Assembly (NCBI RefSeq): GCF_900143005.1
Contig: NZ_FRCS01000009.1
Coordinates: forward strand, 124,001 to 188,000
Origin: Cryptosporangium aurantiacum
GTDB taxonomy: Bacteria; Actinomycetota; Actinomycetes; Mycobacteriales; Cryptosporangiaceae
Direction: 5' to 3'
Length of the DNA stretch: 64,000 bases
A program made the translations under genes and the position numbers. Shown here in pieces: positions 1 to 64,000 of the stretch; within the stretch, counting starts at the first letter, position 1, and each line of letters starts with the position of its first letter. The notes under the pieces were generated by a model. The model saw only the letters and a list, made by a program, of their open reading frames with translations, had not been told where the DNA came from and ran no database searches.

Positions 1-444
1 CGCACGGTCGCCGCGGACGAGTTCTTCACCGGGTTCCTCAGCACGGCGCTGGAACCGGACGAACTGCTGACCGGGGTCCACGTCCCGTCGTGGGGAGCCC
101 GCAGCGGCTTCGCGATCGAGGAGTTCGCGCGGCGGCACGGCGACTTCGCGATCGCCGGCGCGGCGGTCGCCGTCGCGCTCGACGAAGACGCCCGGATCAG
201 CCGCTGCGGGATCGGGCTGTTCGGGGTCGGCGCGACACCGGTCCGCGCGGCCGAGATCGAGGCCGAGTTGGTGGGCGCCGCCGTCAAGGAAGTGAACACC
301 GCAGAGGTGGGCCGGGCAGCACTGTCCGGGCTGGAATCCGTCCCGTCCGACCTGCACGGATCCGCCGCGTACCGCGTTCGCGTCGGCGCGGCCCTGGTCG
401 ACCGTGCCCTGCAGAACGCCCTCCGGGAGGCGAGCCATGCCTGA
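1..444 (+). CDS. coxM: CoxM-type FAD subunit of a molybdenum hydroxylase (3' part)
   Basis: The reading frame is open from base 1 to a TGA at 442-444, so the 5' part lies outside the window. The visible 147 residues match the C-terminal half of the FAD-binding medium subunit of xanthine dehydrogenase/CO dehydrogenase-type enzymes: ExLLxGVxVP, then a GDFAIAGAAVAVALD stretch, then a CO_deh_flav_C-like end. The FAD subunit passes electrons from the 2Fe-2S subunit to FAD. The next gene starts inside its last codons (437), as in cox-type operons. The large molybdenum subunit is not visible, so the substrate (CO, purine or another N-heterocycle) cannot be assigned. Confidence 0.85.
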   Translation, partial: RTVAADEFFTGFLSTALEPDELLTGVHVPSWGARSGFAIEEFARRHGDFAIAGAAVAVALDEDARISRCGIGLFGVGATPVRAAEIEAELVGAAVKEVNTAEVGRAALSGLESVPSDLHGSAAYRVRVGAALVDRALQNALREASHA

Positions 445-910
445 CGTCGCGATCGAGCTGACGATCAACGGCAGCGTGCGGCGGGACACCGTGCCGCCGC
501 GGCTCACGCTCGCCGACTACCTGCGGGTCAACTGCAGTCTGACCGGCACCCACCTGGGCTGCGAACACGGCGTCTGCGGTGCCTGCACGGTGCTGCTCGA
601 CGGCGAAGCGGTCCGGGCCTGCCTGGTGTTCGCGGTCCAGGCCGACGGTGCGGCGGTCACCACGATCGAAGGCATCGCCGGGGCCGACGGTCAGTTGTCC
701 CCGGTGCAGGCCGCGTTCCGCGACCACCACGGCCTGCAGTGCGGGTTCTGCACGCCGGGATTCGTGATCTCGGTGACCGCGCTGCTGCGCGACAACCCCG
801 ATCCCACTGACGACGAGATCCGCGAGGGACTGTCGGGGAACCTGTGCCGCTGCACCGGCTATCAGGGCATCTTCGCCGCGGTGCGGGCGGCGGCGGAGGG
901 GGCGTCGTGA
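437..910 (+). CDS. coxS: CoxS-type 2Fe-2S subunit of a molybdenum hydroxylase
   Basis: 157 residues, normal for the small iron-sulfur subunit. The N-terminal ferredoxin-like domain has [15 protein letters not shown] for the plant-type 2Fe-2S cluster. The C-terminal helical domain has CGFCTPGF and later GNLCRCTGY for the second cluster, so all eight expected cysteines are present. It relays electrons from the molybdopterin site to FAD. I chose the ATG at 437, which overlaps the coxM stop by 8 bp. A longer frame from 404 would add residues not found in the family. The downstream gene overlaps it at GTGA, so translation is probably coupled. Confidence 0.93.
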
Positions 911-1350
911 AGCTGGAGAACACGCTGACGATCCCGGTCTCGCCGCCGGAGGCGTGGGCGGTGCTGCTCGACCTGGAGCGGATCGCGCCGTGCGTCCCGG
1001 GCGCGACGCTCACCGGCCGGGACGGCGACCGCTACCGCGGTCGTCTCAAGGTCAAGCTCGGGCCGATCGCGCTGCTCTACGACGGCGTCGTCACGTTCGT
1101 CTCGCAGGACGAGGACGCGAAGGTCGCGGTGCTGGAGGCCACCGGCCGCGAGACCCGCGGCAACGGCACCGCGAAAGCCGCGGTCACGGTCCGGCTCGCG
1201 GGCACCGACCAGAGCACCGACGTGCACGTGGAGACCGACCTCGCGATCACCGGCAAGCCGGCCCAGTTCGGCCGCGGCGCGCTCGCGGAGGTCGCCGGAA
1301 CGCTGATCGGCCAGTTCGCGGCGAACCTCGAGATCGAACTCAAGAAGTGA
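907..1350 (+). CDS. coxG: CoxG/SRPBCC-family protein of the molybdenum hydroxylase operon
   Basis: 147 residues starting with a GTG that overlaps the coxS stop (GTGA). The sequence opens [17 protein letters not shown], continues with CVPGATL and RVKLGP-type strands, and ends in AEVAGTLIGQFAANLEIEL. This is the CO dehydrogenase subunit G (SRPBCC/START-like) pattern. CoxG proteins are membrane-associated partners of Mo-hydroxylases, linked to membrane anchoring and quinone access. The placement directly behind coxS supports the call. There is no membrane segment of its own. Confidence 0.88.
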   Translation: MKLENTLTIPVSPPEAWAVLLDLERIAPCVPGATLTGRDGDRYRGRLKVKLGPIALLYDGVVTFVSQDEDAKVAVLEATGRETRGNGTAKAAVTVRLAGTDQSTDVHVETDLAITGKPAQFGRGALAEVAGTLIGQFAANLEIELKK

Positions 1351-1351
1351 G

Positions 1352-1942
1352 ATGCGGCGGATCGCCGGACCCGGGGCGAAGAATCGCGACGTGCTGCTGG
1401 ACGCCGCGGAGCGGCTGATGCTGGAGGAGGGCCACGCGGCGGTCACGTCCCGCCGGGTGGCCCGCGCGGCCGGTCTGAAGCCGCAGCTCGTGCACTACTA
1501 CTTCCGGACGATGGACGACCTGTTCCTCGCGGTGTTCCGGCGGCGTGCCGAGGCGGGGCTGCGGCGGCAAGCCGAGGCCCTCGCGTCGCCGGAGCCGCTG
1601 CGGGCGCTGTGGGAGTTCAGCACCGACACCGCCGGAACGGCGCTGACCATGGAGTTCATGGGGCTGGCCAGCCACCACGAGACGATCCGCGCGGAGATCG
1701 GACGCTACGCCGAGCAGTTCCGGACCGCCCAGGTCGAAGCGCTGACCGGCGTGCTCGAACGGGCGGGCGTACCGGCCGAGGTTCTGCCGCCCGCCGCGCT
1801 GGCCCTGCTGCTGTCGAGCATCGCGCGCACCACCGTGATGGAGCGCGCGATCGGCATGTCGACCGGCCACGACGAGATCCTCGCGCTGGTCGCGAAGCAC
1901 CTCACCGCACTGGAGCATCGACCATCCAGCACGCCGCGGTGA
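1352..1942 (+). CDS. TetR/AcrR-family regulator
   Basis: 196 residues. The N-terminal DNA-binding part is visible: RDVLLDAAERLMLEEGHAAVTSRRVARAAGLKPQLVHYYFRTMDDLF, the canonical TetR helix-turn-helix followed by the YYF-type end of the domain. The remaining helical domain would bind a ligand, which cannot be predicted. It starts one base after the coxG stop, so it is probably the last gene of the cox-type operon and may be its regulator. Its 3' end overlaps the convergent methyltransferase gene by 41 bp. Confidence 0.88.
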   Translation: MRRIAGPGAKNRDVLLDAAERLMLEEGHAAVTSRRVARAAGLKPQLVHYYFRTMDDLFLAVFRRRAEAGLRRQAEALASPEPLRALWEFSTDTAGTALTMEFMGLASHHETIRAEIGRYAEQFRTAQVEALTGVLERAGVPAEVLPPAALALLLSSIARTTVMERAIGMSTGHDEILALVAKHLTALEHRPSSTPR

Positions 1943-2720
1943 ACCGGACCTCGGCGCCGTCGACGAACGGCTCGAACGCCGCCCGCACCGTCCGGATCAC
2001 CGCGTCGCGCGTCCGGTCGTCCGCCTCGGGCAGCGCCAGGCCCACCGCGCCGAGCCCGGTGAAGTAGTCCACCAGCCGGTTCTCCGGGAACGCGCACGGT
2101 ACGTCGATCGGCCGGAGGGCGACGTCGGCCCAGCCGCTGCGCGCCAGCACGTCCCGCACGTACGACGGGTCGCCGAACGCGAACTGCCCCGGCTCGCCCG
2201 GACGCCGGACCGGCAGGTTCGGCAGCAGCGGCGCGGCGGCCTCCTCGGCCGTCGTCATGAACGGGTTCTCCTCGGCCGGCCGCCAGACGATCAGACGCAG
2301 CACGGCGTCGTCGGTGGCCGCGCGCCGCAGGTTCGTGAACGCCCGCACCGGGTCGGCGAAGAACATGACGCCGAAGCGGGAGACGACCGTGTCGAACGTG
2401 CGCGGCGGGAACGGGTGGTCCTGCGCGTCGGCGCGGAGGAACTCGGCCGCCGCAGCGTCCGGGCGGGTGCGCGCCGCCGCGATCATCGGCTCGGCGACGT
2501 CGACCCCGACGCAGCGCCCGGCGTGCCGGGCCAGCGCGACCGTGGTGCTCCCGGCGCCGCAGCCGACGTCGAGGACGGTGGCGCCCGCCCGGTCGCGGAC
2601 GACGTCGACGAGCAGCTCCTCCAGGGGCCGGTACATGTCGTCGAGCACCGGGCGCAGGGACACCCAGGCGCTGCCCTTCGTGCCGTTCCACTGCGTTGCC
2701 TGCTCGTCGGTCGTTTCCAT
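1902..2720 (-). CDS. Class I SAM-dependent methyltransferase
   Basis: 272 residues. Motif I VLDVGCGAGSTT lies at residues 49-60, followed by the acidic strand end CVGVDVAEP and a later RADAQDHPFPPRTFDTVVSRFGVMFF stretch. This is the Methyltransf_11/25 (UbiE-like) pattern; the substrate is unknown. The ATG at 2720 is preceded by GGGAGGA at good spacing, so a longer frame to 2756 was not used. It is divergent from the MerR gene at 2803. The region between holds a perfect palindrome and a TTGACT -35-like box (2782-2787) reading toward this gene, so MerR control is likely. Confidence 0.85.
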   Translation of the reverse strand: METTDEQATQWNGTKGSAWVSLRPVLDDMYRPLEELLVDVVRDRAGATVLDVGCGAGSTTVALARHAGRCVGVDVAEPMIAAARTRPDAAAAEFLRADAQDHPFPPRTFDTVVSRFGVMFFADPVRAFTNLRRAATDDAVLRLIVWRPAEENPFMTTAEEAAAPLLPNLPVRRPGEPGQFAFGDPSYVRDVLARSGWADVALRPIDVPCAFPENRLVDYFTGLGAVGLALPEADDRTRDAVIRTVRAAFEPFVDGAEVRFTAACWMVDAPVR

Positions 2721-2764
2721 GGGTCCTCCCGTGCGTAGACGCGGTCCGGAGAGCACACTGTTCT

Positions 2765-2784
2765 ACTTCAAGGCGGCTTGAAGT
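2765..2784. promoter_or_regulatory. Perfect palindrome, likely MerR operator in a divergent promoter
   Basis: The arms ACTTCAAG (2765-2772) and CTTGAAGT (2777-2784) are perfect reverse complements around GCGG. On the minus strand a TTGACT box (2782-2787) overlaps the first arm. Candidate -10 sequences (TAGAAC or AACAGT) follow 16 or 19 bp later, so the dyad lies in the spacer, as in MerR-controlled promoters. The CAAG-N4-CTTG core resembles the SoxR-type half-site arrangement. The likely target is the methyltransferase gene starting at 2720. Confidence 0.65.
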
Positions 2785-2802
2785 CAACCCCGGAGGCGCG
2801 GA

Positions 2803-3186
2803 ATGGACATCGGTGAGGTCGCTTCGCGCTCCGGAGTACCCGCCTCGACGCTGCGGTACTACGAGGAGCGCGGCCTGATCGCCTCGACCGGACGGCGGGG
2901 CCTCCGACGCCAGTTCGACGCGGGTGTCCTGCAGCGCCTCGCGCTGATCGCGCTCGGGCGCTCCGCGGGCTTCTCGCTCGACGACATGCTGCACCTCTTC
3001 GGTCCGGACGCCGAGCCGCGGATCGACCGCGGCATGCTTGCCGAGAAGGCCGACGAGTTGGACGCCACGATCGAGCGGCTCGGCGTGCTCCGGGACTCGC
3101 TGCGGCACGCCGCCCGGTGTCCCGCGCCGCGGCACCTGGAGTGCCCGTCGTTCCAGCGGTTGCTCCGGTCGTGTTCCGGCGAGTAG
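2803..3186 (+). CDS. MerR-family regulator
   Basis: 127 residues. The winged HTH begins MDIGEVASRSGVPASTLRYYEERGLI and is followed by a basic wing and RLALIALGRSAGFSLDDM. A coiled-coil dimerisation helix covers about residues 75-105. The C-terminus has three cysteines (C106, C114, C124) spaced C-X7-C-X9-C with a His between the first two. This differs from the SoxR cluster pattern and could bind a metal or act as a thiol switch; that is an inference. It is divergent from the methyltransferase gene across the palindrome at 2765-2784. The oxidoreductase 25 bp downstream probably shares its transcript. Confidence 0.9.
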   Translation: MDIGEVASRSGVPASTLRYYEERGLIASTGRRGLRRQFDAGVLQRLALIALGRSAGFSLDDMLHLFGPDAEPRIDRGMLAEKADELDATIERLGVLRDSLRHAARCPAPRHLECPSFQRLLRSCSGE

Positions 3187-3211
3187 GCACCGGCACAGAG
3201 AGGGAGGAAAC

Positions 3212-4150
3212 ATGCCGAAGGCAGTGCGGTTCAGCGAGTACGGCGACATCGACGTGCTGCGGGTTGTCGACGTGGAGCGGCCGGTGCCCGGCGCCGGCCA
3301 GGTGCTCGTCGAGGTCCGGGCCACGTCGGTCAACCCCGGCGAGGCCAAGATCCGCGCGGGGCTGCTGCACGACCGGTGGCCGGCGACGTTCCCGTCCGGG
3401 CAGGGCAGCGATCTGGCGGGCGTCGTCGCCGAGGTCGGGCCGGGCGTCACCGGGTTCGCCCCCGGTGACGAGGTGCTGGGGTTCACCGATCAGCGGGCGG
3501 CTCAGGCGGAGTTCGTGCTGGTCGGGGTCGGTGAGCTCACCGCGAAGCCGGCCGGCCTGTCGTGGGAGGTGGCGGGCTCGCTCTACGTCGTCGGTGCCAC
3601 CGCGTGGGCGATGGTGCGCGCGGTTGCGGTGGCGCCGGGTGACACCGTGGTCGTCGCCGGCGGGGCCGGTGGCGTCGGTTCGCTCGCGGTGCAGCTGGCG
3701 AAGCGCGCCGGGGCCACGGTCGTCGGGCTGGCGAGCGAGCGTCACCACGACTGGCTCCGCGCGCACGGCGTCGTCCCGGTGACGTACGGCGAGGGGGTCG
3801 CCGAGCGGATCGCGGCGGTGGGCAAACCCGACGCGCTGCTCGACACGGTGGGCGGCGGGTACGTGGAGCGGGGCCTGCGTGAGCTGGGCCTGAGCCCGGA
3901 GCGCATCGACACGGTGGTCGACTTCGCCGCGGTGGAGAAGTACGGCGTGAAGGGCGACGGAAACGCGGTCGGCGGCCGGATCGAGGTCATCGCCGAACTG
4001 GCCGCGCTCGCCGCCGCCGGTGAGCTCGACGTGCCGATCGCCGCGACCTACCCGCTCGACCGTGTCCGCGACGCCTACCGCGCGCTGGCCGACGGTCATA
4101 CGCGTGGCAAGATCGTGCTGGTGAACGACCCTGTCCGCGGGAATGGTTGA
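3212..4150 (+). CDS. NADP-dependent quinone oxidoreductase-type MDR protein
   Basis: 312 residues, the usual size for zinc-independent quinone oxidoreductases. The N-terminal GroES-like part (MPKAVRFSEYGDIDVLRVVDV, SVNPGEAKIRAG) is followed by the nucleotide-binding motif AGGAGGVGSLAVQLAK. The end matches DAYRALADGHTRGKIVL. No zinc-binding cysteines or histidines of the alcohol dehydrogenase type are seen, which suggests reduction of quinones or enones. The ATG at 3212 follows a strong AGGGAGGAAA site. It lies 25 bp behind the MerR gene and may belong to its stress regulon. Confidence 0.88.
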   Translation: MPKAVRFSEYGDIDVLRVVDVERPVPGAGQVLVEVRATSVNPGEAKIRAGLLHDRWPATFPSGQGSDLAGVVAEVGPGVTGFAPGDEVLGFTDQRAAQAEFVLVGVGELTAKPAGLSWEVAGSLYVVGATAWAMVRAVAVAPGDTVVVAGGAGGVGSLAVQLAKRAGATVVGLASERHHDWLRAHGVVPVTYGEGVAERIAAVGKPDALLDTVGGGYVERGLRELGLSPERIDTVVDFAAVEKYGVKGDGNAVGGRIEVIAELAALAAAGELDVPIAATYPLDRVRDAYRALADGHTRGKIVLVNDPVRGNG

Positions 4151-4241
4151 GCGATCAACTAGTGTTCCGGGGGACATGGAGACTGGCCGAGCGGATCTGG
4201 TGGGGCTCCGGGACGCGCGCCACCGCGACCTGGGCAGCGAC

Positions 4242-5210
4242 CTAAGCCAGATGTTCTTCGAGGAACGCGGCACCCTGCCGGATCGCGGCCCGCGACACCG
4301 GCGAGTGCCGCAGCGCCGCGAGCGACACGAAGTCGTGCACGGTGCCCAAATACCGCACGGCGGCAGCGTCCACCCCGGCCTCCCGCAACCGGACCGCGTA
4401 CGCCTCCGCCTCGTCCCGCGTGACGTCCGCTTCGGCGGTGACCACCAGCGCCGGCGGCAGACCCGCCAGGTCGTCCACCGACGCGCGCCCGGGCGCGGCC
4501 GTCGGCTCGGCCAGCTGCCGCGGATCGTCGCAGTACTGCTGCCAGTAGCGCCGCAGCGCGGTGCGGGTCAGCAGGTAGCCGGAGCCGAACTCGGCCTGCG
4601 AGGCGGAGTCGCACCGGGGATCGAGCAGCGGGTAGAACAGCAGCTGGGCCCGGATCGGCGGCCCGCTGCGGCGCTTGGCCACCATCGTGACGGCCGCGGC
4701 CATCGTCGCGCCCGCGCAGTCACCGGCGACCGCGAGCCGGGACACGTCGACGCCGAGGCCGGAACCGGCCTCGGCCAGCCAGACGACGAGGCTGTAGACC
4801 TCCTCGATCGCCACCGGGTAGCGCGCCTCCGGCGTCCGCGTGTACTCCGGCACCACGACGGCCGCGCCGGTGAACAGCACGAGGTCGGTGACGAGGCGGG
4901 CGTGGGTGTGCGCGTCGCCGAGCATCCACTTGCCGCCGTGCAGGTACACGACGACACCGGGTGTCTCCGCTACCTCGACGGGCCGGAACAGCCAGAAACC
5001 GACCAAACCGGATGGTCCCACCGGTGCGACCAGGAACTGCGCGTCGACCCGCGGGTCGTCGGGCGCGCGGCCCTGCGCCTCCTCCAGCGCGCGGCGGCCG
5101 TCGACCGGACCGATCTCGTCCAGGTAGGGCGGGTGCGCCGAGGCCCGGATCAGGTCCCGCACGGCAGGATCGAGGACCACCGAGGGCCGACGTCGTGCCT
5201 CGTCGGTCAC
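4242..5210 (-). CDS. HSL-family alpha/beta hydrolase with Cys in the nucleophile position
   Basis: 322 residues from a GTG at 5210 that has AGGAGG upstream. The oxyanion motif HGGKW is at residues 91-95. The nucleophile elbow reads GDCAGA, so C165 (codon TGC, 4716-4718) stands where hormone-sensitive-lipase-like esterases have Ser in GDSAG. The acid and base are present as D262 (AEADVTRDEAEAY) and H292 (GTVHDF). The triad would be Cys-His-Asp. The enzyme may be a weak esterase, a thiol hydrolase or inactive. It converges with the oxidoreductase and diverges from the LuxR gene at 5376. Confidence 0.85.
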   Translation of the reverse strand: MTDEARRRPSVVLDPAVRDLIRASAHPPYLDEIGPVDGRRALEEAQGRAPDDPRVDAQFLVAPVGPSGLVGFWLFRPVEVAETPGVVVYLHGGKWMLGDAHTHARLVTDLVLFTGAAVVVPEYTRTPEARYPVAIEEVYSLVVWLAEAGSGLGVDVSRLAVAGDCAGATMAAAVTMVAKRRSGPPIRAQLLFYPLLDPRCDSASQAEFGSGYLLTRTALRRYWQQYCDDPRQLAEPTAAPGRASVDDLAGLPPALVVTAEADVTRDEAEAYAVRLREAGVDAAAVRYLGTVHDFVSLAALRHSPVSRAAIRQGAAFLEEHLA

Positions 5211-5248
5211 CCGAGCCTCCTCGTCGTTCCCACGCTCACGCGTCGAGA

Positions 5249-5277
5249 CTACGACGCTTTCCCGCCGCCGGTCGTAG
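5249..5277. promoter_or_regulatory. Inverted repeat in the hydrolase/LuxR divergent region
   Basis: The arms CTACGAC (5249-5255) and GTCGTAG (5271-5277) are perfect complements with a 15-bp spacer. They lie in the 165-bp region between the hydrolase start (5210) and the LuxR-type gene start (5376). This could be an operator for either gene. No regulator can be named, and short inverted repeats also arise by chance in GC-rich DNA. Confidence 0.3.
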
Positions 5278-5375
5278 CCGACCGGGCCCGCTCCGTGATC
5301 AGGTACATTTCTGCAGGTGAGCAGGCTTGTGCGAAGGTTACCCGACGGTGAACGACCGATGACCGCCGTGGTGGT

Positions 5376-8240
5376 ATGGGCCTGATCGGGAGGGCGCGGG
5401 AACTCGCACACGTCTCGGCTGTGCTCGAGCGCAGCCGGACCGCGGCGGCGACACTCGTCGTGGTCGGCGAGGCCGGGATCGGCAAGACCGCGCTGCTGCT
5501 GGCCACGCGCGACCGGGCCCGCGCGGACGGGCGCACGGTACTGACGGTGTCCTGTGCGGACACCGATCGTGACGACGCGTACGGTGCGCTGCGCCGGTTG
5601 CTAGCGCCGACCGAGCTGTCCGGTTTGTTCGACGGTGCCGCTCCGGTGGATCCGCTGGCCCTGCGGCACGCGATCCTCGCCCTGCTGGGGCGGCTCGCGT
5701 CGCGGAACCCGGTCCTCCTTCTGGTGGACGACGTCCAGAACGCCGATCGGGACTCGCTGCGCCTGCTGGCGCTCGTTCTGCGGAGCCTGCGCCGTGAGCG
5801 GGTCGCGGTCGTCCTGGCCGCCCGGGACGTGGTACCACCGCTGATCGCCGCCGAGACCCTGCCGTTCGGTGAGCCCGGGCCGGTCTGCGAGCTGGGGCCG
5901 CTCTCCGCGGTGGCCGCCGCCGCGCTGCTCGACCGGCAGCCCACCGCACCCCACGGCTGGGCGCGCGGCGAGATCCTCCGGCAGAGCGACGGGAACCCGC
6001 TGGCCGTCGTCGAGCTGAGCCGCGCGGTCGGCGCCACCGGCGACCGGACCCTGGAGGCCACCGGGCCGCTGCCGGACGGGCGCCTCCACCGGGCGTTCGC
6101 CGCCCAGCTGCGCGCCGTGCCCGAGCCGACCCGGCGACTGCTGCTCTACGCCGCGGCGGCCTGGGGCCGGGACAGCGTCTGGACGATACTGGCCGCGGCC
6201 GGAACCCCCGACGACCTGCGAGATTGGGAACCCGCCGAGGACGCGGGCCTGGTCACGATCGCCGGGGACCAGGTGCGGTTCCGGCATCCGCTGCTGCGCA
6301 CGACGTGTTACGCCGAAGCGTCCGAGGGGGAGCGCGCGCAGGTCCACCGTGACCTGGCCGCGCAGGCCGACGACGCCTACCAGCGCGTCTGGCATCTGGC
6401 GGCGGCCACCCCGGGCCCGGACGAGTCCGTCGCCGCGCTGCTGGAGGACGCCGCCGCGTCGGCCGCCGGCCGCGGAGGCTTCTTCGAGGCCACCGAGGCC
6501 CTGCAGCGTGCCGCCGAGCGCAGCCCCGCCGACGAGGACGCCGCCCGCCGCTACGCGAAGGCGGTCTACACCGCGTACCGGGCCGGCGACCCGTCCTGGG
6601 CGGTGCAGCTGTCCGAGCGCGTCGACGCCCTGACCCGCACGGCCGACACCCGGGGGGCCGACGTCCGGGGGGCCGACGTCCGGGGCGTCGCGGCCTGTGG
6701 GGCCGCGCTCGCGCTCACCCACGCCGCGCAGTGGAACGAGGCGTTCGCGCTCGCCACCCGGGTCGTCCACGATCGGCCCGGGGACGGGCAGGTCGGGCTC
6801 ACCGCGGTGACGATCGCCGCCACCGCGGCGCTGTTCTCCGGTGTCCCCGCGCAGCGCGCGGCGCTCCCGCGGCTGCTGTCCGCGGTGGACCCGGGGCACG
6901 GCGGCCCGCTCGGCGAGACGATGATCCCGCTCCCGGCGATCGGGGTCGCGGCGGCGTTCGTGCGCGCGGTCGCGGACCCGGCCGGTTACGCCGATCGCAA
7001 CCGGGGCCGGTCCGCGGCGTCGCTGGCCGCGCCGACGAGCGGCCTGGCCGAGGTGGCGCGGCTCCTGTTCGTCGGCTCGATCGCCTGGCTGGGCGACGAC
7101 ACGGCGCTGACCATCGCGACGCTCCGGGCCGTTCTCGCCGGTCAGCGGCAGATCGGCTCGTTCGGCTCGGTCGCCGTGCGGTCGCTGCTGCTGATCCAAG
7201 CCCTGATCGACGCCGGACAGTGGGCGGAGGCCACCGCCGTCCTCGACGAGGCCGAGTCGTTCGCCGCGGTCGGCGACATGACGCTGGTGCTGGCCGCCGC
7301 GCCGCCGTTCCGGGCGACGATCGCCGCGCTCCGCGGCCAGGTCGCCGACGCGAGCGCGTTCCTGGGCACCGCCCCCACCGCCCCCACCGGCCGAACCGAC
7401 CGTGCTGGTCAGACCGGCCCTGCTCGCCGGACTGACCCTGGCGGCCGGGCCGATCCTGAAGGCCGGGCCGATGCTGCTCCTCGGGCCGGCGCGGTCGGCG
7501 TCGAGGCGGCGGACAACGCGTTGGTGATCGCGTTGCGGCGCCGCGCGGCGGGCCTCACCGCGATGGCGGCGCGGGACCACGACGCGGCCTACCGGCACCT
7601 GCGGGCGCTGTTCGCCGCCGACGGCCGGCCACTTCACGACACGCTGTCGCCGCGGTCGCTGCCGCAGCTCGCGTGGTGCGCGGTGCGCACCGGGCGGCGC
7701 GCCGACCTCGACGGCGTCCTGGCCGCGTGCGAGCGCGTGGCCGGGCCGCGCCCCACCGCCCGGCTCGCGGCCCTGCTGCACCACGCCCGTGCGCTGCTCA
7801 GCGACGAGGCGGAGGCCGAGGAGCACTTCCGCGCCGCGCTCGGCGACCCGATGCACGCACAGCACTGGCCGCTGGAGTACGCCGAGGCGCAACTCGGGTA
7901 CGCCGAGTGGCTGCGCAAGCGACGGCGTCCCGCGGAGGCCACGCCGCTGCTCGGCGAGGCCGCGGACGCGTTCGAGCACCTGGGCGCCGAGGGGCACGCC
8001 GAGCAGGCGCGACGTCACCTGCGAGCGGGCAGCTCCTCGACCGCGGCGTCGCGGTTCGACCGGCTGACCGCACAGCAGCAGCAGATCGTCCGCCTCGCGG
8101 CCGACGGCCTGACCAACCAGCAGATCGGGGAGCGGCTCTCGATCTCGGCCCGGACGGTAGGGTCCCACTTGTACCGTATTTACCCGGTTCTCGAGGTGGC
8201 GAGCCGGCACCAGCTTCCCGACGTGTTACCCACGTCCTGA
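5376..8240 (+). CDS. Large LuxR-family regulator with N-terminal AAA/STAND ATPase
   Basis: 954 residues. The N-terminal ATPase begins MGLIGRARELAHV, with Walker A GEAGIGKT at 31-38 and Walker B VLLLVDDVQNAD from 113. A long helical-repeat middle follows. The C-terminal LuxR HTH is RLTAQQQQIVRLAADGLTNQQIGERLSISARTVGSHL, about residues 890-950. This is the LAL (large ATP-binding LuxR) architecture. The ATG at 5376 is the first start after an in-frame stop at 5349. It carries a tandem RGADV repeat (6651-6680) and a Gly/Arg/Thr/Pro-rich insert near residues 668-705. It lies 19 bp before a paralogue; ligand and targets are unknown. Confidence 0.9.
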   Translation: MGLIGRARELAHVSAVLERSRTAAATLVVVGEAGIGKTALLLATRDRARADGRTVLTVSCADTDRDDAYGALRRLLAPTELSGLFDGAAPVDPLALRHAILALLGRLASRNPVLLLVDDVQNADRDSLRLLALVLRSLRRERVAVVLAARDVVPPLIAAETLPFGEPGPVCELGPLSAVAAAALLDRQPTAPHGWARGEILRQSDGNPLAVVELSRAVGATGDRTLEATGPLPDGRLHRAFAAQLRAVPEPTRRLLLYAAAAWGRDSVWTILAAAGTPDDLRDWEPAEDAGLVTIAGDQVRFRHPLLRTTCYAEASEGERAQVHRDLAAQADDAYQRVWHLAAATPGPDESVAALLEDAAASAAGRGGFFEATEALQRAAERSPADEDAARRYAKAVYTAYRAGDPSWAVQLSERVDALTRTADTRGADVRGADVRGVAACGAALALTHAAQWNEAFALATRVVHDRPGDGQVGLTAVTIAATAALFSGVPAQRAALPRLLSAVDPGHGGPLGETMIPLPAIGVAAAFVRAVADPAGYADRNRGRSAASLAAPTSGLAEVARLLFVGSIAWLGDDTALTIATLRAVLAGQRQIGSFGSVAVRSLLLIQALIDAGQWAEATAVLDEAESFAAVGDMTLVLAAAPPFRATIAALRGQVADASAFLGTAPTAPTGRTDRAGQTGPARRTDPGGRADPEGRADAAPRAGAVGVEAADNALVIALRRRAAGLTAMAARDHDAAYRHLRALFAADGRPLHDTLSPRSLPQLAWCAVRTGRRADLDGVLAACERVAGPRPTARLAALLHHARALLSDEAEAEEHFRAALGDPMHAQHWPLEYAEAQLGYAEWLRKRRRPAEATPLLGEAADAFEHLGAEGHAEQARRHLRAGSSSTAASRFDRLTAQQQQIVRLAADGLTNQQIGERLSISARTVGSHLYRIYPVLEVASRHQLPDVLPTS
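6651..6680. repeat. In-frame 15-bp tandem repeat in the first LuxR gene
   Basis: Two exact copies of a 15-bp unit (CGGGGGGCCGACGTC) lie back to back, followed by a decayed third start. They encode RGADV-RGADV-RGV in the helical middle region. The unit length keeps the frame. The same kind of short in-frame duplication is seen in three other genes of this window. Confidence 0.8.
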
Positions 8241-8259
8241 TTCCGGGGAGTCCCGTTCC

Positions 8260-11259
8260 GTGCCACCCTCGTCCTCGTCCGACCCGTCCGCCGACTTGAT
8301 CGGTCGAGATCGGGAACTCGACCGCATTCGCCGATGCCTGGACGTGGGGCGGCGCGGACCGTCTGCCCTGCTCCTGACCGGTGCGCCCGGCTCCGGCCGC
8401 AGCCGTCTGCTGCGGGTCGCGGTCCAGTACGCGCTCCGGTCCGGGCCGCGGCGGGTGCTGTCGCTGTCCGGGCGCGACGGCCTGGCCCGGCTGATCCGGT
8501 CGCTCGCCCCTGAGCTCGCCGCACAGCCCGGCGGCGGCTCTGGTGGCCAGGCCGAGGGCGCTCGCCGGGACGCGCGTGGCGCCGCGGAGGCAGGTCTGGA
8601 CGGTGACCCGGCCGTGCTGGTCGCGGCGCTGGTTCGCGCCGCACGGCGGACGCCGCTGCTGCTGACCGCCGACGACGCCGACCAGTACGGTGCCGAGGCG
8701 TTCGCGTTGCTCGACCAGATCGTCCGGACCGCGCCCGCCGCACCGATCACCACGCTCTCGACCGCCGGGGTCGACGGGCTCCCGGACTGGGCCGACGTCG
8801 TCCCGTCGCTGCTGCTGGCGCCGTTGAGCCCGGCCGAGGCGGCACGGGTACTCGACGCGCAGCCGGTCCGGCCGGCCGGGAACGTCAGGGCCGAGATCCT
8901 CCGGAGCGCCGCGGGTTCCCCGGCCGCGCTCGTCGACCTGGCCGCGGCCGCCGCAGCCGGACTGATGGCCGGTCCTCCGGCTGCGGCTGCGGGCCTCGGG
9001 GCCGGGTTCGTCGTCGGTCCTCCGGCCGCGCGGCCGCGGGCCGAACTGGCGCAAATCGACGCGTTGCCGGATCTCACCCAGCGGCTCCTCCTGCTGGCCG
9101 CCGCCGCCGCGGGCACCACCGAGCCGCGCACGCTGCTCGCCGCTGCGGGCGTCACCGAGATGTCCGCCTGGGCACCGGCGCTCCGATCCGGACTGGTCAC
9201 CGTGCGGGCCAGCGGCGTCACGTTCGTCGACCCGCTGCTCGGACCGGCCGTCTACCGCGCGGCCTCCGCGTCCGCCCGCCGCCGGGCGCACCGCGACCTG
9301 GCCGCGGTCGTCCCCGACGACCTGGACCGGACCCGCCACCTCGCGGCCGCGGCCGGGCGGCCGGACGAGACGCTCGCCGCCGAGATCGAGGCCGCCGCCG
9401 ACGCCGGTATCCGTCGCGGCGCGCTCTACGACGCGGCGTCCGCGCTGCACCGCGCGGCCGGCCGCTCACCCGGCCCGGCCGACGCCGCCCGCCGGTACGT
9501 GCGGGCGATCCTCACCGCGCGCGACTCCGGCGCACGCGAGTGGGTCGGCGAGCTGCACGCCGAGCTGGCCCGGATCACCACCGACCCGGCGTTCCTCGGC
9601 CCGGCCGCCCGTGCGGCGGCGGTGTCGCTGGCCCGGTCCGGGCGGCAGCGCGAGGCGTTCGACCTGCTCGCCGCCGTGTTCCGCGACAACCCGCCGCCGG
9701 CCGCGGCGGACCTCTTCGCACTGGTCGACGCGGCGGCGATCATCACCGGCCTGAGCGGCCTGCCGGAGCACACCGAGGGCCTGCGCCACATGCTCGCCAC
9801 CGCCGAAGCCGCAGCGGCGCAGGACGCAACAGCCGCGCAGGCTCCCGAGCCCGTTCGGGCCGCGCGGGAGGCCGCGGCAGGGGAGGACGCCTCACCCGCG
9901 CCGGGCGCGCGCGCTGCATCAGCCGCGCCGGCCCCTGAGGCCGTTCAGGCCGCGCGGGACGCCGCGGCCGCAGGTGACGCCCCGCGCGCCGCGGCAGCGC
10001 GGCGAGGCGGGCGGGCGGCGCGGGCGGCGCGGGCGGCGACGTCGTCAGCGGAGCTGACCCGCACGTTCATCCGGGCCGTGATCGACCCCGCGGCCCGCGC
10101 GGGGCGCGGGCTCTGGGAAGCGCCGCTGCCGGCCGACCTCCTCGAGTCCGGCGAGTCGATCGCCGACATCCACCGGCTGATGATGATGGGCACCACGGCC
10201 TGGTACGAGGACGAGTCCGCGACCGCCGCCGCGACGATCGGACAGGCCTGCGACCGGCGGCGGCAGTCGGGTGCCGACGGCGCCGGGCTGGAAGGGCTGC
10301 CGGTGCTGGTCGGCGCGCTGACCGACCTGGGCCGGTGGCCGGAGGCAGAGCGGGTGCTGGCCGAGTCGGAGTACCTGGCCACCGTGCACGACCTGCCGGT
10401 GACCCGGTCCGTCGTCGCCGCGCTGCACGCCGCACTCCACGCCCTGCGCGGCGAGGGCGCCGATGCCCACCGCGTGCTGGAGAGCGGTTGGCCCCGGTTC
10501 AGCCTGCCGGAGAACCTCGCCGTCCACACCCGGCTGGCCCGCGCCCGCGGGCTCGCCGCGATGAGCACCGGCGACTACGGGGCCGCCTACCGGCACCTGC
10601 GGTCGCTGTTCGACCCGCACGGCGAGCCGCTGCACCCGTTCCACTCGCTGCGCGCGATCGCCGAGCTGGCCACCGCCGCCGCACGGGCCGACCGGCGCGC
10701 CGACGCCCTGGTCGTGCTGGAGCAGGCCCGGCAGGCCTGCGGCCCGGAGCCGACCACCCGGATGCGGCTGCTGCTGCACCACGCGACCGCGCTGGTCGAC
10801 GAGGACGCCGACCCCGAGCGCTCGTTCCGGCTCGCCACCGTGGACCCGGCCGGGGAGCAGTGGCCGTACGAGCGCGCGATGGCCCGGATGCACTACGGCG
10901 AGTGGCTACGCAGGCGGCGACGGCCCCTGGACGCGCGGGCGGTGCTCTCCGCGGCCCGCGACACGTTCGACGCGCTGGGCGCGGTCCCGGCCACCGAACA
11001 GGCCCAGCTGGAGCTCCGCGCCGCCGGGGAGGGCCTCGACCGCAGCGCGCGCCCCGAGGCGTCCGTGCTCACCGCGCTCACACCGCAGCAGCGGGAGATC
11101 GTCCGGCTCGCCGCGCAAGGGCTGAAGAACAAGGAGATCGCCGAGCGGCTGTTCCTGTCCCCGCGGACGGTCGGTGCGCACCTCTACAGCGTCTTCCCGA
11201 AGCTCGGGATCACCCGCCGCCACGAGCTCCGCACGGTGCTGGCCGACGAGACCTCCTAA
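8260..11259 (+). CDS. Second large LuxR-family regulator with a degenerate Walker A
   Basis: 999 residues from GTG at 8260, with GGGGAG 10 bp upstream. It is a diverged duplicate of the preceding gene. The N-terminal pattern is LIGRDRELDRIRRCLD, then GAPGSGRS at 41-48, where Arg47 (CGC) replaces the Walker A Lys. A Walker B-like LLLTADDADQ follows. The C-terminal LuxR HTH is ALTPQQREIVRLAAQGLKNKEIAERLFLSPRTVGAHL. Around residues 515-600 there is an Ala/Arg/Pro-rich linker of low complexity. Loss of the Lys predicts weak or no ATP hydrolysis, so it may act as a partner of the upstream paralogue. Confidence 0.88.
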   Translation: MPPSSSSDPSADLIGRDRELDRIRRCLDVGRRGPSALLLTGAPGSGRSRLLRVAVQYALRSGPRRVLSLSGRDGLARLIRSLAPELAAQPGGGSGGQAEGARRDARGAAEAGLDGDPAVLVAALVRAARRTPLLLTADDADQYGAEAFALLDQIVRTAPAAPITTLSTAGVDGLPDWADVVPSLLLAPLSPAEAARVLDAQPVRPAGNVRAEILRSAAGSPAALVDLAAAAAAGLMAGPPAAAAGLGAGFVVGPPAARPRAELAQIDALPDLTQRLLLLAAAAAGTTEPRTLLAAAGVTEMSAWAPALRSGLVTVRASGVTFVDPLLGPAVYRAASASARRRAHRDLAAVVPDDLDRTRHLAAAAGRPDETLAAEIEAAADAGIRRGALYDAASALHRAAGRSPGPADAARRYVRAILTARDSGAREWVGELHAELARITTDPAFLGPAARAAAVSLARSGRQREAFDLLAAVFRDNPPPAAADLFALVDAAAIITGLSGLPEHTEGLRHMLATAEAAAAQDATAAQAPEPVRAAREAAAGEDASPAPGARAASAAPAPEAVQAARDAAAAGDAPRAAAARRGGRAARAARAATSSAELTRTFIRAVIDPAARAGRGLWEAPLPADLLESGESIADIHRLMMMGTTAWYEDESATAAATIGQACDRRRQSGADGAGLEGLPVLVGALTDLGRWPEAERVLAESEYLATVHDLPVTRSVVAALHAALHALRGEGADAHRVLESGWPRFSLPENLAVHTRLARARGLAAMSTGDYGAAYRHLRSLFDPHGEPLHPFHSLRAIAELATAAARADRRADALVVLEQARQACGPEPTTRMRLLLHHATALVDEDADPERSFRLATVDPAGEQWPYERAMARMHYGEWLRRRRRPLDARAVLSAARDTFDALGAVPATEQAQLELRAAGEGLDRSARPEASVLTALTPQQREIVRLAAQGLKNKEIAERLFLSPRTVGAHLYSVFPKLGITRRHELRTVLADETS

Positions 11260-11281
11260 CGAGGCGCGCACGGCTGGCGAC

Positions 11282-11821
11282 TCAGCCGGTCAGGACGGGG
11301 TAGTGCCGCTCGTACGAGCGGCACAGCGCACGTGTGAGCCCGGCGACGATCAGCAGCAGCCCGGCCATGAGCGCCGCCGGGAGCAGCATCAACCCCAGCA
11401 CCACCGGGCTCTTCCCGTCGGCTGCGCCGACGAACACGATGACCAGCCCGATCGCGGCGAGCGCACCCAGAACGACAAAACACCCGGCTCGGACGCCGTG
11501 GTAGACGCGGTACGCGCGCGCCACCGCTCGCACGGTCACGGTTCCGCCGAGGTCCAGGCTGCGCGCCACCACCCGGTTCGCCCAGACGATCAGCGCGACG
11601 CCGACCTGCACGTATCCGCTGCCCACCGCGAACGGCAGACCGGCCCACTCGCCGGCGAGAACCAGGCTGATGCCTCCGCCGGTGAAGAACGTGGACAGCA
11701 CGAGAAAGAAGATCAGCAGCACAGCGGTCGCGCACCCGGAACCGCGCAGCGCGTCCGGGTTGTGCGCGGCCACGCGGGGCCCGTCCGGGCCCTGCACGAC
11801 GCGGATCGGCTCGGGTTCCAC
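11282..11821 (-). CDS. Small multi-pass membrane protein of unknown function
   Basis: 179 residues from GTG at 11821, with AGGGA upstream. After a 30-residue polar N-terminus there are four likely membrane segments: CATAVLLIFFLVLSTFF, a segment around YVQVGVALIVWA, GCFVVLGALAAIGLVIVFVG, and LGLMLLPAALMAGLLLIVAGL. I recognise no catalytic motif and no family. The codon pattern is native to the region. It is convergent with the second LuxR gene, with 22 bp between the stops, and divergent from the aminotransferase gene. Confidence 0.75.
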   Translation of the reverse strand: MEPEPIRVVQGPDGPRVAAHNPDALRGSGCATAVLLIFFLVLSTFFTGGGISLVLAGEWAGLPFAVGSGYVQVGVALIVWANRVVARSLDLGGTVTVRAVARAYRVYHGVRAGCFVVLGALAAIGLVIVFVGAADGKSPVVLGLMLLPAALMAGLLLIVAGLTRALCRSYERHYPVLTG

Positions 11822-11937
11822 CGTCCCTGTCTAGCCCAGCCGTCAACACCCGCCTGCCGAAATGGCGAATCCAGCACCCCGACGCTCGACGGATCGTCGA
11901 TAGGGCGGCGGCATCGACCGACCTAACGTCACCAGGT

Positions 11938-13263
11938 ATGAGCTCACCCACCACCGGCGGACCGGGGCTGGACCAGGCCCGGCGCCTGGTCACCGAGATC
12001 CCGGGCCCGCGCAGCCGCGAACTGGCCGCCCGGCGGGCCGCCGCGGTCCCCGCCGGGGTCGTCAGCGGCCAGCCGGTGTTCGCGGCCGCCGCGGGCGGAG
12101 GCGTGCTGGTCGACGTCGACGGCAACAGCTTCATCGACTTCGGCAGCGGCATCGCGGTCACCACGGTCGGCAACAGCGCGCCGCGCGTCGTCGACCGGGC
12201 AGTCGACCAGCTGCACCGGTTCACCCACACGTGTTTCCTGATCAACCCGTACGAGGAGTACGTCGCGGTCTGCGAGGCGCTCAACCGCCTGACGCCCGGC
12301 GACCACCCGAAGCGCACGGCGCTGTTCAACTCCGGCGCCGAAGCCGTGGAGAACGCGGTCAAGTACGCGCGCGCCGCCACCGGACGCCCCGCCGTCGTCG
12401 TCTTCGACCACGCCTACCACGGCCGGACGCTGCTCACGATGGCGATGACCGCGAAGAACACGCCGTACAAGAAGGACTTCGGCCCGTTCGCACCGGAGGT
12501 GTACCGCGCGCCGATGGCCTACCCGTACCGGTCGGCCGGGGGTGAGCTCGCCGCGTTGCGGGACCTCATCGACGTCCAGATCGGAGCCGAGAACGTCGCG
12601 TGTGTCGTCGTGGAGCCGATCCAGGGCGAGGGCGGGTTCGTCGTGCCCGCGCCCGGCTTCCTGCCCGGCGTCGCGGACCTCTGCCGCGAGCGTGGCGTCC
12701 TGCTCGTGGCCGACGAGGTGCAGACCGGCTTCGCCCGGACCGGCGACCTGTTCGCCTGCGAGCACGAGGGCATCGTCCCGGACCTGATCACGACCGCGAA
12801 GGGCCTGGCGGGCGGTTTGCCGCTGGCCGCGGTGACCGGCCGCGCCGAGATCATGGACGCCGTCCACGCGGGCGGGATCGGCGGCACGTACAGCGGCAAC
12901 CCGGCCGCGTGCGCCGCCGCGCTCGGGGTGATCGAGACGATCGAGGCCCAGAACCTCGTCGAGCGCGCCCGAACCATCGGCGCGCGGTTCCGGAGCCGGC
13001 TCACCGCCCTGCACCACCCGGTGATCGGCGAGGTGCGCGGACGCGGCGGCATGATCGCCGTCGAGCTGGTCGAACCCGGCACGACGACGCCGAACCCGGC
13101 GGCGGTGGCCGCGGTGATCCGCTACTGCCAGGAGCGCGGGCTGCTCGTGCTGAGCGCCGGGACCTACGGCAACGTCCTGCGGTTCCTCCCGCCGCTGGTG
13201 ATCCCCGACCACCTGCTCGACGAAGGCCTCGACCTGCTGTCCGACGCCTTCGCGGCCCTCTGA
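11938..13263 (+). CDS. gabT: PLP-dependent 4-aminobutyrate/5-aminovalerate aminotransferase
   Basis: 441 residues, class III aminotransferase. Visible landmarks are DVDGNSFIDFGSGIAVTTVG, NSGAEAVENAVKYAR, DHAYHGRT, the PLP-phosphate region ADEVQTGFARTG and TTAKGLAGGLPLAAV with the Schiff-base Lys at K288. GabT and DavT are close homologues, so sequence reading alone cannot separate GABA from 5-aminovalerate. The next genes (glutaryl-CoA-type dehydrogenase, aldehyde dehydrogenase, class III CoA-transferase) favour 5-aminovalerate to glutarate semialdehyde. It is the first gene of the operon, 12 bp before the dehydrogenase. Confidence 0.9.
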   Translation: MSSPTTGGPGLDQARRLVTEIPGPRSRELAARRAAAVPAGVVSGQPVFAAAAGGGVLVDVDGNSFIDFGSGIAVTTVGNSAPRVVDRAVDQLHRFTHTCFLINPYEEYVAVCEALNRLTPGDHPKRTALFNSGAEAVENAVKYARAATGRPAVVVFDHAYHGRTLLTMAMTAKNTPYKKDFGPFAPEVYRAPMAYPYRSAGGELAALRDLIDVQIGAENVACVVVEPIQGEGGFVVPAPGFLPGVADLCRERGVLLVADEVQTGFARTGDLFACEHEGIVPDLITTAKGLAGGLPLAAVTGRAEIMDAVHAGGIGGTYSGNPAACAAALGVIETIEAQNLVERARTIGARFRSRLTALHHPVIGEVRGRGGMIAVELVEPGTTTPNPAAVAAVIRYCQERGLLVLSAGTYGNVLRFLPPLVIPDHLLDEGLDLLSDAFAAL

Positions 13264-13275
13264 GAGAGACGCACC

Positions 13276-14436
13276 ATGCAACCCCTGGAACTGTTCGCCG
13301 TCGATGGTCTGCTCAGCGACGAGGAGCACGAGATCGCCGCGACCGTCCGGCGCTTCGTGGACGACGCGCTGAAGCCGAACGTCGCCGATTGGTTCGAGAA
13401 CGCGACGCTGCCCCGCGAGCTGGCGAAGGAGTTCGGCGCGCTCGGCGTCCTCGGCATGCACCTGGACGGGTACGGCTGCGCCGGGACCAACGCGGTCTGC
13501 TACGGCCTGGCCTGCCTGGAACTCGAGGCCGGGGACAGCGGCTTCCGGTCGTTCGTGTCGGTGCAGGGCTCGCTCGCGATGTTCTCGATCCACCGGTACG
13601 GCTCCGAGGAACAGAAGCAGGAGTGGCTGCCGCGCCTGGCGTCCGGCGAGGCGATCGGCTGCTTCGGCCTGACCGAGCCGGACTTCGGCAGCAACCCCGG
13701 CGGCATGCGGACGTACGCCCGCCGCGACGGGAACGACTGGGTGCTCCACGGCACGAAGATGTGGATCACCAACGGTTCGCTCGCCGACGTCGCGACGATC
13801 TGGGCGCGTACCGACGACGGCGTCCGCGGGTTCCTGGTGCCCACCGGCACGCCGGGGTTCACGGCCACGACGATCAGCCGCAAGCTCTCGTTGCGGGCCT
13901 CGGTCACCGCGGAACTCGTCCTCGACGGCGTCCGGGTGCCCGCGTCGGCGCAGCTCCCGGGCGCGCGCGGGCTGAGCGCGCCGCTGTCCTGCCTGAACGA
14001 GGCCCGCTTCGGGATCGTGTTCGGCGCGCTCGGCGCGGCCCGGGACTGCCTGGAGACCGCGCTGGACTACGCCACCACCCGGGTGCAGTTCGACCGGCCG
14101 ATCGGCGGCTTCCAGCTGACCCAGCAGAAGCTCGCCGACCTGACGCTCGAACTCGGCAAGGGCTACCTGCTCGCGCTGCACCTGGGCCGGCTGAAGGACG
14201 CCGGTGCGCTCCGGCCGGAGCAGGTGAGCGTCGGCAAGCTCAACAACGTCCGGGAGGCGATCGCGATCGCCCGGGAGTGCCGCACGATCCTCGGCGGCAG
14301 CGGGATCACGCTCGACTACCCGGTGCTGCGGCACGCGAACAACCTCGAGTCGGTGCTGACCTACGAGGGCACGAGCGAGATGCACACGCTGGTCATCGGC
14401 CAGGCCTTGACGGGCCTCCCGGCCTTCCGCGGCTGA
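13276..14436 (+). CDS. gcdH: Glutaryl-CoA dehydrogenase-type acyl-CoA dehydrogenase
   Basis: 386 residues. It carries several signatures of glutaryl-CoA dehydrogenase rather than general acyl-CoA dehydrogenases. SGFRSFVSVQGSL has R91 at the position that binds the distal carboxylate. GCFGLTEPDFGSNPGGM and KLSLRASVTAELVLDGV follow. The end is NLESVLTYEGTSEMHTLVIGQALTG, with the catalytic Glu at E364. GcdH oxidises and decarboxylates glutaryl-CoA to crotonyl-CoA using FAD and ETF. Its place between an aminotransferase and a semialdehyde dehydrogenase supports glutarate catabolism. Confidence 0.85.
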   Translation: MQPLELFAVDGLLSDEEHEIAATVRRFVDDALKPNVADWFENATLPRELAKEFGALGVLGMHLDGYGCAGTNAVCYGLACLELEAGDSGFRSFVSVQGSLAMFSIHRYGSEEQKQEWLPRLASGEAIGCFGLTEPDFGSNPGGMRTYARRDGNDWVLHGTKMWITNGSLADVATIWARTDDGVRGFLVPTGTPGFTATTISRKLSLRASVTAELVLDGVRVPASAQLPGARGLSAPLSCLNEARFGIVFGALGAARDCLETALDYATTRVQFDRPIGGFQLTQQKLADLTLELGKGYLLALHLGRLKDAGALRPEQVSVGKLNNVREAIAIARECRTILGGSGITLDYPVLRHANNLESVLTYEGTSEMHTLVIGQALTGLPAFRG

Positions 14437-14449
14437 CCGAGGGAGAACG

Positions 14450-15886
14450 ATGGAACTGCAGAACCTGGTCGACGGACGCTGGGCGGACGGAAAGGGGGAG
14501 GAGTTCACCTCCACGAACCCGTCGCGGCCCAGTGACGTCGTCGCGGTGGGTGCGCTGGCCGGGCCGGCCGAGGTCGACGAGGCGGTGGCCGCCGCCCGGC
14601 GCGCCCAGCCCGACTGGGCCCGCACCCCGCACCACGAGCGGGCCGCGATCCTTAGCAGGGCGGCCGCGCTGATCGACGCGTCGGCGGACGCGTGGGGCCA
14701 CGAGCTGGCCGCCGAGGAGGGCAAGACCCGCGCGGAAGGCGTGGGCGAGGCCCAGCGCGCCGCCCAGATCCTGCGCTACTACGCGGCCGAGGCCGACCAC
14801 GAGACCGGTCAGCTCTACGCGTCCCCGCGCCGGGGCGAGCAGATCCTCGTCACCCGCCGCGCGCTCGGCGTCGTCGGGATCATCACCCCGTTCAACTTCC
14901 CGATCGCGATCCCGGCCTGGAAGATCGCGCCGGCGCTCTCCTACGGCAACGCGGTCGTGTGGAAGCCCGCCAGCATCGTCCCGCTGCTCGCGATGCGGTT
15001 CGCGCAGGCGCTGCACGACGCCGGTGTGCCGCCGGGCGTCGTCAACATGGTCGTGGCGGACGGGCCTACCGGCGGTCACCTGGTCGACCACCCGGGTATC
15101 CACGCGGTGAGTTTCACCGGATCCACCGCGGTCGGGCAGGCGATCGCGGCGTCCTGCGCGGCCCGCGGCGTGCCGGTGCAGGCCGAGATGGGTGGGAAGA
15201 ACCCGGCGATCGTCCTGGACGACGCGGACCTCGACCTCGCCGTCGACCAGGTGCTGCTCGGCGCGTACCGGGCGACCGGGCAGAAGTGCACCGCGACGTC
15301 CCGGCTGATCCTCCAGGACGGCATCGCCGAGCCGTTCCTCGCCGCGTTCGCCCGACGGGCGTCTGAGCTGGTGGTGGGTGACGCGGTGGCGCCGGGTGTC
15401 CAGATGGGACCGCTGGTGAGCGCGGCCGCGCGGGACGAGGTGCAGCGGGGGATCGACACCGCGGTGCGGCAGGGGGCGAGGGTGCTGGCGGGAGGTTCCC
15501 CCTACGGTGGTGCGTTGGCGGACGGTTGGTTCGTGCCGCCGACCGTGCTCGACCTGCCCTCGACCACGCTGGACGTCTGGCGCGACGAGCTGTTCGGCCC
15601 GGTCGTGGGTGTGGTCCGCGCGCGGACGGCCGCGGAGGCGTTCGCTCTCGCGAACGACAGCGCGTTCGGCCTGTCGGCCTCGGTGTTCACCACCGACCTC
15701 GGCCGCGCCCTCGAATCCGTGGACGCTCTGGACGTCGGGCAGTTGCACGTGAACTCCGAGAGCGCGGGCGCCGACCCGCACGTGCCGTTCGGCGGCGCCA
15801 AGCGCAGCGGCTACGGGCCGAAGGAGCAGGGCCGCGCGGCGCGCGACTTCTACACCCACACCACGACCGTCTACCTGCGCGGATGA
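14450..15886 (+). CDS. NAD(P)-dependent semialdehyde dehydrogenase
   Basis: 478 residues, aldehyde dehydrogenase superfamily. The general base is E246 in VQAEMGGKNP and the nucleophile is C280 in GQKCTATSRL. The cofactor region ITPFNFPIAIPAWKIAPAL and the end PFGGAKRSGYGPKEQG, typical of semialdehyde dehydrogenases (GabD and ketoglutarate semialdehyde types), are present. From the operon I infer glutarate semialdehyde to glutarate; succinate semialdehyde is the alternative. It starts 13 bp behind gcdH after GGGAGAACG, and its stop overlaps the next start (ATGA). Confidence 0.87.
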   Translation: MELQNLVDGRWADGKGEEFTSTNPSRPSDVVAVGALAGPAEVDEAVAAARRAQPDWARTPHHERAAILSRAAALIDASADAWGHELAAEEGKTRAEGVGEAQRAAQILRYYAAEADHETGQLYASPRRGEQILVTRRALGVVGIITPFNFPIAIPAWKIAPALSYGNAVVWKPASIVPLLAMRFAQALHDAGVPPGVVNMVVADGPTGGHLVDHPGIHAVSFTGSTAVGQAIAASCAARGVPVQAEMGGKNPAIVLDDADLDLAVDQVLLGAYRATGQKCTATSRLILQDGIAEPFLAAFARRASELVVGDAVAPGVQMGPLVSAAARDEVQRGIDTAVRQGARVLAGGSPYGGALADGWFVPPTVLDLPSTTLDVWRDELFGPVVGVVRARTAAEAFALANDSAFGLSASVFTTDLGRALESVDALDVGQLHVNSESAGADPHVPFGGAKRSGYGPKEQGRAARDFYTHTTTVYLRG

Positions 15887-17004
15887 CCGGCGCGCTGGAC
15901 GGGCTGACGATCGTCGACTTCAGCCGGGTGCTGGCCGGGCCGTACGCGACGATGCTGCTCGGCGACCTCGGCGCGGACGTGATCAAGGTCGAGGCGCCGA
16001 CCGGTGACGACACCCGGGCCTGGGGCCCGCCGTTCGACGCGTCCGGCACCGCGACGTACTTCGCCGGGGTGAACCGCAACAAGACCGCGGTGAGCCTCGA
16101 CCTGCGCGCGCCGGACGGGCTGTCCGCGGCCCGCGGCCTGGTCGCCCGCGCCGACGTCGTCGTGGAGAACTTCCGGGCGGGGGCGATGGCCCGCCTGGGG
16201 CTCGGCCCGGAGACGCTGCGCCGGGACCGGCCGGACCTGGTGTACTGCGCGATCACCGGCTTCGGGAGCGGTTCTGCCCTACCCGGTTACGACCTGCTGG
16301 TGCAGGCCGTCGGCGGGCTGATGAGCATCACCGGGCCCGGGCCGGGGCAGCCGACGAAGGTCGGGGTCGCGCTGGTCGACGTGGTGACCGGGCTGCACGC
16401 CTCAGTCGGCATCCTCGCTGCGCTGCGGCACCGGGACCGGACCGGCGAGGGCCAGGTCGTCGAGGTGAACCTGCTCTCCAGCCTGCTGTCCGCGCTCACC
16501 AACCAGGCCGCCGGGTACCTGGGCGCGGGCGCGGTGCCGGGCCCGATGGGCAACCGGCACCCGAGCATCGCGCCGTACGAGGTGTTCGCGACCGCGGACC
16601 GGCCGCTGGCGCTCGCGGTCGGCAACGACCGCCAGTTCGCGGCGCTCGCGACCGTACTCGGCGTTCCCGGCCTGGCGACCGACGAGCGCTTCCGGACGAA
16701 CACGGACCGGGTCGCGCACCGGGCCGCGCTGTTCGACACGATCACCGCGGCGCTGGCCGGGCGCGGCGCGGAGGCGTGGTTCGAGGCGCTGACCGCGGCC
16801 GGCGTCCCGGCCGGGCCGATCAACGACGTCGCCGACGCGTTCGCGTTGGCGACCCGGCTCGGCCTGGAGCCGGCGGTGGCGGTGCCGGGCGCGGTGGCGC
16901 CCGGCGTGGCGAACCCGATCCGCCTGTCCGCCACCCCGGCGACGTACCGGCTGCCCCCGCCGCCGAGCCCGGTCCGCGCCCAGAGACGCGAAAGCGGGCT
17001 GTAA
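15883..17004 (+). CDS. CaiB/BaiF (class III) CoA-transferase, probably glutarate-activating
   Basis: 373 residues from an ATG overlapping the previous stop. It shows the family start LDGLTIVDFSRVLAGPYATMLLGDLGADVIKVE, the CoA-binding NRNKTAVSLDLR segment and the catalytic Asp in VALVDVVTG (D166). Class III transferases move CoA between carboxylates. The context and the human succinate-glutarate CoA-transferase of this family suggest glutarate to glutaryl-CoA for GcdH. The last residues (RRESGL) are encoded inside a palindromic element shared with another gene end in this window. Confidence 0.85.
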   Translation: MTGALDGLTIVDFSRVLAGPYATMLLGDLGADVIKVEAPTGDDTRAWGPPFDASGTATYFAGVNRNKTAVSLDLRAPDGLSAARGLVARADVVVENFRAGAMARLGLGPETLRRDRPDLVYCAITGFGSGSALPGYDLLVQAVGGLMSITGPGPGQPTKVGVALVDVVTGLHASVGILAALRHRDRTGEGQVVEVNLLSSLLSALTNQAAGYLGAGAVPGPMGNRHPSIAPYEVFATADRPLALAVGNDRQFAALATVLGVPGLATDERFRTNTDRVAHRAALFDTITAALAGRGAEAWFEALTAAGVPAGPINDVADAFALATRLGLEPAVAVPGAVAPGVANPIRLSATPATYRLPPPPSPVRAQRRESGL

Positions 17005-17031
17005 GCCGACGTTAGACCCCTGTTTCGCGTC
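16985..17031. terminator. Palindromic element at the end of the CoA-transferase gene
   Basis: The outer arms GACGCGAAA (16985-16993) and TTTCGCGTC (17023-17031) are perfect complements. Inside are a small GGCT-GTA-AGCC hairpin and the tract CGTTAGACCCC. It spans the CoA-transferase stop codon and faces the convergent acyl-CoA dehydrogenase gene, so a bidirectional terminator is likely. Position by position it is 35/47 identical to the element at 47703-47749, including the codons for RRE(S/T)GL and the stop. Confidence 0.7.
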
Positions 17032-17052
17032 AATCGTTGCGGCCGCCGTGCG

Positions 17053-18186
17053 CTACAGGCCGTAGGTTTTGCCGATGATGTCGCGTTGGATCTCGCTGGT
17101 GCCGCCGTAGACGGTGCTGATGACGCTCGCCCGCAGGATGTGCTCCATGTCGTACTCGGTGGCGTAGCCGTAGCCGCCCATCATCTGCATGCCTTCCAGC
17201 GCCATCGCCTTCGCGAACTCGGTGGCCTTGAGCTTCGCCATCGACGCCTCGCGCGGGAAGATCTTGCCGGGATTCGCGTCGACCAGCTCCGCCACCTGGT
17301 ACACGAGCAGCCGGACGCAGGTCAGCTCGGTGGCCAGGTCGGCGAGGCGGTGCCGCAGCGCCTGGAACGACCCGATCGGCCGCCCGAACTGCGTCCGCTG
17401 CGTGACGTAGGCGAGCGTGTCGTCGAACGCGCGTTGCGCGGTGCCGAGCATCAGCGCGGCGAGCACCAGCCGCTCGAAGTTCAGCCCGGCCATCAGCTGC
17501 CGCCAGCCGTTGCCGACCTCACCGACCACCGCGGAGTCCGGCAGCACGCAGTCGGTGAAGTACAGGTCGTTGACCTCGCGGCCGCCCATCGTCTCGATGC
17601 CGTGGATCGCCAGGCCGGGCGTGCCGGTCGGGACGTTGAACATCGTCAGGCCCTCGTGGCCGGAGCCGGACGTCCGCGCCACCAGCAGGATGTGGTCGGC
17701 GATGTGGGCGTTCGAGCACCACGTCTTCTGGCCGTTGATCACCCAGCCGTCGTCGCGCTTCTCGGCGCGGCAGGTCAGCGCCGCCACGTCGGACCCGGCG
17801 CCGGGCTCGGACATCGAGATCGACTCCACCGCGCCGTTCGCGATGCCGCCGAGGATCGTCTTCTTCTGCTCTTCGCTGCCGAAGCGCTCGTACGCGCCGG
17901 CCACGATGATCGACGTCGCGAAGCCGCCGATCGGCGCGAGCGACTTCGACGTCTCCTCCAGGAACAGGCAGAGGTCGACGGCGCCGCCCCCGGCGCCGCC
18001 GTACTCCTCCGGCAGGCCGGCGCCGAGGTAACCGAGCGCGGCCAGCTTGCCGTACAGCTCCGGGCTGTGCCGGCCACCGTCGGCCACGAGCGCGTCACGC
18101 TGCTCGCGGGTTCCGGCCTCGCGGCGGCAGAAGTCGGCGACCGCGGCGGCGAACGCGCGCTGCTCGTCGGTGAGGTCAGGCGTCAC
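17053..18186 (-). CDS. Acyl-CoA dehydrogenase
   Basis: 377 residues from GTG at 18186 with GGGAGGA upstream. A longer frame to 18309 would run into the divergent promoter and is not used. It has the FAD/acyl-CoA motifs SISMSEPGAGSDVAALT and INGQKTWCSNAH, then RTQFGRPIGSFQALRHRLAD. The end is VYGGTSEIQRDIIGK, where Gly replaces the Glu used as catalytic base in short-chain enzymes; the base may lie elsewhere, as in several actinobacterial FadE groups. It is divergent from an aldehyde dehydrogenase across a region with a motif repeated near the GntR gene. Confidence 0.88.
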   Translation of the reverse strand: MTPDLTDEQRAFAAAVADFCRREAGTREQRDALVADGGRHSPELYGKLAALGYLGAGLPEEYGGAGGGAVDLCLFLEETSKSLAPIGGFATSIIVAGAYERFGSEEQKKTILGGIANGAVESISMSEPGAGSDVAALTCRAEKRDDGWVINGQKTWCSNAHIADHILLVARTSGSGHEGLTMFNVPTGTPGLAIHGIETMGGREVNDLYFTDCVLPDSAVVGEVGNGWRQLMAGLNFERLVLAALMLGTAQRAFDDTLAYVTQRTQFGRPIGSFQALRHRLADLATELTCVRLLVYQVAELVDANPGKIFPREASMAKLKATEFAKAMALEGMQMMGGYGYATEYDMEHILRASVISTVYGGTSEIQRDIIGKTYGL

Positions 18187-18231
18187 GGGTGTCCTCCCGG
18201 AGGGGCTTCGATTCGTTGACGGGAATGTAAA

Positions 18232-18243
18232 ATACCAAATATA
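18232..18243. promoter_or_regulatory. AT-rich motif ATACCAAATATA, candidate GntR operator
   Basis: This AT-rich 12-mer lies in the 83-bp divergent region between the acyl-CoA dehydrogenase and aldehyde dehydrogenase genes. It matches 11 of 12 bases with ATATCAAATATA at 20483-20494, in front of the GntR gene. In DNA this rich in GC a shared AT-rich 12-mer in two divergent promoters suggests binding sites of the local GntR protein. The sites may also include -10 boxes. Confidence 0.5.
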
Positions 18244-18269
18244 TTCGCGCGGTCGGAGGGAGTCTTTCC

Positions 18270-19745
18270 ATGACCGCGCAAACCGTGCTGATCGGACGCA
18301 ACCCCGCAACGGGCGAGGTTCTCGGCGAATACCCGATCGCGGGTGAGAACGAGGTCGGCGCCGCCGTCGACCGGGCCCGGACGGCCGCCACCTGGTGGGC
18401 CGGCCGGCCGCCGGCCGAGCGGCGAGCGCTCCTGCTCGCCTGGAAACGCGAGCTCGCCAGGGGCGCGGACGAGCTGGCCGCGCTGATCCGGTCGGAGACC
18501 GGGAAGCCCCTCACCGATGCCGGTCTGGAAGTGATGCTGGCGGTCGAGCACCTGGACTGGGCCGCCCGCAACGCCCACCGGGTGCTGCGCGGCCGCACCG
18601 TGCGCAGCGGGCTGCTCGCGGCCAACCAGCGTGGTGTGCTGAGCTACCGCCCGCTCGGCGTCGTCGGTGTCATCGGCCCGTGGAACTACCCCGTCTACAC
18701 GCCGCTCGGTTCGGTGTCGTACGCGCTGGCGGCGGGCAACGCGGTCGTCTTCAAGCCGAGCGAGTACACGCCGGGCGTCGGCCGGTGGCTGGCCGACAAG
18801 TTCCTCGCAGCGGTCGGGGAGCCGGTCCTGCAGGTGGTCACCGGCGACGGCACCACCGGCGCCGCGCTGGCCCGGTCCGGCGTCGACAAGATCGCGTTCA
18901 CCGGCTCGACGGCGACCGCCAAGCGGGTGATGGCCGCCTGCGCCGAGACGCTGACGCCGATCGTCGTCGAGGCGGGCGGCAAGGACGCGATGATCGTCGC
19001 CGCCGACGCGGACGTGGACGCCGCCGCGGCGGCCGCCGTGTTCGGCGGGATGGGCAACTCCGGGCAGACCTGCGCCGGCGTCGAGCGGGTGTACGTCGAG
19101 CGCTCGGTCTACGCGGCGTTCGTCGACGCGGTGCAGGCGCGGGCCATGGAGCTGCGGCCCGGCGCGAGCGAGGACTCCGACTACGGGCCGCTGACGATGC
19201 CGAAGCAGGCCGACGTGATCGCCGGGCACGTGGCCGACGCGCTGGCCCGGGGCGGGAAGCCGATCGTGGGCGGGGCGGACGCGGTCCGGCCGCCGTTCGT
19301 CGACCCGGTCGTGCTGACCGAGGTCCCCGAGGACAGCAGTGCGGTCACCGAGGAGACGTTCGGCCCGGTCCTGATCGTCAACCCGGTCGACGATCTGGAC
19401 GACGCCGTCCGCCGCGCCAACAGCACGACGCTGGGCCTGGCCGGATCGGTGTTCACCCGGGACACCAAGCGTGGCGCGGCGATCGCGGCCCGGCTGCGGG
19501 TCGGCGCGGCGTCGGTCAACTCGGTGCTCGGGTTCGCGGCGATCCCGGCGTTGCCGTTCGGCGGGGTCGGCGACTCCGGGTTCGGCCGCATCCACGGAGC
19601 CGACGGGCTGCGCGAGTTCAGCCGGGCCAACTCGCTCACCGTGCAGCGGTTCCGGGCGCCGGTCGACCTGATGCGGTTCGACCGGTCACCGAAGGCCGTG
19701 GCCACCGCGTGGCGGATGTTCCGCCTCCGGCATGCCCGGGGGTGA
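18270..19745 (+). CDS. Aldehyde dehydrogenase
   Basis: 491 residues. The general base is E234 in VEAGGKD and the nucleophile C268 is in NSGQTCAGVERV. The cofactor region GPWNYPVYTPLGSVSYALAAGNAVVFKPSEYTP and the end PFGGVGDSGFGRIHGADGLREFSR are typical of the fatty or benzaldehyde-type branch of the family. The ATG at 18270 follows GGAGGGAG. It is divergent from the acyl-CoA dehydrogenase gene, which suggests oxidation of an aldehyde to an acid that is later handled as its CoA ester. It converges with the GntR gene, 4 bp between stops. Confidence 0.88.
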   Translation: MTAQTVLIGRNPATGEVLGEYPIAGENEVGAAVDRARTAATWWAGRPPAERRALLLAWKRELARGADELAALIRSETGKPLTDAGLEVMLAVEHLDWAARNAHRVLRGRTVRSGLLAANQRGVLSYRPLGVVGVIGPWNYPVYTPLGSVSYALAAGNAVVFKPSEYTPGVGRWLADKFLAAVGEPVLQVVTGDGTTGAALARSGVDKIAFTGSTATAKRVMAACAETLTPIVVEAGGKDAMIVAADADVDAAAAAAVFGGMGNSGQTCAGVERVYVERSVYAAFVDAVQARAMELRPGASEDSDYGPLTMPKQADVIAGHVADALARGGKPIVGGADAVRPPFVDPVVLTEVPEDSSAVTEETFGPVLIVNPVDDLDDAVRRANSTTLGLAGSVFTRDTKRGAAIAARLRVGAASVNSVLGFAAIPALPFGGVGDSGFGRIHGADGLREFSRANSLTVQRFRAPVDLMRFDRSPKAVATAWRMFRLRHARG

Positions 19746-19749
19746 GCGG

Positions 19750-20445
19750 TTACGACCAGGCGCCGCGGGCGTCGAGATGGGCGAGGAGCCGCTCGGCGCC
19801 ATCGGTGAAGTGCCGCGCCATCACCGCGGTCGCCTGCTCGCCGTCCCGCGCCTCCAGCGCGGTCAGCAGCTCCTCGTGCGCGCTGAGCATCGACGCGCGC
19901 CACCCGGCGTCGGTCGAGTAGAAGCGGACCGGCGTGTAGCGGAGCGCGGTGTGCAGGAACCAGGAGAGCTTGCGGGCCGCGGCGATCCGGTTGAGCGCGC
20001 GGTGGAAGTCGAACTCCCGCTCCTCGATCTCGGCGGGCGTCGCCGTGCGGACGGCGTCGCGGAGGCCCTGCTGCTTCTCCTTCAGGTCGGCCAGCTCGTC
20101 CGCGGTGATCTGCGCGGCCGCGCGGACGGCCAGCTCGCCGGCGATGTGCGCCTGCAGCGCGAACACGTCGACGATGTCCTGCCGGGAGAGCGGCGCGACC
20201 TTGTAGCCGCGCCGCGGCTCCAGCTCGACCATGTCCTCGCCGCGCAGCGTCAGCAGCGCTTCCCGAACCGGTGTGATGCTCACACCGAGCGTCGCGGCGA
20301 CGTCCTCCAGGCGGATGAACGTGCCGGGAGGCAGCTCGCCGGACATGATCTGGTCGCGCAGGTACGCCACGACCTCGTCCGACAGTTGTGGACGGCGCAA
20401 CCGGGCCGTCCGTCCGATGGGGACGCCGTTCGTGCGGTGGGCCAT
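19750..20445 (-). CDS. GntR-family (FCD) regulator
   Basis: 231 residues from ATG at 20445 with GAGAGGAA upstream. The N-terminal winged HTH is LSDEVVAYLRDQIMSGELPPGTFIRLEDVAATLGVSITPVREALLTL. The all-helical FCD effector domain follows, with conserved D, H and H positions seen in EFDFHRALNRIAAAR and SAHEELLTALEARD, which usually coordinate a metal near a carboxylate ligand. It sits between the aldehyde dehydrogenase and the divergent MpaB gene. The shared AT-rich motif suggests it controls both divergent promoters. A carboxylate or acyl ligand is an inference. Confidence 0.9.
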   Translation of the reverse strand: MAHRTNGVPIGRTARLRRPQLSDEVVAYLRDQIMSGELPPGTFIRLEDVAATLGVSITPVREALLTLRGEDMVELEPRRGYKVAPLSRQDIVDVFALQAHIAGELAVRAAAQITADELADLKEKQQGLRDAVRTATPAEIEEREFDFHRALNRIAAARKLSWFLHTALRYTPVRFYSTDAGWRASMLSAHEELLTALEARDGEQATAVMARHFTDGAERLLAHLDARGAWS

Positions 20446-20482
20446 GCGGTTCCTCTCACGCGGACGCCCCGAGGGTGTGAAG

Positions 20483-20494
20483 ATATCAAATATA
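20483..20494. promoter_or_regulatory. AT-rich motif ATATCAAATATA, candidate GntR operator
   Basis: It lies 38 bp upstream of the GntR ATG (20445) and 10 bp before the divergent MpaB gene start (20504). It differs by one base from the motif at 18232-18243. Its position fits autoregulation and repression of the MpaB-signal peptidase pair. Confidence 0.5.
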
Positions 20495-20503
20495 GAGAGG
20501 GCG

Positions 20504-21439
20504 GTGAGCACCGTGGTTACCGTGTCCCGACGTCCACGCACCCACTGGTTACGTCAGATCCTGGCGCTCGACCCGGAGCGTGACCACACCGAGATCTACC
20601 GGATCTCGGCCGGCTACGAGTTTCCCTGGGACTACCAGCGCGCGCTGGAGCTCGCGCTGTTCCGCACCTACTGCGTCCCGACGATCTCGTCGCTGCTCGA
20701 GGCGACCGGCGAGTTCCGGAACCGGCCCCAGAAACGGTACGACGACACCGCGCTGCTGATGGCGGAGCTCGCCGAGCACGGCTACGACTCGCCGCGCGGC
20801 AAGGAGGCGCTCCGCGTCATCAACCGGGCGCACGGGCAGTACGCGATCAGCAACGACGACATGCGGTACGTGCTCTCGACGTTCGTCTACGAGCCGGTGG
20901 ACTGGATCGACCGGTACGGCTGGCGGCCGCTGTCCGAGCACGAGAAGCTGGCCGCGTTCCACTTCTACCGGGCGGTCGGCGCCCGGATGGGGATCCGCGA
21001 GGTCCCGGACACGTTCGAGGGCTTCCGGACGTTCAAGCGTGAGTACGAGGCCGAGACGTTCCGTTACTCGGAGACGAACCGGCTGGTCGGGACGTACACG
21101 CTCGACCTGTTACGGAGCTGGTACCCGAAGCCGCTGTCCAAGCCGGTCGGCGTCGCGGTGCGGGCGCTGCTCGACGAGCCGATGCTGACCGCGTTCGGTT
21201 TCCGGCCCGCTCCGTCCTGGGTCGTCACCACCGCAGGGCGGGCGCTGCGCGGCCGGTCGGCGGTCGTCCGGCTGCTGCCGCCGCGGCGCAAGAGCATGCT
21301 CGGCCAGACCGGCAAGAACCTCACCTACCCCGGCTACCCGCAGGGCTACCGGCCGTCCGACCTCGGCGCCGGCCCCCCGCCCGCCGACATCGACCCGGCG
21401 TACCTCGCCCGGCCGCGCTCGACGTCCGCGCAGGAGTGA
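20504..21439 (+). CDS. MpaB-family (DUF2236) oxygenase-like protein
   Basis: 311 residues from GTG at 20504, preceded by GAGAGGG. A longer frame overlaps the GntR gene and is not used. The protein shows the DUF2236/MpaB pattern: an early FPWDYQRALELALFRTYC stretch, then the helical core INRAHGQYAISNDDMRYVLSTFVYEP and EHEKLAAFHFYRAVGARMGI. Characterised relatives include latex-clearing protein (a haem b oxygenase) and MpaB; most members are uncharacterised. The GTGA overlap with a signal peptidase gene suggests coupled translation. A second family member lies at 27572-28399. Confidence 0.8.
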   Translation: MSTVVTVSRRPRTHWLRQILALDPERDHTEIYRISAGYEFPWDYQRALELALFRTYCVPTISSLLEATGEFRNRPQKRYDDTALLMAELAEHGYDSPRGKEALRVINRAHGQYAISNDDMRYVLSTFVYEPVDWIDRYGWRPLSEHEKLAAFHFYRAVGARMGIREVPDTFEGFRTFKREYEAETFRYSETNRLVGTYTLDLLRSWYPKPLSKPVGVAVRALLDEPMLTAFGFRPAPSWVVTTAGRALRGRSAVVRLLPPRRKSMLGQTGKNLTYPGYPQGYRPSDLGAGPPPADIDPAYLARPRSTSAQE

Positions 21440-22161
21440 GGAACGTCGGACGGATCCTGGTCGCCGCCGGGCTGCTGCTCGTGCTCGGCGGCGCCGGGTT
21501 CCTCACCGAGCGTTACCGCGTGTACCAGGTGACCGGGCCGTCGATGGTGCCCGGTCTGCGCCCCGGCGACCGGATCGTCGTGGACACCGATCCGCCGCCG
21601 ATCCGGGTCAACGACGTCGTCGTCCTCGGCCCGGACGCGTGGAGTTCGGTCGCGGGGGATTCGGTCGCGGGGGGTTCGGTCGCGGGTCCGGACGGCGCGC
21701 AGGGCGCCGACCGGATCAAGCGGGTGATCGCGTTCGGCGGCTCGACCGTCGTCTGCTGTGAGGAATCCGGCGCGTTGTCGGTCGACGACGCCGTCTTCGG
21801 CGGGCCGGAGACGCTGGACCCGTCGGCGGAGACGCCGTTCCGGGTCGTGGTCCCGCCCGGCCGCCTGTTCGTGGTCGGCGACAACCGGCCGCTGTCGGTG
21901 GACTCGCGGACGTTCGCCACCGGGCCCGGCGGCGGGACCGTCGCGGAGGACGACGTCCTCGGCCGGGTCGTCGCCGTGGCCTACCCGGCCGGACGCGCCG
22001 GGGTCGTGGGCTGGGAGGCCGGACCGTTCCGCACCGCGGTGGCCGCGGTCGTCATGGGCGCCACCGCGATTCTCGCGGGCGCGGTCGTGCGGGCCGTCAC
22101 TGGCCTTCGGGCGCGACGGTCACGTCCAGCTCGGTCGAGCGAACGGTCCCGGCCCGGATGA
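21436..22161 (+). CDS. lepB: Type I signal peptidase (S26) family protein
   Basis: 241 residues from a GTG overlapping the MpaB stop. There is an N-terminal membrane anchor (about 6-24), then TGPSMVPGLRPGD with catalytic S36. Box D is RIKRVIAFGG with the general base K95. Box E is VVGDNRPLSVDSR. A second hydrophobic segment lies at about 205-225. Between box B and box D it carries three SVAG repeats (21646-21690). Coupling to an MpaB-type gene is unusual for a housekeeping LepB, so a dedicated or accessory peptidase is possible. Its last 65 bp overlap the convergent DUF6114 gene. Confidence 0.85.
   Translation: MRNVGRILVAAGLLLVLGGAGFLTERYRVYQVTGPSMVPGLRPGDRIVVDTDPPPIRVNDVVVLGPDAWSSVAGDSVAGGSVAGPDGAQGADRIKRVIAFGGSTVVCCEESGALSVDDAVFGGPETLDPSAETPFRVVVPPGRLFVVGDNRPLSVDSRTFATGPGGGTVAEDDVLGRVVAVAYPAGRAGVVGWEAGPFRTAVAAVVMGATAILAGAVVRAVTGLRARRSRPARSSERSRPG
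21646..21690. repeat. In-frame 15-bp tandem repeat in the signal peptidase gene
   Basis: Three 15-bp units beginning TCGGTCGCGGG run at 21646-21660, 21661-21675 and 21676-21690. They encode SVAGD, SVAGG and SVAGP in a surface loop between catalytic boxes. The units are nearly identical, so the expansion looks recent. Confidence 0.8.
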
Positions 22162-23590
22162 GTACCTGACCGGCCGTGACGTCGCGGCCGGAGAACAGCG
22201 GCAGCGTGAGGTTCAGCTTCAGCCAGGTCGGGATGATCGCCGCGGTGATCGAGATCGGGAGCAGCGGGATGTCCAGGTACGGCACGGTGACCGTGCCGGA
22301 CAGCCCGGTGGCGTAGATCTCGACGTCGGAGATGTCCAGGTTGACGCCGAGGTTGAGGACCGGACCCGGGTCCGCGGTGCGGATCCGGTAGGCGGCGGCG
22401 ACCAGGCGGTCGGCGTGGAACACCAGCACCTTGATCGGGCCGGTCGCGGTGGGCAGCGTGGTCGCGCCGCGGAACGTGAAGCCGGTGGCCTCGAGCGTGT
22501 CCGCGCTGACCTGGGAGACGTTCGGAGCGACCGGGTAGCCCGGGCCGGTCCCGTCACCGGCGGCCGGTGGAGCGGTGCCGGACGCCGACGGCGTGGGGGT
22601 CGGCGTCGGCGTGGCGCCCGGGGTGGTGCCCGGTGACGGGGTCGTACCGCCGGGGGTGCCCGCCGACGGCGCGGGTGTCGGCGTCGTGGAGGGCTCCGGG
22701 CACGGGTCGGCGGGGCGCGGCAGCCAGGGGAGGATCAGGTCGATCAGGTCGGGCGAGTCGTCCGGGCACTCCGCGGTGGGGTCGCGCGGGGCCGCGGCGG
22801 CGGCCGGTGCCGCCGCCCCGGCCTGCACGGCACCGGCCAGGACCAGCGCCACGACCAGCACCAGCGCGGTCAACCCCGGCCCGTGGCCCCGCCCCGGTGG
22901 CGGCTCCGCGGCGGGCGAGACCGGCGCGGCCCGCCCCACGGCCGGTGCGCGGTCGTCCCCGGGCTCGCCGGTGCCCCGCTCACCCGTGCCCAGCGGGATT
23001 TCGGCGGTCGGCGCCTCGGCGTCCGGATCGGCTGCGCGGCGGTCGTCGTCCCCCGGGTCGTTGTCCAGCAGGTCGACCGGGTCGAGCACGTCGGTCGCGT
23101 CCTCGTCGGGGTCCGGCGCCGCCGGCCGGCGGCCGGCGTGACGGCCGGCCGCGACGGCCGAGTGTGGACGCCAGCCGAACGCCATGCTGGAGCCGACCAG
23201 CCCCAGCAGCATCCCGAACCCCAGCCCGCCGAGGTTCGTGGTGACGAACGAGGCCAGCGACACGATCACGCTGACCACCGCGACGAACGTCCGCTGCTGC
23301 GGCGCGAACCAGAAGAACAGGCCCGCCGCGATCAGGATCAGCCCGAACGCGACGCCGGACACCGCGGCGGTGCCGACGTGCATCATCACCGGCAGCGGTG
23401 CGAGCGGCACCGACAGCATGATCGTGCCGCCCGCGATCACCGCGCACCCGGCCCAGAACGGCCGGGTGCGCCGCCACCGCCGGAACCAGTGGCGGGCATC
23501 CGGGAACGGCAGCACCTCGTCGAGGCGGCCGCGAGCGGCCCCCGAACGAGGGGCCCCCGAACGAGGGGCCCCCGAGCGACTCAGTAGCAC
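22097..23590 (-). CDS. DUF6114 membrane protein with a long C-terminal extension
   Basis: 497 residues from GTG at 23590, inside the end of the DUF6230 gene. The N-terminal part has four likely membrane segments (GCAVIAGGTIMLSV, VSGVAFGLILIAAGLFFWF, TFVAVVSVIVSLASF, LGFGMLLGLVGSS), as in actinobacterial DUF6114 proteins. An acidic linker is followed by another membrane segment (GLTALVLVVALVLAGAV) and a Thr/Pro-rich tract. A C-terminal domain of about 150 residues then starts near VAPNVSQVSADTLEATGF. That domain resembles the DUF6230-type beta-rich fold and would be outside the cell. Family function is unknown. Confidence 0.8.
   Translation of the reverse strand: MLLSRSGAPRSGAPRSGAARGRLDEVLPFPDARHWFRRWRRTRPFWAGCAVIAGGTIMLSVPLAPLPVMMHVGTAAVSGVAFGLILIAAGLFFWFAPQQRTFVAVVSVIVSLASFVTTNLGGLGFGMLLGLVGSSMAFGWRPHSAVAAGRHAGRRPAAPDPDEDATDVLDPVDLLDNDPGDDDRRAADPDAEAPTAEIPLGTGERGTGEPGDDRAPAVGRAAPVSPAAEPPPGRGHGPGLTALVLVVALVLAGAVQAGAAAPAAAAAPRDPTAECPDDSPDLIDLILPWLPRPADPCPEPSTTPTPAPSAGTPGGTTPSPGTTPGATPTPTPTPSASGTAPPAAGDGTGPGYPVAPNVSQVSADTLEATGFTFRGATTLPTATGPIKVLVFHADRLVAAAYRIRTADPGPVLNLGVNLDISDVEIYATGLSGTVTVPYLDIPLLPISITAAIIPTWLKLNLTLPLFSGRDVTAGQVLIRAGTVRSTELDVTVAPEGQ
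23544..23573. repeat. In-frame 15-bp tandem repeat near the DUF6114 start
   Basis: Two exact 15-bp units (GAACGAGGGGCCCCC) lie back to back, with a partial third. On the coding strand they give the SGAPR-type repeat just after the start of the DUF6114 protein. Confidence 0.75.
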
Positions 23591-24201
23591 TCGTGCCGCC
23601 CGACCTTGACGCTGACGTCCATGCCGGACAGCTCGACGGTGCCGCCGCTGGCCGACCACGCGGTGCTGCGGACGTCGGTCGCGGTCAGCGACTCCGCCTG
23701 GACGGCGAACCGTCCCGGCGGGCCGCTGACGCCGTTGACCTTGTCCAGCGTGGACGCGTCCCGGCCCGCCTCCACGCCGGAGACCGTGCCGCGGCCGCCG
23801 AACAGCGAGTCCGAGTCGGCGACCACGTTGGTGCCGCTGACCGGGCCGTTCTGACCGGACAGCACCTTGAGCGACACCGGGCCGAGCACCGGGATGTCCA
23901 CCACCGCGGAGGTGCAGACGTCGGTCATCTCGGCCTTCTCCACACCCGCCAGCATCACCGGGTGGCTCTTGCCGTCGACGCTGCGGACCGTGTCGAGGTA
24001 CCCGGCGACGTTCGTGCCCTCCACCCGGGCCGCGGTCACCTTGAAGTTCTGTCCGGACACGCCGAACGACGCGGCGAGCGCGCCTTGCGCGACGGCGAGC
24101 GCCAGCACGCCGACGACGCCCAGGGACGGCACCAGCAGTACGGCCGTGCGTCCCCAGCGTGTCCGACCCTCTTCGAGGGCGTCCGGGTTCCGAGTGGTCA
24201 C
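23581..24201 (-). CDS. DUF6230-family exported protein
   Basis: 206 residues from GTG at 24201, with a strong AAGGAGGAG site. After a short basic N-terminus comes a membrane anchor or signal (TAVLLVPSLGVVGVLALAVAQGALA). The rest is a beta-rich extracytoplasmic domain (ASFGVSGQNFKVTAARVEG and later LTATDVRSTAWSASGG) that ends in a single Cys. DUF6230 and DUF6114 genes are commonly paired in actinomycetes. Here the stop of this gene overlaps the start of the DUF6114 gene by 10 bp. The role is unknown; envelope location is inferred. Confidence 0.82.
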   Translation of the reverse strand: MTTRNPDALEEGRTRWGRTAVLLVPSLGVVGVLALAVAQGALAASFGVSGQNFKVTAARVEGTNVAGYLDTVRSVDGKSHPVMLAGVEKAEMTDVCTSAVVDIPVLGPVSLKVLSGQNGPVSGTNVVADSDSLFGGRGTVSGVEAGRDASTLDKVNGVSGPPGRFAVQAESLTATDVRSTAWSASGGTVELSGMDVSVKVGRHECY

Positions 24202-24225
24202 TTCTCCTCCTTGAGAACTAACGTG

Positions 24226-26052
24226 CTAGCGGTACAGGTCGTCGATCTCGCCCGCGTGCCGTTCCGAGATCGTGCGGCGCTTGAGCTTGAGCGTCGGCGT
24301 CAGTTCGCCGGACTCGGGGCTGAGCGCCGCGGGCAGGACGTGGAACTTCTTCACCTGCTCCGGCCGGGCCAGACGCGCGTTCGCGGCGTCGACCGCGGCC
24401 TGGAGCTCGGCCAGCACCACGGGGTGCTCGGCCAGGGCCTTCGGATCCGAAGCGTCGATGTTGTGCGCCGCCGCCCAGAGCGGTGCGGCCTCCTCGTCGA
24501 GGCTGATCAGCGCGGTGACGTACGGCCGCCGGTCGCCGATCGCGACCGCGTAGCCGATCAGCGGGTGGGTGCGGAGCAGGTTCTCGATCTGTGCCGGGGC
24601 GACGTTCTTGCCGCTGGCGGTGATCAGCAGTTCCTTCTTGCGGTCGGTGATCGTGAGGAACCCGTCCTCGTCGAGCGTGCCGATGTCGCCGGTGGCGAGC
24701 CAGCCGTCGGCGTCGGTGACCGGCTGGATCGACCCGTCCGCCTGCAGGTAGCCCTGGCAGACCAGCGGGCCGCGGACGAGGATCTCGCCGTCCTCGGCGA
24801 GCTTCAGCTCCATACCGACGTTCGGCACGCCGACGGTGCCCAGCTTGAATCGGCTCGGCGTGTTGATCGTGGCGGTGCCGGTGGTCTCGGTCATGCCCCA
24901 GACCTCGTAGACGTCCACGCCGATGCCGGCCAGGAACGTCAGCACCTCCACCGGGATCGGGGCCGCGCCGCTCCCGGCGTAGGTCACGTTGTCCAGGCCG
25001 AGCTTGGCGCGGATCGGCTTGAGGATCAGCGCGTCCAGCGAGGCCAGCTGCTCCGCGGTCTCCGGCGGGATCGGCTGCCCGGCCTCCCGCAGGCGGTAGC
25101 AGTCCAGCGCGAGTGCGCTCGCGCCGTTCACCGCGTCCTGGACGGCCGGCTCGGCCGCGGCGAGGAATCCCTGCAGCGCGGCGACCATCTTCTCCCAGAC
25201 GCGGGGGACGCCGAAGAACGTGGACGGCCGGACGGCCAGCAGCGCCGCGACCGCCTGCGCCGTGTCGCTGACGATGTGCACGTGGCCGGCCCGGTACACC
25301 GGCACGTAGATGCCGAGAACCCGCTCGGCGATGTGCGCCAGCGGCAGGTAGCCGATCGTCGGTGCGTGCGCGGGCGTGTCCACCTGGAGCTCGATGGCGA
25401 CGGCCTGGTGCAGGACGTTGCGGTGGCTCAGGACGACGCCCTTCGGATCGCCGGTGGTTCCGGACGTGTAGAGCAGCGTTACCGGGTGGTCCGGCGTGAT
25501 GTGCTGCCAGCCCTCCTCGAACGCGGACGGGTCGTGGGCGAACCGGTCGGCGCCTGCCGCCTCGACCGTCGCGAGGTCGGTGAGGCGGGGATCGTCGAAC
25601 GTGACGCCGGTCGGGTCCATCAGCACGATCGCGCGGACCTCCGGCAGGTCGCCGAGGACCGGCGACCACCGGGCCAGCTGCTCGGCGTTCTCGATGACGA
25701 GCACCGTGGCCTTGCTGTGGTCGGCGAGGTACTGCAACTGCGGGGTACTGAGCGTCGCGTAGGCGCTGCCGGGAACCGCTCCGACGTGGACCGCGGCGAG
25801 GTCGACCAGCCAGTGTTCGATCCGGCTGGATGCCGAGATCAGCAGCCGGTCACCGGAACGCAAGCCGAGGTCGGCCAGTCCGAGGCTGACCGCGGCGACA
25901 CGTCGCCGGAGGTCGCCCCAGGTCAGGGTCGAGTCCTCGTCGCCCAGCATCGTGAGAGCGGGGCGGTCGGCGAATTCGGTCGCGTTGGAGCGGAGGAGGA
26001 GCGGAATCGTCAGTTCGGCGGTGGCCGCCGCACACTCGTCGGCGAGGGACAT
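24226..26052 (-). CDS. Long-chain acyl-CoA synthetase (AMP-forming, FadD15-like)
   Basis: 608 residues, ANL superfamily. The AMP motif is LLYTSGTTGDPKGVVLSHRN. Next come GAAPIPVEVL and the YEVWGMTETTGTATIN motif. The hinge region is WLATGDIGTLDEDGFLTITDRKKELLITASGKNVAP, with the C-terminal Lys in LKLKRRTI. The length of about 600 residues and the PLAHIAERV motif are typical of long-chain fatty acyl-CoA ligases. The ATG at 26052 follows AAGGGAG. It is downstream of, and possibly controlled by, the double TetR regulator; two direct repeats lie in the 181-bp gap. Confidence 0.9.
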   Translation of the reverse strand: MSLADECAAATAELTIPLLLRSNATEFADRPALTMLGDEDSTLTWGDLRRRVAAVSLGLADLGLRSGDRLLISASSRIEHWLVDLAAVHVGAVPGSAYATLSTPQLQYLADHSKATVLVIENAEQLARWSPVLGDLPEVRAIVLMDPTGVTFDDPRLTDLATVEAAGADRFAHDPSAFEEGWQHITPDHPVTLLYTSGTTGDPKGVVLSHRNVLHQAVAIELQVDTPAHAPTIGYLPLAHIAERVLGIYVPVYRAGHVHIVSDTAQAVAALLAVRPSTFFGVPRVWEKMVAALQGFLAAAEPAVQDAVNGASALALDCYRLREAGQPIPPETAEQLASLDALILKPIRAKLGLDNVTYAGSGAAPIPVEVLTFLAGIGVDVYEVWGMTETTGTATINTPSRFKLGTVGVPNVGMELKLAEDGEILVRGPLVCQGYLQADGSIQPVTDADGWLATGDIGTLDEDGFLTITDRKKELLITASGKNVAPAQIENLLRTHPLIGYAVAIGDRRPYVTALISLDEEAAPLWAAAHNIDASDPKALAEHPVVLAELQAAVDAANARLARPEQVKKFHVLPAALSPESGELTPTLKLKRRTISERHAGEIDDLYR

Positions 26053-26128
26053 CCGGGTCTCCCTTCACCGGCCACGTAGGCCGGCGCTGGCCAGGGTGGG
26101 TTTGGGGCTGGCAGCACTGTAAACCACC

Positions 26129-26214
26129 GTTAACTTCCTGCGGGCAGGAACGTCCGGACCCAGCGCCGATACCGGGATGAAGGCACAGCGAACCGCAGAC
26201 AGCGGTTAACTTCC
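26129..26214. promoter_or_regulatory. Direct repeats GTTAACTTCC upstream of the acyl-CoA synthetase gene
   Basis: The 10-mer GTTAACTTCC occurs at 26129-26138 and again at 26205-26214, 76 bp apart, in the region between the synthetase start and the double TetR stop. Each contains the symmetric GTTAAC. They may be binding sites for a regulator, perhaps the adjacent double TetR protein. No other feature explains the repeat. Confidence 0.4.
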
Positions 26215-26233
26215 GCGGTGAGGCAGAGCGCCG

Positions 26234-27325
26234 TCAGGCGCGGCGCATCGCTTCCAGGGCGAGCGACGCCACGAACGGACGGAACGCGTCCGGCGGCGCG
26301 GGGTCGGTCGCGCCACCCAGGTCGGTGACGACGTTGAGCGCCGCGTGCACCAGGATGCGCGCCTCGTTCGCGGTCAGCTCCGGCCGCACGCCGGTCAGCA
26401 GCCGCACCCACTCGTCGACCTGCAGACGCTGGATCCTGCGCAGCTCGTGCCGGTCGCGGTCGGGCAGGTTGTTGTTCTCGGCGAGGTAGACCGCGACCAG
26501 GTCCCGCTGGGTGAACGTCAGCTCGACGAAACCCTCGACCAGCCCGCGGAGCGCTTCCTCCTCGGTCGCCGCCACGTCCAGCGACACCGTGGTGCTCGCC
26601 GACACCTGGTCGGCTGCCCGGTGGTAGGCCGCCGCGAGCAGGTCCGCCTTGCTCGGGAAGTACCGGTAGAGGCTGGACGCGTGCAGGCCCGCGGCCCGGC
26701 CGATGTCCTCCATGCCGACCGCGTGGTACCCGTGCTGGTGGAACAGTCCGATCGCGGTGGCGAGCACGGCCTCCCGCCGGGAGGCGCTGCTCTGGGTGCT
26801 CTCCGCGGGGACGCCGGGGGAGTCGCCCTGCACCCGCACCATCGGCGTCCCGGCGGTCAGCAGCGCCCAGCCGGCGCGATGCAGCACGTCGATCGCGCGG
26901 GTCCGGGAGATCGGCGCCCGGTGCGTGGCCACGCTCGCGAGCGCGCTGAACGCCGCCCGGGTGAGCAGGCGGGCGTGCGGGCCGGACAACCCGGGGCGCA
27001 GCGCGGTCAGCGGCTCGGCCACCCGGCCGATCAGCGCGCCCAGCCCGTCCCGGAACTCCGCGCGGTGCTCGGCGTTCAGGTACCGGTTCTCCCACTGGTA
27101 CAGCCCGCCGACCCGGCGCTGCTCGACGCTGAGCGTCGCCAGCGTGTCCAGCACCGTGTCCAGCTGCTCCCGCGGGTCGTCGGCGCCGGCCAGGGCCCGG
27201 TCGACCGCGCCGCCGATCGTGTTGGACAACTCGCGGGTCGCGTGGACGAGCATCGCGTACTTGTTCGGGAAGTGCCGGTAGATCGCCGGGCCGGTGATCC
27301 CCACCGCGCCGGCGATCTCGTCCAC
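26234..27325 (-). CDS. Double TetR-type regulator (two TetR units in one chain)
   Basis: From GTG at 27325 the frame gives 363 residues. The first unit begins inside a TetR HTH: VDEIAGAVGITGPAIYRHFPNKYAMLVHATRE. A second complete unit starts near residue 185: RREAVLATAIGLFHQHGYHAVGMEDIGRAAGLHASSLYRYFPSKADLLAAAYHRA. The open frame continues upstream to 27466 and encodes the missing first helix (RKAQIALAAAELFCARGYHGVG), but it has no ATG, GTG or TTG there. The true start may be a CTG near 27421. It lies between an acyl-CoA synthetase and an MpaB gene on the same strand. Confidence 0.8.
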   Translation of the reverse strand: MDEIAGAVGITGPAIYRHFPNKYAMLVHATRELSNTIGGAVDRALAGADDPREQLDTVLDTLATLSVEQRRVGGLYQWENRYLNAEHRAEFRDGLGALIGRVAEPLTALRPGLSGPHARLLTRAAFSALASVATHRAPISRTRAIDVLHRAGWALLTAGTPMVRVQGDSPGVPAESTQSSASRREAVLATAIGLFHQHGYHAVGMEDIGRAAGLHASSLYRYFPSKADLLAAAYHRAADQVSASTTVSLDVAATEEEALRGLVEGFVELTFTQRDLVAVYLAENNNLPDRDRHELRRIQRLQVDEWVRLLTGVRPELTANEARILVHAALNVVTDLGGATDPAPPDAFRPFVASLALEAMRRA

Positions 27326-27571
27326 CCCGACGCCGTGGTAGCCGCGCGCGCAGAACAGCTCGGCCGCCGCCAGTGCGATCTGGGCCTTCCGGTTCTTCGG
27401 ACGCTTGGTTGGCGTCGGCAGGGCCGCGTCCGTGTCGTCCTCCGGTGGTCGCGCTGGTCGGTACGGTCAATACTGCCGGACGCACCGCTGCATCGGTGTC
27501 CGGCCGCACTGAACGTACCCGGCGCCCGTCGGTGTCGGCGACCGACCGTGCCCACATCCGATGTCGTGCCA

Positions 27572-28399
27572 TCAGACCAGCGGCACGCCGCGCCGGATCC
27601 GGCGCTTGACGTCCCAGAGCAGGAAGTTGAAGGGGAAGATGCGCAGGGCCTCGGGCTGCCTGCGCGACAGCGCACCGACCGTGCGCAGCAGCCGGTCGAA
27701 GCGCCGCTGGCGGCGCTCGTCCCACGGCAGCTTCATCTCGTCCCGGAACACCGGCGGCAGGAACCCGGTGGTCACGAACGTGTTGAGCGGCCCGAACACC
27801 GAGCTGACCAGGCGCGGCCGGTACGTCAGCCGGACGACGTGCAGGAGGTGCTCGCGCACCGTGTCGTCGATGTGGACCTCGGCCATCTCGGCGTCCCAGT
27901 ACTCCTGGAACGCGGCCCGGTCGGCCGGCCACATCGACTCCCGGACCTGCAGCGTGGTGCCGAGCGCGTGCGAGCAGCGGTAGATCTCCGCGGCTTCCTC
28001 CGGGGTGAGGACGCCGCCGAGCGCGGCGTAGACGTCCTCGAACCCGCGGTAGAGGCAGGCGGCGACCCATAACTGCAGCTTCGGGTCCATCGCGCTGTAC
28101 TTGACCGGGCTCTCGGGCGTCGAGTGCACCTGCCGGTGGGCGACGTTCACCGCCTCCCGGTAGGCCTTCTTGGTCTCGTCGTCGCCGAGCATGGCGACGG
28201 CCAGGTACGAGAGCGTCGTCCGGGCGCGCTTGACCGGGTGGTCGAAGAGCCGGCCGCTCTCCACCCGGCTCTCCACGACGCCGTACCCGACGCCGGGGCG
28301 GGCGAGCTGCATGATCACGTTCGCGCCGGCCGCCAGTAATCCGGCGCCGTGCACGATCCGGCGCAGGTCGATTTCCGTCGTCTGCTCGGTGGACGTCAT
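27572..28399 (-). CDS. MpaB-family (DUF2236) oxygenase-like protein
   Basis: 275 residues from ATG at 28399 with CGAGGAGGAAC upstream. It shows the DUF2236 pattern: LARPGVGYGVVESRVESGRLFDHPVKRARTTLSYL, then REAVNVAHRQVH, then LWVAACLYRGFEDVYAAL and EYWDAEM. It is a distant relative of the protein at 20504-21439. The divergent TetR gene at 28477 and a long dyad between them suggest direct repression. Members are thought to be haem or oxygenase-related proteins, but the substrate is unknown. Confidence 0.82.
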   Translation of the reverse strand: MTSTEQTTEIDLRRIVHGAGLLAAGANVIMQLARPGVGYGVVESRVESGRLFDHPVKRARTTLSYLAVAMLGDDETKKAYREAVNVAHRQVHSTPESPVKYSAMDPKLQLWVAACLYRGFEDVYAALGGVLTPEEAAEIYRCSHALGTTLQVRESMWPADRAAFQEYWDAEMAEVHIDDTVREHLLHVVRLTYRPRLVSSVFGPLNTFVTTGFLPPVFRDEMKLPWDERRQRRFDRLLRTVGALSRRQPEALRIFPFNFLLWDVKRRIRRGVPLV

Positions 28400-28424
28400 C
28401 GTTCCTCCTCGATCCCGGGGGACC

Positions 28425-28448
28425 ATCTGACAACGTATGTTCTCAGAT
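28425..28448. promoter_or_regulatory. 24-bp dyad, likely TetR operator
   Basis: The arms ATCTGA (28425-28430) and TCAGAT (28443-28448) are perfect complements. The inner AAC/GTT pair (28432-28434 and 28439-28441) continues the symmetry around GTAT, so only one base pair per half breaks it. It lies in the 77-bp divergent region between the MpaB gene and the TetR gene. This is the size and symmetry expected for a TetR dimer site. Confidence 0.65.
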
Positions 28449-28476
28449 ATGGTGACAGGGATGTCAAGATGGCGCC

Positions 28477-29103
28477 ATGGGAAGCGGGCGGACGTACGGC
28501 GGGGTCGCAGGCACGGAACGGGCGGCCGAGCGTCGTGCGCAGCTGCTCGAGGCCGGTCTCGACCTGCTCGGCGCGCCGGACGGGCCGGGGGAGGTCACGG
28601 TCCGCGGGGTGTGCCGGGCCGCCGGGCTGACCGCCCGGTACTTCTACGAGAGCTTCGCCGACCGGGACGCGCTGATGGTCGCGGTATACGACCACGTGGT
28701 CGCCGAGCTGGGCGCGGAAATGCTCGCCGCGGTCGAGGCCTCGCCGCACGCCGCGGCTCCGCGTACCCGGGCCGGTCTCGCGGTCCTGGTGCGCAGCATC
28801 GCCGAGGACCCCCGCCGGGGCCGGCTGCTGTTCTCCCGCTCGGTGGGCGCCAGCCCGGTGGTGGCGGCGCGGCGGGCCGAGTCGACACGCTGGTTCGTGG
28901 ACCTGATGGCGGCGCAGGTGCGGGAGTTCTACCGGATCGAACGCACGCCGCGGGTGGACGTCGCCGCCGAGCTGCTGGTCGGCGGCGTCGCGCAGATCCT
29001 CACGTCCTGGCTGGACGGTGTGCTTTTGCTGACCGCCGACGAGCTCGTCGACCACTGCGCGGAGCTGTTCCTCGCCGTCGCCGGCGAGCGCACCGGCGCG
29101 TGA
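28477..29103 (+). CDS. TetR-family regulator
   Basis: 208 residues. The N-terminal HTH is RRAQLLEAGLDLLGAPDGPGEVTVRGVCRAAGLTARYFYESFADRDALMVAVYD. The helical C-terminal domain has no recognisable ligand signature. It is divergent from the MpaB gene across a 24-bp dyad, so autoregulation and control of the MpaB gene are likely. It converges with the aldo/keto reductase gene, 9 bp apart. Confidence 0.88.
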   Translation: MGSGRTYGGVAGTERAAERRAQLLEAGLDLLGAPDGPGEVTVRGVCRAAGLTARYFYESFADRDALMVAVYDHVVAELGAEMLAAVEASPHAAAPRTRAGLAVLVRSIAEDPRRGRLLFSRSVGASPVVAARRAESTRWFVDLMAAQVREFYRIERTPRVDVAAELLVGGVAQILTSWLDGVLLLTADELVDHCAELFLAVAGERTGA

Positions 29104-29112
29104 TCTCTGGGG

Positions 29113-30093
29113 TCAGTAGCGGCTGCCTGCCGGGGCGGGGAGGGCGTCGAGCGTCGCCAGATCCTCCGCGCTCAGCCGGAGCGCGGCAGCGGCCGCGTTC
29201 TCCTCCAGCCGGGCGATCCGCCGGGTGCCGGGGATCGGCACCACGTGCTCGCCCTGCGCCAGCACCCAGGCGAGCGCGACCTGCGCGGCGGTCGCCTCGT
29301 AACGGGCGGCGATCGCCTCCACCGCGTCCACGATCGCCAGGTTGGCCCGGAAGTTCTCCGGCTGGAACCGCGGGTTGCCGGACCGGAAGTCGTCCGCGCC
29401 GAAGGTCGCCTCGCGGAACGCCCCGGTGAGGAACCCGCGGCCGAGCGGCGCGAACGGCACGAACCCGACGCCGTTCCGGGCGCACCACGGCAGGGTGGTG
29501 TCCAGGTGGTCGCGGGTCCAGAGCGAGAGCTCGGACTGCACCGCGCCGATCGGGTGCACGGCCGCGGCCCGGTCGAGCTGCTCGACGCTGAACTCCGAGA
29601 CGCCGATCGCGCGGATCTTCCCGGCGCGCACCCCCTCGGCCAGCGCGCCGATGCTGTCCTCGACCGGGATCTGCGGGTCGGGCCGGTGCAGGTAGTAGAG
29701 GTCGATGTGGTCGACCGCGAGGCGCCGCAGCGAGCCGTCGATCGCCTGCCGCAGGTGGTCCGGCGACCCGTCCGGCGAGGGCATCCGGGTCGGGTCGGGT
29801 GTTCCGTCGGCCCGGAGGCGCTCGATCAGCCCGCCCTTGGTGGCCAGCGTGATCTCGTCCCGCCGCCCGGTCAGCGCCTTGCCGACCAGCTCCTCGTTGG
29901 TGAACGGGCCGTAGACATCGGACGTGTCCAGCAGCGTCACCCCGAGCGTGGCCGCGCGCCCGATCACCGCGCCGGGGTCGTCGGAGCGGGAATCCGTGCC
30001 GTAGGCCCAGGTCATGCCCATGCAGCCCAGCCCGATCGCGCCGACGGCCGGTCCGTCCGCCCACAGCCGTCGCGTCTCGATCCGCTCGCTCAC
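29113..30093 (-). CDS. Aldo/keto reductase
   Basis: 326 residues from GTG at 30093, with GGAGGT upstream. The catalytic tetrad is visible: Asp and Tyr in LLDTSDVYGPFTNEEL, Lys in LATKGGL and His in YYLHRPDP. NADPH contacts are in VPIPGTRRIARLEENAAA. The overall pattern matches the bacterial AKR branch with short loops, which reduces a broad range of aldehydes and ketones. It lies 33 bp downstream of the TetR gene at 30127-30708 on the same strand. A role with the nearby methyltransferase operon is possible but not shown. Confidence 0.9.
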   Translation of the reverse strand: MSERIETRRLWADGPAVGAIGLGCMGMTWAYGTDSRSDDPGAVIGRAATLGVTLLDTSDVYGPFTNEELVGKALTGRRDEITLATKGGLIERLRADGTPDPTRMPSPDGSPDHLRQAIDGSLRRLAVDHIDLYYLHRPDPQIPVEDSIGALAEGVRAGKIRAIGVSEFSVEQLDRAAAVHPIGAVQSELSLWTRDHLDTTLPWCARNGVGFVPFAPLGRGFLTGAFREATFGADDFRSGNPRFQPENFRANLAIVDAVEAIAARYEATAAQVALAWVLAQGEHVVPIPGTRRIARLEENAAAAALRLSAEDLATLDALPAPAGSRY

Positions 30094-30126
30094 AGCTACC
30101 TCCAGAGAAAGACGCCCAGGCCAACG

Positions 30127-30708
30127 TTAGCCCTCCTCCAGCGACCTGATCAGGTCGGTGACGCTGCGTAGCCACCCGCGGACGCCGTCGCTCCACTTCG
30201 GGTCTCCGAGCAGCGCGAGCGACTCGCCACCGAGAAACGCCATCGCGACGAGACCCGCCACCTGATCGGCGGTGAACGGACCGAGTGACCCGAAACGCCG
30301 CTCGGCTTCGCGGGCGACCTCGCCGAGCACGTCGTACCAGCCTTGGAGCACCGTGAGGACCTGCGCGGCGAGCGTCTCGTCGGACCAGCCGGCGGCGATC
30401 ATCTCCTGCAGGACGCGGACGTAGCCGGACGCGAGGTCGTCGTCGAGGTAGTCGCAGGCCTGCTCGTAGCGCTTCCAGAGCGGTGCCTCGGTGCCGTACA
30501 TCCGGCGCTGGCGCTCCAGCAGCGTCTGGTTCTCGCGTTCGAGCAGCGCCAGGACCAGCGCTTTCCGGGTACCGAAGTGGTAGTGGATCTGGCTGAGCGG
30601 AACGCCGGCCGCCTCCGCCACGCGTCGGGTGGAGAAGCCGCTGTACCCGTCGGCGAGCAGGCAGCCGCGGGCGGCGGTGAGGATCCGATCAGGGGTGGTA
30701 GGGGTCAC
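30127..30708 (-). CDS. TetR-family regulator, probable repressor of the MddA-like operon
   Basis: 193 residues from GTG at 30708. The HTH reads DRILTAARGCLLADGYSGFSTRRVAEAAGVPLSQIHYHFGTRKALVLALLE, a clear TetR domain. The C-terminal part is helical. The divergent region of 126 bp to the methyltransferase start (30835) contains two perfect palindromes with the same 20-bp core, the usual mark of a TetR operator pair. I infer that it represses itself and the downstream operon until an unknown ligand appears. Confidence 0.88.
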   Translation of the reverse strand: MTPTTPDRILTAARGCLLADGYSGFSTRRVAEAAGVPLSQIHYHFGTRKALVLALLERENQTLLERQRRMYGTEAPLWKRYEQACDYLDDDLASGYVRVLQEMIAAGWSDETLAAQVLTVLQGWYDVLGEVAREAERRFGSLGPFTADQVAGLVAMAFLGGESLALLGDPKWSDGVRGWLRSVTDLIRSLEEG

Positions 30709-30756
30709 GACGCTCCGTGATTGAGGGGCTCGGGTGTCGGGTGGATGACAGTGCTT

Positions 30757-30776
30757 GTTCGGTCGATCGACCGAAC
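30757..30776. promoter_or_regulatory. Perfect 20-bp palindrome, operator copy 1
   Basis: The half-site GTTCGGTCGA is followed at once by its exact reverse complement. The same 20-bp core recurs 36 bp downstream (centre to centre). It lies between the TetR start (30708) and the MddA-like gene start (30835). Confidence 0.8.
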
Positions 30777-30785
30777 CCTACCATC

Positions 30786-30819
30786 GGGTGTCGTTCGGTC
30801 GATCGACCGAACGACACCC
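30786..30819. promoter_or_regulatory. Perfect 34-bp palindrome, operator copy 2
   Basis: This copy has the same 20-bp core (30793-30812) flanked by GGGTGTC and GACACCC, so the perfect symmetry extends over 34 bp with no loop. It ends 4 bp before the GGAGG ribosome site of the MddA-like gene, so bound protein would block transcription or early elongation. Confidence 0.8.
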
Positions 30820-30834
30820 ATTCCGGAGGTCCCG

Positions 30835-31605
30835 ATGGTCCGTCGCGTACTCGTCGCCGGTTACGGCGCTGCCGCCTATGTGTTCTTCCTGGTCACGTTC
30901 CTCTACACGATCGGCTTCCTGGCCGGGGTCGGTGTTCCGAAGGACGTCGACGACGGGCCTTCCGGCCCGGCCTGGCTCGCGCTCCTGGTCGACACCGGGT
31001 TGCTGACGCTCTTCGCCGTGCAGCACAGCGTGATGGCGCGCCCCTGGTTCAAGCGCTGGTGGACGCGCTGGGTCGCGCCGCCGATCGAGCGCAGCACGTA
31101 CGTCCTGGCCGCGACCCTGGCCGTGGCCGCGCTGCTCTGGCTGTGGCGCCCGCTGCCCGAGACGATCTGGTCGGTGCCCGACGGCTGGCTGCGCTGGCTG
31201 TTCTGGGCCGGTCACCTCGCGGGCTGGGGGCTGCTGCTGCTCTCCACGTTCCAGATCGGGCACTTCGACCTGTTCGGACTCCGTCAGGTGCTGGCCCGGC
31301 TGCAGCGCCGCCAGTACACCGAACCGGGTTTCGCGCAGCCGTTCCTCTACCGGCTGGTGCGGCACCCGCTGATGCTCGGCTTCCTGATCGCGTTCTGGAT
31401 CACGCCGGACATGAGCGTCGGCCGGCTGTACTTCGCGGTGGTGGCCAGCGCGTACATCGTCGTCGCGGTGCGGTTCGAGGAGCACGACCTGGTCGGGCAG
31501 CTCGGCGACGACTACCGCCGGTACCAGCGTGACGTCCCGCGCTTCGTGCCGCGGGTCTCGTCCGCGGCTGACCGGCGGCGCCCGGCCAGAGTGGAATCGC
31601 GGTGA
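30835..31605 (+). CDS. mddA: MddA-like membrane S-methyltransferase (NnrU/ICMT-type fold)
   Basis: 256 residues from ATG at 30835 with GGAGG 6 bp upstream. It has about five membrane segments: VAGYGAAAYVFFLVTFLYTIGFL, LALLVDTGLLTLFAVQHSV, STYVLAATLAVAALLWLW, LFWAGHLAGWGLLLLSTF and LGFLIAFWITPDM. Family landmarks are QHSVMARPWFKRWW and the SAM-binding-type end YRLVRHPLMLGFL, FEEHDLVGQLGDDYRRYQRDVPRFVP. These match methanethiol S-methyltransferase MddA, which makes dimethyl sulfide, and related isoprenylcysteine methyltransferases. The partner gene overlaps at GTGA, so the real substrate may be larger than methanethiol. Confidence 0.72.
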   Translation: MVRRVLVAGYGAAAYVFFLVTFLYTIGFLAGVGVPKDVDDGPSGPAWLALLVDTGLLTLFAVQHSVMARPWFKRWWTRWVAPPIERSTYVLAATLAVAALLWLWRPLPETIWSVPDGWLRWLFWAGHLAGWGLLLLSTFQIGHFDLFGLRQVLARLQRRQYTEPGFAQPFLYRLVRHPLMLGFLIAFWITPDMSVGRLYFAVVASAYIVVAVRFEEHDLVGQLGDDYRRYQRDVPRFVPRVSSAADRRRPARVESR

Positions 31606-33743
31606 AGGCACGCACCGCCGACGCCGAAGGGTACGTCGAGGTCGGCGGCGTCAAGATCCACTACGAGGTCGCCGGCTCCGGCGGACCGACGATCCTGCTG
31701 CTGCCGACCTGGACGATCATCCACAAGCAGTTCTGGAAGCTGCAGGTCGCCTACCTCGCCAGGCACCACCGCGTGGTGACCTACGACGGGCCGGGCAACG
31801 GCGCCTCCGACCGGCCCGCGGAACCGGCCGCGTACGACCAGGCGGCACAGGTGGCCTACGCGCTGGCGGTACTCGACGCCACGCACACCGACCGGGCCGT
31901 GGTCGTCTCGCTGTCCCGGGCCGCCAACTGGGCGCTGGAACTGGCCGCCGTGCACCCGGCGCGCGTGCTCGGCGCCGTGTTCATCGGTCCGGCCGTCGCG
32001 CTCGGCGGACGCCACCCCGCCCGCGACGCCGCCCTCCGCCGGTTCGACGCACCACCGCCCGACCTCGCACCCTCGGCGGTGCCGCACCTGGGCCGCGACC
32101 CCGGCGAGCACTGGGCGAAGTACAACCGGACCTACTGGCAGGAGCACTACGACGACTTCCTCTGGTTCTTCTTCGGCCAATGCCTGCCCGAGGGCCGCTC
32201 CACCAAACCGATCGAGGACGCGGTGTGCTGGGGACGCGAGACGACGGCGGCCGTGCTCAGCGTCGAAGCGAATGCGATCCGTCCCGGTCGCACCACCATC
32301 GAGGGGTGGTGCGCCCAGGTATCCGTCCCGACGCTGGTCGTCCACGGCGAGGAGGACCGGGTGATCCCCGCGCGGGTCGGGGAACGCCTGGCCGACCTGC
32401 TCGGCGCCGAGTACGTCCCGATCGTGGGCGGTGGTCACCTGCCGCTCGTCCGCGACCCGGTGCGGATCAACCTGCTGCTACACGACTTCGCCGACCGAGT
32501 GGGGCCTCGCGTCCGCACCACCCGCCGCTGGACGACCGGCCGGACCCGGCCCCGCCGCGTGCTGTACCTGTCGTCGCCGATCGGGCTCGGCCACGCCCGC
32601 CGTGACCTCGCGATCGCCACCGCGCTCCGGGAACAGCGCCCGGACGTCGAGATCGACTGGCTCGCGCAGCATCCGGTGACCCGGGTGCTGGCCCAGGCCG
32701 GGGAGCGCGTCCACCCGGCGAGCGGGTGGCTGGTGAACGAGTCCGCGCACGTGGAGAGCGAGGCCGCCGAGCACGACCTGCACTGCTTCGAGGCGCTGCG
32801 CCGGATGGACGAGATCCTGGTCGCGAACTTCCAGGTGTTCTTCGACGTCGTCACCGAGGGCCAGTACGACCTGGTGGTGGGCGACGAGGCCTGGGAGGTC
32901 GACCACTTCCTGCACGAGAACCCGGAGCTCAAACGGTTCGCGTACGCGTGGTTCACGGACTTCGTCGGGTACCTGCCGATGCCGGACGGTGGTGCGCGGG
33001 AGGCGCTGGTGGCCGCCGACTACAACGCCGAGATGATCGAGCACATCGCGCGGTATCCGCGGGTCCGGGACCGGGCCATCTTCGTCGGCGACCCGGAGGA
33101 CGTGGTGCCCGACCGGTTCGGCCCGGGGCTGCCGCGGATCGCGGACTGGACGCGGGAGCACTACGCGTTCTCCGGTTACGTCAGCACCGGCGCGGCGCCG
33201 ACGGACCGTGAGGAACTGCGGGCCGCGCTCGGCTACCGGCCCGACGAGCGGGTCTGCGTGGTGACGGTCGGCGGGTCCGGGGTGGGGCACCACCTGCTCC
33301 GGCGGGTCGCGGACGCGTTCCCGGCCGCCGCGCGGAGCGTCCCGGGGCTGCGGATGATCGTCGTCACCGGGCCGCGGATCGCCGCCGGTGCGGTGCCGGA
33401 GCGGCCCGGGCTGGAGATCCGGGAGTACGTGCCCGACCTGCCGCTCCACCTGGCCGCGTGCGACCTGGCCGTGGTGCAGGGCGGGCTGACGACGTGCATG
33501 GAGCTCACCGCCGCCGGGCGGCCGTTCGTCTACGTGCCGTTGCGCCACCACTTCGAGCAGAACGTCCACGTGCCGCACCGGCTCGACCGGTACGGGGCCG
33601 GCCGCCGGCTGCACTACGAGGACCTCACCCCGGAGACGCTCGCGGCGGTGATCGCGCAGGAGATCGGACGCGACGTGCGCTACCGCCCGGTCGCCACCGA
33701 CGGCGCCCAGCGGGCCGCCACCCTCCTCGCGGACCTGGTCTGA
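31602..33743 (+). CDS. Alpha/beta hydrolase fused to a GT-B glycosyltransferase-like domain
   Basis: 713 residues from a GTG overlapping the previous stop. Residues 1-300 are an alpha/beta hydrolase with an intact triad: S105 in VSLSRAANW (an unusual elbow, not GxSxG), D252 in VVHGEEDRVIP and H279 in GGGHLPL. After a basic linker (300-318) a GT-B fold begins with RVLYLSSPIGLGHARRDLAIA. It ends in the nucleotide-sugar-type motif VVQGGLTTCMELTAAGRPFVYVPLRHHFEQ, as in MurG/UGT enzymes. The fusion implies linked cleavage and glycosyl transfer on one substrate. It is translationally coupled to the MddA-like gene. Confidence 0.8.
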   Translation: MKARTADAEGYVEVGGVKIHYEVAGSGGPTILLLPTWTIIHKQFWKLQVAYLARHHRVVTYDGPGNGASDRPAEPAAYDQAAQVAYALAVLDATHTDRAVVVSLSRAANWALELAAVHPARVLGAVFIGPAVALGGRHPARDAALRRFDAPPPDLAPSAVPHLGRDPGEHWAKYNRTYWQEHYDDFLWFFFGQCLPEGRSTKPIEDAVCWGRETTAAVLSVEANAIRPGRTTIEGWCAQVSVPTLVVHGEEDRVIPARVGERLADLLGAEYVPIVGGGHLPLVRDPVRINLLLHDFADRVGPRVRTTRRWTTGRTRPRRVLYLSSPIGLGHARRDLAIATALREQRPDVEIDWLAQHPVTRVLAQAGERVHPASGWLVNESAHVESEAAEHDLHCFEALRRMDEILVANFQVFFDVVTEGQYDLVVGDEAWEVDHFLHENPELKRFAYAWFTDFVGYLPMPDGGAREALVAADYNAEMIEHIARYPRVRDRAIFVGDPEDVVPDRFGPGLPRIADWTREHYAFSGYVSTGAAPTDREELRAALGYRPDERVCVVTVGGSGVGHHLLRRVADAFPAAARSVPGLRMIVVTGPRIAAGAVPERPGLEIREYVPDLPLHLAACDLAVVQGGLTTCMELTAAGRPFVYVPLRHHFEQNVHVPHRLDRYGAGRRLHYEDLTPETLAAVIAQEIGRDVRYRPVATDGAQRAATLLADLV

Positions 33744-33747
33744 ACCG

Positions 33748-34314
33748 TCACTCGGCGGCGAACACCCGGAGCTGGAGGGCGAGCGTCGCGTAGTAGCCGA
33801 CGAGCGTCGTCAGCTCGAACAGCGCGCGCTCGCCGAGCACGCCGACCGCCGCCGCGTAACCCGCGTCGTCCAGCGTGCGGTCGCGCAGCAGCGCCCGGGC
33901 CGTCCGCAGCGTGATCCGCTCCTGGTCGCTCAGCGTCGCCGGTTCGCTGCCGGCGCGCACGGCCGCGAGCTCGGACTCGTCGAGTCCGGCGCGTCGCCCG
34001 ACGGCCTCGTGGGCGGCGCGCTCGAACGCGCTGTCCTCGTGCGCGGCGACCGCGAGGATCGCCAGCTCGCGGGCCCGGTCGCCGAGCACCGACGCGTACC
34101 GCACCGCCTCGCCGACGGCCTGGAGCGCGCCCCCGACCGGCGGGCTGAGCAGCATCGCGTTGAACGGCCCGCGCAGCGCACCGGCGTCGTCGGTCAGCGG
34201 GAACGCCTGCGGCCCGGACGCCCGCCGCCCGCCGGTGACCGCGCCGTAGACGGCCCGCTGAGCGTCGTCCAAATCATCGGGCGAGAAGCGGGGGAGGCGG
34301 GTCACGGTCCGCAC
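33748..34314 (-). CDS. Carboxymuconolactone decarboxylase-family protein
   Basis: 188 residues from GTG at 34314. The helical CMD pattern is seen in RELAILAVAAHEDSAFERAAHEAVGRRAGLDESELAAVRAG and later FELTTLVGYYATLALQLRVF. The AhpD-type CxxC redox pair is absent (SAFE instead), so a peroxidase role is unlikely. It belongs to the Cys-less branch related to gamma-carboxymuconolactone decarboxylase. The substrate is unknown. It converges with the fusion gene, 4 bp between stops. Confidence 0.83.
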   Translation of the reverse strand: MRTVTRLPRFSPDDLDDAQRAVYGAVTGGRRASGPQAFPLTDDAGALRGPFNAMLLSPPVGGALQAVGEAVRYASVLGDRARELAILAVAAHEDSAFERAAHEAVGRRAGLDESELAAVRAGSEPATLSDQERITLRTARALLRDRTLDDAGYAAAVGVLGERALFELTTLVGYYATLALQLRVFAAE

Positions 34315-34430
34315 GCTACCCGGCGCGCAGCCGGCCGGCGGCCGAGGCCGGATTCGGGTCCAGCGCCGAGCCGGCGATCGACAACGAGTTCTTCCGCTTC
34401 TACCGACTGTTACTTCACCTACGATGAGGC

Positions 34431-37127
34431 GTGCTGCGCTGCCGGGTGCTCGGGCCGCTGGAGATCGAACGGCCCGGCACGACGCCTGCCCGGTTACCGC
34501 GGCGGCAGCGGGCGCTGCTGACCCGTCTCCTGCTCGCGCGCGGCCGGGTGGTCACGTTCGACGCGCTCGCCGACTGCGTCTGGGGTGACGAGGACGGGCC
34601 CGCCGACGTCCGCGGCGCGCTCTACACGCTCGCGTCCCGGGTCCGGGCTGTGCTCGGCAACGGCCTGGTCACCCACTCGACCGGGTACTCTCTGGCGCTG
34701 CCGTCCGACGCCGTCGACGCGTGGGCGTTCGAGGACGGGCTGCACGCGGCCCGCGCCGCCGACGGCCGGGTCGCGCTCGAGCGGTACGAGCGGCTGCTCG
34801 CCGACTGGCGCGGGCGGGCGTTCGACGAGTTCGCGGACGGGTTCGCCGCCGCGGAGTCGGTGCGGCTGGAGGAGCTGCGGCGGTGCGCGGTCGCGGAACG
34901 GATCGACCTGCTGATCGATCTCGGGGACACGGCGTCGGCGGTCGCGATCGCGGAGGCACGCGCGACCGCGCATCCGCTCCGGGAGGCGGCCGAGGCCCGG
35001 TGGATGGAGACGCCGGCCGCTGCGCCGGCACCGGCCCGGGTTCCGGCCCCGCCCGGGTCGTTCGTCGGGCGATCGGCGGAGCTGGCCGCGCTCGCCGACG
35101 CGGTGGAGCAGGGCCGGCTCGTCACGGTCGTCGGTCCGGGTGGTATCGGCAAGACCCGGCTCGCGGTCGAGTTCGCCCGTGCCCGCCTGGATGCCGCGGC
35201 CACGCACTGGGTGGACCTCGCGGCAGCACCCGACCCGGCCGCGACCCCGTTCGTGTTCTGCGACGCGCTGCGGCTGACGATCCCGGCGGCCCGCGACGTC
35301 CGGACGACGCTGGTCACGGCGCTCGCACGGGCGCCGGCGACCGTGCTCGTGGACAACTGCGAGCACGTCGTCGACGCGGTGGCCGACCTGGTCGCCGAAC
35401 TGACCCGCGCGTGCCCGGAGCTGACCGTGCTGGCCACCAGCCGGGAGCCGCTGGCCATCGACGGCGAGCAGGTCGTCGGGCTCGGGCCGCTGCCCACCGA
35501 CGGCGCGGTCGAGCTGCTGCGGCGCCGGCTGCGGGAGAGCGGCGACCCCGACCCGGCGCCGGACGCGGTGCTGACCGCGCTGTCCGCGCGGCTGGACGGC
35601 ATGCCGCTCGCGCTGGAGCTCGCGGCGGCGCGGGCCGCCACGCTGGGCCTCGCGGCGCTCGAACGTTCGATGGCGGCCCCGGCCACGCGCGGGCGGCCCG
35701 ATCGCCACCGCGACCTGGTGACGGTGTTCGACTGGTCGTACCGGCTGCTCGGCGAGCAGGAGCAGCGGCTACTGCGGCGGCTCGCGGTGTTCCCGGACTG
35801 GTTCTCGTTCGCCGACGTCACCGGCGTCTGCGCGGACGACGTTCTGCCTGCTGCGGACATCGACGGGCGGCTCGGTGCGCTGGTCGCCAAGTCGTTCGTC
35901 GTCCGCCGCTCGGAGGTGCGCGCGGGCGAACGCGCGTACCGGCTGCTGGTGCCGGTCCGGGAGTTCGCCGACCGGCTCCTGGCCGCGACCCACGAGGACG
36001 AGCGGCTCCGGCAGAGGCACGCCGAGACGGTCGTGGCCGCGGCCGAGGACGCGGCGGCGCTGCTCGGCACACCGGCCGAGCCGGGCGGCTGGCGCGAGCT
36101 GGCGGTCGCGGCGCCGCGGCTGCGGGCGGTGTACGCCTGGTGCCGGGACAACGTCCGCACCGACCTCGCGGTGCGGCTCTCCGCGGCGCTGCACCGGTAC
36201 GCGTGTGTCCGGGACGACCACGAGATGCTCGGCTGGGCCGAGACCGCCCGGCTGCTGCCCGGCGCCGCAGCGCATCCGCTCCGCGGGCTGCTCTGCGCGT
36301 CGGCCGCGACCCGGTTGATGGCGCGCGGCGAGTGGGACGCCGCCCGGCGGCTCGCCGCCTCCGGGGTCGCCGAGTCCGGCAGCGACGCGCCGATCCCGCT
36401 GATCGTGCTCGGCGACGTGGAGGGGGCGTTCGACGACGGCGGCGAGTCCACGTACCGGCGCGCGTGGACGGTCGCCCGCGAGCAGGGGGATGCCTGGGGC
36501 GAACTGGAGGCGGCCGGGAACATCGCGATCAACCGCGCACACCGGGGTGACCTCGCCGAACGCGACGTGTGGATCGAACGGTGCCGCGCCGTGCTGGACC
36601 GGTCCTCGTCGCCGCTGCTGCAGGCGATCATGCTGTACGTGTTCGGCGTCTGCCACGGCAGCGTCGACCCGGCCTCCGCCGAGACGTACCTGGTGCGCTG
36701 CCACCAGCTGGCGACGCGGCTGGGCGCCGCCTACGTCGCCGGGGCCGCGATGACCCGGATCACCCGGTTCCGCTCCCGGCTCGCGGACCTCGGGCGCAGC
36801 CTGGAGATCTTCGAGACCGCGATCGACCAGTGGCGGGCCACCGGCAACCGCGGCGAGCTGTGGGTGACGCTCTACCGGCTGGTGCCGTTCCTGGTCGACG
36901 CCGGCGAGCCGGAGACCGCGCTGGCGGTCTACACCGCCGCGATCGGCTCGGCCGAGCTGCCCGAGCGTCACCTGCGTGAACACCCGCACGTCCGGCCCGT
37001 GGAGCAGGCGCGGGCCGCGCTCGGTCCGGCCGCGGTCGCGGGGCGCCTGGAGTGGACCGGCGCGGATGCCGAGCGCGTCGCCCGCGCCGCGCTCGCCGCG
37101 ATCGGTCGCGCGGCGCGGACGTCGTGA
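34431..37127 (+). CDS. AfsR/SARP-like regulator with NB-ARC ATPase
   Basis: 898 residues from GTG at 34431. Residues 1-90 form an OmpR-type winged helix (RVLGPLEIERPG, LPRRQRALLTRLLLARGRVVTFDALADCVWG). A bacterial transcriptional activation-like segment follows to about 180. The NB-ARC domain has Walker A GPGGIGKT at 235-242 and Walker B VLVDNCEH at 305-312, plus the sensor TSREPL. The C-terminal third is helical repeat. This is the AfsR/SARP architecture seen in actinomycete regulators of secondary metabolism. No biosynthetic cluster is next to it; the BVMO operon starts 158 bp downstream. Confidence 0.88.
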   Translation: MLRCRVLGPLEIERPGTTPARLPRRQRALLTRLLLARGRVVTFDALADCVWGDEDGPADVRGALYTLASRVRAVLGNGLVTHSTGYSLALPSDAVDAWAFEDGLHAARAADGRVALERYERLLADWRGRAFDEFADGFAAAESVRLEELRRCAVAERIDLLIDLGDTASAVAIAEARATAHPLREAAEARWMETPAAAPAPARVPAPPGSFVGRSAELAALADAVEQGRLVTVVGPGGIGKTRLAVEFARARLDAAATHWVDLAAAPDPAATPFVFCDALRLTIPAARDVRTTLVTALARAPATVLVDNCEHVVDAVADLVAELTRACPELTVLATSREPLAIDGEQVVGLGPLPTDGAVELLRRRLRESGDPDPAPDAVLTALSARLDGMPLALELAAARAATLGLAALERSMAAPATRGRPDRHRDLVTVFDWSYRLLGEQEQRLLRRLAVFPDWFSFADVTGVCADDVLPAADIDGRLGALVAKSFVVRRSEVRAGERAYRLLVPVREFADRLLAATHEDERLRQRHAETVVAAAEDAAALLGTPAEPGGWRELAVAAPRLRAVYAWCRDNVRTDLAVRLSAALHRYACVRDDHEMLGWAETARLLPGAAAHPLRGLLCASAATRLMARGEWDAARRLAASGVAESGSDAPIPLIVLGDVEGAFDDGGESTYRRAWTVAREQGDAWGELEAAGNIAINRAHRGDLAERDVWIERCRAVLDRSSSPLLQAIMLYVFGVCHGSVDPASAETYLVRCHQLATRLGAAYVAGAAMTRITRFRSRLADLGRSLEIFETAIDQWRATGNRGELWVTLYRLVPFLVDAGEPETALAVYTAAIGSAELPERHLREHPHVRPVEQARAALGPAAVAGRLEWTGADAERVARAALAAIGRAARTS

Positions 37128-37231
37128 TCCTCGGCAGGCCGGCGTTCCACGGCCCGGTGGCCGCAAGGGTGGTGCAGATCGCCCCGTCGCGGCGGTGAGA
37201 CGAGGCGCCCTGCCCTTGGTACCGAGCGGTT

Positions 37232-37266
37232 CCACAGACGATGATGTGTCCGGCACTCGTCTGTGG
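37232..37266. promoter_or_regulatory. Inverted repeat upstream of the monooxygenase operon
   Basis: The arms CCACAGACGA (37232-37241) and TCGTCTGTGG (37257-37266) are perfect complements with a 15-bp spacer. The element ends 19 bp before the monooxygenase ATG, overlapping the likely promoter or leader. It may be the operator of the PucR-type regulator encoded at the end of the same operon. Confidence 0.6.
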
Positions 37267-37285
37267 CGACCGAGGGAGTCCGAGT

Positions 37286-38779
37286 ATGTCTGTTTCACCC
37301 GAGCACGTCGACGTGGTGATCGTCGGCGCCGGGATCTCCGGGATCGGCGCGGCCTACTACCTGCAGAACCGGGTCCCGGGAAAGACGTACACGATCCTCG
37401 AGGCGCGCGGCGCGACCGGCGGCACCTGGGACCTGTTCCGCTACCCGGGGATCCGCTCGGACTCCGACCTGCACACGTTCGGGTACGAGTTCAAGCCGTG
37501 GCGGGACGAGCAGTCGATCGCCGGCGCCGACAAGATCCTCGCCTACCTGCGGGAGACCGCCGCGGAGAACAACATCGACCGCCACGTCCGGTTCCACCAC
37601 CGGGTGCTGGGCGCGTCCTGGTCCAGCGCCGACGCCCGCTGGCTGGTCGACGTCGAACGCACGGACACCGGTGAGCGGACGCAGCTCTCGGCGAACTGGA
37701 TCTTCAGTGCGACCGGCTACTACCGCTACGACGAGGGCTTCACACCGCACTTCGAGGGCCGCGAGAACTTCCGCGGCGAGATCGTCCACCCGCAGCACTG
37801 GCCGGAGGACCTCGACTACGCGGGCAAGCGGATCGTGGTGATCGGCAGCGGTGCGACCGCGGTGACGCTCGTGCCCGCGCTGGCCGCCACCGCCGCCCAC
37901 GTGACGATGCTGCAGCGCACGCCGACGTACATCATGCCGGTCCCGTCGAAGGACCCGATCGCCAACCGGCTCCGCAAGCTCCTCCCGCCCGACCGCGCGT
38001 ACGCGCTGACCCGCCGCAAGAACATCGCGCAGCAGGCCGCGGTCTGGAAGTTCAGCCAGCGGTTCCCGAACGCCGCCCGGAAGATCATCCGCTCGGTCAA
38101 CGCCAAACAGCTGCCCGCCGGCTACCCGGTCGACGAGCACTTCAACCCGCCGTACGGCCCGTGGGACCAGCGGCTGTGCGCGGTGCCCGACGGGGACCTG
38201 TTCCGCGCGCTGCGTCGCGGCACCGCGTCGATCGTCACCGACCGGATCGAGACGTTCACCGAGACCGGGATCCGGCTCGCGTCCGGCCGGGAGCTGGAGG
38301 CCGACGTCATCGTCACCGCCACCGGCTTGAACCTGCTGCCGTTCGGCGGGGTGAACACCACGGTCGACGGCGTTCCGGTGAACCTGCCGGACACCGTCGC
38401 GTTCCGCGGCATGATGCTCTCCGGCGTCCCGAACCTCGCGTTCGCGATCGGCTACACGAACTCCTCGTGGACGCTGAAGGTCGGTCTGCTCTGCGAGTAC
38501 TTCTGCCGGCTGCTCGGCCACATGGACACGCACGGTTACGACACCTGCGTCCCGGTGGTGCCCGACCCGGACATGCCGACGCGTCCGCTGCTGGACTTCG
38601 ACGCCGGGTACGTCAAACGGTCGCTGGACCAGCTGCCCCGGCAGGGCCTGACGGCGCCCTGGCTGATGTCGATGAACTACCAGGCCGACGTCAAGCTGCT
38701 GCGCAACGGCCCGGTCACCGACCCGGCGCTGCGGTTCACGTCCGTCGACCGGGCCGACGCGACGGCGACGGTCCGATGA
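37286..38779 (+). CDS. Flavin-containing Baeyer-Villiger-type monooxygenase
   Basis: 497 residues from ATG at 37286 with GAGGGAG upstream. The FAD Rossmann motif is VVIVGAGISGIGAAYYL. The GGTWDLFRYPGIRSDSD motif is typical of BVMOs. The fingerprint FRGEIVHPQHWP fits FxGxxxHxxxWP. The NADPH motif is VVIGSGATAVTLVP. This family inserts oxygen next to ketones or oxidises heteroatoms. The stop overlaps the start of an SDR gene (ATGA), suggesting an alcohol-ketone-ester sequence. The inverted repeat at 37232-37266 lies just upstream. Confidence 0.92.
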   Translation: MSVSPEHVDVVIVGAGISGIGAAYYLQNRVPGKTYTILEARGATGGTWDLFRYPGIRSDSDLHTFGYEFKPWRDEQSIAGADKILAYLRETAAENNIDRHVRFHHRVLGASWSSADARWLVDVERTDTGERTQLSANWIFSATGYYRYDEGFTPHFEGRENFRGEIVHPQHWPEDLDYAGKRIVVIGSGATAVTLVPALAATAAHVTMLQRTPTYIMPVPSKDPIANRLRKLLPPDRAYALTRRKNIAQQAAVWKFSQRFPNAARKIIRSVNAKQLPAGYPVDEHFNPPYGPWDQRLCAVPDGDLFRALRRGTASIVTDRIETFTETGIRLASGRELEADVIVTATGLNLLPFGGVNTTVDGVPVNLPDTVAFRGMMLSGVPNLAFAIGYTNSSWTLKVGLLCEYFCRLLGHMDTHGYDTCVPVVPDPDMPTRPLLDFDAGYVKRSLDQLPRQGLTAPWLMSMNYQADVKLLRNGPVTDPALRFTSVDRADATATVR

Positions 38780-39627
38780 GCGACGTCACGGGCAAGGTCG
38801 CGGTCGTCACCGGCGCCGGGTCCGGGATCGGCCGGGCGCTGGCGCTCGAGCTGGCCCGCCGGGGCGCGCGCCTGGCGATCAGCGACATCGACGCCGCCGG
38901 GCTCGCCGCGACGGCCGACGAGGTGACCGCGCTCGGCGCCCCGGTGCACGCCGACCGCCTCGACGTCAGCGACCGGGACGCGTTCCGCGCATACGCCGCC
39001 GCGGTAGCCGGCCACTACGGCGTCGTCCACCAGCTCTACAACAACGCCGGGATCGCCGACTCCGCACCGTCGATCCTGGAGACCGGCTACGGCGCGTTCG
39101 AGCGGGTGCTCGGCGTCAACCTGTGGGGCGTTCTGCACGGCACGAAGGAGTTCCTGCCGCACCTGATCGCATCCGGTGACGGGCACGTCGTTACGATCTC
39201 CAGCCTCAACGGGTACATGGCGCAGGCCGGGCTCGCCCCCTACTGCACGTCGAAGTTCGCGGTGCGGGGCTTCACCGAGACGCTGCGCTCGGAGATGCTC
39301 CGCGACGGGCACCCGGTGCGCGTCACGGTCGTCCACCCTGGCGGCGTCGCGACGAACATCGCGGTCGCCGCGCTGACCGCCGCGAAGGCGCGCGGTGAGA
39401 CCGTCACCGCCGAGCAGGAGACCCGGACCCGCACCTACAGCGAGAAGCTGCTGCGGATGGACCCGCGGCGGGCGGCCACGATCATCCTCGACGGGGTGCG
39501 AGCGGGCCGTCCCCGGATCCTGGTCGGTAACGACGCGAAAGCGATCGACGCGCTGGTCCGGCTGGTGCCGCGGCAGTATCCGAAGCTGGTGACGTGGTGG
39601 AGCAAACGGATGTTCCCGGAGCCGTGA
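38776..39627 (+). CDS. Short-chain dehydrogenase/reductase
   Basis: 283 residues, classical SDR. The cofactor motif is VVTGAGSGIGRAL, NNAG is present, and the catalytic residues are Ser in TISSLNGYMAQ and Y156/K160 in PYCTSKFA. The C-terminal extension to KLVTWWSKRMFPEP may contact the membrane. It is translationally coupled to the monooxygenase before it and to the PucR gene after it. A plausible role is oxidation of a secondary alcohol to the ketone that the monooxygenase uses. Confidence 0.9.
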   Translation: MSDVTGKVAVVTGAGSGIGRALALELARRGARLAISDIDAAGLAATADEVTALGAPVHADRLDVSDRDAFRAYAAAVAGHYGVVHQLYNNAGIADSAPSILETGYGAFERVLGVNLWGVLHGTKEFLPHLIASGDGHVVTISSLNGYMAQAGLAPYCTSKFAVRGFTETLRSEMLRDGHPVRVTVVHPGGVATNIAVAALTAAKARGETVTAEQETRTRTYSEKLLRMDPRRAATIILDGVRAGRPRILVGNDAKAIDALVRLVPRQYPKLVTWWSKRMFPEP

Positions 39628-40850
39628 GCTGGCCGACGCCGTCGCCGCGGGTCCGCGAGCTGATCCGGCGCGGCGCGGAGCTCGCGCTACACCCGCCGGA
39701 CGCGTGGGTCGAAGAGCTGTACGCGGCGGCGCTGGGCGGCGAGCGGATGCGGGCGATCGCCGAGGACCCGGTGCTCAGCGAAGGCGCGCGGCGTACGAAC
39801 GTCGCGAACGTACTGCACTGGGCCACCGCGAACCTGCAGCGGCCGGGGGAGCGGGTACCGGCCAACGTCACCCCGGAGATCCTGGAGATCGCGCGGGACC
39901 TGGTGCGGCGCGGCCTCGACGAGCGGTCGCTGGACTCGTATCGCACCGCGCAGAACGTCGCCTGGCGGCACTGGATGGACATCTGCTTCGGGCTGACCGA
40001 CGACGCCGCCGAGCTGCGGGAATTGCTCGACGTCTCGTCCCGGTCGATCGCGACGTTCCTCGACGACACGGTCACCGCGCTCACCGTGCGGATGCAGGCC
40101 GAGCGGTCCGAGCTGACCCGCGGGACCCACGCCGAGCGCCGGGCGGCGGTGACGCTGCTGCTGGAGGGCGCGCCGATCCGCCGCGGGCGGGCCGAGGAGC
40201 AGCTCGGGTATCGGCTCGGCGGCCCGCACGTGGCGGCGATCGTCTGGAGCAGCACCGGCACGCCGATCAGCGAGCTGGAGGACACCGCGGAGGCCGTCCG
40301 GAAGGCCGGTGGGGCGGAGCGCAGGCTGACGGTGCTGGCCGGCACCGGCACGGTCTGGATCTGGCTGCCGACCGCCGACGCCCCGACCACCGAAGCGCTG
40401 CAGGCGTGCCTTCCCGGGAGCAGCCCGGACGTCCGGGTCGCGGTCGGGCGGCCGGGCCGGGACCTGGAGGGGTTCCGGCGCAGCCACCTGGACGCGCTGA
40501 CCACCCAGCGGATGCTCGCGCGGCTCACCTCGCCGCGCCGGATCGCCCGGTTCGAGGACGTCCAGCTCGTGGCCGCGCTGACCGCCGACCCGACCCAGGC
40601 CGACGAGTTCGTGGCCGACACGCTCGGCGCCCTGGCCACGGCCGAGCCGGAGCTGCGGGACACGCTCCTGACCTACCTGCGGGAACAGTGCAACAGCTCG
40701 CGTACCGCCGAGCGGCTGTTCACCCACCGCAACACCGTGCTGCGGCGGCTGGCCAGGGCCGACGATCTGCTTCCGCGGCCGCTGGCTCAGAATACGACCG
40801 CGGTCGCGGCCGCGCTGGAGGTGCTCCACTGGCGCGGCCGCCCCGGGTGA
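39624..40850 (+). CDS. PucR/CdaR-family regulator
   Basis: 408 residues from the GTG at 39624, which overlaps the SDR stop as GTGA; an upstream GTG at 39594 is possible. The N-terminal half is helical (LIRRGAELALHPPDAWVEELYAA). The middle is a GGDEF-like region, and the C-terminal HTH_30 domain is TLLTYLREQCNSSRTAERLFTHRNTVLRRLARADDLL. PucR-type proteins activate catabolic operons. Being the third coupled gene of the BVMO operon, it probably controls that operon in a feedback loop. Confidence 0.87.
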   Translation: MSWPTPSPRVRELIRRGAELALHPPDAWVEELYAAALGGERMRAIAEDPVLSEGARRTNVANVLHWATANLQRPGERVPANVTPEILEIARDLVRRGLDERSLDSYRTAQNVAWRHWMDICFGLTDDAAELRELLDVSSRSIATFLDDTVTALTVRMQAERSELTRGTHAERRAAVTLLLEGAPIRRGRAEEQLGYRLGGPHVAAIVWSSTGTPISELEDTAEAVRKAGGAERRLTVLAGTGTVWIWLPTADAPTTEALQACLPGSSPDVRVAVGRPGRDLEGFRRSHLDALTTQRMLARLTSPRRIARFEDVQLVAALTADPTQADEFVADTLGALATAEPELRDTLLTYLREQCNSSRTAERLFTHRNTVLRRLARADDLLPRPLAQNTTAVAAALEVLHWRGRPG

Positions 40851-40854
40851 GACG

Positions 40855-41424
40855 TCAGGACTTCGGCACCCAGAACACGTAGTCGGCGCCGTAGCGGACG
40901 GCGCGCTTCTCGCCGGGTGTGCAGGCACCGGTCGGCGCGAGACCGCCGCTGGTGTTCACGCGGCTGATGTGGGTCACCGCGTACAGCTCAGTGCCCGGAC
41001 CGCCGCTCTCCCGGGTCGCGGTCAGCAACAGCCAGGGGATCGTGCCGTCCTTCGGCACCCGCTTCGCGACCGCGCCGAGCAGCGTCGACCCGTCGCGCTT
41101 CGACGTCCAGCGGGGACCGCCGTAGTGGTGGATCCGGCCGTGCCGGCCGTACCGGGCCAGCGTGGCCTCCGGTGTGGACGCGGGGTTCCAGGTGCCGGCC
41201 GGGTCACAGGTGTAGATCTGGACGCCGCGCACGACCCGGTACGCCGAGAGCACCCGGTAGTCGCCGTCCGGCGCCGGTGTCCCGGGCGGCAGCGTGAAGC
41301 GGTGCCCGGCGGGCCGGTGGTCGGTGGCCTGCGCGGTCGCCGGTGCGATCAGCGCGGCGAGTGCACCGACCCCGGCGAGCGCGAGTGCGGCCCGGATCCG
41401 GCGTTTCCCCCCGATGGCCCACAT
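40855..41424 (-). CDS. Secreted DUF3455-family protein
   Basis: 189 residues from ATG at 41424 with GGAGGT upstream. A Sec signal peptide covers about residues 1-32 (KRRIRAALALAGVGALAALIAPATAQA). The mature part has the DUF3455 pattern LPPGTPAPDGDYRVLSAYRVVRGVQIYTCDPAGTW and PEATLARYG, then HHYGGPRWTSKRDGS. Two cysteines may form a disulfide. Family function is unknown. It converges with the PucR gene, 4 bp between stops. Confidence 0.85.
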   Translation of the reverse strand: MWAIGGKRRIRAALALAGVGALAALIAPATAQATDHRPAGHRFTLPPGTPAPDGDYRVLSAYRVVRGVQIYTCDPAGTWNPASTPEATLARYGRHGRIHHYGGPRWTSKRDGSTLLGAVAKRVPKDGTIPWLLLTATRESGGPGTELYAVTHISRVNTSGGLAPTGACTPGEKRAVRYGADYVFWVPKS

Positions 41425-41465
41425 CTGAACCTCCGTTGTGTCGTCGCCTGTGGAGGAACCCATTC

Positions 41466-41491
41466 ACGCACGGATCCTTATCTCCGTGCGT
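41466..41491. terminator. Hairpin between the sigma partner gene and the DUF3455 gene
   Basis: The arms ACGCACGGA (41466-41474) and TCCGTGCGT (41483-41491) are perfect complements with an 8-nt loop. It lies 47 nt after the stop of the minus-strand membrane protein gene and 42 bp before the DUF3455 start. There is no T-run, which is common for actinobacterial terminators; an operator for the DUF3455 gene is the alternative. Confidence 0.45.
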
Positions 41492-41537
41492 ACTGCTTTA
41501 GGTGCTCTTAGTTATGGACGGTCCGGGCCTGATTCGC

Positions 41538-42644
41538 CTACCGGGGTGCGAACGGGGGCCACTCCGCCTGGTTCTCCAGGTCGGCGGACTGCTGGACGGT
41601 GGCGGCCAGCTCCAGGCACTGCGCCTTGAGCTGTGCGGCGGTGAACTCGGCGTTCTGCCGGTAACTGCAGGAGGCCGTCACCTTGAGATCTCCGGTCGCC
41701 ATGACCACGGACGTGAGCTCGGTCATGCTGCGCTCGTCCACGACCCGGGCCGGCCGGTCTTCGATCGTCGTGGTCGCCGTGCCGATGCCGTTGCCGATCG
41801 GGTTGGCGTTGATGCTGACGTAGGACGGGCCGGGGCCGCCGTAGGCCACGGTGGCCGACGGAGCGCGGATGCCGGTCGGGCTGGTCGTCGTCTGGAACTC
41901 CCGCAACGTGAAGTGCTCGGGCGCCTCGAATGTGTACGGGAGCCGGGTGGCGGTCGACAGGTCGATCGAGAGCGACGACGCGATCCGCACGGCGAGGTTC
42001 CTCGGGTCCGGCAGCTTCGGCACGACGACGTACGCCTCCGCGTTCGGCGCCCAGTCCCAGCGCAGTTCGAAGCCGAAATCGCCGATCGCGGTCCACGTCG
42101 ACGGGCGGCCTCCGATCGCCGGGCCGTCGGTGCCGGAGTGACTCGCGCTCTTCAGGTGGTTGGTGAGCGTCCGTCCGCGCGGGCCCACCAGTACCTGGAG
42201 GTGCGACTGCTTCCTCGTCTTCGGATCGCGACCGACTGCGTAGTACCCGAGGTAGGTGGGCGAGAGCGTGGTGCCGCGGTCGTCCAGCGAGTCCGGCACT
42301 CCGGTGACCCGGATGTCGCTGTGTGCCGGATCGAACTGGGCCGGCGCGGTGGGGGGCAGCGTGCCGACGTCCGGCGGGCCTGTCGAGCCGGACGGGCTGG
42401 GCACGCCGGACGGCCGGGCGGCCGGGGTCACCCGCTGGGCTTCGTCGTGATCGCCGGTCGCCAGAGCGGCGGTGGCCACGACCACGACCAGCACGAGCGC
42501 GGCGGCCGTCGCGATCGTCCAACGCGTCCGCCGGTGCCGGTAGGCCTCGACGCGCTCGATCACGCGGTCGGGGTCGACCGGCGATGCGGGCGGCGCCTCG
42601 TCCACGATTCGGGTCAGCAGCGCCCGGGCCCTGGTTTCGTCCAT
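41538..42644 (-). CDS. Single-pass membrane protein paired with an ECF sigma factor
   Basis: 368 residues from ATG at 42644 with GAGGAG upstream. The cytoplasmic N-terminus (about 1-43) is helical. One membrane segment follows (WTIATAAALVLVVVVATAALATG), then a Pro/Ser linker and a large extracytoplasmic domain with two cysteines. It starts 2 bp after the sigma factor stop. Position and topology fit an anti-sigma factor or sensor, but the zinc anti-sigma motif HxxxCxxC is absent. I cannot name a family. Confidence 0.75.
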   Translation of the reverse strand: MDETRARALLTRIVDEAPPASPVDPDRVIERVEAYRHRRTRWTIATAAALVLVVVVATAALATGDHDEAQRVTPAARPSGVPSPSGSTGPPDVGTLPPTAPAQFDPAHSDIRVTGVPDSLDDRGTTLSPTYLGYYAVGRDPKTRKQSHLQVLVGPRGRTLTNHLKSASHSGTDGPAIGGRPSTWTAIGDFGFELRWDWAPNAEAYVVVPKLPDPRNLAVRIASSLSIDLSTATRLPYTFEAPEHFTLREFQTTTSPTGIRAPSATVAYGGPGPSYVSINANPIGNGIGTATTTIEDRPARVVDERSMTELTSVVMATGDLKVTASCSYRQNAEFTAAQLKAQCLELAATVQQSADLENQAEWPPFAPR

Positions 42645-42646
42645 GA

Positions 42647-43216
42647 TCAACTCCTCGTCCGGGTCGTGGCGGCGCCGTTCGGCTCTGCCTCGGGCAGCGC
42701 GCGGCGAAGGGCGGCGAGGCCCCTAGCGGTCTGGCTCTTGACGGTTCCGTCCGAGCAGCCCAGCGTCTGGGCGGTCTCCTCGACGGAGAGGTCGGAGTAG
42801 TAGCGCAGGGCGATCACCGCGCGCTGTCGTGGCGGCAGCCCGGCGAGTGCCCGGCGGACGGCGACGACGGCGGCACCGTCGGGGTCGGCGAACGCCTCCT
42901 CCGGCAGCTGGTCGACCAGCACCACCCGGCGCGCCCAGTTGGTGCGGCGTTCACTGAGGAACGTGCGGACCAGGGTGGTGCGCGCATACGCGTTCAGATC
43001 GCTGGCGGCGCGCGCCCGATCCCACTTCAGGTACAGCTTGAACAGCGCGTCCTGAACCAGGTCGTCGGCGCGATGCCGATCGTGGCACAGCAGGTAGGCC
43101 AAGCGCTGCAACGCGGATAACCGCGTCTGGACGTAGTCACGAAAAGAGTTCACCGCCTCGTCGGGCCGGTCGCTCAACGCCAGTCGCCTCCGTCTGCCGA
43201 TTCGGTCCTCACTCAC
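42647..43216 (-). CDS. SigE-type ECF sigma-70 factor
   Basis: 189 residues from GTG at 43216; an inner GTG at 43153 (VNSFRDYVQTRL) would fit the family start better and is possible. Region 2 is LQRLAYLLCHDRHRADDLVQDALFKLYLKW, and region 4 is ALAGLPPRQRAVIALRYYSDLSVEETAQTLGCSDGTVKSQTARGLAALR. This is the short SigE-family ECF type of actinomycetes. It is followed at once by a membrane protein that is probably its partner. Confidence 0.9.
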   Translation of the reverse strand: MSEDRIGRRRRLALSDRPDEAVNSFRDYVQTRLSALQRLAYLLCHDRHRADDLVQDALFKLYLKWDRARAASDLNAYARTTLVRTFLSERRTNWARRVVLVDQLPEEAFADPDGAAVVAVRRALAGLPPRQRAVIALRYYSDLSVEETAQTLGCSDGTVKSQTARGLAALRRALPEAEPNGAATTRTRS

Positions 43217-43262
43217 TAGAGGGCGGGGCGGCGGCGAGGGTTGACACGTCCGGGGAAGTTTT

Positions 43263-44567
43263 TCAGTCGGCGGAGGCCGCGACCGGCGCGTGGCGGTCGC
43301 GAGCCCGGTCGAGGCGTTGCATCACCGGCGTCGCTGCCACGCCGTGCACGACGACCGACAGCAGGACGACAAAACCGACCGTGGCCCAGAGCAGCTCGAG
43401 GTCCGGGAACTTGGCGTGCGTCGCGGCGTACGCCAGGTAGTACAGCGACCCGATCCCGCGGATGCCGAAGAACGCGATCACCCACCGCTCCCGCGGCCCG
43501 GCCGACGAGCCGCGCAGCGCCACCCAGGCCGCGGCCGGCCGCAGCACGAACACCAGCAAAACGCCGACCAGCGCGGCCTGCCAGGTCAACGGCGCGAGCA
43601 GCCCGTCGATCACCGCGCCGCCGAACAGCAACAGCAGCAGGACCGTGAGCAGCCGCTCGATCTGTTCGGCGAAGTCGTGCAGCACCTGGTGGCTGCCGTG
43701 CGACCGCTCCGCGGCACGCACCGAGACCGCGCAGACGAACACCGCGAGGAACCCGTAGCCGTGCATCAGTTCGGCCACGCCGTAGGCGAGGAACGTGATC
43801 GCCAGCGCCAGGAAACCCTCCGCGTGATCAGCCAGGCGCAGCGTCTCCGACCGGGCCCGGAAGAACAGCTTGCCGAGCAGCCACCCGGTGCCCAGCCCGA
43901 CCGCCACTCCGAGCGCGACCCGCCACAGCACGTCGATCGCGACCCAGCGCCAGAGCCACTCGGCGAGCGCGGCCCAGCCCGACGGCGAGTCGGCGGCGAC
44001 GCCGGCCCCGGCCAGCGCCAGCGCTCCGTAGACGAACGGGAACGCGAGCCCGTCGTTGAGTCCGGCCTCCGACGTCAGCCCGAACCGGACCTCGTCCTCG
44101 GAGTCCTCCTCGTCGGTGGGTTCGCCGACCTGGACGTCGGCGGCCAGCACCGGGTCGGTCGGGGCCAGCGCCGCACCGAGCAGCAACGCCGACGCGGGCA
44201 CCAGCCCGGCCCACCACCAGCCGAGCAGCGCGGTGAACGCGATCGTCAACGGCATCGCGACCAGCAGCAGACGCCAGGTGACCGACCAGCGCCGCCACCC
44301 GACGGGCCGGTCGAGCTTCAGCCCGGCGCCGATCAGCGCGACGATCACGCCGATCTCGGTGAGGCGGGTGGTGGTCTCGGCGTGCTCGATCGGATCCGGC
44401 GACCCGAGGTCGAGCGGCAGCGCGAACACGAGCATGCCGAGCCCGAGGAACGCTATCGGCAGCGACAGCGGCCGTCGCTCCAGCAGGCGGGGCAGTACGC
44501 CGGCCAGCAACGCGCCGGCGCCGACGACGGCATAGGCCAGGTCAACGGGGTCCATGGGGCTACCCAT
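43263..44567 (-). CDS. CPA1-type cation/proton antiporter
   Basis: 434 residues, with about 12 hydrophobic segments. Two signatures are clear: the unwound-helix motif GAALAPTDPVLAADV and the ion-binding ND pair in SEAGLNDGLAFPFVYGALAL, as in NhaP-type CPA1 antiporters. FFGIRGIGSLYYLAYA is the conserved late motif. Starts at 44567 and 44555 are both possible. An acidic loop (EEDSEDE) lies just before the ND helix. It exchanges Na+ or K+ for H+. It lies upstream of the sigma factor, with 46 bp between. Confidence 0.9.
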   Translation of the reverse strand: MGSPMDPVDLAYAVVGAGALLAGVLPRLLERRPLSLPIAFLGLGMLVFALPLDLGSPDPIEHAETTTRLTEIGVIVALIGAGLKLDRPVGWRRWSVTWRLLLVAMPLTIAFTALLGWWWAGLVPASALLLGAALAPTDPVLAADVQVGEPTDEEDSEDEVRFGLTSEAGLNDGLAFPFVYGALALAGAGVAADSPSGWAALAEWLWRWVAIDVLWRVALGVAVGLGTGWLLGKLFFRARSETLRLADHAEGFLALAITFLAYGVAELMHGYGFLAVFVCAVSVRAAERSHGSHQVLHDFAEQIERLLTVLLLLLFGGAVIDGLLAPLTWQAALVGVLLVFVLRPAAAWVALRGSSAGPRERWVIAFFGIRGIGSLYYLAYAATHAKFPDLELLWATVGFVVLLSVVVHGVAATPVMQRLDRARDRHAPVAASAD

Positions 44568-44580
44568 GCCCCGGGCGCCG

Positions 44581-45591
44581 TCACTCGAAGCGGGACGTTC
44601 GCCACCCCAGCGCCGGCGCGACGTGGTTCCGGACGTCGGAGAGGATCTGCAGGTAGTCCTCGTGGTCGAATTCGTACGGCAGTTCGATCCGGAATTCGGT
44701 GACGTCGTCGAGCGTCGGGTCGGCGGTCAGTTGCTCGAGGATTTGCTCGGACGGCCCGACCAGGTCACGGGCGAACAGGATGCGCTGGGGGCCGTTGGGG
44801 CCGAGCGTCCGTTCGTATCGGCTCTCGGCGTAGGCCCGGTAGCGTTTGCGCGCCGTGGCGTCCGCGCTGTCGAACGGGACCACGACGCGGCCGAGCGCGA
44901 CCCGCCCGGCGCGGGAACCGCGCCGGTAGGTGCGGATCAGCGCGCGCTGCGCGGTGACGAAGTCGTCGGTGCCCTCGCCGGTGATGACGTTGCCGGTGAG
45001 TAAGTGCAGGCCGGCGCCGCCGGCCCAGGCCGCCGACCGCCCGCTGCCCCCGCCGTACCAGAGGCGGTCGACCAGGCCGCGGCTGAACGGCTGGACCCGC
45101 GGCCGCTGCACGTTGCCGGGTGAGTGGATGACCGTGTCCTCGTCGCCGAGGAACGTGCCGCGCAGGTTGTCGGCGAGCCGGCTGATCCGGTTGTACGACA
45201 GGTCGTAGGTGCGCCAGTCGCCGTCGAACGCGAGCGGCCCGAGCAGGTCGACGTGCGGCGGCTGCCCGGCGCTGAACCCCACCTGGAGGCGGCCGCGGGA
45301 GAGGACGTCGGACGTGGCGAGGTCCTCGGCGAGCCGGAACGGGTTCTCGTAGCCGATCGGGATCACCGCGGAGCCGAGCTGGATCCGCTGGGTGCGCTGG
45401 CCCGCGGCGGCCAGGAAGACCGCGGCCGAACCGACGCCGTGTTCGAGGTGGCGCTGGCGGATCCAGGCGCCGTCGTAGCCGAGTTCCTCGCCGTACTCGA
45501 ACTGCCGGAGCGTGTCCTCCAGGCCGCGATACGGGTCGTCGTCGGGGTAGTTGCCGGGGGTGAGGAAGGCCAGGGTCCGGATCGACGGCAC
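44581..45591 (-). CDS. LLM-class flavin-dependent oxidoreductase
   Basis: 336 residues from GTG at 45591 with GGGAG upstream. The luciferase-like TIM-barrel pattern is seen in FEYGEELGYDGAWIRQRHLEHGVGSAAVFLAAAGQRTQRIQLGSAVIPIGYENPFRLAEDLATSDVLSRGRLQVGFSAG. F420- and FMN-dependent enzymes share this pattern and cannot be told apart here. It lies 13 bp after the antiporter start region on the same strand. A partial dyad (45612-45629) lies just upstream. The TesB gene is the next upstream minus-strand gene. Confidence 0.88.
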   Translation of the reverse strand: MPSIRTLAFLTPGNYPDDDPYRGLEDTLRQFEYGEELGYDGAWIRQRHLEHGVGSAAVFLAAAGQRTQRIQLGSAVIPIGYENPFRLAEDLATSDVLSRGRLQVGFSAGQPPHVDLLGPLAFDGDWRTYDLSYNRISRLADNLRGTFLGDEDTVIHSPGNVQRPRVQPFSRGLVDRLWYGGGSGRSAAWAGGAGLHLLTGNVITGEGTDDFVTAQRALIRTYRRGSRAGRVALGRVVVPFDSADATARKRYRAYAESRYERTLGPNGPQRILFARDLVGPSEQILEQLTADPTLDDVTEFRIELPYEFDHEDYLQILSDVRNHVAPALGWRTSRFE

Positions 45592-45611
45592 GGCAGCTCC
45601 CGCAGTGTGTT

Positions 45612-45629
45612 CTGTTCCTATCGGAATAG
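45612..45629. promoter_or_regulatory. Near-perfect dyad upstream of the LLM oxidoreductase gene
   Basis: The arms CTGTTCC (45612-45618) and GGAATAG (45623-45629) are complementary at 6 of 7 positions around TATC. The dyad sits 20 bp upstream of the oxidoreductase GTG, in an unusually AT-rich stretch, so it may be an operator or part of the promoter. Confidence 0.4.
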
Positions 45630-45633
45630 TAGG

Positions 45634-46533
45634 CTAATCCCGCGGGCTCAGGGGTTTGACCAGCCCCTCCTGGACGATCGTGGCGATCAGGCGACCGGTG
45701 GCGTCGAACATCCGGCCGCGGCACAGGCCACGGCCCTGGCCGGCCCAGTCCGACTCCATGTCGTAGAGCAGCCACTCGTCCGCCCGGACCGGCCCGTGGA
45801 ACCAGATCGCGTGGTCGAGGCTGGCCACCAGCAGGTTCCGGTCGCCGATCACGGCCCGGTGCGGGTAGACGGCGGTCGAGAGCAGGAACATGTCGGAGAA
45901 GTAGGCCAGCCCGCACGCGTGCGCGAGCGGGTTGTCGGGCAGCGGCTCGCGGATCCGCATCAGGACCTGCTGCCGCGACGGCGGCGCCTCGCCGCGCAGG
46001 ACGTAGTCGCGGGCGGGCCGCTCGACGAACCGGACCTCGACCGGCTTCGGCGCGATCCGCCGCGTGAACCATTCGCCGAGCCCGGCGTCGGCGCGGGCGA
46101 GCGTCTCCTCGACCGACTCGACCGCGTCGAAGTCCGGTACCGGGGAGGTGGCTTCCTGGTGCTCGAGCACCGGCCCGGACGCCGCGGCCGGCGCGAACGA
46201 GACCGTCAGCGCGAACACGTCGTGCGGCCCCTGCTTGCCCAGCACCTGCCGGACGGTCTGCGCGCGGCCGTCGCGCAGCGCGTCGACGTCGTACTCGATC
46301 GGTGCGTCCGGGTCGCCGGGGTGCAGGAAGTGGCCGTGCAGCGAGTGCGGCACCCGGCCGTCCGGTGCGGTGCGGCCGGCGGCGGCCAGCGCCTGAGCGA
46401 CCAGCTGACCACCGTAGACCCGCGGCCCCGAGGACCGGTCGGCCCCGGCGGCGACGTATCGTCCTGGGCCGGCGTCGGTGAGTTCCACGATCTCGGCCAG
46501 GCTGACCGGGGCCACCCGGGTTTCGCTGTGCAT
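45634..46533 (-). CDS. tesB: Acyl-CoA thioesterase II (TesB-type double hotdog)
   Basis: 299 residues from ATG at 46533; no strong ribosome site is seen. The N-terminal hotdog has RVYGGQLVAQALAAAGRTAPDGRVPHSLHGHFLHPGDP. The second has FLLSTAVYPHRAV, then ASLDHAIWFHGPVRADEWLLYDMES and GRGLCRGRMFDATGRLIATIVQEGL. The Asp (SLDHAIWFH), the Ser/Thr in the middle and the Gln (VQEGL) match the TesB catalytic set. It hydrolyses acyl-CoA thioesters. It is divergent from the DUF2293 gene. Confidence 0.92.
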   Translation of the reverse strand: MHSETRVAPVSLAEIVELTDAGPGRYVAAGADRSSGPRVYGGQLVAQALAAAGRTAPDGRVPHSLHGHFLHPGDPDAPIEYDVDALRDGRAQTVRQVLGKQGPHDVFALTVSFAPAAASGPVLEHQEATSPVPDFDAVESVEETLARADAGLGEWFTRRIAPKPVEVRFVERPARDYVLRGEAPPSRQQVLMRIREPLPDNPLAHACGLAYFSDMFLLSTAVYPHRAVIGDRNLLVASLDHAIWFHGPVRADEWLLYDMESDWAGQGRGLCRGRMFDATGRLIATIVQEGLVKPLSPRD

Positions 46534-46660
46534 CCGTCGACGTTCGCACATGGTCGGCGCCGGTGGGGCCGCTGTGAACGGCGTCACGAACGCGCGGCCC
46601 GGCGCCGCGTGCGCCTCGGCCTGGCGGGCGCGGCGGCGCCCGGCCCGGCAGAATGGCCGC

Positions 46661-47722
46661 GTGTCGAAACTGGAACGGCGGGTCGTCGCGGTCGCGGAGA
46701 GTGCACTGGCCACCCGGAAGGTGGTGTCCGCGGTCGACGTCCTGACCGGCCTGCGCTGGGTGCGCGTCGGCCAGGTCGACACCTGGCGGCAAGGCCGTTT
46801 GGACGCTCTGGAGGCCGCCACCGCGGTCGACGCCCGAAAGCTGGTCGACGCGGTGAGTCTTCTGCGGTCGTGGGCGGAGCAGAAAGGCCTGGTCGCCGGC
46901 GAGGCCTCGTACGTGGCGGCCAGCCGCGACCGGCGCGCGCTCCGGTTCACCCGCACCGGCGACGACGCGGTGGAGCAAGCGTTCCGAATCGAGTGGAGCG
47001 CCGCGGACCTGAGCGCCGCCCGGCGTCAGCGGCTCGCCGCGCGGCAGCAGGCGGTGCCGGACCTGGTCGTGCACGTCGCGACTGGCGTGTGGGTCTGCGA
47101 CGCCTGCGACGGGACCGCGCCGTACCAGGTCCCGGAGGGCGACGAGCGGCTCTGCCCGGGCTGCGCCGACCTGGATCACCTCGTGTTTCTGCCGGCGGGC
47201 AACGCCGCGCTGTCCCGCCGGGCGAAGAAGGAGAGCACGCTGTCCGCGATCGTCGTCCGCTACAACCGGAGGCGGAAGCGCTACGAGCGGCAGGGAATCC
47301 TGGTCGAGGAGGGCGCGCTCGCGCGCGCCGAGGAATCCTGCCTGGCCGACGAGGACGCGCGGGAACGCAGGCGGCAGCGCGACGAGGTCCGGCGGGACGC
47401 CGCCGACGTGGCGTACCAGGCGGCGCTGGCCGGGCGGATCACCGCGCTGTTCCCCGGTTGCTCCCCCGAGCGGGCGGACGCGATCGCGCGGCGCGCGGGG
47501 GAGCGCAGCAGCGGACGGGTCGGACGCTCGGCCGCGGCCAAGGCGCTCGACGAGCAGGCGGTGACGCTGGCCGTGGTCGCGTCGGTGCGGCACGAGGACA
47601 CCGAGTACGACGCGCTGCTGATGGCCGGCGTGCCGCGCCGCGAGGCCCGTGACCGCATCCGCACCCGCCTCGACGCCGTCCTCACCACCTGGCGCACCAA
47701 TCGACGCGAAACCGGCCTCTAA
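46661..47722 (+). CDS. DUF2293-family protein with a zinc-ribbon motif
   Basis: 353 residues from GTG at 46661. The middle has CDACDGTAPYQVPEGDERLCPGC, a likely zinc ribbon, followed by a basic coiled-coil region (RRKRYERQGILVEE, RERRRQRDEVRRDAA). The C-terminal DUF2293 part is ALAGRITALFPGCSPERADAIARRAGERSSGRVGRSAAAKALD. The function is unknown; nucleic-acid binding is plausible. Its final residues RRETGL are encoded in a palindromic element (47703-47749) shared with the CoA-transferase gene end. Confidence 0.83.
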   Translation: MSKLERRVVAVAESALATRKVVSAVDVLTGLRWVRVGQVDTWRQGRLDALEAATAVDARKLVDAVSLLRSWAEQKGLVAGEASYVAASRDRRALRFTRTGDDAVEQAFRIEWSAADLSAARRQRLAARQQAVPDLVVHVATGVWVCDACDGTAPYQVPEGDERLCPGCADLDHLVFLPAGNAALSRRAKKESTLSAIVVRYNRRRKRYERQGILVEEGALARAEESCLADEDARERRRQRDEVRRDAADVAYQAALAGRITALFPGCSPERADAIARRAGERSSGRVGRSAAAKALDEQAVTLAVVASVRHEDTEYDALLMAGVPRREARDRIRTRLDAVLTTWRTNRRETGL

Positions 47723-47749
47723 CGTCGCGTTAGAGGCCGGTTTCGCGTT
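47703..47749. terminator. Long perfect hairpin between convergent genes
   Basis: The 21-bp arms 47704-47724 and 47728-47748 are perfect complements with a 3-nt loop (TCG); the left arm starts ACGCGAAACC. It covers the DUF2293 stop codon and faces the monomeric Icd gene, so it should terminate both transcripts. It aligns without gaps to 16985-17031 (35/47 identical). The paired bases changed together in some positions here but not in the other copy. Confidence 0.85.
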
Positions 47750-47753
47750 CGGC

Positions 47754-50012
<2,259 letters not shown>

Positions 50013-50033
50013 TCAGTACCGTAAGCGCCCCTA

Positions 50034-50118
50034 AGCGGACACTTTCCGTACGCCCCCCGGTATACCCGTGAACTGCGGCGCAACGAACAGTACACGCGTA
50101 CTGTATCGGGTGTCCGCT
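50034..50118. promoter_or_regulatory. Nested inverted repeats in the icd/iminopeptidase divergent region
   Basis: The inner dyad has arms ACAGTAC (50087-50093) and GTACTGT (50098-50104) around ACGC. The outer pair AGCGGACAC (50034-50042) and GTGTCCGCT (50110-50118) is also perfect but 67 bp apart. Both lie in the 167-bp region between the two starts. The inner one is a plausible operator; the outer one could allow looping or mark one site near each promoter. Confidence 0.5.
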
Positions 50119-50140
50119 ACTTCCGCCCCAGCGGCCTAAC

Positions 50141-51103
50141 GTGAACGGCATGCGCGTTCTGTATCCGCCCCTCGATCCGCACCGCTCCGGCTTGCTCGAC
50201 GTCGGCGACGGCCACTCGATCTACTGGGAGGAGTGCGGGACGCCCGCCGGCAAACCCGTCGTCTTCCTGCACGGCGGTCCGGGTGGCGGCAGCTCGCCGA
50301 TGCATCGCAGGCTGTTCGACCCCAGCCGCTACCGCATCGTCCTGCTCGACCAGCGCGGATGTGGCCGCTCGACACCGCACGCCGGCGATCCGGTCGCGGA
50401 CCTGAGCGCGAACACGACCTGGCACTTGGTCGCCGACCTGGAATTACTCCGTGAGCATCTGGGTATCGACCGCTGGCAGGTGTTCGGCGGGTCGTGGGGG
50501 TCGACGCTGGCGCTGGCCTACGCGGAGACCCACCCCGACCGGGTCACCGAGCTGGTGCTGCGGGGCATCTTCACGCTGCGGCGGAGCGAGATCGCGTGGT
50601 TCTACGAGGGCCCGGCCGGGGCACTGGCCCCCGACCGCTGGGAAGAGTTCGCCGCCGCGGTGCCGGGAACACGACCCGGCGGGTTCGTCGACGCCTACGC
50701 GCGGCTGCTGTTCGACCCCGACCCCGCGGTGCACGAGTCCGCCGCGGTGGCGTGGGCGCGCTGGGAGGCCGGGAACATCTCGCTGCTGCCCCGGCCGGAG
50801 CTGCTGGCCTCCTACGGCCGGGCGCCGTTCGCGACCGCGTTCGCCCGGATCGAAAACCACTACTTCCGCCACGGCGGCTGGCTCGCCGAGGGACAGCTGA
50901 TCGCCGAGGCGGGCAAGCTGGCCGGTATCCCGACCGTCATCGTGCAGGGACGCTACGACCTCTGTACGCCCGCCACGACGGCGTGGGACCTGCACCGTGC
51001 GTTACCTGACGCGCAGTTCGTGCTGGTGGACGACGCCGGGCACGCGTTCGACGAACCGGGCATCCTCGACGCGCTGATCACCGCCACCGACAGCTTTCGG
51101 TGA
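50141..51103 (+). CDS. pip: Proline iminopeptidase (S33 family)
   Basis: 320 residues from GTG at 50141; an ATG at 50150 is equally possible, and no strong ribosome site is seen. It opens LYPPLDPHRSGLLDVGDGHSIYWEECGTPAGKPVVFLHGGPGGGSSP, typical of Pip. The nucleophile elbow is GGSWGSTLALAYA, the acid lies in VQGRYDLCTP and the His in DDAGHAF. It removes N-terminal proline from peptides in the cytoplasm. It is divergent from icd. Confidence 0.93.
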   Translation: MNGMRVLYPPLDPHRSGLLDVGDGHSIYWEECGTPAGKPVVFLHGGPGGGSSPMHRRLFDPSRYRIVLLDQRGCGRSTPHAGDPVADLSANTTWHLVADLELLREHLGIDRWQVFGGSWGSTLALAYAETHPDRVTELVLRGIFTLRRSEIAWFYEGPAGALAPDRWEEFAAAVPGTRPGGFVDAYARLLFDPDPAVHESAAVAWARWEAGNISLLPRPELLASYGRAPFATAFARIENHYFRHGGWLAEGQLIAEAGKLAGIPTVIVQGRYDLCTPATTAWDLHRALPDAQFVLVDDAGHAFDEPGILDALITATDSFR

Positions 51104-51382
51104 TGCCGCCAGTCCGGCGAGCCGGGCACCGTGTCAGGGAGCCCCAGCGGTTCGTCGACTCCAGACAGCGACGGTCTCGACCGCAACCGCGTCGGTCTCG
51201 ACGTCGGCCCACATCAGGTCGTACACCGGTTGCAAGAACGGAACGGCGCGACGCCGAGGGCCGGGCACCGGCGGATGCTAACACCGTGTCGATCGCCGGA
51301 CGCGTGCACGCATGGCGCGCGGCGCGATCGAAGGCGTCGAATCTCGGGTGCGTCCGCTGCGGGACGTAGGTAGCACTAGGAC
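51104..51382. other. Intergenic stretch with a possible coding remnant
   Basis: No confident gene is found here. On the minus strand a 44-codon frame ending at 51134 reads AVPFLQPVYDLMWADVETD followed by AVAVETVAVW, a protein-like composition, but it has no family match I know and no ribosome site. It could be a decayed C-terminus or chance. Confidence 0.3.
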
Positions 51383-51922
51383 ATGGCAGAGCTGAGCGTG
51401 CCCACGGTGGGTCTGCGTGTTTCGTTCCTCGCCGGGATGGCGGAGTTCCGCGGCGAGGGTCGCGGCGCGGAGACGGACCAGACCGAGATGGGCTACGAGA
51501 TCCGCCGGTTCGGACCGGACTGGTCGGAGGCCGCGGGGTTCGCCCGGTACGTCGACTGGCTCCTGGCCCAGGCGCGGGAGGATTCGCCGCGGCGCCCAGG
51601 ATACGTGCCGGCCACGACGCTGTGGTGGGTCGAGGACGAGGAGTACCTCGGACGGATCGCGATCCGGCACCGCTTGACGCCTACTCTGCGAGAGGTCGGG
51701 GGCCACATCGGCTACGACGTACGTCCCTCCGCGCGCCGCCGTGGTCACGCGACGGCGATGTTGCGTGCGGCTCTGCCGGTGGCGCGCGCTCTGGGGATCG
51801 AGTCCGCGCTGCTGACGTGCGACGTGGACAACGTCGCGTCGCGGAAAGTCATCGAGGGCAATGGCGGGGTGTTCGACGATCAGCGGGGCGCGAAGTTGCG
51901 GTACTGGGTCTCTACCGGTTGA
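51383..51922 (+). CDS. GNAT-family N-acetyltransferase
   Basis: 179 residues from ATG at 51383. A start at the inner ATG coding for MGYEIRRFGPDWS (51488) would fit the domain better and cannot be excluded. The acetyl-CoA motif A is GYDVRPSARRRGHATAMLRAALPVARALGIESALLTCDVDNVASRKVIEGNGG, which is clear for GNAT. Base composition is slightly lower in GC than in the neighbours. The substrate is unknown. It is followed by 330 bp without a clear gene. Confidence 0.83.
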   Translation: MAELSVPTVGLRVSFLAGMAEFRGEGRGAETDQTEMGYEIRRFGPDWSEAAGFARYVDWLLAQAREDSPRRPGYVPATTLWWVEDEEYLGRIAIRHRLTPTLREVGGHIGYDVRPSARRRGHATAMLRAALPVARALGIESALLTCDVDNVASRKVIEGNGGVFDDQRGAKLRYWVSTG

Positions 51923-52252
51923 GCCGGCGGGCTGCTTCCTCCCATTCGGAAGGCGCCGCAAGCGCGGGACGGTCAACGGGGTGTCCTTCGCACTCGGAAC
52001 CTCGGCCGCCAAACGCCGGCCGAGTCTCAAGGTCGAAGCTTTGTCTAACGGCCAGGTGAAATCGTCGTCGGCCATGCCCGTGACGGTAGGCCAGGGCGCG
52101 CGTTACGCCACCGCCGGACCGCCTGGCTCCTGCTCTGTCTCGGCGGTGCGTTAGTCCTACTCACTTCGTCCAGTCTCTTGGACGCAGCCGAGCGACGACG
52201 CTATCGCTGCTCGCCCTGGCTGCGGCCGTACTGCCTGCCGTGGCGGGTTATG
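51923..52252. other. 330-bp stretch without a recognisable gene
   Basis: Several open frames cross this region, including a minus-strand start at 52075 (MADDDFTWPLDKASTLRLGR). That frame runs on through the antisense of the GNAT gene, has no ribosome site and resembles no family. I see no clear hairpin at the convergent gene ends. GC content is lower than in the surrounding genes, which suggests non-coding or decayed sequence. Confidence 0.4.
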
Positions 52253-52858
52253 TCAGCGGTCGGCGTGGCCGCCGATCACCGGTGCGAGGTCGGGGTCACC
52301 GAACTTGGTGCGGAGCGCGGTGAAACGTTCGGCCTTGTCCGGCCCGAAACGGCGGAGCCCGGTCAGGCAATCCTCTGGAGTGAGGAAGACCGGTGGTGTG
52401 GTCTTGCTGTGGAACTTGTCCGCGTACATGACGAGTTCCTCTTCCTCGGTGGCGGGCAGATAGTCCGCGACCGGGATCGGAAGGCGTTGCACGATCACGT
52501 CCCCGCGGGTGAGTCCCGTCCCGGTGTGGTGGGAGCAGAACCGGCAGATCCGCTCCGGCCAACCCAGTTCCTGCAGCAACTGGTGACCGGCCACGCCGTG
52601 CCGGACGTAGTTGGCGTGGTCGATCACGCCGGCCGGGTCGTACAGGCGATAGACGCCGACATCGTGCAGGAGGCTCCCGGCCCGGACCAACTGGCGGTCC
52701 AGACGGCGACCGCCGCGGTCGAGGAGCTGTTCGGCGATCCGGCACACGATCTGGCAGTGTCGGTAGACCAGCTCGAAAGCTTCCGCGGTCGGCGCCAGCC
52801 GGCGATGCAAGGAACGGATCTGTTCGTCGTCCGGGATCCAGGTATCGCCAGGAATCAT
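52253..52858 (-). CDS. HD-domain phosphohydrolase-like protein
   Basis: 201 residues from ATG at 52858. The metal-binding HD pattern is complete: H in VYRHCQIVCRIAEQLL, HD in LVRAGSLLHDVGVYRLYD, H in VRHGVAGHQLLQ and HH in CRFCSHHTGTGLTRGD. Such proteins hydrolyse phosphate bonds of nucleotides or related molecules. The length fits small stand-alone HD proteins of actinobacteria. The neighbouring P-loop kinase-like gene is on the same strand, 33 bp away, and may be functionally linked through nucleotides. Confidence 0.87.
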   Translation of the reverse strand: MIPGDTWIPDDEQIRSLHRRLAPTAEAFELVYRHCQIVCRIAEQLLDRGGRRLDRQLVRAGSLLHDVGVYRLYDPAGVIDHANYVRHGVAGHQLLQELGWPERICRFCSHHTGTGLTRGDVIVQRLPIPVADYLPATEEEELVMYADKFHSKTTPPVFLTPEDCLTGLRRFGPDKAERFTALRTKFGDPDLAPVIGGHADR

Positions 52859-52891
52859 CGGTCTACCTCGGTCGAGTGGGCGGGGTAGCGG

Positions 52892-53431
52892 TCAGCGATT
52901 GTTTGGTTGAACTGAGCGGGCGGCGGCGAGGACCTCACCCATGACCGTCTCGGGTGCGCGTGTGCCGTCGATGATCGTCGCGCCGAACCGCCGGTACATG
53001 GACTCGGTGGTGGCGTTGTCGTCCAGCGCTGCGGCCAGTTCCTCCGGCTGCCGCCCGAATGCGTTCGTGGTGCGGTTCGCCAACCGCGCCGTGACGGTCC
53101 TGTCGTCGACTACCAGGCAAATCATGAGGTCGAACAGGTCCCGGACCTCGTCCTCGTTCTCAACTGATCCGCAGAGAAACACGGTCTGACCAGCGGCTCG
53201 CGCGGCGAGAGCCTCGACGTGTGCGCGGTCGATTTTCCACCCGAAGCGATGCAACCATCCGCTGGGCGCCGGGTAGGGCGGATTGACCACGATTCGGCCG
53301 GTGGTTCGGTCCACCCAGTGGTTGTAACCCTCCCAGTCAGCATCGACCGCGTCGTGCCCGTGGCGTTTGAGCAACTCGCAGACAGTGGACTTGCCTGCGC
53401 CGGAATTCCCGGTCACCCAGATCAAGGACAC
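52892..53431 (-). CDS. P-loop nucleotide kinase-like protein
   Basis: 179 residues from GTG at 53431; a longer frame to 53530 has an untypical Pro/Arg-rich start and is not used. Walker A GNSGAGKS is at 8-15, then CELLKRHGHDAVDADWEGYNHWVD. The later CGSVENEDEVRDLFDLMICLVVDD and TARLANRTTNAFG fit the small AAA/shikimate-kinase-like family common in actinomycetes. The substrate is unknown. No good ribosome site is seen. Confidence 0.82.
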   Translation of the reverse strand: MSLIWVTGNSGAGKSTVCELLKRHGHDAVDADWEGYNHWVDRTTGRIVVNPPYPAPSGWLHRFGWKIDRAHVEALAARAAGQTVFLCGSVENEDEVRDLFDLMICLVVDDRTVTARLANRTTNAFGRQPEELAAALDDNATTESMYRRFGATIIDGTRAPETVMGEVLAAARSVQPNNR

Positions 53432-53617
53432 CGGCGAAGCATCACACAGCGATCGGGAACTGGGCGACCGACTTGTCGGGGCCCGCGCGGGAACGCGCTC
53501 GGGTGCCGCGGGGCCGGCTGTGGCCTCCACGAGACCGGTACTGACGAAATCGGGCTGGGCCGAGCAGGAACGAGGTCCACGGCGACCGGGCCATCCCCGC
53601 CGAGGTACGACGGGGCC

Positions 53618-54460
53618 TCAGGGCTTACGGGCGAGCCCGGCGTACACGCCGCTCTCGTTGTCAGCGGTGGTCGGCGTGTCGTCCGGTCGCCAGTGCTGCA
53701 CCAACTGAACGCCGGGATCCACCAGCTCCAGACCCTCGAAGAACTTGGCCGTCTGCGCCTTGGTGCGGGCCTGCATGAAGATGCCGCGCGCGTTGTACTG
53801 CGCGACGACCCGGGCCGCTCCGGGGTCGGTGTCGGTGGTGACCGCGCTCAGCGCCAGGTAACTGCCGGACGGAAGGGGCTCGAGGAGCCGGGCGACCAGG
53901 TCGTAGGCCACCTCGTCGGGGACGAACTGGATCACCGCGATCACCGACAGGGCTATCGGACGGGTCAGGTCGAGCGTGGCGGCTACCTCGGCGGATTCCA
54001 TGATCGCCGCCGGGTTCCGCATGTCGGCGTCGAGGTAGGCGGTGGCGCCCTCGTCCGTGCTAGTCAGCAGCGCCCTGGCGTGGGCCAGCACGATCGGGTC
54101 GTTGTCGACGTACACGACCCGCGACTCGGGCGCGACGGCCTGCGCGATCTCGTGGAGGTTCGGGGAGGTCGGAATTCCGGTGCCGACGTCGAGGAACTGC
54201 CGGATGCCGGCCTCCTCCACCAGGTACCGGGTCACCCGGTGCATGAACTTCCGGTTCTCGCGCATCGCGACACGCAGCGACGGCCACTCGGCGAGCATGC
54301 CCTCGGCAGCGGCCCGGTCGGCCGGGAAGTTGTCCTTACCGCCGAGAACGAAGTCGTAGATGCGCGCGGTGTGCGGGCGATCGGTGTGTAAGTCCACCGT
54401 CGAAGCCCGCGCTATCGCGTCCGGATTCGGGCGCATCCACTCGGGGGTACTACTGGTCAC
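53618..54460 (-). CDS. SAM-dependent methyltransferase of the PF04672 (DUF574) type
   Basis: 280 residues from GTG at 54460, which has GGAGG 6 bp upstream; longer starts at 54478 and 54490 lack this. The family start STVDLHTDRPHTARIYDFVLGGKDNFPADR is highly typical. The SAM region is QFLDVGTGIPTSPNLHEIAQAVAPESRVVYVDNDPIVLAHARALL. This large actinobacterial family has no settled function. The gap to the upstream sensor gene holds nothing clear. Confidence 0.92.
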   Translation of the reverse strand: MTSSTPEWMRPNPDAIARASTVDLHTDRPHTARIYDFVLGGKDNFPADRAAAEGMLAEWPSLRVAMRENRKFMHRVTRYLVEEAGIRQFLDVGTGIPTSPNLHEIAQAVAPESRVVYVDNDPIVLAHARALLTSTDEGATAYLDADMRNPAAIMESAEVAATLDLTRPIALSVIAVIQFVPDEVAYDLVARLLEPLPSGSYLALSAVTTDTDPGAARVVAQYNARGIFMQARTKAQTAKFFEGLELVDPGVQLVQHWRPDDTPTTADNESGVYAGLARKP

Positions 54461-54655
54461 CGCGACCCTCCGGTCCATCCCGACACGCATACGTGCAATC
54501 GACGCTCACTCTACGGGAGTCCACCAAGGACACCGCAGACGCGCAGGCATCACCATGCCGGAGCACCCCGCCCGCGAACGGAGGGTTGCCGGCCGGCAAG
54601 CCGGGGCTCTGCGTTGGCACTCGTGACCTCTGCGCAGGACCGCAACGGCTCCCGG

Positions 54656-55876
54656 TCAGCTGGTCGGGTGGGGGGAGGGCCGCATGACGAGCACGGCGCC
54701 GCGGGTCACGCCGTTCACGACGACGGGACCGGTGTCGACGAGGATCGGTTGCGGCGGTGTGCCGGGCGGGGTGATCGCGAGGTCGAGGCCCCGGAGGTGC
54801 TCGCCTCGGAGCGCGCGGGCGCTGGGGTACTCCTGCGGCGCCAGGGGCCGTCCGTCGCGGTGGGTCAGGCAGTGCTGGGTGAGTTCGACGAACGGTGAGG
54901 CTTGGGCGGTGACGCTCGCGAGCGTGGTCCGCAGGGTGGTGTTGAGGTAGAGCGGGCGCCCGTCCTGGTCGCAGACGAAGACACCCCAGGGCAGTCCTTC
55001 GAGGACTCCGTTGAGGAAGCCTTCCCGTCCGGCGACCGCGACCTCGGCGGGAACCAGCCGCGATGCGTCGTGGATCCGCAGGCTGAGGAAAGGCTGGTCC
55101 GCGTCCGGGACGAGGGAGAGCCGTGCCTCGACCGGCACCGAGCGGCCCTCCCGCGTGGTGACCCGGGTCTGTAGGTGTTCACCGCCGGCCGTCCGGGGGC
55201 CCGGGGGGCGCAGCAGGGCCTGGAGCGCGTGCCGGATCTGGCGGGGAGCGCCGGAGGGAAAGAGGACTGCTTCCAGCGGGCGGCCGAGTACCTGTGGGGC
55301 GGTCCACCCGAGAAGCTGGGCCGCGGTGGCGCTCCACACCTGGATGGTTCCGCTGGGCCCGACGGCGATGTACGCCTCGGAGCCGGTAGCCGTGTCGGTT
55401 TCGGCCGGGTGCAGTGCTGGGGCTTGGCCCGGATCGGGGATCAGCAGGCCGCGCACGGCGGCGGCTGCGCCGCGTAGTGCGGCGACTTCGTGCGCACGCC
55501 ACGGTCTGGGGCGGGTGTCCATGACGCAGATCGCGCCGACGACCTGATCCGTGACGTTCAGCAGCGGCACGCCGACGAACGCGCCGACGGTCGCTTGCGC
55601 CACCGCACCGAGGTAGCGGCAGCGGGAGTCGGCGCGCCCATCCTCGATGAGCACAGGCGTGCCTGCGGCGACGACTCGCTGGCTCAGGGACCGCTCGATG
55701 GCGACCCGGCGGGAGTCGGCCAGCGGACCGCCGAGGCCGTGCAGACCGACCAGGCGACTCCACTCCATGCTGACCAGCGTCACTTTGCCGATCGGCGCGT
55801 CGATGGCCGCCGCGATGCTCTCCGCGACGGCGTCCATCGCCGGTGGCAGGGTCGCCGGTGCCTGCGCCTGAGCCAT
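54656..55876 (-). CDS. GAF-PAS-PAS sensor protein without an output domain
   Basis: 406 residues from ATG at 55876 with AAGGAG upstream. A GAF domain covers about 10-150 (SIAAAIDAPIGKVTLVSMEW, YLGAVAQATVGAFVGVPLLNVTDQVVGAICVMDTRPRPW). Two PAS domains follow: residues 165-280 (IAVGPSGTIQVWSATAAQLLGWTAPQVLGRPL) and about 290-400 (LPWGVFVCDQDGRPLYLNTTLR). No kinase, cyclase, phosphatase or HTH follows, and no such gene is adjacent. It may bind a partner protein. Confidence 0.85.
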   Translation of the reverse strand: MAQAQAPATLPPAMDAVAESIAAAIDAPIGKVTLVSMEWSRLVGLHGLGGPLADSRRVAIERSLSQRVVAAGTPVLIEDGRADSRCRYLGAVAQATVGAFVGVPLLNVTDQVVGAICVMDTRPRPWRAHEVAALRGAAAAVRGLLIPDPGQAPALHPAETDTATGSEAYIAVGPSGTIQVWSATAAQLLGWTAPQVLGRPLEAVLFPSGAPRQIRHALQALLRPPGPRTAGGEHLQTRVTTREGRSVPVEARLSLVPDADQPFLSLRIHDASRLVPAEVAVAGREGFLNGVLEGLPWGVFVCDQDGRPLYLNTTLRTTLASVTAQASPFVELTQHCLTHRDGRPLAPQEYPSARALRGEHLRGLDLAITPPGTPPQPILVDTGPVVVNGVTRGAVLVMRPSPHPTS

Positions 55877-55999
55877 CGGGTGGTGCTCCTTCCGGCTCCA
55901 CTCGCCCGCGCAGTGCCGGCTACATGGGGAGGATCAGGGACATTCGGTCGGACCATAGCCCGTGCGGTCCGGTGTTCGATGCCCCTTCCGGCTAATCCC

Positions 56000-56009
56000 C
56001 CATATATGG
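56000..56009. promoter_or_regulatory. AT-rich palindrome upstream of the GAF-PAS gene
   Basis: CCATATATGG is a perfect 10-bp palindrome in an AT-rich island (about 55992-56025). The 258-bp region between the GAF-PAS start and the end of the methyltransferase gene otherwise holds nothing I recognise. It probably marks a promoter reading leftward. Confidence 0.35.
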
Positions 56010-56134
56010 CCTAATGGTATATCCGGCCCGAGTAACCAGCTGAGTGTTCCGTCAGGCGTTCCACCGGCAGGAGGGTCGCGCCCAGATCGCGTAGCCGGGC
56101 CGGCCGGCTGAGAACCGGGCGGCTGGGAAGCAGT

Positions 56135-56956
56135 TCAGAAGCGGTAGTGCAGCACGAAGCTCGCCATCCTGGACAGGGTGGTGCTGTGCGCGATGAGCCG
56201 TTGGAACAGGCGCCAGCGCGGCGGGAACTCGGCGACTTCCGGTTCGTTGCTGAGCACGATCTCCCGGACCAGGCGGAGTTTGGGATTCCAGCTTTCCGGC
56301 TTCCGGGGGTCGTCCATGCCGGGAAATCTCATCAGCCCGGCGACCGACTTCGTGCCGCGCGCGTGCCGGGCCACCCAGACGGCGAAGCGGGTGTAGGCGT
56401 TGAAGACGAGCTCCCCGCTGGGGAAGTGGCTGAGGAGCCGGTTCCACAGCGACACCATCTCGTCCTCGCTGAGGAACCCCATCAGACCGTCGGCCACGAT
56501 CACGGCCGGCCGTCCGGTCGGTACGGCGTCCAACCAGCCCGGGTCACGCACGTCCGCGCCGATGACGTGACGATTCGGGTCTGCGGGGATCAGGCGTTCC
56601 CGGACGGCGGCGACCGCGGGGAAGTCGACGTCGTACCAGTCGGCCCTGGCCGGCACGGTCAGCCGCGCGTGCCGGGTGTCGAGCCCGACGCCGAGGTCTA
56701 GCACGACCGCGTCCGGGTGGCGAGCCAGGAAGTCGCCGACCACCTGGTCCAGCTTCTTGGCCCGGAGGGCGACGCTGAGCCGGAAATTCGTGTCGATGTG
56801 GAGCTTGTCGTAGTCGTAGTCGAGGGTGCGCACGATCTGGTCGGACGTGGCGTCGCCGAGGATGGGACGCGACGAGCGGTTGTCGAGAGCCCTGCCGCAC
56901 AGGGTCAGCCACAGGCTGTCCTCGAGCGGCGTGAAGGCCGGCAGCGTGATGGTCAT
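56135..56956 (-). CDS. LCM-family (PF04072) SAM methyltransferase
   Basis: 273 residues from ATG at 56956 with GAGGGG upstream. The leucine carboxyl methyltransferase-like fold is seen in SLWLTLCGRALDNRSSRPILGDATSDQIV, then VVLDLGVGLDTRHARL, YDVDFPAVAAVRERLIP and HVIGADVRDPGWLDAVPTGRPAVIVADGLMGFL. Actinobacterial members methylate carboxyl or hydroxyl groups of small molecules, often polyketides; no such cluster is visible here. It lies downstream of the large MalT-type regulator (118 bp). Confidence 0.88.
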   Translation of the reverse strand: MTITLPAFTPLEDSLWLTLCGRALDNRSSRPILGDATSDQIVRTLDYDYDKLHIDTNFRLSVALRAKKLDQVVGDFLARHPDAVVLDLGVGLDTRHARLTVPARADWYDVDFPAVAAVRERLIPADPNRHVIGADVRDPGWLDAVPTGRPAVIVADGLMGFLSEDEMVSLWNRLLSHFPSGELVFNAYTRFAVWVARHARGTKSVAGLMRFPGMDDPRKPESWNPKLRLVREIVLSNEPEVAEFPPRWRLFQRLIAHSTTLSRMASFVLHYRF

Positions 56957-57074
56957 TGGTTCGACCCCTCTTGATCGTCGTGGGACCTCCTTGCTGCTCG
57001 TCAGCGTGGCGGCGCGACCCGTGCGGGAGCGTCCACCGGAATGTGGAGCGCGGGGTGGAACCTGCGCCCGACGG

Positions 57075-60000
57075 TCAGTCCAGCAACCCGAGCGCGCGGG
57101 CGCGGGCCGCCGCCTGAGTGCGGCTGCGGACACCGAGCTTGCGGTACAGGTGGATCAGGTGAGTCTTGACCGTGCTCTGTTCCACGAACAGCTGCGCCGC
57201 GAGGTCGGCGGTGGAGTGACCCGCCGCGAGCAGGCGCAGCACGTCCAGCTCCCGTTCGGTCAACGGCTCGATGAGCCCGGTCCCGTGTGGACCGGGCGAG
57301 CCGCCGGCGAACGCGGCGAGCAGGGTGCCGAGGAAGGCCGGCGACACGCGTGCCTGCGAGTCCCGCGCGGCCGCCCGCAGAAGCGCGGCCAGGGGCTCGC
57401 CTTCGTCGAGGAAGGGCCGGATGACGTGCTCGCTCTCGGCCTGCGCAACCGCCTCCGCAAGCGACCCGAGCGTCCGCCGACGATCGCCCTGGGCGTCGGC
57501 GAGCAGCGCCCGGAGGATGGACACGCGGAGCCGCAGCCAGCCCAGCCCTCGCTCGTCTGCCAGCTGCCCCGCGACCTCCAGGTGCCGCTGTGCCCGCTGC
57601 AGCAGGGCGTCCTCGCCGGTGACCCGGCCCTGGGCGATCAGGACCCGCGCCGGGACGACGGCCGCGGCCTCGACGGCGGGAACACCGAACCGGAGCAGGT
57701 CCGCCACTGTCGCCGGTTGCACCGGAGCGGTCCAGGCGACGCCGGCGGCCCAGGCGACAGCGGCGGCTCCGTCGCCCCGGGCCAGGCGCACCCGCGCCTC
57801 TGCTGCCTCCAGCAGCTGCGCCACCATCGCGAACGGCACCTGCGCGAGTTGCGGCCGGAGCTCGGCCAGCACGCCCTCCGCCGCGGCCACGTCGCCCTGG
57901 GCCAGGCGCAGCCGTAACAGGGGAAGGCTGCCGAGAAGCACCAGTGGCGGCGCGTTCCCGAACTCGCTCAGCGCGGCCAGCCCTTCGGTCGCCAACGGCA
58001 CGGCGGCGGTCAGATCGTTCTCGTCGATCACCAGCTCGGCCAGAACCGTCCGTAGCCGGCCGACGGTCGCGGGTACGGCGTGCTCGCTGGCCCAGGTCAG
58101 GGCCGCCCATCCGGTGGTCAGTGCCTGCCGCCGGGCGCCGCGGAGCCGCTGGACGTTCGCCTGCTGGGTGGAAGCCGTCAGGCTGCCCTGAACCAGGCCG
58201 GCCGCCCGGTCGGCCGCGGCGATGTCCGCGAACGCGCGCTCGGCGCGGTCGAGCCGGCCCATCGCGAGCGCGGCCTGCCCCAGGCTGATGCCGGCGATGC
58301 TGCGGTAGGCCGCGTCGTCCGGCGGGAGGTCGGCGAGCGCCCGTTCCGCCCAGGCGACGGCCTGGTCAGGCGCAGTCGTCGGCACGACGGTGGCCAGGTA
58401 GGCGCGCGTGGCAGCGACCGCGCCGCGTGCGTCGCCGGCTGCGGGAAGAGCGCGTGCCGCCGCGTCGATCCACGCGGCCGCCGATTCCAGTTCGACGCGG
58501 TGGATCAGGAGCCAGGCCTGGGCCAGGCAGAGCAGCGGGTGGCTGCGCAGGACCGGCGCCGGGAGCGCCGCCAGCCAACCCGCGAGCGTCCGGTGGATGC
58601 TCGTGGTCGCGAACAGCCTGGGCGTCAGCGCCTCGATCCAGGTCGCCGCGTCCTCGGCGGCGCCGCCGGCCAGCGCGTGGCCGATCGCTTCGGGCAGCAG
58701 CCCTTCTCGGCCGAACCAGGCGCCGGCCCGCCGGTGGAGGGCGGCGGCTGCCTCGGGGCCGGCTTCCCGGGCCAGACGGGTCCGCAACGCGTCGGCGAAC
58801 AGGTGGTGATAGCGGTACCACCCCCGTTCGTCGTCGAGCGGGACCAGGAACAGGTTCGTTCGCTCCAGCTCCTCCAGCACGCCCTGGCTGCCCCCAACGC
58901 TGTCCCCGGCGTCGGGGGCCAGCAGGGTGTCGGGGGCCAGCAGGGCGTCGGGGGCCAGCAGGGCGTCGCACAGCGGGCCGCACAGCCGGTCGAGCACGCT
59001 GGTGGCCAGCAGGAAGCGCCGGATCGGCGGCGGCCGGCGCTCCAGCACCTCGGCCAGCAGGTAGTCGGCCACCAGCCGGTGCCCGCCGGTGAACGCGGCA
59101 ACGAACGCCGCCGGGTCTCCTCGGTCGCGCAGGGCCAGCCCGGCCAGTTGCAGCCCGGCTGCCCAGCCCTCCGTGCGCTCGACCAGCACCGCGACCTGGG
59201 CCTCGGGCAGGCGCAGCCCGAGGCCCGCCCCCAGGAACTCGGTCGCCTCCTCGATGCTGAAGCCCAGATCAGCCGCCCGCACCTCGACCAGGTGACGGCG
59301 GGCGCGCAGGCGCGGCAGGGGCAGCGGCGGGTCCTCGCGGGTGGCGATCACCAGATGCAGCGTCGGCGGCAGGTGATCGAGCAGATACTCGACCGCGTCG
59401 TGCACGGCCGGGTCGCGCACGACGTGGTAGTCGTCGAGGACGAGGACGCTGGGCGCAGGCAGTGCGGCCAGGTCGTTGACCAACGCGCTGATCAGGACGT
59501 CGGACGGCGGTGGCCGCGGGGCGTCGAGCCAGGCCAACGCGCGCCGCCCACAGCCGGGCGCGATCGTCCGGCAGGCGGCGACGAGGTAGCGGAGCACCTG
59601 GTCGAACGCCTGGTCGCGGTCGTCGAGGGAGAGCCAGGCGACCGGGCGGTCCAGCTGGGCGATCCAGGCGGCCAACAGGCTGGTCTTGCCGGTACCGGCC
59701 GGTGCCGACAGCAGCGAGCAGCGCGCCGCGTCGAGCCCGTCGTTGAGGTGATCGATCAGCCGGGGCCGGGTCACCAGATCGGGGCGGGGCCGAGGAACGA
59801 ACAGCTTGGTGCTCAGCAGCAGAACGCCGCCGGCGCCCTGGTCCGGCCGATCCGGCGCGGCTTGAGTGACGCGCGCGGCCAGCGTGGCGGCCGCCTCGGC
59901 CAGGCGCTCGGGCGTGAGCTGATCCGCCTTGCCCAGGTAGACCTTGTGCTGGCGCCCGGCGGCGGTTCGGTAGGCGACCCAGTAGGCGCTGCCGCGCTGC

Positions 60001-60173
60001 CTGCGCTCTTTGCGCGCGGTGTAGGCACCGGCCGCTGAGCGGAACGAGAACGACCGGGCGGCGTCGTCGGCCAGCCAGGTGAACCAGGCGGGCGAGCCCA
60101 CGGCCAGGCCGGCCGCCCCGGAGATCGTGGTTCCCCGTAGCAGCCCGTCCGCCACCAAGGGGATCTGCCGCAT
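57075..60173 (-). CDS. MalT-type LuxR regulator with an N-terminal arm-like domain
   Basis: 1032 residues from ATG at 60173; ATG 60266 and GTG 60275 are possible longer starts. Residues 1-100 form an unusual domain (SPAWFTWLADDAARSFSF, AYTARKERRQRGSAYWVAYR, GRQHKVYLGKADQLTPERL) that resembles integrase arm-type DNA-binding modules. The STAND ATPase follows, with Walker A APAGTGKT at 157-164 and VLVLDDYHVVRDP. A TPR-like middle is followed by the C-terminal HTH PLTERELDVLRLLAAGHSTADLAAQLFVEQSTVKTHLIHLYRKLG. It is divergent from the CrtC-like gene. Confidence 0.88.
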   Translation of the reverse strand: MRQIPLVADGLLRGTTISGAAGLAVGSPAWFTWLADDAARSFSFRSAAGAYTARKERRQRGSAYWVAYRTAAGRQHKVYLGKADQLTPERLAEAAATLAARVTQAAPDRPDQGAGGVLLLSTKLFVPRPRPDLVTRPRLIDHLNDGLDAARCSLLSAPAGTGKTSLLAAWIAQLDRPVAWLSLDDRDQAFDQVLRYLVAACRTIAPGCGRRALAWLDAPRPPPSDVLISALVNDLAALPAPSVLVLDDYHVVRDPAVHDAVEYLLDHLPPTLHLVIATREDPPLPLPRLRARRHLVEVRAADLGFSIEEATEFLGAGLGLRLPEAQVAVLVERTEGWAAGLQLAGLALRDRGDPAAFVAAFTGGHRLVADYLLAEVLERRPPPIRRFLLATSVLDRLCGPLCDALLAPDALLAPDTLLAPDAGDSVGGSQGVLEELERTNLFLVPLDDERGWYRYHHLFADALRTRLAREAGPEAAAALHRRAGAWFGREGLLPEAIGHALAGGAAEDAATWIEALTPRLFATTSIHRTLAGWLAALPAPVLRSHPLLCLAQAWLLIHRVELESAAAWIDAAARALPAAGDARGAVAATRAYLATVVPTTAPDQAVAWAERALADLPPDDAAYRSIAGISLGQAALAMGRLDRAERAFADIAAADRAAGLVQGSLTASTQQANVQRLRGARRQALTTGWAALTWASEHAVPATVGRLRTVLAELVIDENDLTAAVPLATEGLAALSEFGNAPPLVLLGSLPLLRLRLAQGDVAAAEGVLAELRPQLAQVPFAMVAQLLEAAEARVRLARGDGAAAVAWAAGVAWTAPVQPATVADLLRFGVPAVEAAAVVPARVLIAQGRVTGEDALLQRAQRHLEVAGQLADERGLGWLRLRVSILRALLADAQGDRRRTLGSLAEAVAQAESEHVIRPFLDEGEPLAALLRAAARDSQARVSPAFLGTLLAAFAGGSPGPHGTGLIEPLTERELDVLRLLAAGHSTADLAAQLFVEQSTVKTHLIHLYRKLGVRSRTQAAARARALGLLD
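58911..58964. repeat. In-frame 18-bp tandem repeat in the MalT-type gene
   Basis: Three 18-bp units starting GTCGGGGGCCAGCAGGG lie at 58911-58928, 58929-58946 and 58947-58964. On the coding strand they give LLAPDA, LLAPDT and LLAPDA. They sit just after the ATPase module and are nearly identical, which suggests recent slippage. Confidence 0.85.
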
Positions 60174-60200
60174 CCCCGCCCGTTCCGATCCGGCGCCGAA

Positions 60201-60217
60201 TACCCAACGTACCCAAC
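60201..60217. repeat. Short direct repeat in the MalT/CrtC-like divergent region
   Basis: TACCCAAC occurs twice (60201-60208 and 60210-60217) with a single base between. It lies in the 119-bp divergent region if the regulator starts at 60173. It may be a binding site, and it would be inside the gene if the start at 60266 is used. Confidence 0.35.
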
Positions 60218-60292
60218 AGCCCGGGCGGCGGTCGAGGGCTCGTACCGGCGTGACGGCGAGCCGCATTCCGTCCACTGTGGCAGGGTGGCCGT

Positions 60293-61243
60293 ATGGAAGC
60301 CCAGCCTGTGATTCCCGTCGCTGTGGAGTGGCCGAAGTCCGAGGGAGTTCTCGACGACGCGGGACTTCAGCTGTGGTGGGTGACGGCGTTACTCGAGTCC
60401 GACGAACGCCACCTGAGCGCCTTCGCGATGGTCACCGCGGTCGGATCGGACCTCCTGATGGTCACCACCGTGCTCAGCGACCGGGCGTCGGGCACCGAGC
60501 TCGGCGCGCGCCGGGAGTTCGTTCCGCTCGCCGAGGCGACGCTCGGCGCGGGGGAGGTCGAGGTGGCCGCCGCCGGTGTTCACTTCAGCGGCTCGCAGAT
60601 GGCGGGCTATCGGTTGAGCGCCGACCTCGGCGACGGCATCGGGTTCGATCTGACGCTGGAACCGACCCGTCCGGTGCTGTTCAGCTGCGCCACCGGGGAG
60701 TTCCCGTGGCGCGAGCAGACGACGACGAAGCAGTACGCCTCCGGTGGACTGGCTGCCCGGGGCGAGGCCCGGTTCGGTGGTACGACGATGAGCGTCGCGG
60801 GCTCCGCCTGGTACGACCGGCAGTGGTGGGCCACGGCGAACCTCGGGTCGCCGCGCTTCTGCTGGTTCGGTCTCTGGCTGGACAACGGCGACACGCTCAG
60901 CGTCTGGGACCGCACGGTCGACGACGAGTCGAACGGCCTGGCCTGGGCCACGCTCGTCCGCCCGGACGGCACCCACGTCACGACCCCGCTCGCCCCGTTC
61001 GCGCTGACCGCTCAGCCCCCGTACGAGACGTACCTCGGCAACCAGGTGCCGCTCGGCTGGGACCTGGAGCTGCCGGGCGTCGGGATGTCGCTGGCGATCC
61101 GCCAGGTGACCGTGCAGGACGATCCCGGCCGGGACTTCTTCACCGGCGCGCTCGAGGTCGAGGGGTCGATGATCGGTGCGGTGCCGCTGGCCGGGCGCGG
61201 CGTCAGCGATCTCATCGGTCTGCGGGGCGCCTACGACCGCTGA
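60293..61243 (+). CDS. CrtC/lipocalin-like hydroxyneurosporene-synthase-family protein
   Basis: 316 residues from ATG at 60293. The fold markers are WWVTALLESD near the start and GSAWYDRQWWATANLGSPRFCWFGLWLDNGDTLSVWD in the middle, as in the AttH/CrtC (carotenoid 1,2-hydratase-like) lipocalin family. A second beta domain follows. There is no signal peptide. No carotenoid genes are near, so the name reflects fold only. It is divergent from the MalT-type regulator, which may control it. Confidence 0.78.
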   Translation: MEAQPVIPVAVEWPKSEGVLDDAGLQLWWVTALLESDERHLSAFAMVTAVGSDLLMVTTVLSDRASGTELGARREFVPLAEATLGAGEVEVAAAGVHFSGSQMAGYRLSADLGDGIGFDLTLEPTRPVLFSCATGEFPWREQTTTKQYASGGLAARGEARFGGTTMSVAGSAWYDRQWWATANLGSPRFCWFGLWLDNGDTLSVWDRTVDDESNGLAWATLVRPDGTHVTTPLAPFALTAQPPYETYLGNQVPLGWDLELPGVGMSLAIRQVTVQDDPGRDFFTGALEVEGSMIGAVPLAGRGVSDLIGLRGAYDR

Positions 61244-61264
61244 GCCCGGCGGAGGACGTACCGC

Positions 61265-62302
61265 TCAGCGTTGCGGATCCGCGATGACCTTCACCTGGTC
61301 ACCGGGTTCGTGCAGGGCCCGGAACGCGCCGGGGATCTCGTCGAGGCCGATCCGGTCGGTGACGAACGCCGAGCCGTCGATCGTGCCGGTGGCCAGCAGA
61401 TCCAGGGTGCGCGCGAACTCGGCCTGCCGGTAGGCGTAGACGAACGACAGCGTGACCTCCTTGAGGATCGCGTTGACCGGGCTGATCTGGTCGGGCGTCA
61501 TGCATACGCCGACCACCACCACGCGGGTGTGCCGGGGAACGCCGCTGATGACCGCGTCGAGGACGCCGGGCACGCCGACGCACTCGAACGCGACGACATT
61601 GCCCGCGCGTCCGAGATCGGGCGGCAGCAGCGGGGAGGGCGGTTGCTGGACGACGCCGAACTGCTCCCACTGCCCGTACGGGGAGTCGACCGCCGGGTCG
61701 AGCACCAGATCTGCTCCGAGCCGTTCGGCCGTGCGGCGGCGGCCGGGGGCGAAGTCGGCGGCGATCACCGGCCCGTGCCCGCCGGCCTTGAGCGCGGCGA
61801 TCACCGACAGGCCGATCGGCCCGCACCCGATCACCAGCGCGACGTCGCCCTTGGCGGGCGCGGCGGTGGCGACCGCGTGCACGCCCACCGCCACCGGCTC
61901 GGTGAGCGCGGCGTACTCGCTGGGCAGGTCGTCGGGGACCGGCAGCAGGAGCGCGTGCTGGAGCACGATCAGCTCGGCGAACGCGCCGCCCATCACCGGG
62001 GAGAGGCCCAGTCCCTCGGGCTGGTCCGGCCCGTCGGCGTAGGGCACCGAGACGACCCGGGTGCCGGGCTTCAGGTTCGCCGGGGTGCCGGGGCCGAGGT
62101 CGACGATCCGCGCGCAGAACTCGTGGCCGAGCACGATCGGCGTCACCGCGTCGCCGAGGCCCTCGAAGGCCTGCACCAGGTGCAGGTCGGAGCCGCAGAT
62201 GCCGGCGGCCTCGGGGGCGGCGAGCACCTGGCCGGCCCCGGGGGTCGGGTCGGGCACGTCGGTGACGAGTACTCCTGAACCGGTGGCGCGGGCGGCCTTC
62301 AT
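61265..62302 (-). CDS. Zinc-type alcohol dehydrogenase family protein
   Basis: 345 residues from ATG at 62302 with GGAGGG upstream. The catalytic zinc ligands are present in AAGICGSDLH and VLGHEF, and the cofactor motif is VIGCGPIGLSVIAALKA. The four-cysteine structural zinc loop is missing; the segment reads SVPYADGPDQPEGLG. It has features of the threonine/sorbitol dehydrogenase-like group, and the substrate is unknown. Its upstream region holds direct repeats that look like a regulator site (62321-62348). Confidence 0.88.
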   Translation of the reverse strand: MKAARATGSGVLVTDVPDPTPGAGQVLAAPEAAGICGSDLHLVQAFEGLGDAVTPIVLGHEFCARIVDLGPGTPANLKPGTRVVSVPYADGPDQPEGLGLSPVMGGAFAELIVLQHALLLPVPDDLPSEYAALTEPVAVGVHAVATAAPAKGDVALVIGCGPIGLSVIAALKAGGHGPVIAADFAPGRRRTAERLGADLVLDPAVDSPYGQWEQFGVVQQPPSPLLPPDLGRAGNVVAFECVGVPGVLDAVISGVPRHTRVVVVGVCMTPDQISPVNAILKEVTLSFVYAYRQAEFARTLDLLATGTIDGSAFVTDRIGLDEIPGAFRALHEPGDQVKVIADPQR

Positions 62303-62320
62303 CGGACGCCTCCCTCCGTC

Positions 62321-62348
62321 GATTAGAACCTTATTCTAGATTAGAACC
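62321..62348. promoter_or_regulatory. Direct repeats GATTAGAACC upstream of the dehydrogenase gene
   Basis: GATTAGAACC occurs at 62321-62330 and 62339-62348, one copy every 18 bp, with TTCTA (62334-62338) between them. TAGAA-N5-TTCTA therefore forms a dyad and TTCTA-N3-TAGAA a second one. It lies 19 bp upstream of the dehydrogenase ATG and is an AT-rich outlier. A TetR-like dimer pair is plausible. Confidence 0.55.
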
Positions 62349-62434
62349 GGATCCAACCGTCCGCCGCGGGTGAGGCGGCCGACGGTGAAGGCGACGAGGC
62401 TGATCGGCGTCGGCGTCTGAAGGGGAGGTCCGTC

Positions 62435-62716
62435 ATGCTGGGTGCTCTGCTACTCGGGTTCGTCGCGGGCGTCATCGCGCGGATGCTCATGCCCGGCGAC
62501 GCGTTCCGCACGATGAGCGGCCCGGTGTCCTGGGCGATCTCGATCGGCCTCGGCCTGGCCGGTGCGCTCGTCGGATACGTCATCTTCACGCTCGGGCTGG
62601 GAATCGGCGACGACGACATCTTCGACTGGGGCGGGATCCTCAGCGCGATCATCGGCACGCTGATCGTGCTCCCGATCGCCGGGTGGCTGCTGCGGCGCCG
62701 GAGCGTCCACCGGTAG
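62435..62716 (+). CDS. GlsB/YeaQ/YmgE-family small membrane protein
   Basis: 93 residues from ATG at 62435 with AGGGGAGG upstream. Three membrane segments with Gly-rich faces are seen: LLLGFVAGVIARMLMPG, WAISIGLGLAGALVGYVIF and ISAIIGTLIVLPIAGWLL. This is the transglycosylase-associated protein family, linked in other bacteria to envelope stress. It ends 10 bp before the next gene. Confidence 0.9.
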   Translation: MLGALLLGFVAGVIARMLMPGDAFRTMSGPVSWAISIGLGLAGALVGYVIFTLGLGIGDDDIFDWGGILSAIIGTLIVLPIAGWLLRRRSVHR

Positions 62717-62726
62717 AACGGACCGC

Positions 62727-63680
62727 ATGAGAGCCGCGCAGATCGTCGCCTGTGGTCGCCCGCCGGTCGTCAGCGACGTCGCCGAACCTCCGGCGGACGG
62801 AACCAGCGTGCTGGTCGAGGTCCTCGCCGCGCCGATCACGCCGCTGGACCTGCTGTGCGCGTCCGGCACGTCGTACTTCGGCACGCCTCCGACGCCGTAC
62901 GTCCCCGGCGTGCAGGGCGTGGGCCGCTACGGCGGACGGACCGTCTGGTTCCCCACGTCGGCCGGGATGGCGCCCGGCGACGGCAGCATGGCGCAGATGG
63001 TCGCGATCCCGGCGTCGGACTTGGTGGAGCTGCCGCCCGGGGCGGACCCGGTGGCGATCGCGGCCGCCGGCCTCTCGGCGGTCGCCGCGTACGCGGCGCT
63101 GACCTGGACCGGCGCGCTGACCGCCGGGGAACGGGTCGTGGTCCTCGGCGCCGGCGGGGTCGTCGGCCAGGCTGCCGTGCAACTGGCCCGCCTGGCCGGC
63201 GCCGCGCAGGTCGTCGCCGGTGCCCGGTCGACCGCCGCGCAACGGCGGGCCCGCGCGGCCGGCGCCGACGTCGTCGTGCCGCTGGACACCGACGACGTTG
63301 ACGCGCTGGCCGACCGGTTCGCGCGGGCCTGCCCGGACGGCGCGGACCTCGTGCTCGACGCCCTGTTCGGGGCACCCGCGGCCGCCGCGCTGCGCGCGCT
63401 GCGCCCGGGCGGCCGGCTGGTCAACCTCGGGAGCTCGGCCGGGGCTACCGCCCCGTTCGACTCCGCGACGCTCCGCAGCCGGTCGCTGCGGGTGCTCGGC
63501 TACACCAACAACGCGCTGACGCCTGCCGACCGGGCCGACGCGGTGCGCACGATCGCCGAGGCGGTGGACGCCGGTCGCCTGGACATCGCGCGGGAGGTCG
63601 TGCCGCTCGAGGACGTCGCTGCGGCCTGGGAGCGGCAGGCCACCGGCGCCGCCGAGGGCCGCGTCGTGCTCACGACCTGA
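62727..63680 (+). CDS. Quinone oxidoreductase-like MDR protein
   Basis: 317 residues from ATG at 62727. The GroES-like part (VLVEVLAAPITPLDLLCASG) is followed by LSAVAAYAALTWTGALTAGERVVVLGAGGVVGQAAVQLARL, the NADPH-binding motif. No zinc ligands are seen. It is similar in type to the protein at 3212-4150. The stop overlaps the convergent helicase gene by 11 bp. Confidence 0.87.
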   Translation: MRAAQIVACGRPPVVSDVAEPPADGTSVLVEVLAAPITPLDLLCASGTSYFGTPPTPYVPGVQGVGRYGGRTVWFPTSAGMAPGDGSMAQMVAIPASDLVELPPGADPVAIAAAGLSAVAAYAALTWTGALTAGERVVVLGAGGVVGQAAVQLARLAGAAQVVAGARSTAAQRRARAAGADVVVPLDTDDVDALADRFARACPDGADLVLDALFGAPAAAALRALRPGGRLVNLGSSAGATAPFDSATLRSRSLRVLGYTNNALTPADRADAVRTIAEAVDAGRLDIAREVVPLEDVAAAWERQATGAAEGRVVLTT

Positions 63681-64000
63681 ACCCGCGGGCCAGCACGTCC
63701 GGCAGCGGCCCCGGGTGCAGCACGCCGAGGCGCTGGGTCGCCCTGGTCAGCGCCACGTACAGGTCGCTGCCGCCGCGCGGCGACGCGTCGATCATCCCGG
63801 CCGGATCGACCACCAGGACGACGTCGAACTCCAGACCCTTGGCCTGACCGACGCCGAGCACCACGACCCGGGCCGTCAGGTCCGGATCCGGGCCGGCCGA
63901 CGCCTCCGGCAGCGCCGCCGCGACCTCGGCCGCGACGGCGTCCGGCGTGATCACCGCCAGCCGCCGCTCGCCCAGCTCCGCCAGCTCGGCCCGGACGTGT
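63670..64000 (-). CDS. UvrD/HelD-like helicase, C-terminal part
   Basis: The frame is open to the window edge, so only the last 109 residues are visible. KGLEFDVVLVVDP and SDLYVALTRATQRLGVLH are the late helicase motifs of superfamily 1 (motifs V-VI). The pattern fits HelD/HelR-type proteins that act on RNA polymerase, but the N-terminal part needed to decide is outside. Confidence 0.8.
   Translation of the reverse strand, partial: HVRAELAELGERRLAVITPDAVAAEVAAALPEASAGPDPDLTARVVVLGVGQAKGLEFDVVLVVDPAGMIDASPRGGSDLYVALTRATQRLGVLHPGPLPDVLARGFRS

Follow-up and report, generated by a model that had tools for sequence, protein, structure and literature searches.

REPs are dispersed palindromes that lie between convergent or unidirectional genes, near their 3' ends; they sometimes supply a stop codon or coding residues to a neighboring gene, and their families are species-specific (Di Nocera 2013, PMC3733652). 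The CGTC-tagged REPs, for which no dedicated transposase is described, have an unpaired terminal CGTC tag, a stem of 8–9 bp, a loop of 4–5 and a CCA tail, and they form homo- and heterodimers, including head-head dimers (PMC3733652). REPINs consist of two inverted arms in one hairpin, are extragenic, form a sequence population within a genome and owe their duplication to RAYT proteins (Bertels and Rainey 2011, PMC3116915; Park 2021, PMC8049555). The DNA uptake sequences of the Neisseriaceae come in species dialects and occur as inverted pairs at terminators (PMC3630211). The RepRanger survey table includes three actinomycete species, and the part of that paper used here makes no mention of Cryptosporangium (PMC12306157). 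In a search of open-licence papers we recognized none that treats the palindrome family described below. To our knowledge, whether hosts make use of REP-like palindromes, which are common, and how the uniformity of such families is kept up, are unsettled questions.

The family came to light as two copies in a 64,000-nucleotide window, the whole stretch of DNA analysed, from the 9.6-Mb genome of Cryptosporangium aurantiacum (G000). An earlier note on this DNA had paired the 47-bp sites at 16985–17031 and 47703–47749, and realignment confirmed the gapless match at 35 of 47 positions (38 of 47 with one site reverse-complemented); the next best other 47-mer within the window reaches 27 of 47. Element 1 (16977..17039, no strand assigned, 63 bp) has a 45-bp core at 16986–17030 with 9-bp flanks and is decayed, whereas element 2 (47695..47757, no strand assigned, 63 bp) has a near-perfect palindrome as its core, with 21 paired positions a side at 47704–47748; the note had described one perfect and one decayed copy. 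Both plus-strand genes do end inside the element, with TAA (17002–17004 and 47720–47722). The first is a CoA-transferase family III gene (15883..17004, plus strand; PF02515, with NCBIfam models below cut-off only) that ends RRESGL, and it converges on an acyl-CoA dehydrogenase-like gene (17053..18186, minus strand; all models below cut-off) whose stop lies 22 nt from the core. The second is a DUF2293 gene (46550..47722, plus strand; PF10056) that ends NRRETGL, and its convergent neighbor encodes a monomeric-type NADP isocitrate dehydrogenase (47754..49997, minus strand; TIGR00178, 1277 bits), with its stop 5 nt from the core. As RNA, the 63-bp unit of element 2 has a folding energy of -43.1 kcal/mol for one strand and -44.8 kcal/mol for the other, and none of 200 shuffles does as well. 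Element 1 alone is no striking hairpin, because 6 and 17 of 200 shuffles fold as well as its two strands do (-21.6 and -21.1 kcal/mol). An Rfam scan of the window found no match to either element at gathering score; its sole match was a SAM-IV riboswitch elsewhere (54497–54628, minus strand; RF00634, 49.1 bits).

The pattern ACGCGAAA-N27..33-TTTCGCGT, run on both strands of the whole G000 genome, gave 20 matches per strand, and the reversed pattern, used as a control, gave none. Nineteen of the 20 look like one family, and the match at C6:463460 is unlike the others (C with a number denotes a contig, and L with a number an individual locus read in G000–G003 or in other genomes). R1, a covariance model built from the 19 G000 copies, returned 126 rows on both strands, or at least 65 places at E ≤ 1, and gave the window copies 55.3 bits (element 1) and 69.3 bits (element 2, which is L012). 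The proposal that a dispersed family of repeats, symmetric on the two strands, lies at the ends of genes held up, and the lack of further copies that its author had said would count against it was not what these counts showed. Site numbers for G000 and for three same-genus genomes (G001, G002 and G003) are both-strand rows halved and are lower bounds, because at most 150 first-look candidates per genome were scored. The 65 R1 places and C6:463460 make up 66 own places; G000 statistics were taken on 64 copies, leaving out L061 (a 33-bp match) and L065 (which is C6:463460). Genes were called with a purpose-written codon-usage script, the same one for elements and controls.

The repeating unit is about 63 bp long; between its conserved outer ends CGCGGATTGACG/CGTCAATCCGCG lies a 20-bp stem whose pairing is maintained by compensatory changes, in the layout CGCGGATTG-ACGCGAAACCGGCCTCTAAG-5 nt-mirror image. 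It can be read as two inverted 29-nt arms on either side of a 5-nt loop, and each arm combines a variable inner stem with CGCGGATTGACG as its conserved outer end. Conservation reaches 9 bp past the palindrome on each side (first 58 of the 66 places): of 116 flanks, 108 have C at -9, 84 have T at -2 and 88 have G at -1. Across the 64 G000 copies, 87.0% of cells in the 20-bp inner stem are paired, two-sided changes occur at 14 of its 20 pairs and one pair is split between CG (23 copies) and GC (23 copies); altered yet matching arms can be seen at L033, L034 and L055. Only 56.9% of cells are paired in the outer 9 bp, and because of this difference in pairing, together with the two-sided changes, the outer end looks conserved as sequence and the inner part as a hairpin. 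No shuffle out of 500 matched the percentage paired, the cells with a two-sided change or the covariation score of the whole structure, while the number of pairs with two-sided changes was matched by 10 of 500 and that of further pair types by 6 of 500. ACG/CGT is paired in 59, 63 and 57 of the 64 copies. By eye, the G000 places L092, L093, L095, L096, L097, L101 and L103 are asymmetric, a usual arm being joined to one that resembles ACGSGTTCTSGGGCTGTAAC, and several of the asymmetric places then carry CGGCGTCGAGCT or something similar.

Placement is strongly biased toward gene ends. Of the 64 G000 copies, 39 occupy convergent gaps and 24 tandem ones; none is in a divergent gap and one lies at a contig edge. 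The gaps of control stretches are convergent in 51 cases, tandem in 144 and divergent in 44 (binomial 4e-12 when tested on gap counts and 3e-23 on intergenic bases). Most of 41 G003 copies (23 convergent, 15 tandem, 1 divergent and 2 at a contig edge or without a second gene) and of 30 G001 copies (16 convergent, 5 tandem, 1 divergent and 8 at a contig edge or without a second gene) likewise lie in convergent or tandem gaps. In G000, 75 of 103 facing 3' ends lie within 30 nt of the element, at a median distance of 16 nt.

The earlier note had also claimed that the element supplies the same C-terminal residues to unrelated proteins, and this is true of the two window genes but not of the family in general, where most copies add none. 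Many G000 copies carry a TGA at the core edge (-2 to +1), and the TAA of the stem lies in the same reading frame. Among the 103 facing gene ends of the 64 G000 copies, 80 stop before the core, 17 at the edge TGA and six inside the core, and we reject the supply of a tail as a rule on that last count; in G003 the edge TGA serves as the stop for only 4 of the 61 gene ends that face an element. The six comprise L012, window copy 1, L049 and L060, which stop at the TAA position (the codon there reads TGA in L060), and L048 and L057, which stop elsewhere. The window genes end in RRE(S/T)GL because the edge TGA became AGA (16984–16986, plus strand) or CGA (47702–47704, plus strand), both Arg codons in frame with the respective TAA; once that TGA is lost, translation would run on through RRE(S/T)GL to the in-frame stop in the stem. 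The tails are a by-product of the element. Both lie beyond the Pfam domains, which end at residue 382 of 390 (DUF2293) and 360 of 373 (CoA_transf_3). A comparison with DUF2293 relatives, proposed in the note, agrees: among four relatives in other genera, L106 ends in SWRDG, L107 in RWRS and L109 in SWRPRAA, none in RRETGL, and at L108 no gene was called there. The gene at the solo arm L099 ends GRREAGL. The original sequence observation is sound, with two corrections: the conserved unit takes in a further 9 bp on either side of the palindrome, and most members of the family add no C-terminal tail.

Within the genus, R1 alone found few places in G001–G003, where weak matches exposed other inner stems. 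With a model from 8 G001 copies (R2), G001 has at least 53 sites (106 rows, E ≤ 0.1), and with a model from 13 G003 copies (R3), G003 has at least 62 (124 rows, E ≤ 0.01); G002 has about 2 sites among the candidates scored (4 rows, E ≤ 0.01). One of these, at C1:6062062-6062126 (L235) in a one-contig genome, may be a relic or a founder. The arm consensus is CGCggatTGACGCGAAACCGGcCTCTAAG in G000, CGCggATTtACGCCGAATCCGCCTCCACG in G003 and CGCGGATTGACGggAAAtCGGGGTTccgg in G001. Protein identity to G000 over 19 anchors is 0.915 for G003, 0.860 for G002 and 0.849 for G001. Outside the genus, R1 gave 1–2 rows in 6 other genomes among 60 relatives, and the four of those places that were read (L088–L091) have no outer ends. 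When R2 was run on 298 genomes of the order, with 17 candidates scored per genome, 14 genomes from other genera showed at least 1–4 rows each. Full-length R2 matches of 46–48 bits occur in other families of the order (G278 C4:5534116, G016 C349:18018, G247 C2:15963, G188 C1:2915894 and others) and are possibly distant relatives or look-alike hairpins. Among the candidates scored, many copies are seen only in this genus. Another palindrome family, a small one whose arms read TGCGTTTCGGC...GCCGAAACGCA, is present in G003 (C66:50014-50047, within L183; C17:485907-485940; and L173) and in G001 (C34:2512-2545), and its exact pattern has no match in G000 or G002. L183 and L173 are the orthologues of the G000 ends L013 and L002, which bear the main family.

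Thirty-six own sites were queried with anchor pieces, and the orthologous ends could be read for 24 in G003, 20 in G002 and 22 in G001. An element was found at 10 of 24 ends in G003 and 2 of 22 in G001, counts that include 4 and 2 ends, respectively, chosen earlier since a model already matched there, and at 0 of 20 in G002; 14 of 24 own sites are without an element in G003. The sites shared with G003 are L004, L005, L008, L012, L018, L019, L020 (weak), L021, L023 and L025, to which L028 and L036 were later added; the end orthologous to element 2 (L182) bears an element of the G003 type. Weak model matches were left out of the shared count: L015 in G003 (L185, R3 E 0.0023), L026 in G003 (L192; R2 E 0.0005, R1 0.02) and L022 in G002 (L211, R1 E 0.0018). 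In a wider set, which includes ends judged among the matches listed and L028 and L036 as read by sequence, sharing is 12 of 34 with G003 against 2 of 31 with G001 (Fisher p 0.006), and this greater sharing with the nearer relative favors descent of the sites. Judged against conserved flanking DNA, position agrees best at L021 and L005; independent insertion may have occurred at some shared ends, because L012 and L019 are shifted by tens of bases.

The inner stem follows the species, not the site. Nine shared G000/G003 pairs have an inner-stem identity of 0.575, against 0.562 for non-orthologous pairs between the two species, whereas identity is 0.745 within G000 and 0.813 within G003; shared pairs are therefore no more alike than random cross-species pairs, which is concerted evolution of the elements, seen here in nine pairs. 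The test used 64 G000, 41 G003 and 30 G001 copies (the last including tandem arrays) and 9 of the 12 shared pairs, L005, L018 and L020 being left out since the G003 copy lacks flanks or has altered ones, and finding copies with species-trained models favors those that resemble their own genome's consensus. Two exceptions resemble their G003 partner, L021 (0.79) and L023 (0.68); at L021 the loop is nearly unchanged between the species and the stem differs in the species direction. G001 stands at 0.484 to G000 and 0.434 to G003, and its internal identity is just 0.568 because unlike subfamilies coexist there. Mutual information between stem sites at least 4 apart reveals linked changes in G001 (8.24 against a null of 2.75, sd 0.46) and G003 (2.74 against 1.37, sd 0.25), and only weakly in G000 (1.95 against 1.46, null maximum 2.26). 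G001 also has arrays: on C39 (L153, 3494-4955) four elements are spaced 486, 489 and 423 bp apart with no called genes there, the first two units being alike by eye, and on C20 (L154, 2757-3075) three elements lie about 128 bp apart. The linked changes and the G001 arrays suggest copying within the genome.

We consider it somewhat probable that these are REP/REPIN-like extragenic palindromes that serve as a bidirectional 3'-end hairpin and are kept uniform by copying or conversion. RNA from either strand would form a strong hairpin just past the stop codon, and the element would therefore suit convergent genes; the hairpin would end transcription or protect the 3' end. Uniformity within a genome could arise through copying, with new copies replacing old ones, or through conversion between copies, and an element would be retained where a 3'-end hairpin is harmless or helpful. 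Location, symmetry and compensatory changes all fit the bidirectional terminator that the earlier note had proposed, but there is no T-tract: no T-tract or terminator was called for element 2 (positions 45001–50000 of the window), and by eye the aligned family copies are likewise without one. Another strong hairpin is present at 17 of 53 orthologous ends without the element, hardly more often than the 19 of 76 for convergent ends used as controls, and such ends thus show no obvious need of a terminator.

The note's word mobile fares similarly: the subfamilies and concerted evolution suggest copying, but we found no consistent target duplication, clean insertion boundary or transposase. This bears on the possibility that the family is a miniature non-autonomous transposon or a REPIN-like selfish element, whose outer 12 bp would be recognized by a putative transposase and for which gene ends are merely tolerated. 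The conserved ends, dozens of copies and subfamilies are what such an element would leave, as are the sites that sister species do not share (14 of 24 with G003) and the near absence of the family from G002. Exact 4- to 9-mers adjoining the 63-bp unit were, however, found in 0 of 135 copies (shuffled mean 1.06 at 4), and five other assumed boundaries gave small excesses only, e.g., 5-mers two bases further out in 2 copies against 0.58. The Y1 transposase/RAYT domain PF01797 was absent from all four genomes (G000–G003), with a control positive in 5 of 14, and we reject a RAYT-driven REPIN on this ground. At 14 solo-arm places read in G000 among the matches listed, no transposon or other autonomous partner was seen between two arms. 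A location strictly at 3' ends, together with pairing kept by compensatory changes, suggests, moreover, that the hairpin is also used. We regard an element of this kind as possible but doubtful.

There is also a bolder reading. A set of inherited gene-end sites may have been rewritten in place, in concert, as the species diverged, with the dialect set by a putative trans-acting factor or conversion machinery for which the conserved outer 12 bp would be the recognition site. We think this unlikely; if true, it would be directly observable concerted evolution of dozens of dispersed bacterial 3'-end elements without a RAYT. A related suggestion, which we rate as quite improbable, is that the elements are bound by a host protein, a factor for termination, the nucleoid or DNA uptake; its specificity would have shifted from one species to another and selection would have rewritten the sites in place, much as in DNA uptake sequence dialects. 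Inner stems that differ by species at the same gene ends are in its favor, as are the nearly constant loop and species-directed stem differences at L021 and, by eye, the roughly helical spacing of about 9–10 bp between the first conserved blocks; against it, quite different inner stems stand side by side in G001, G002 nearly does without the family and the factor is only putative. That ordinary terminators, each an A-run, a GC stem and a T-run, have merely converged on one look is a very remote prospect, for although AAA...TTT around a GC stem also marks hairpins taken as unrelated (C6:463460, L192, L211), bases outside the stem are conserved in the family and the other convergent-gap hairpins of G000 are unlike each other, with hairpins in 12 of 48 gaps (12 control stretches and the window) and the window copy the sole family member among them.

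In this genus a given gene end can be followed through sister species that carry an element there, lack one or have it in another dialect, so that copying, conversion and co-evolution can be told apart. If the terminator role holds, the elements could also offer bidirectional 3'-end parts for GC-rich bacteria.

Among known systems, DNA uptake sequences are the nearest parallel we found for the species versions, since they too are a repeated sequence with species dialects. They are far more numerous per genome than tens, whereas the present elements number tens of copies per genome and were always searched for as a palindrome. Intrinsic terminators likewise place a hairpin directly past the stop codon, and between convergent genes such a hairpin can work either way; the defining pair of GC hairpin and T-tract is not seen in element 2, which has no T-tract beyond the stem, and here sequence is shared beyond the stem. 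The 135 copies show no consistent target-site duplication of the sort expected of a MITE. Like REPINs, the elements have inverted arms in one hairpin, are extragenic and form a common type with variants, but REPINs are duplicated by RAYT, and with no Y1 transposase domain in G000–G003 the family lies outside the REPIN definition. It also lies outside that of the CGTC-tagged REPs, in which the stem is 8–9 bp and the tag unpaired; here there is one 63-bp palindrome with two 29-nt arms and a 20-bp stem, and across the 64 copies ACG/CGT is usually paired. In the broad sense, however, the likeness to REPs is extensive: many dispersed extragenic palindromes, mostly in convergent or unidirectional gaps near 3' ends, which at times supply a stop codon or residues, exist in species-specific versions and have no transposase that we could find. 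The G000 places with two unlike arms (L092, L095, L096, L103 and others) recall REP heterodimers. An inner stem that changes by species at shared sites may also set the present family apart from REPs. Because it resembles REPs yet falls outside both the CGTC and the REPIN definitions, we place it with the REP kind: the family is a variant of that kind, and concerted evolution at shared gene ends is its notable feature.
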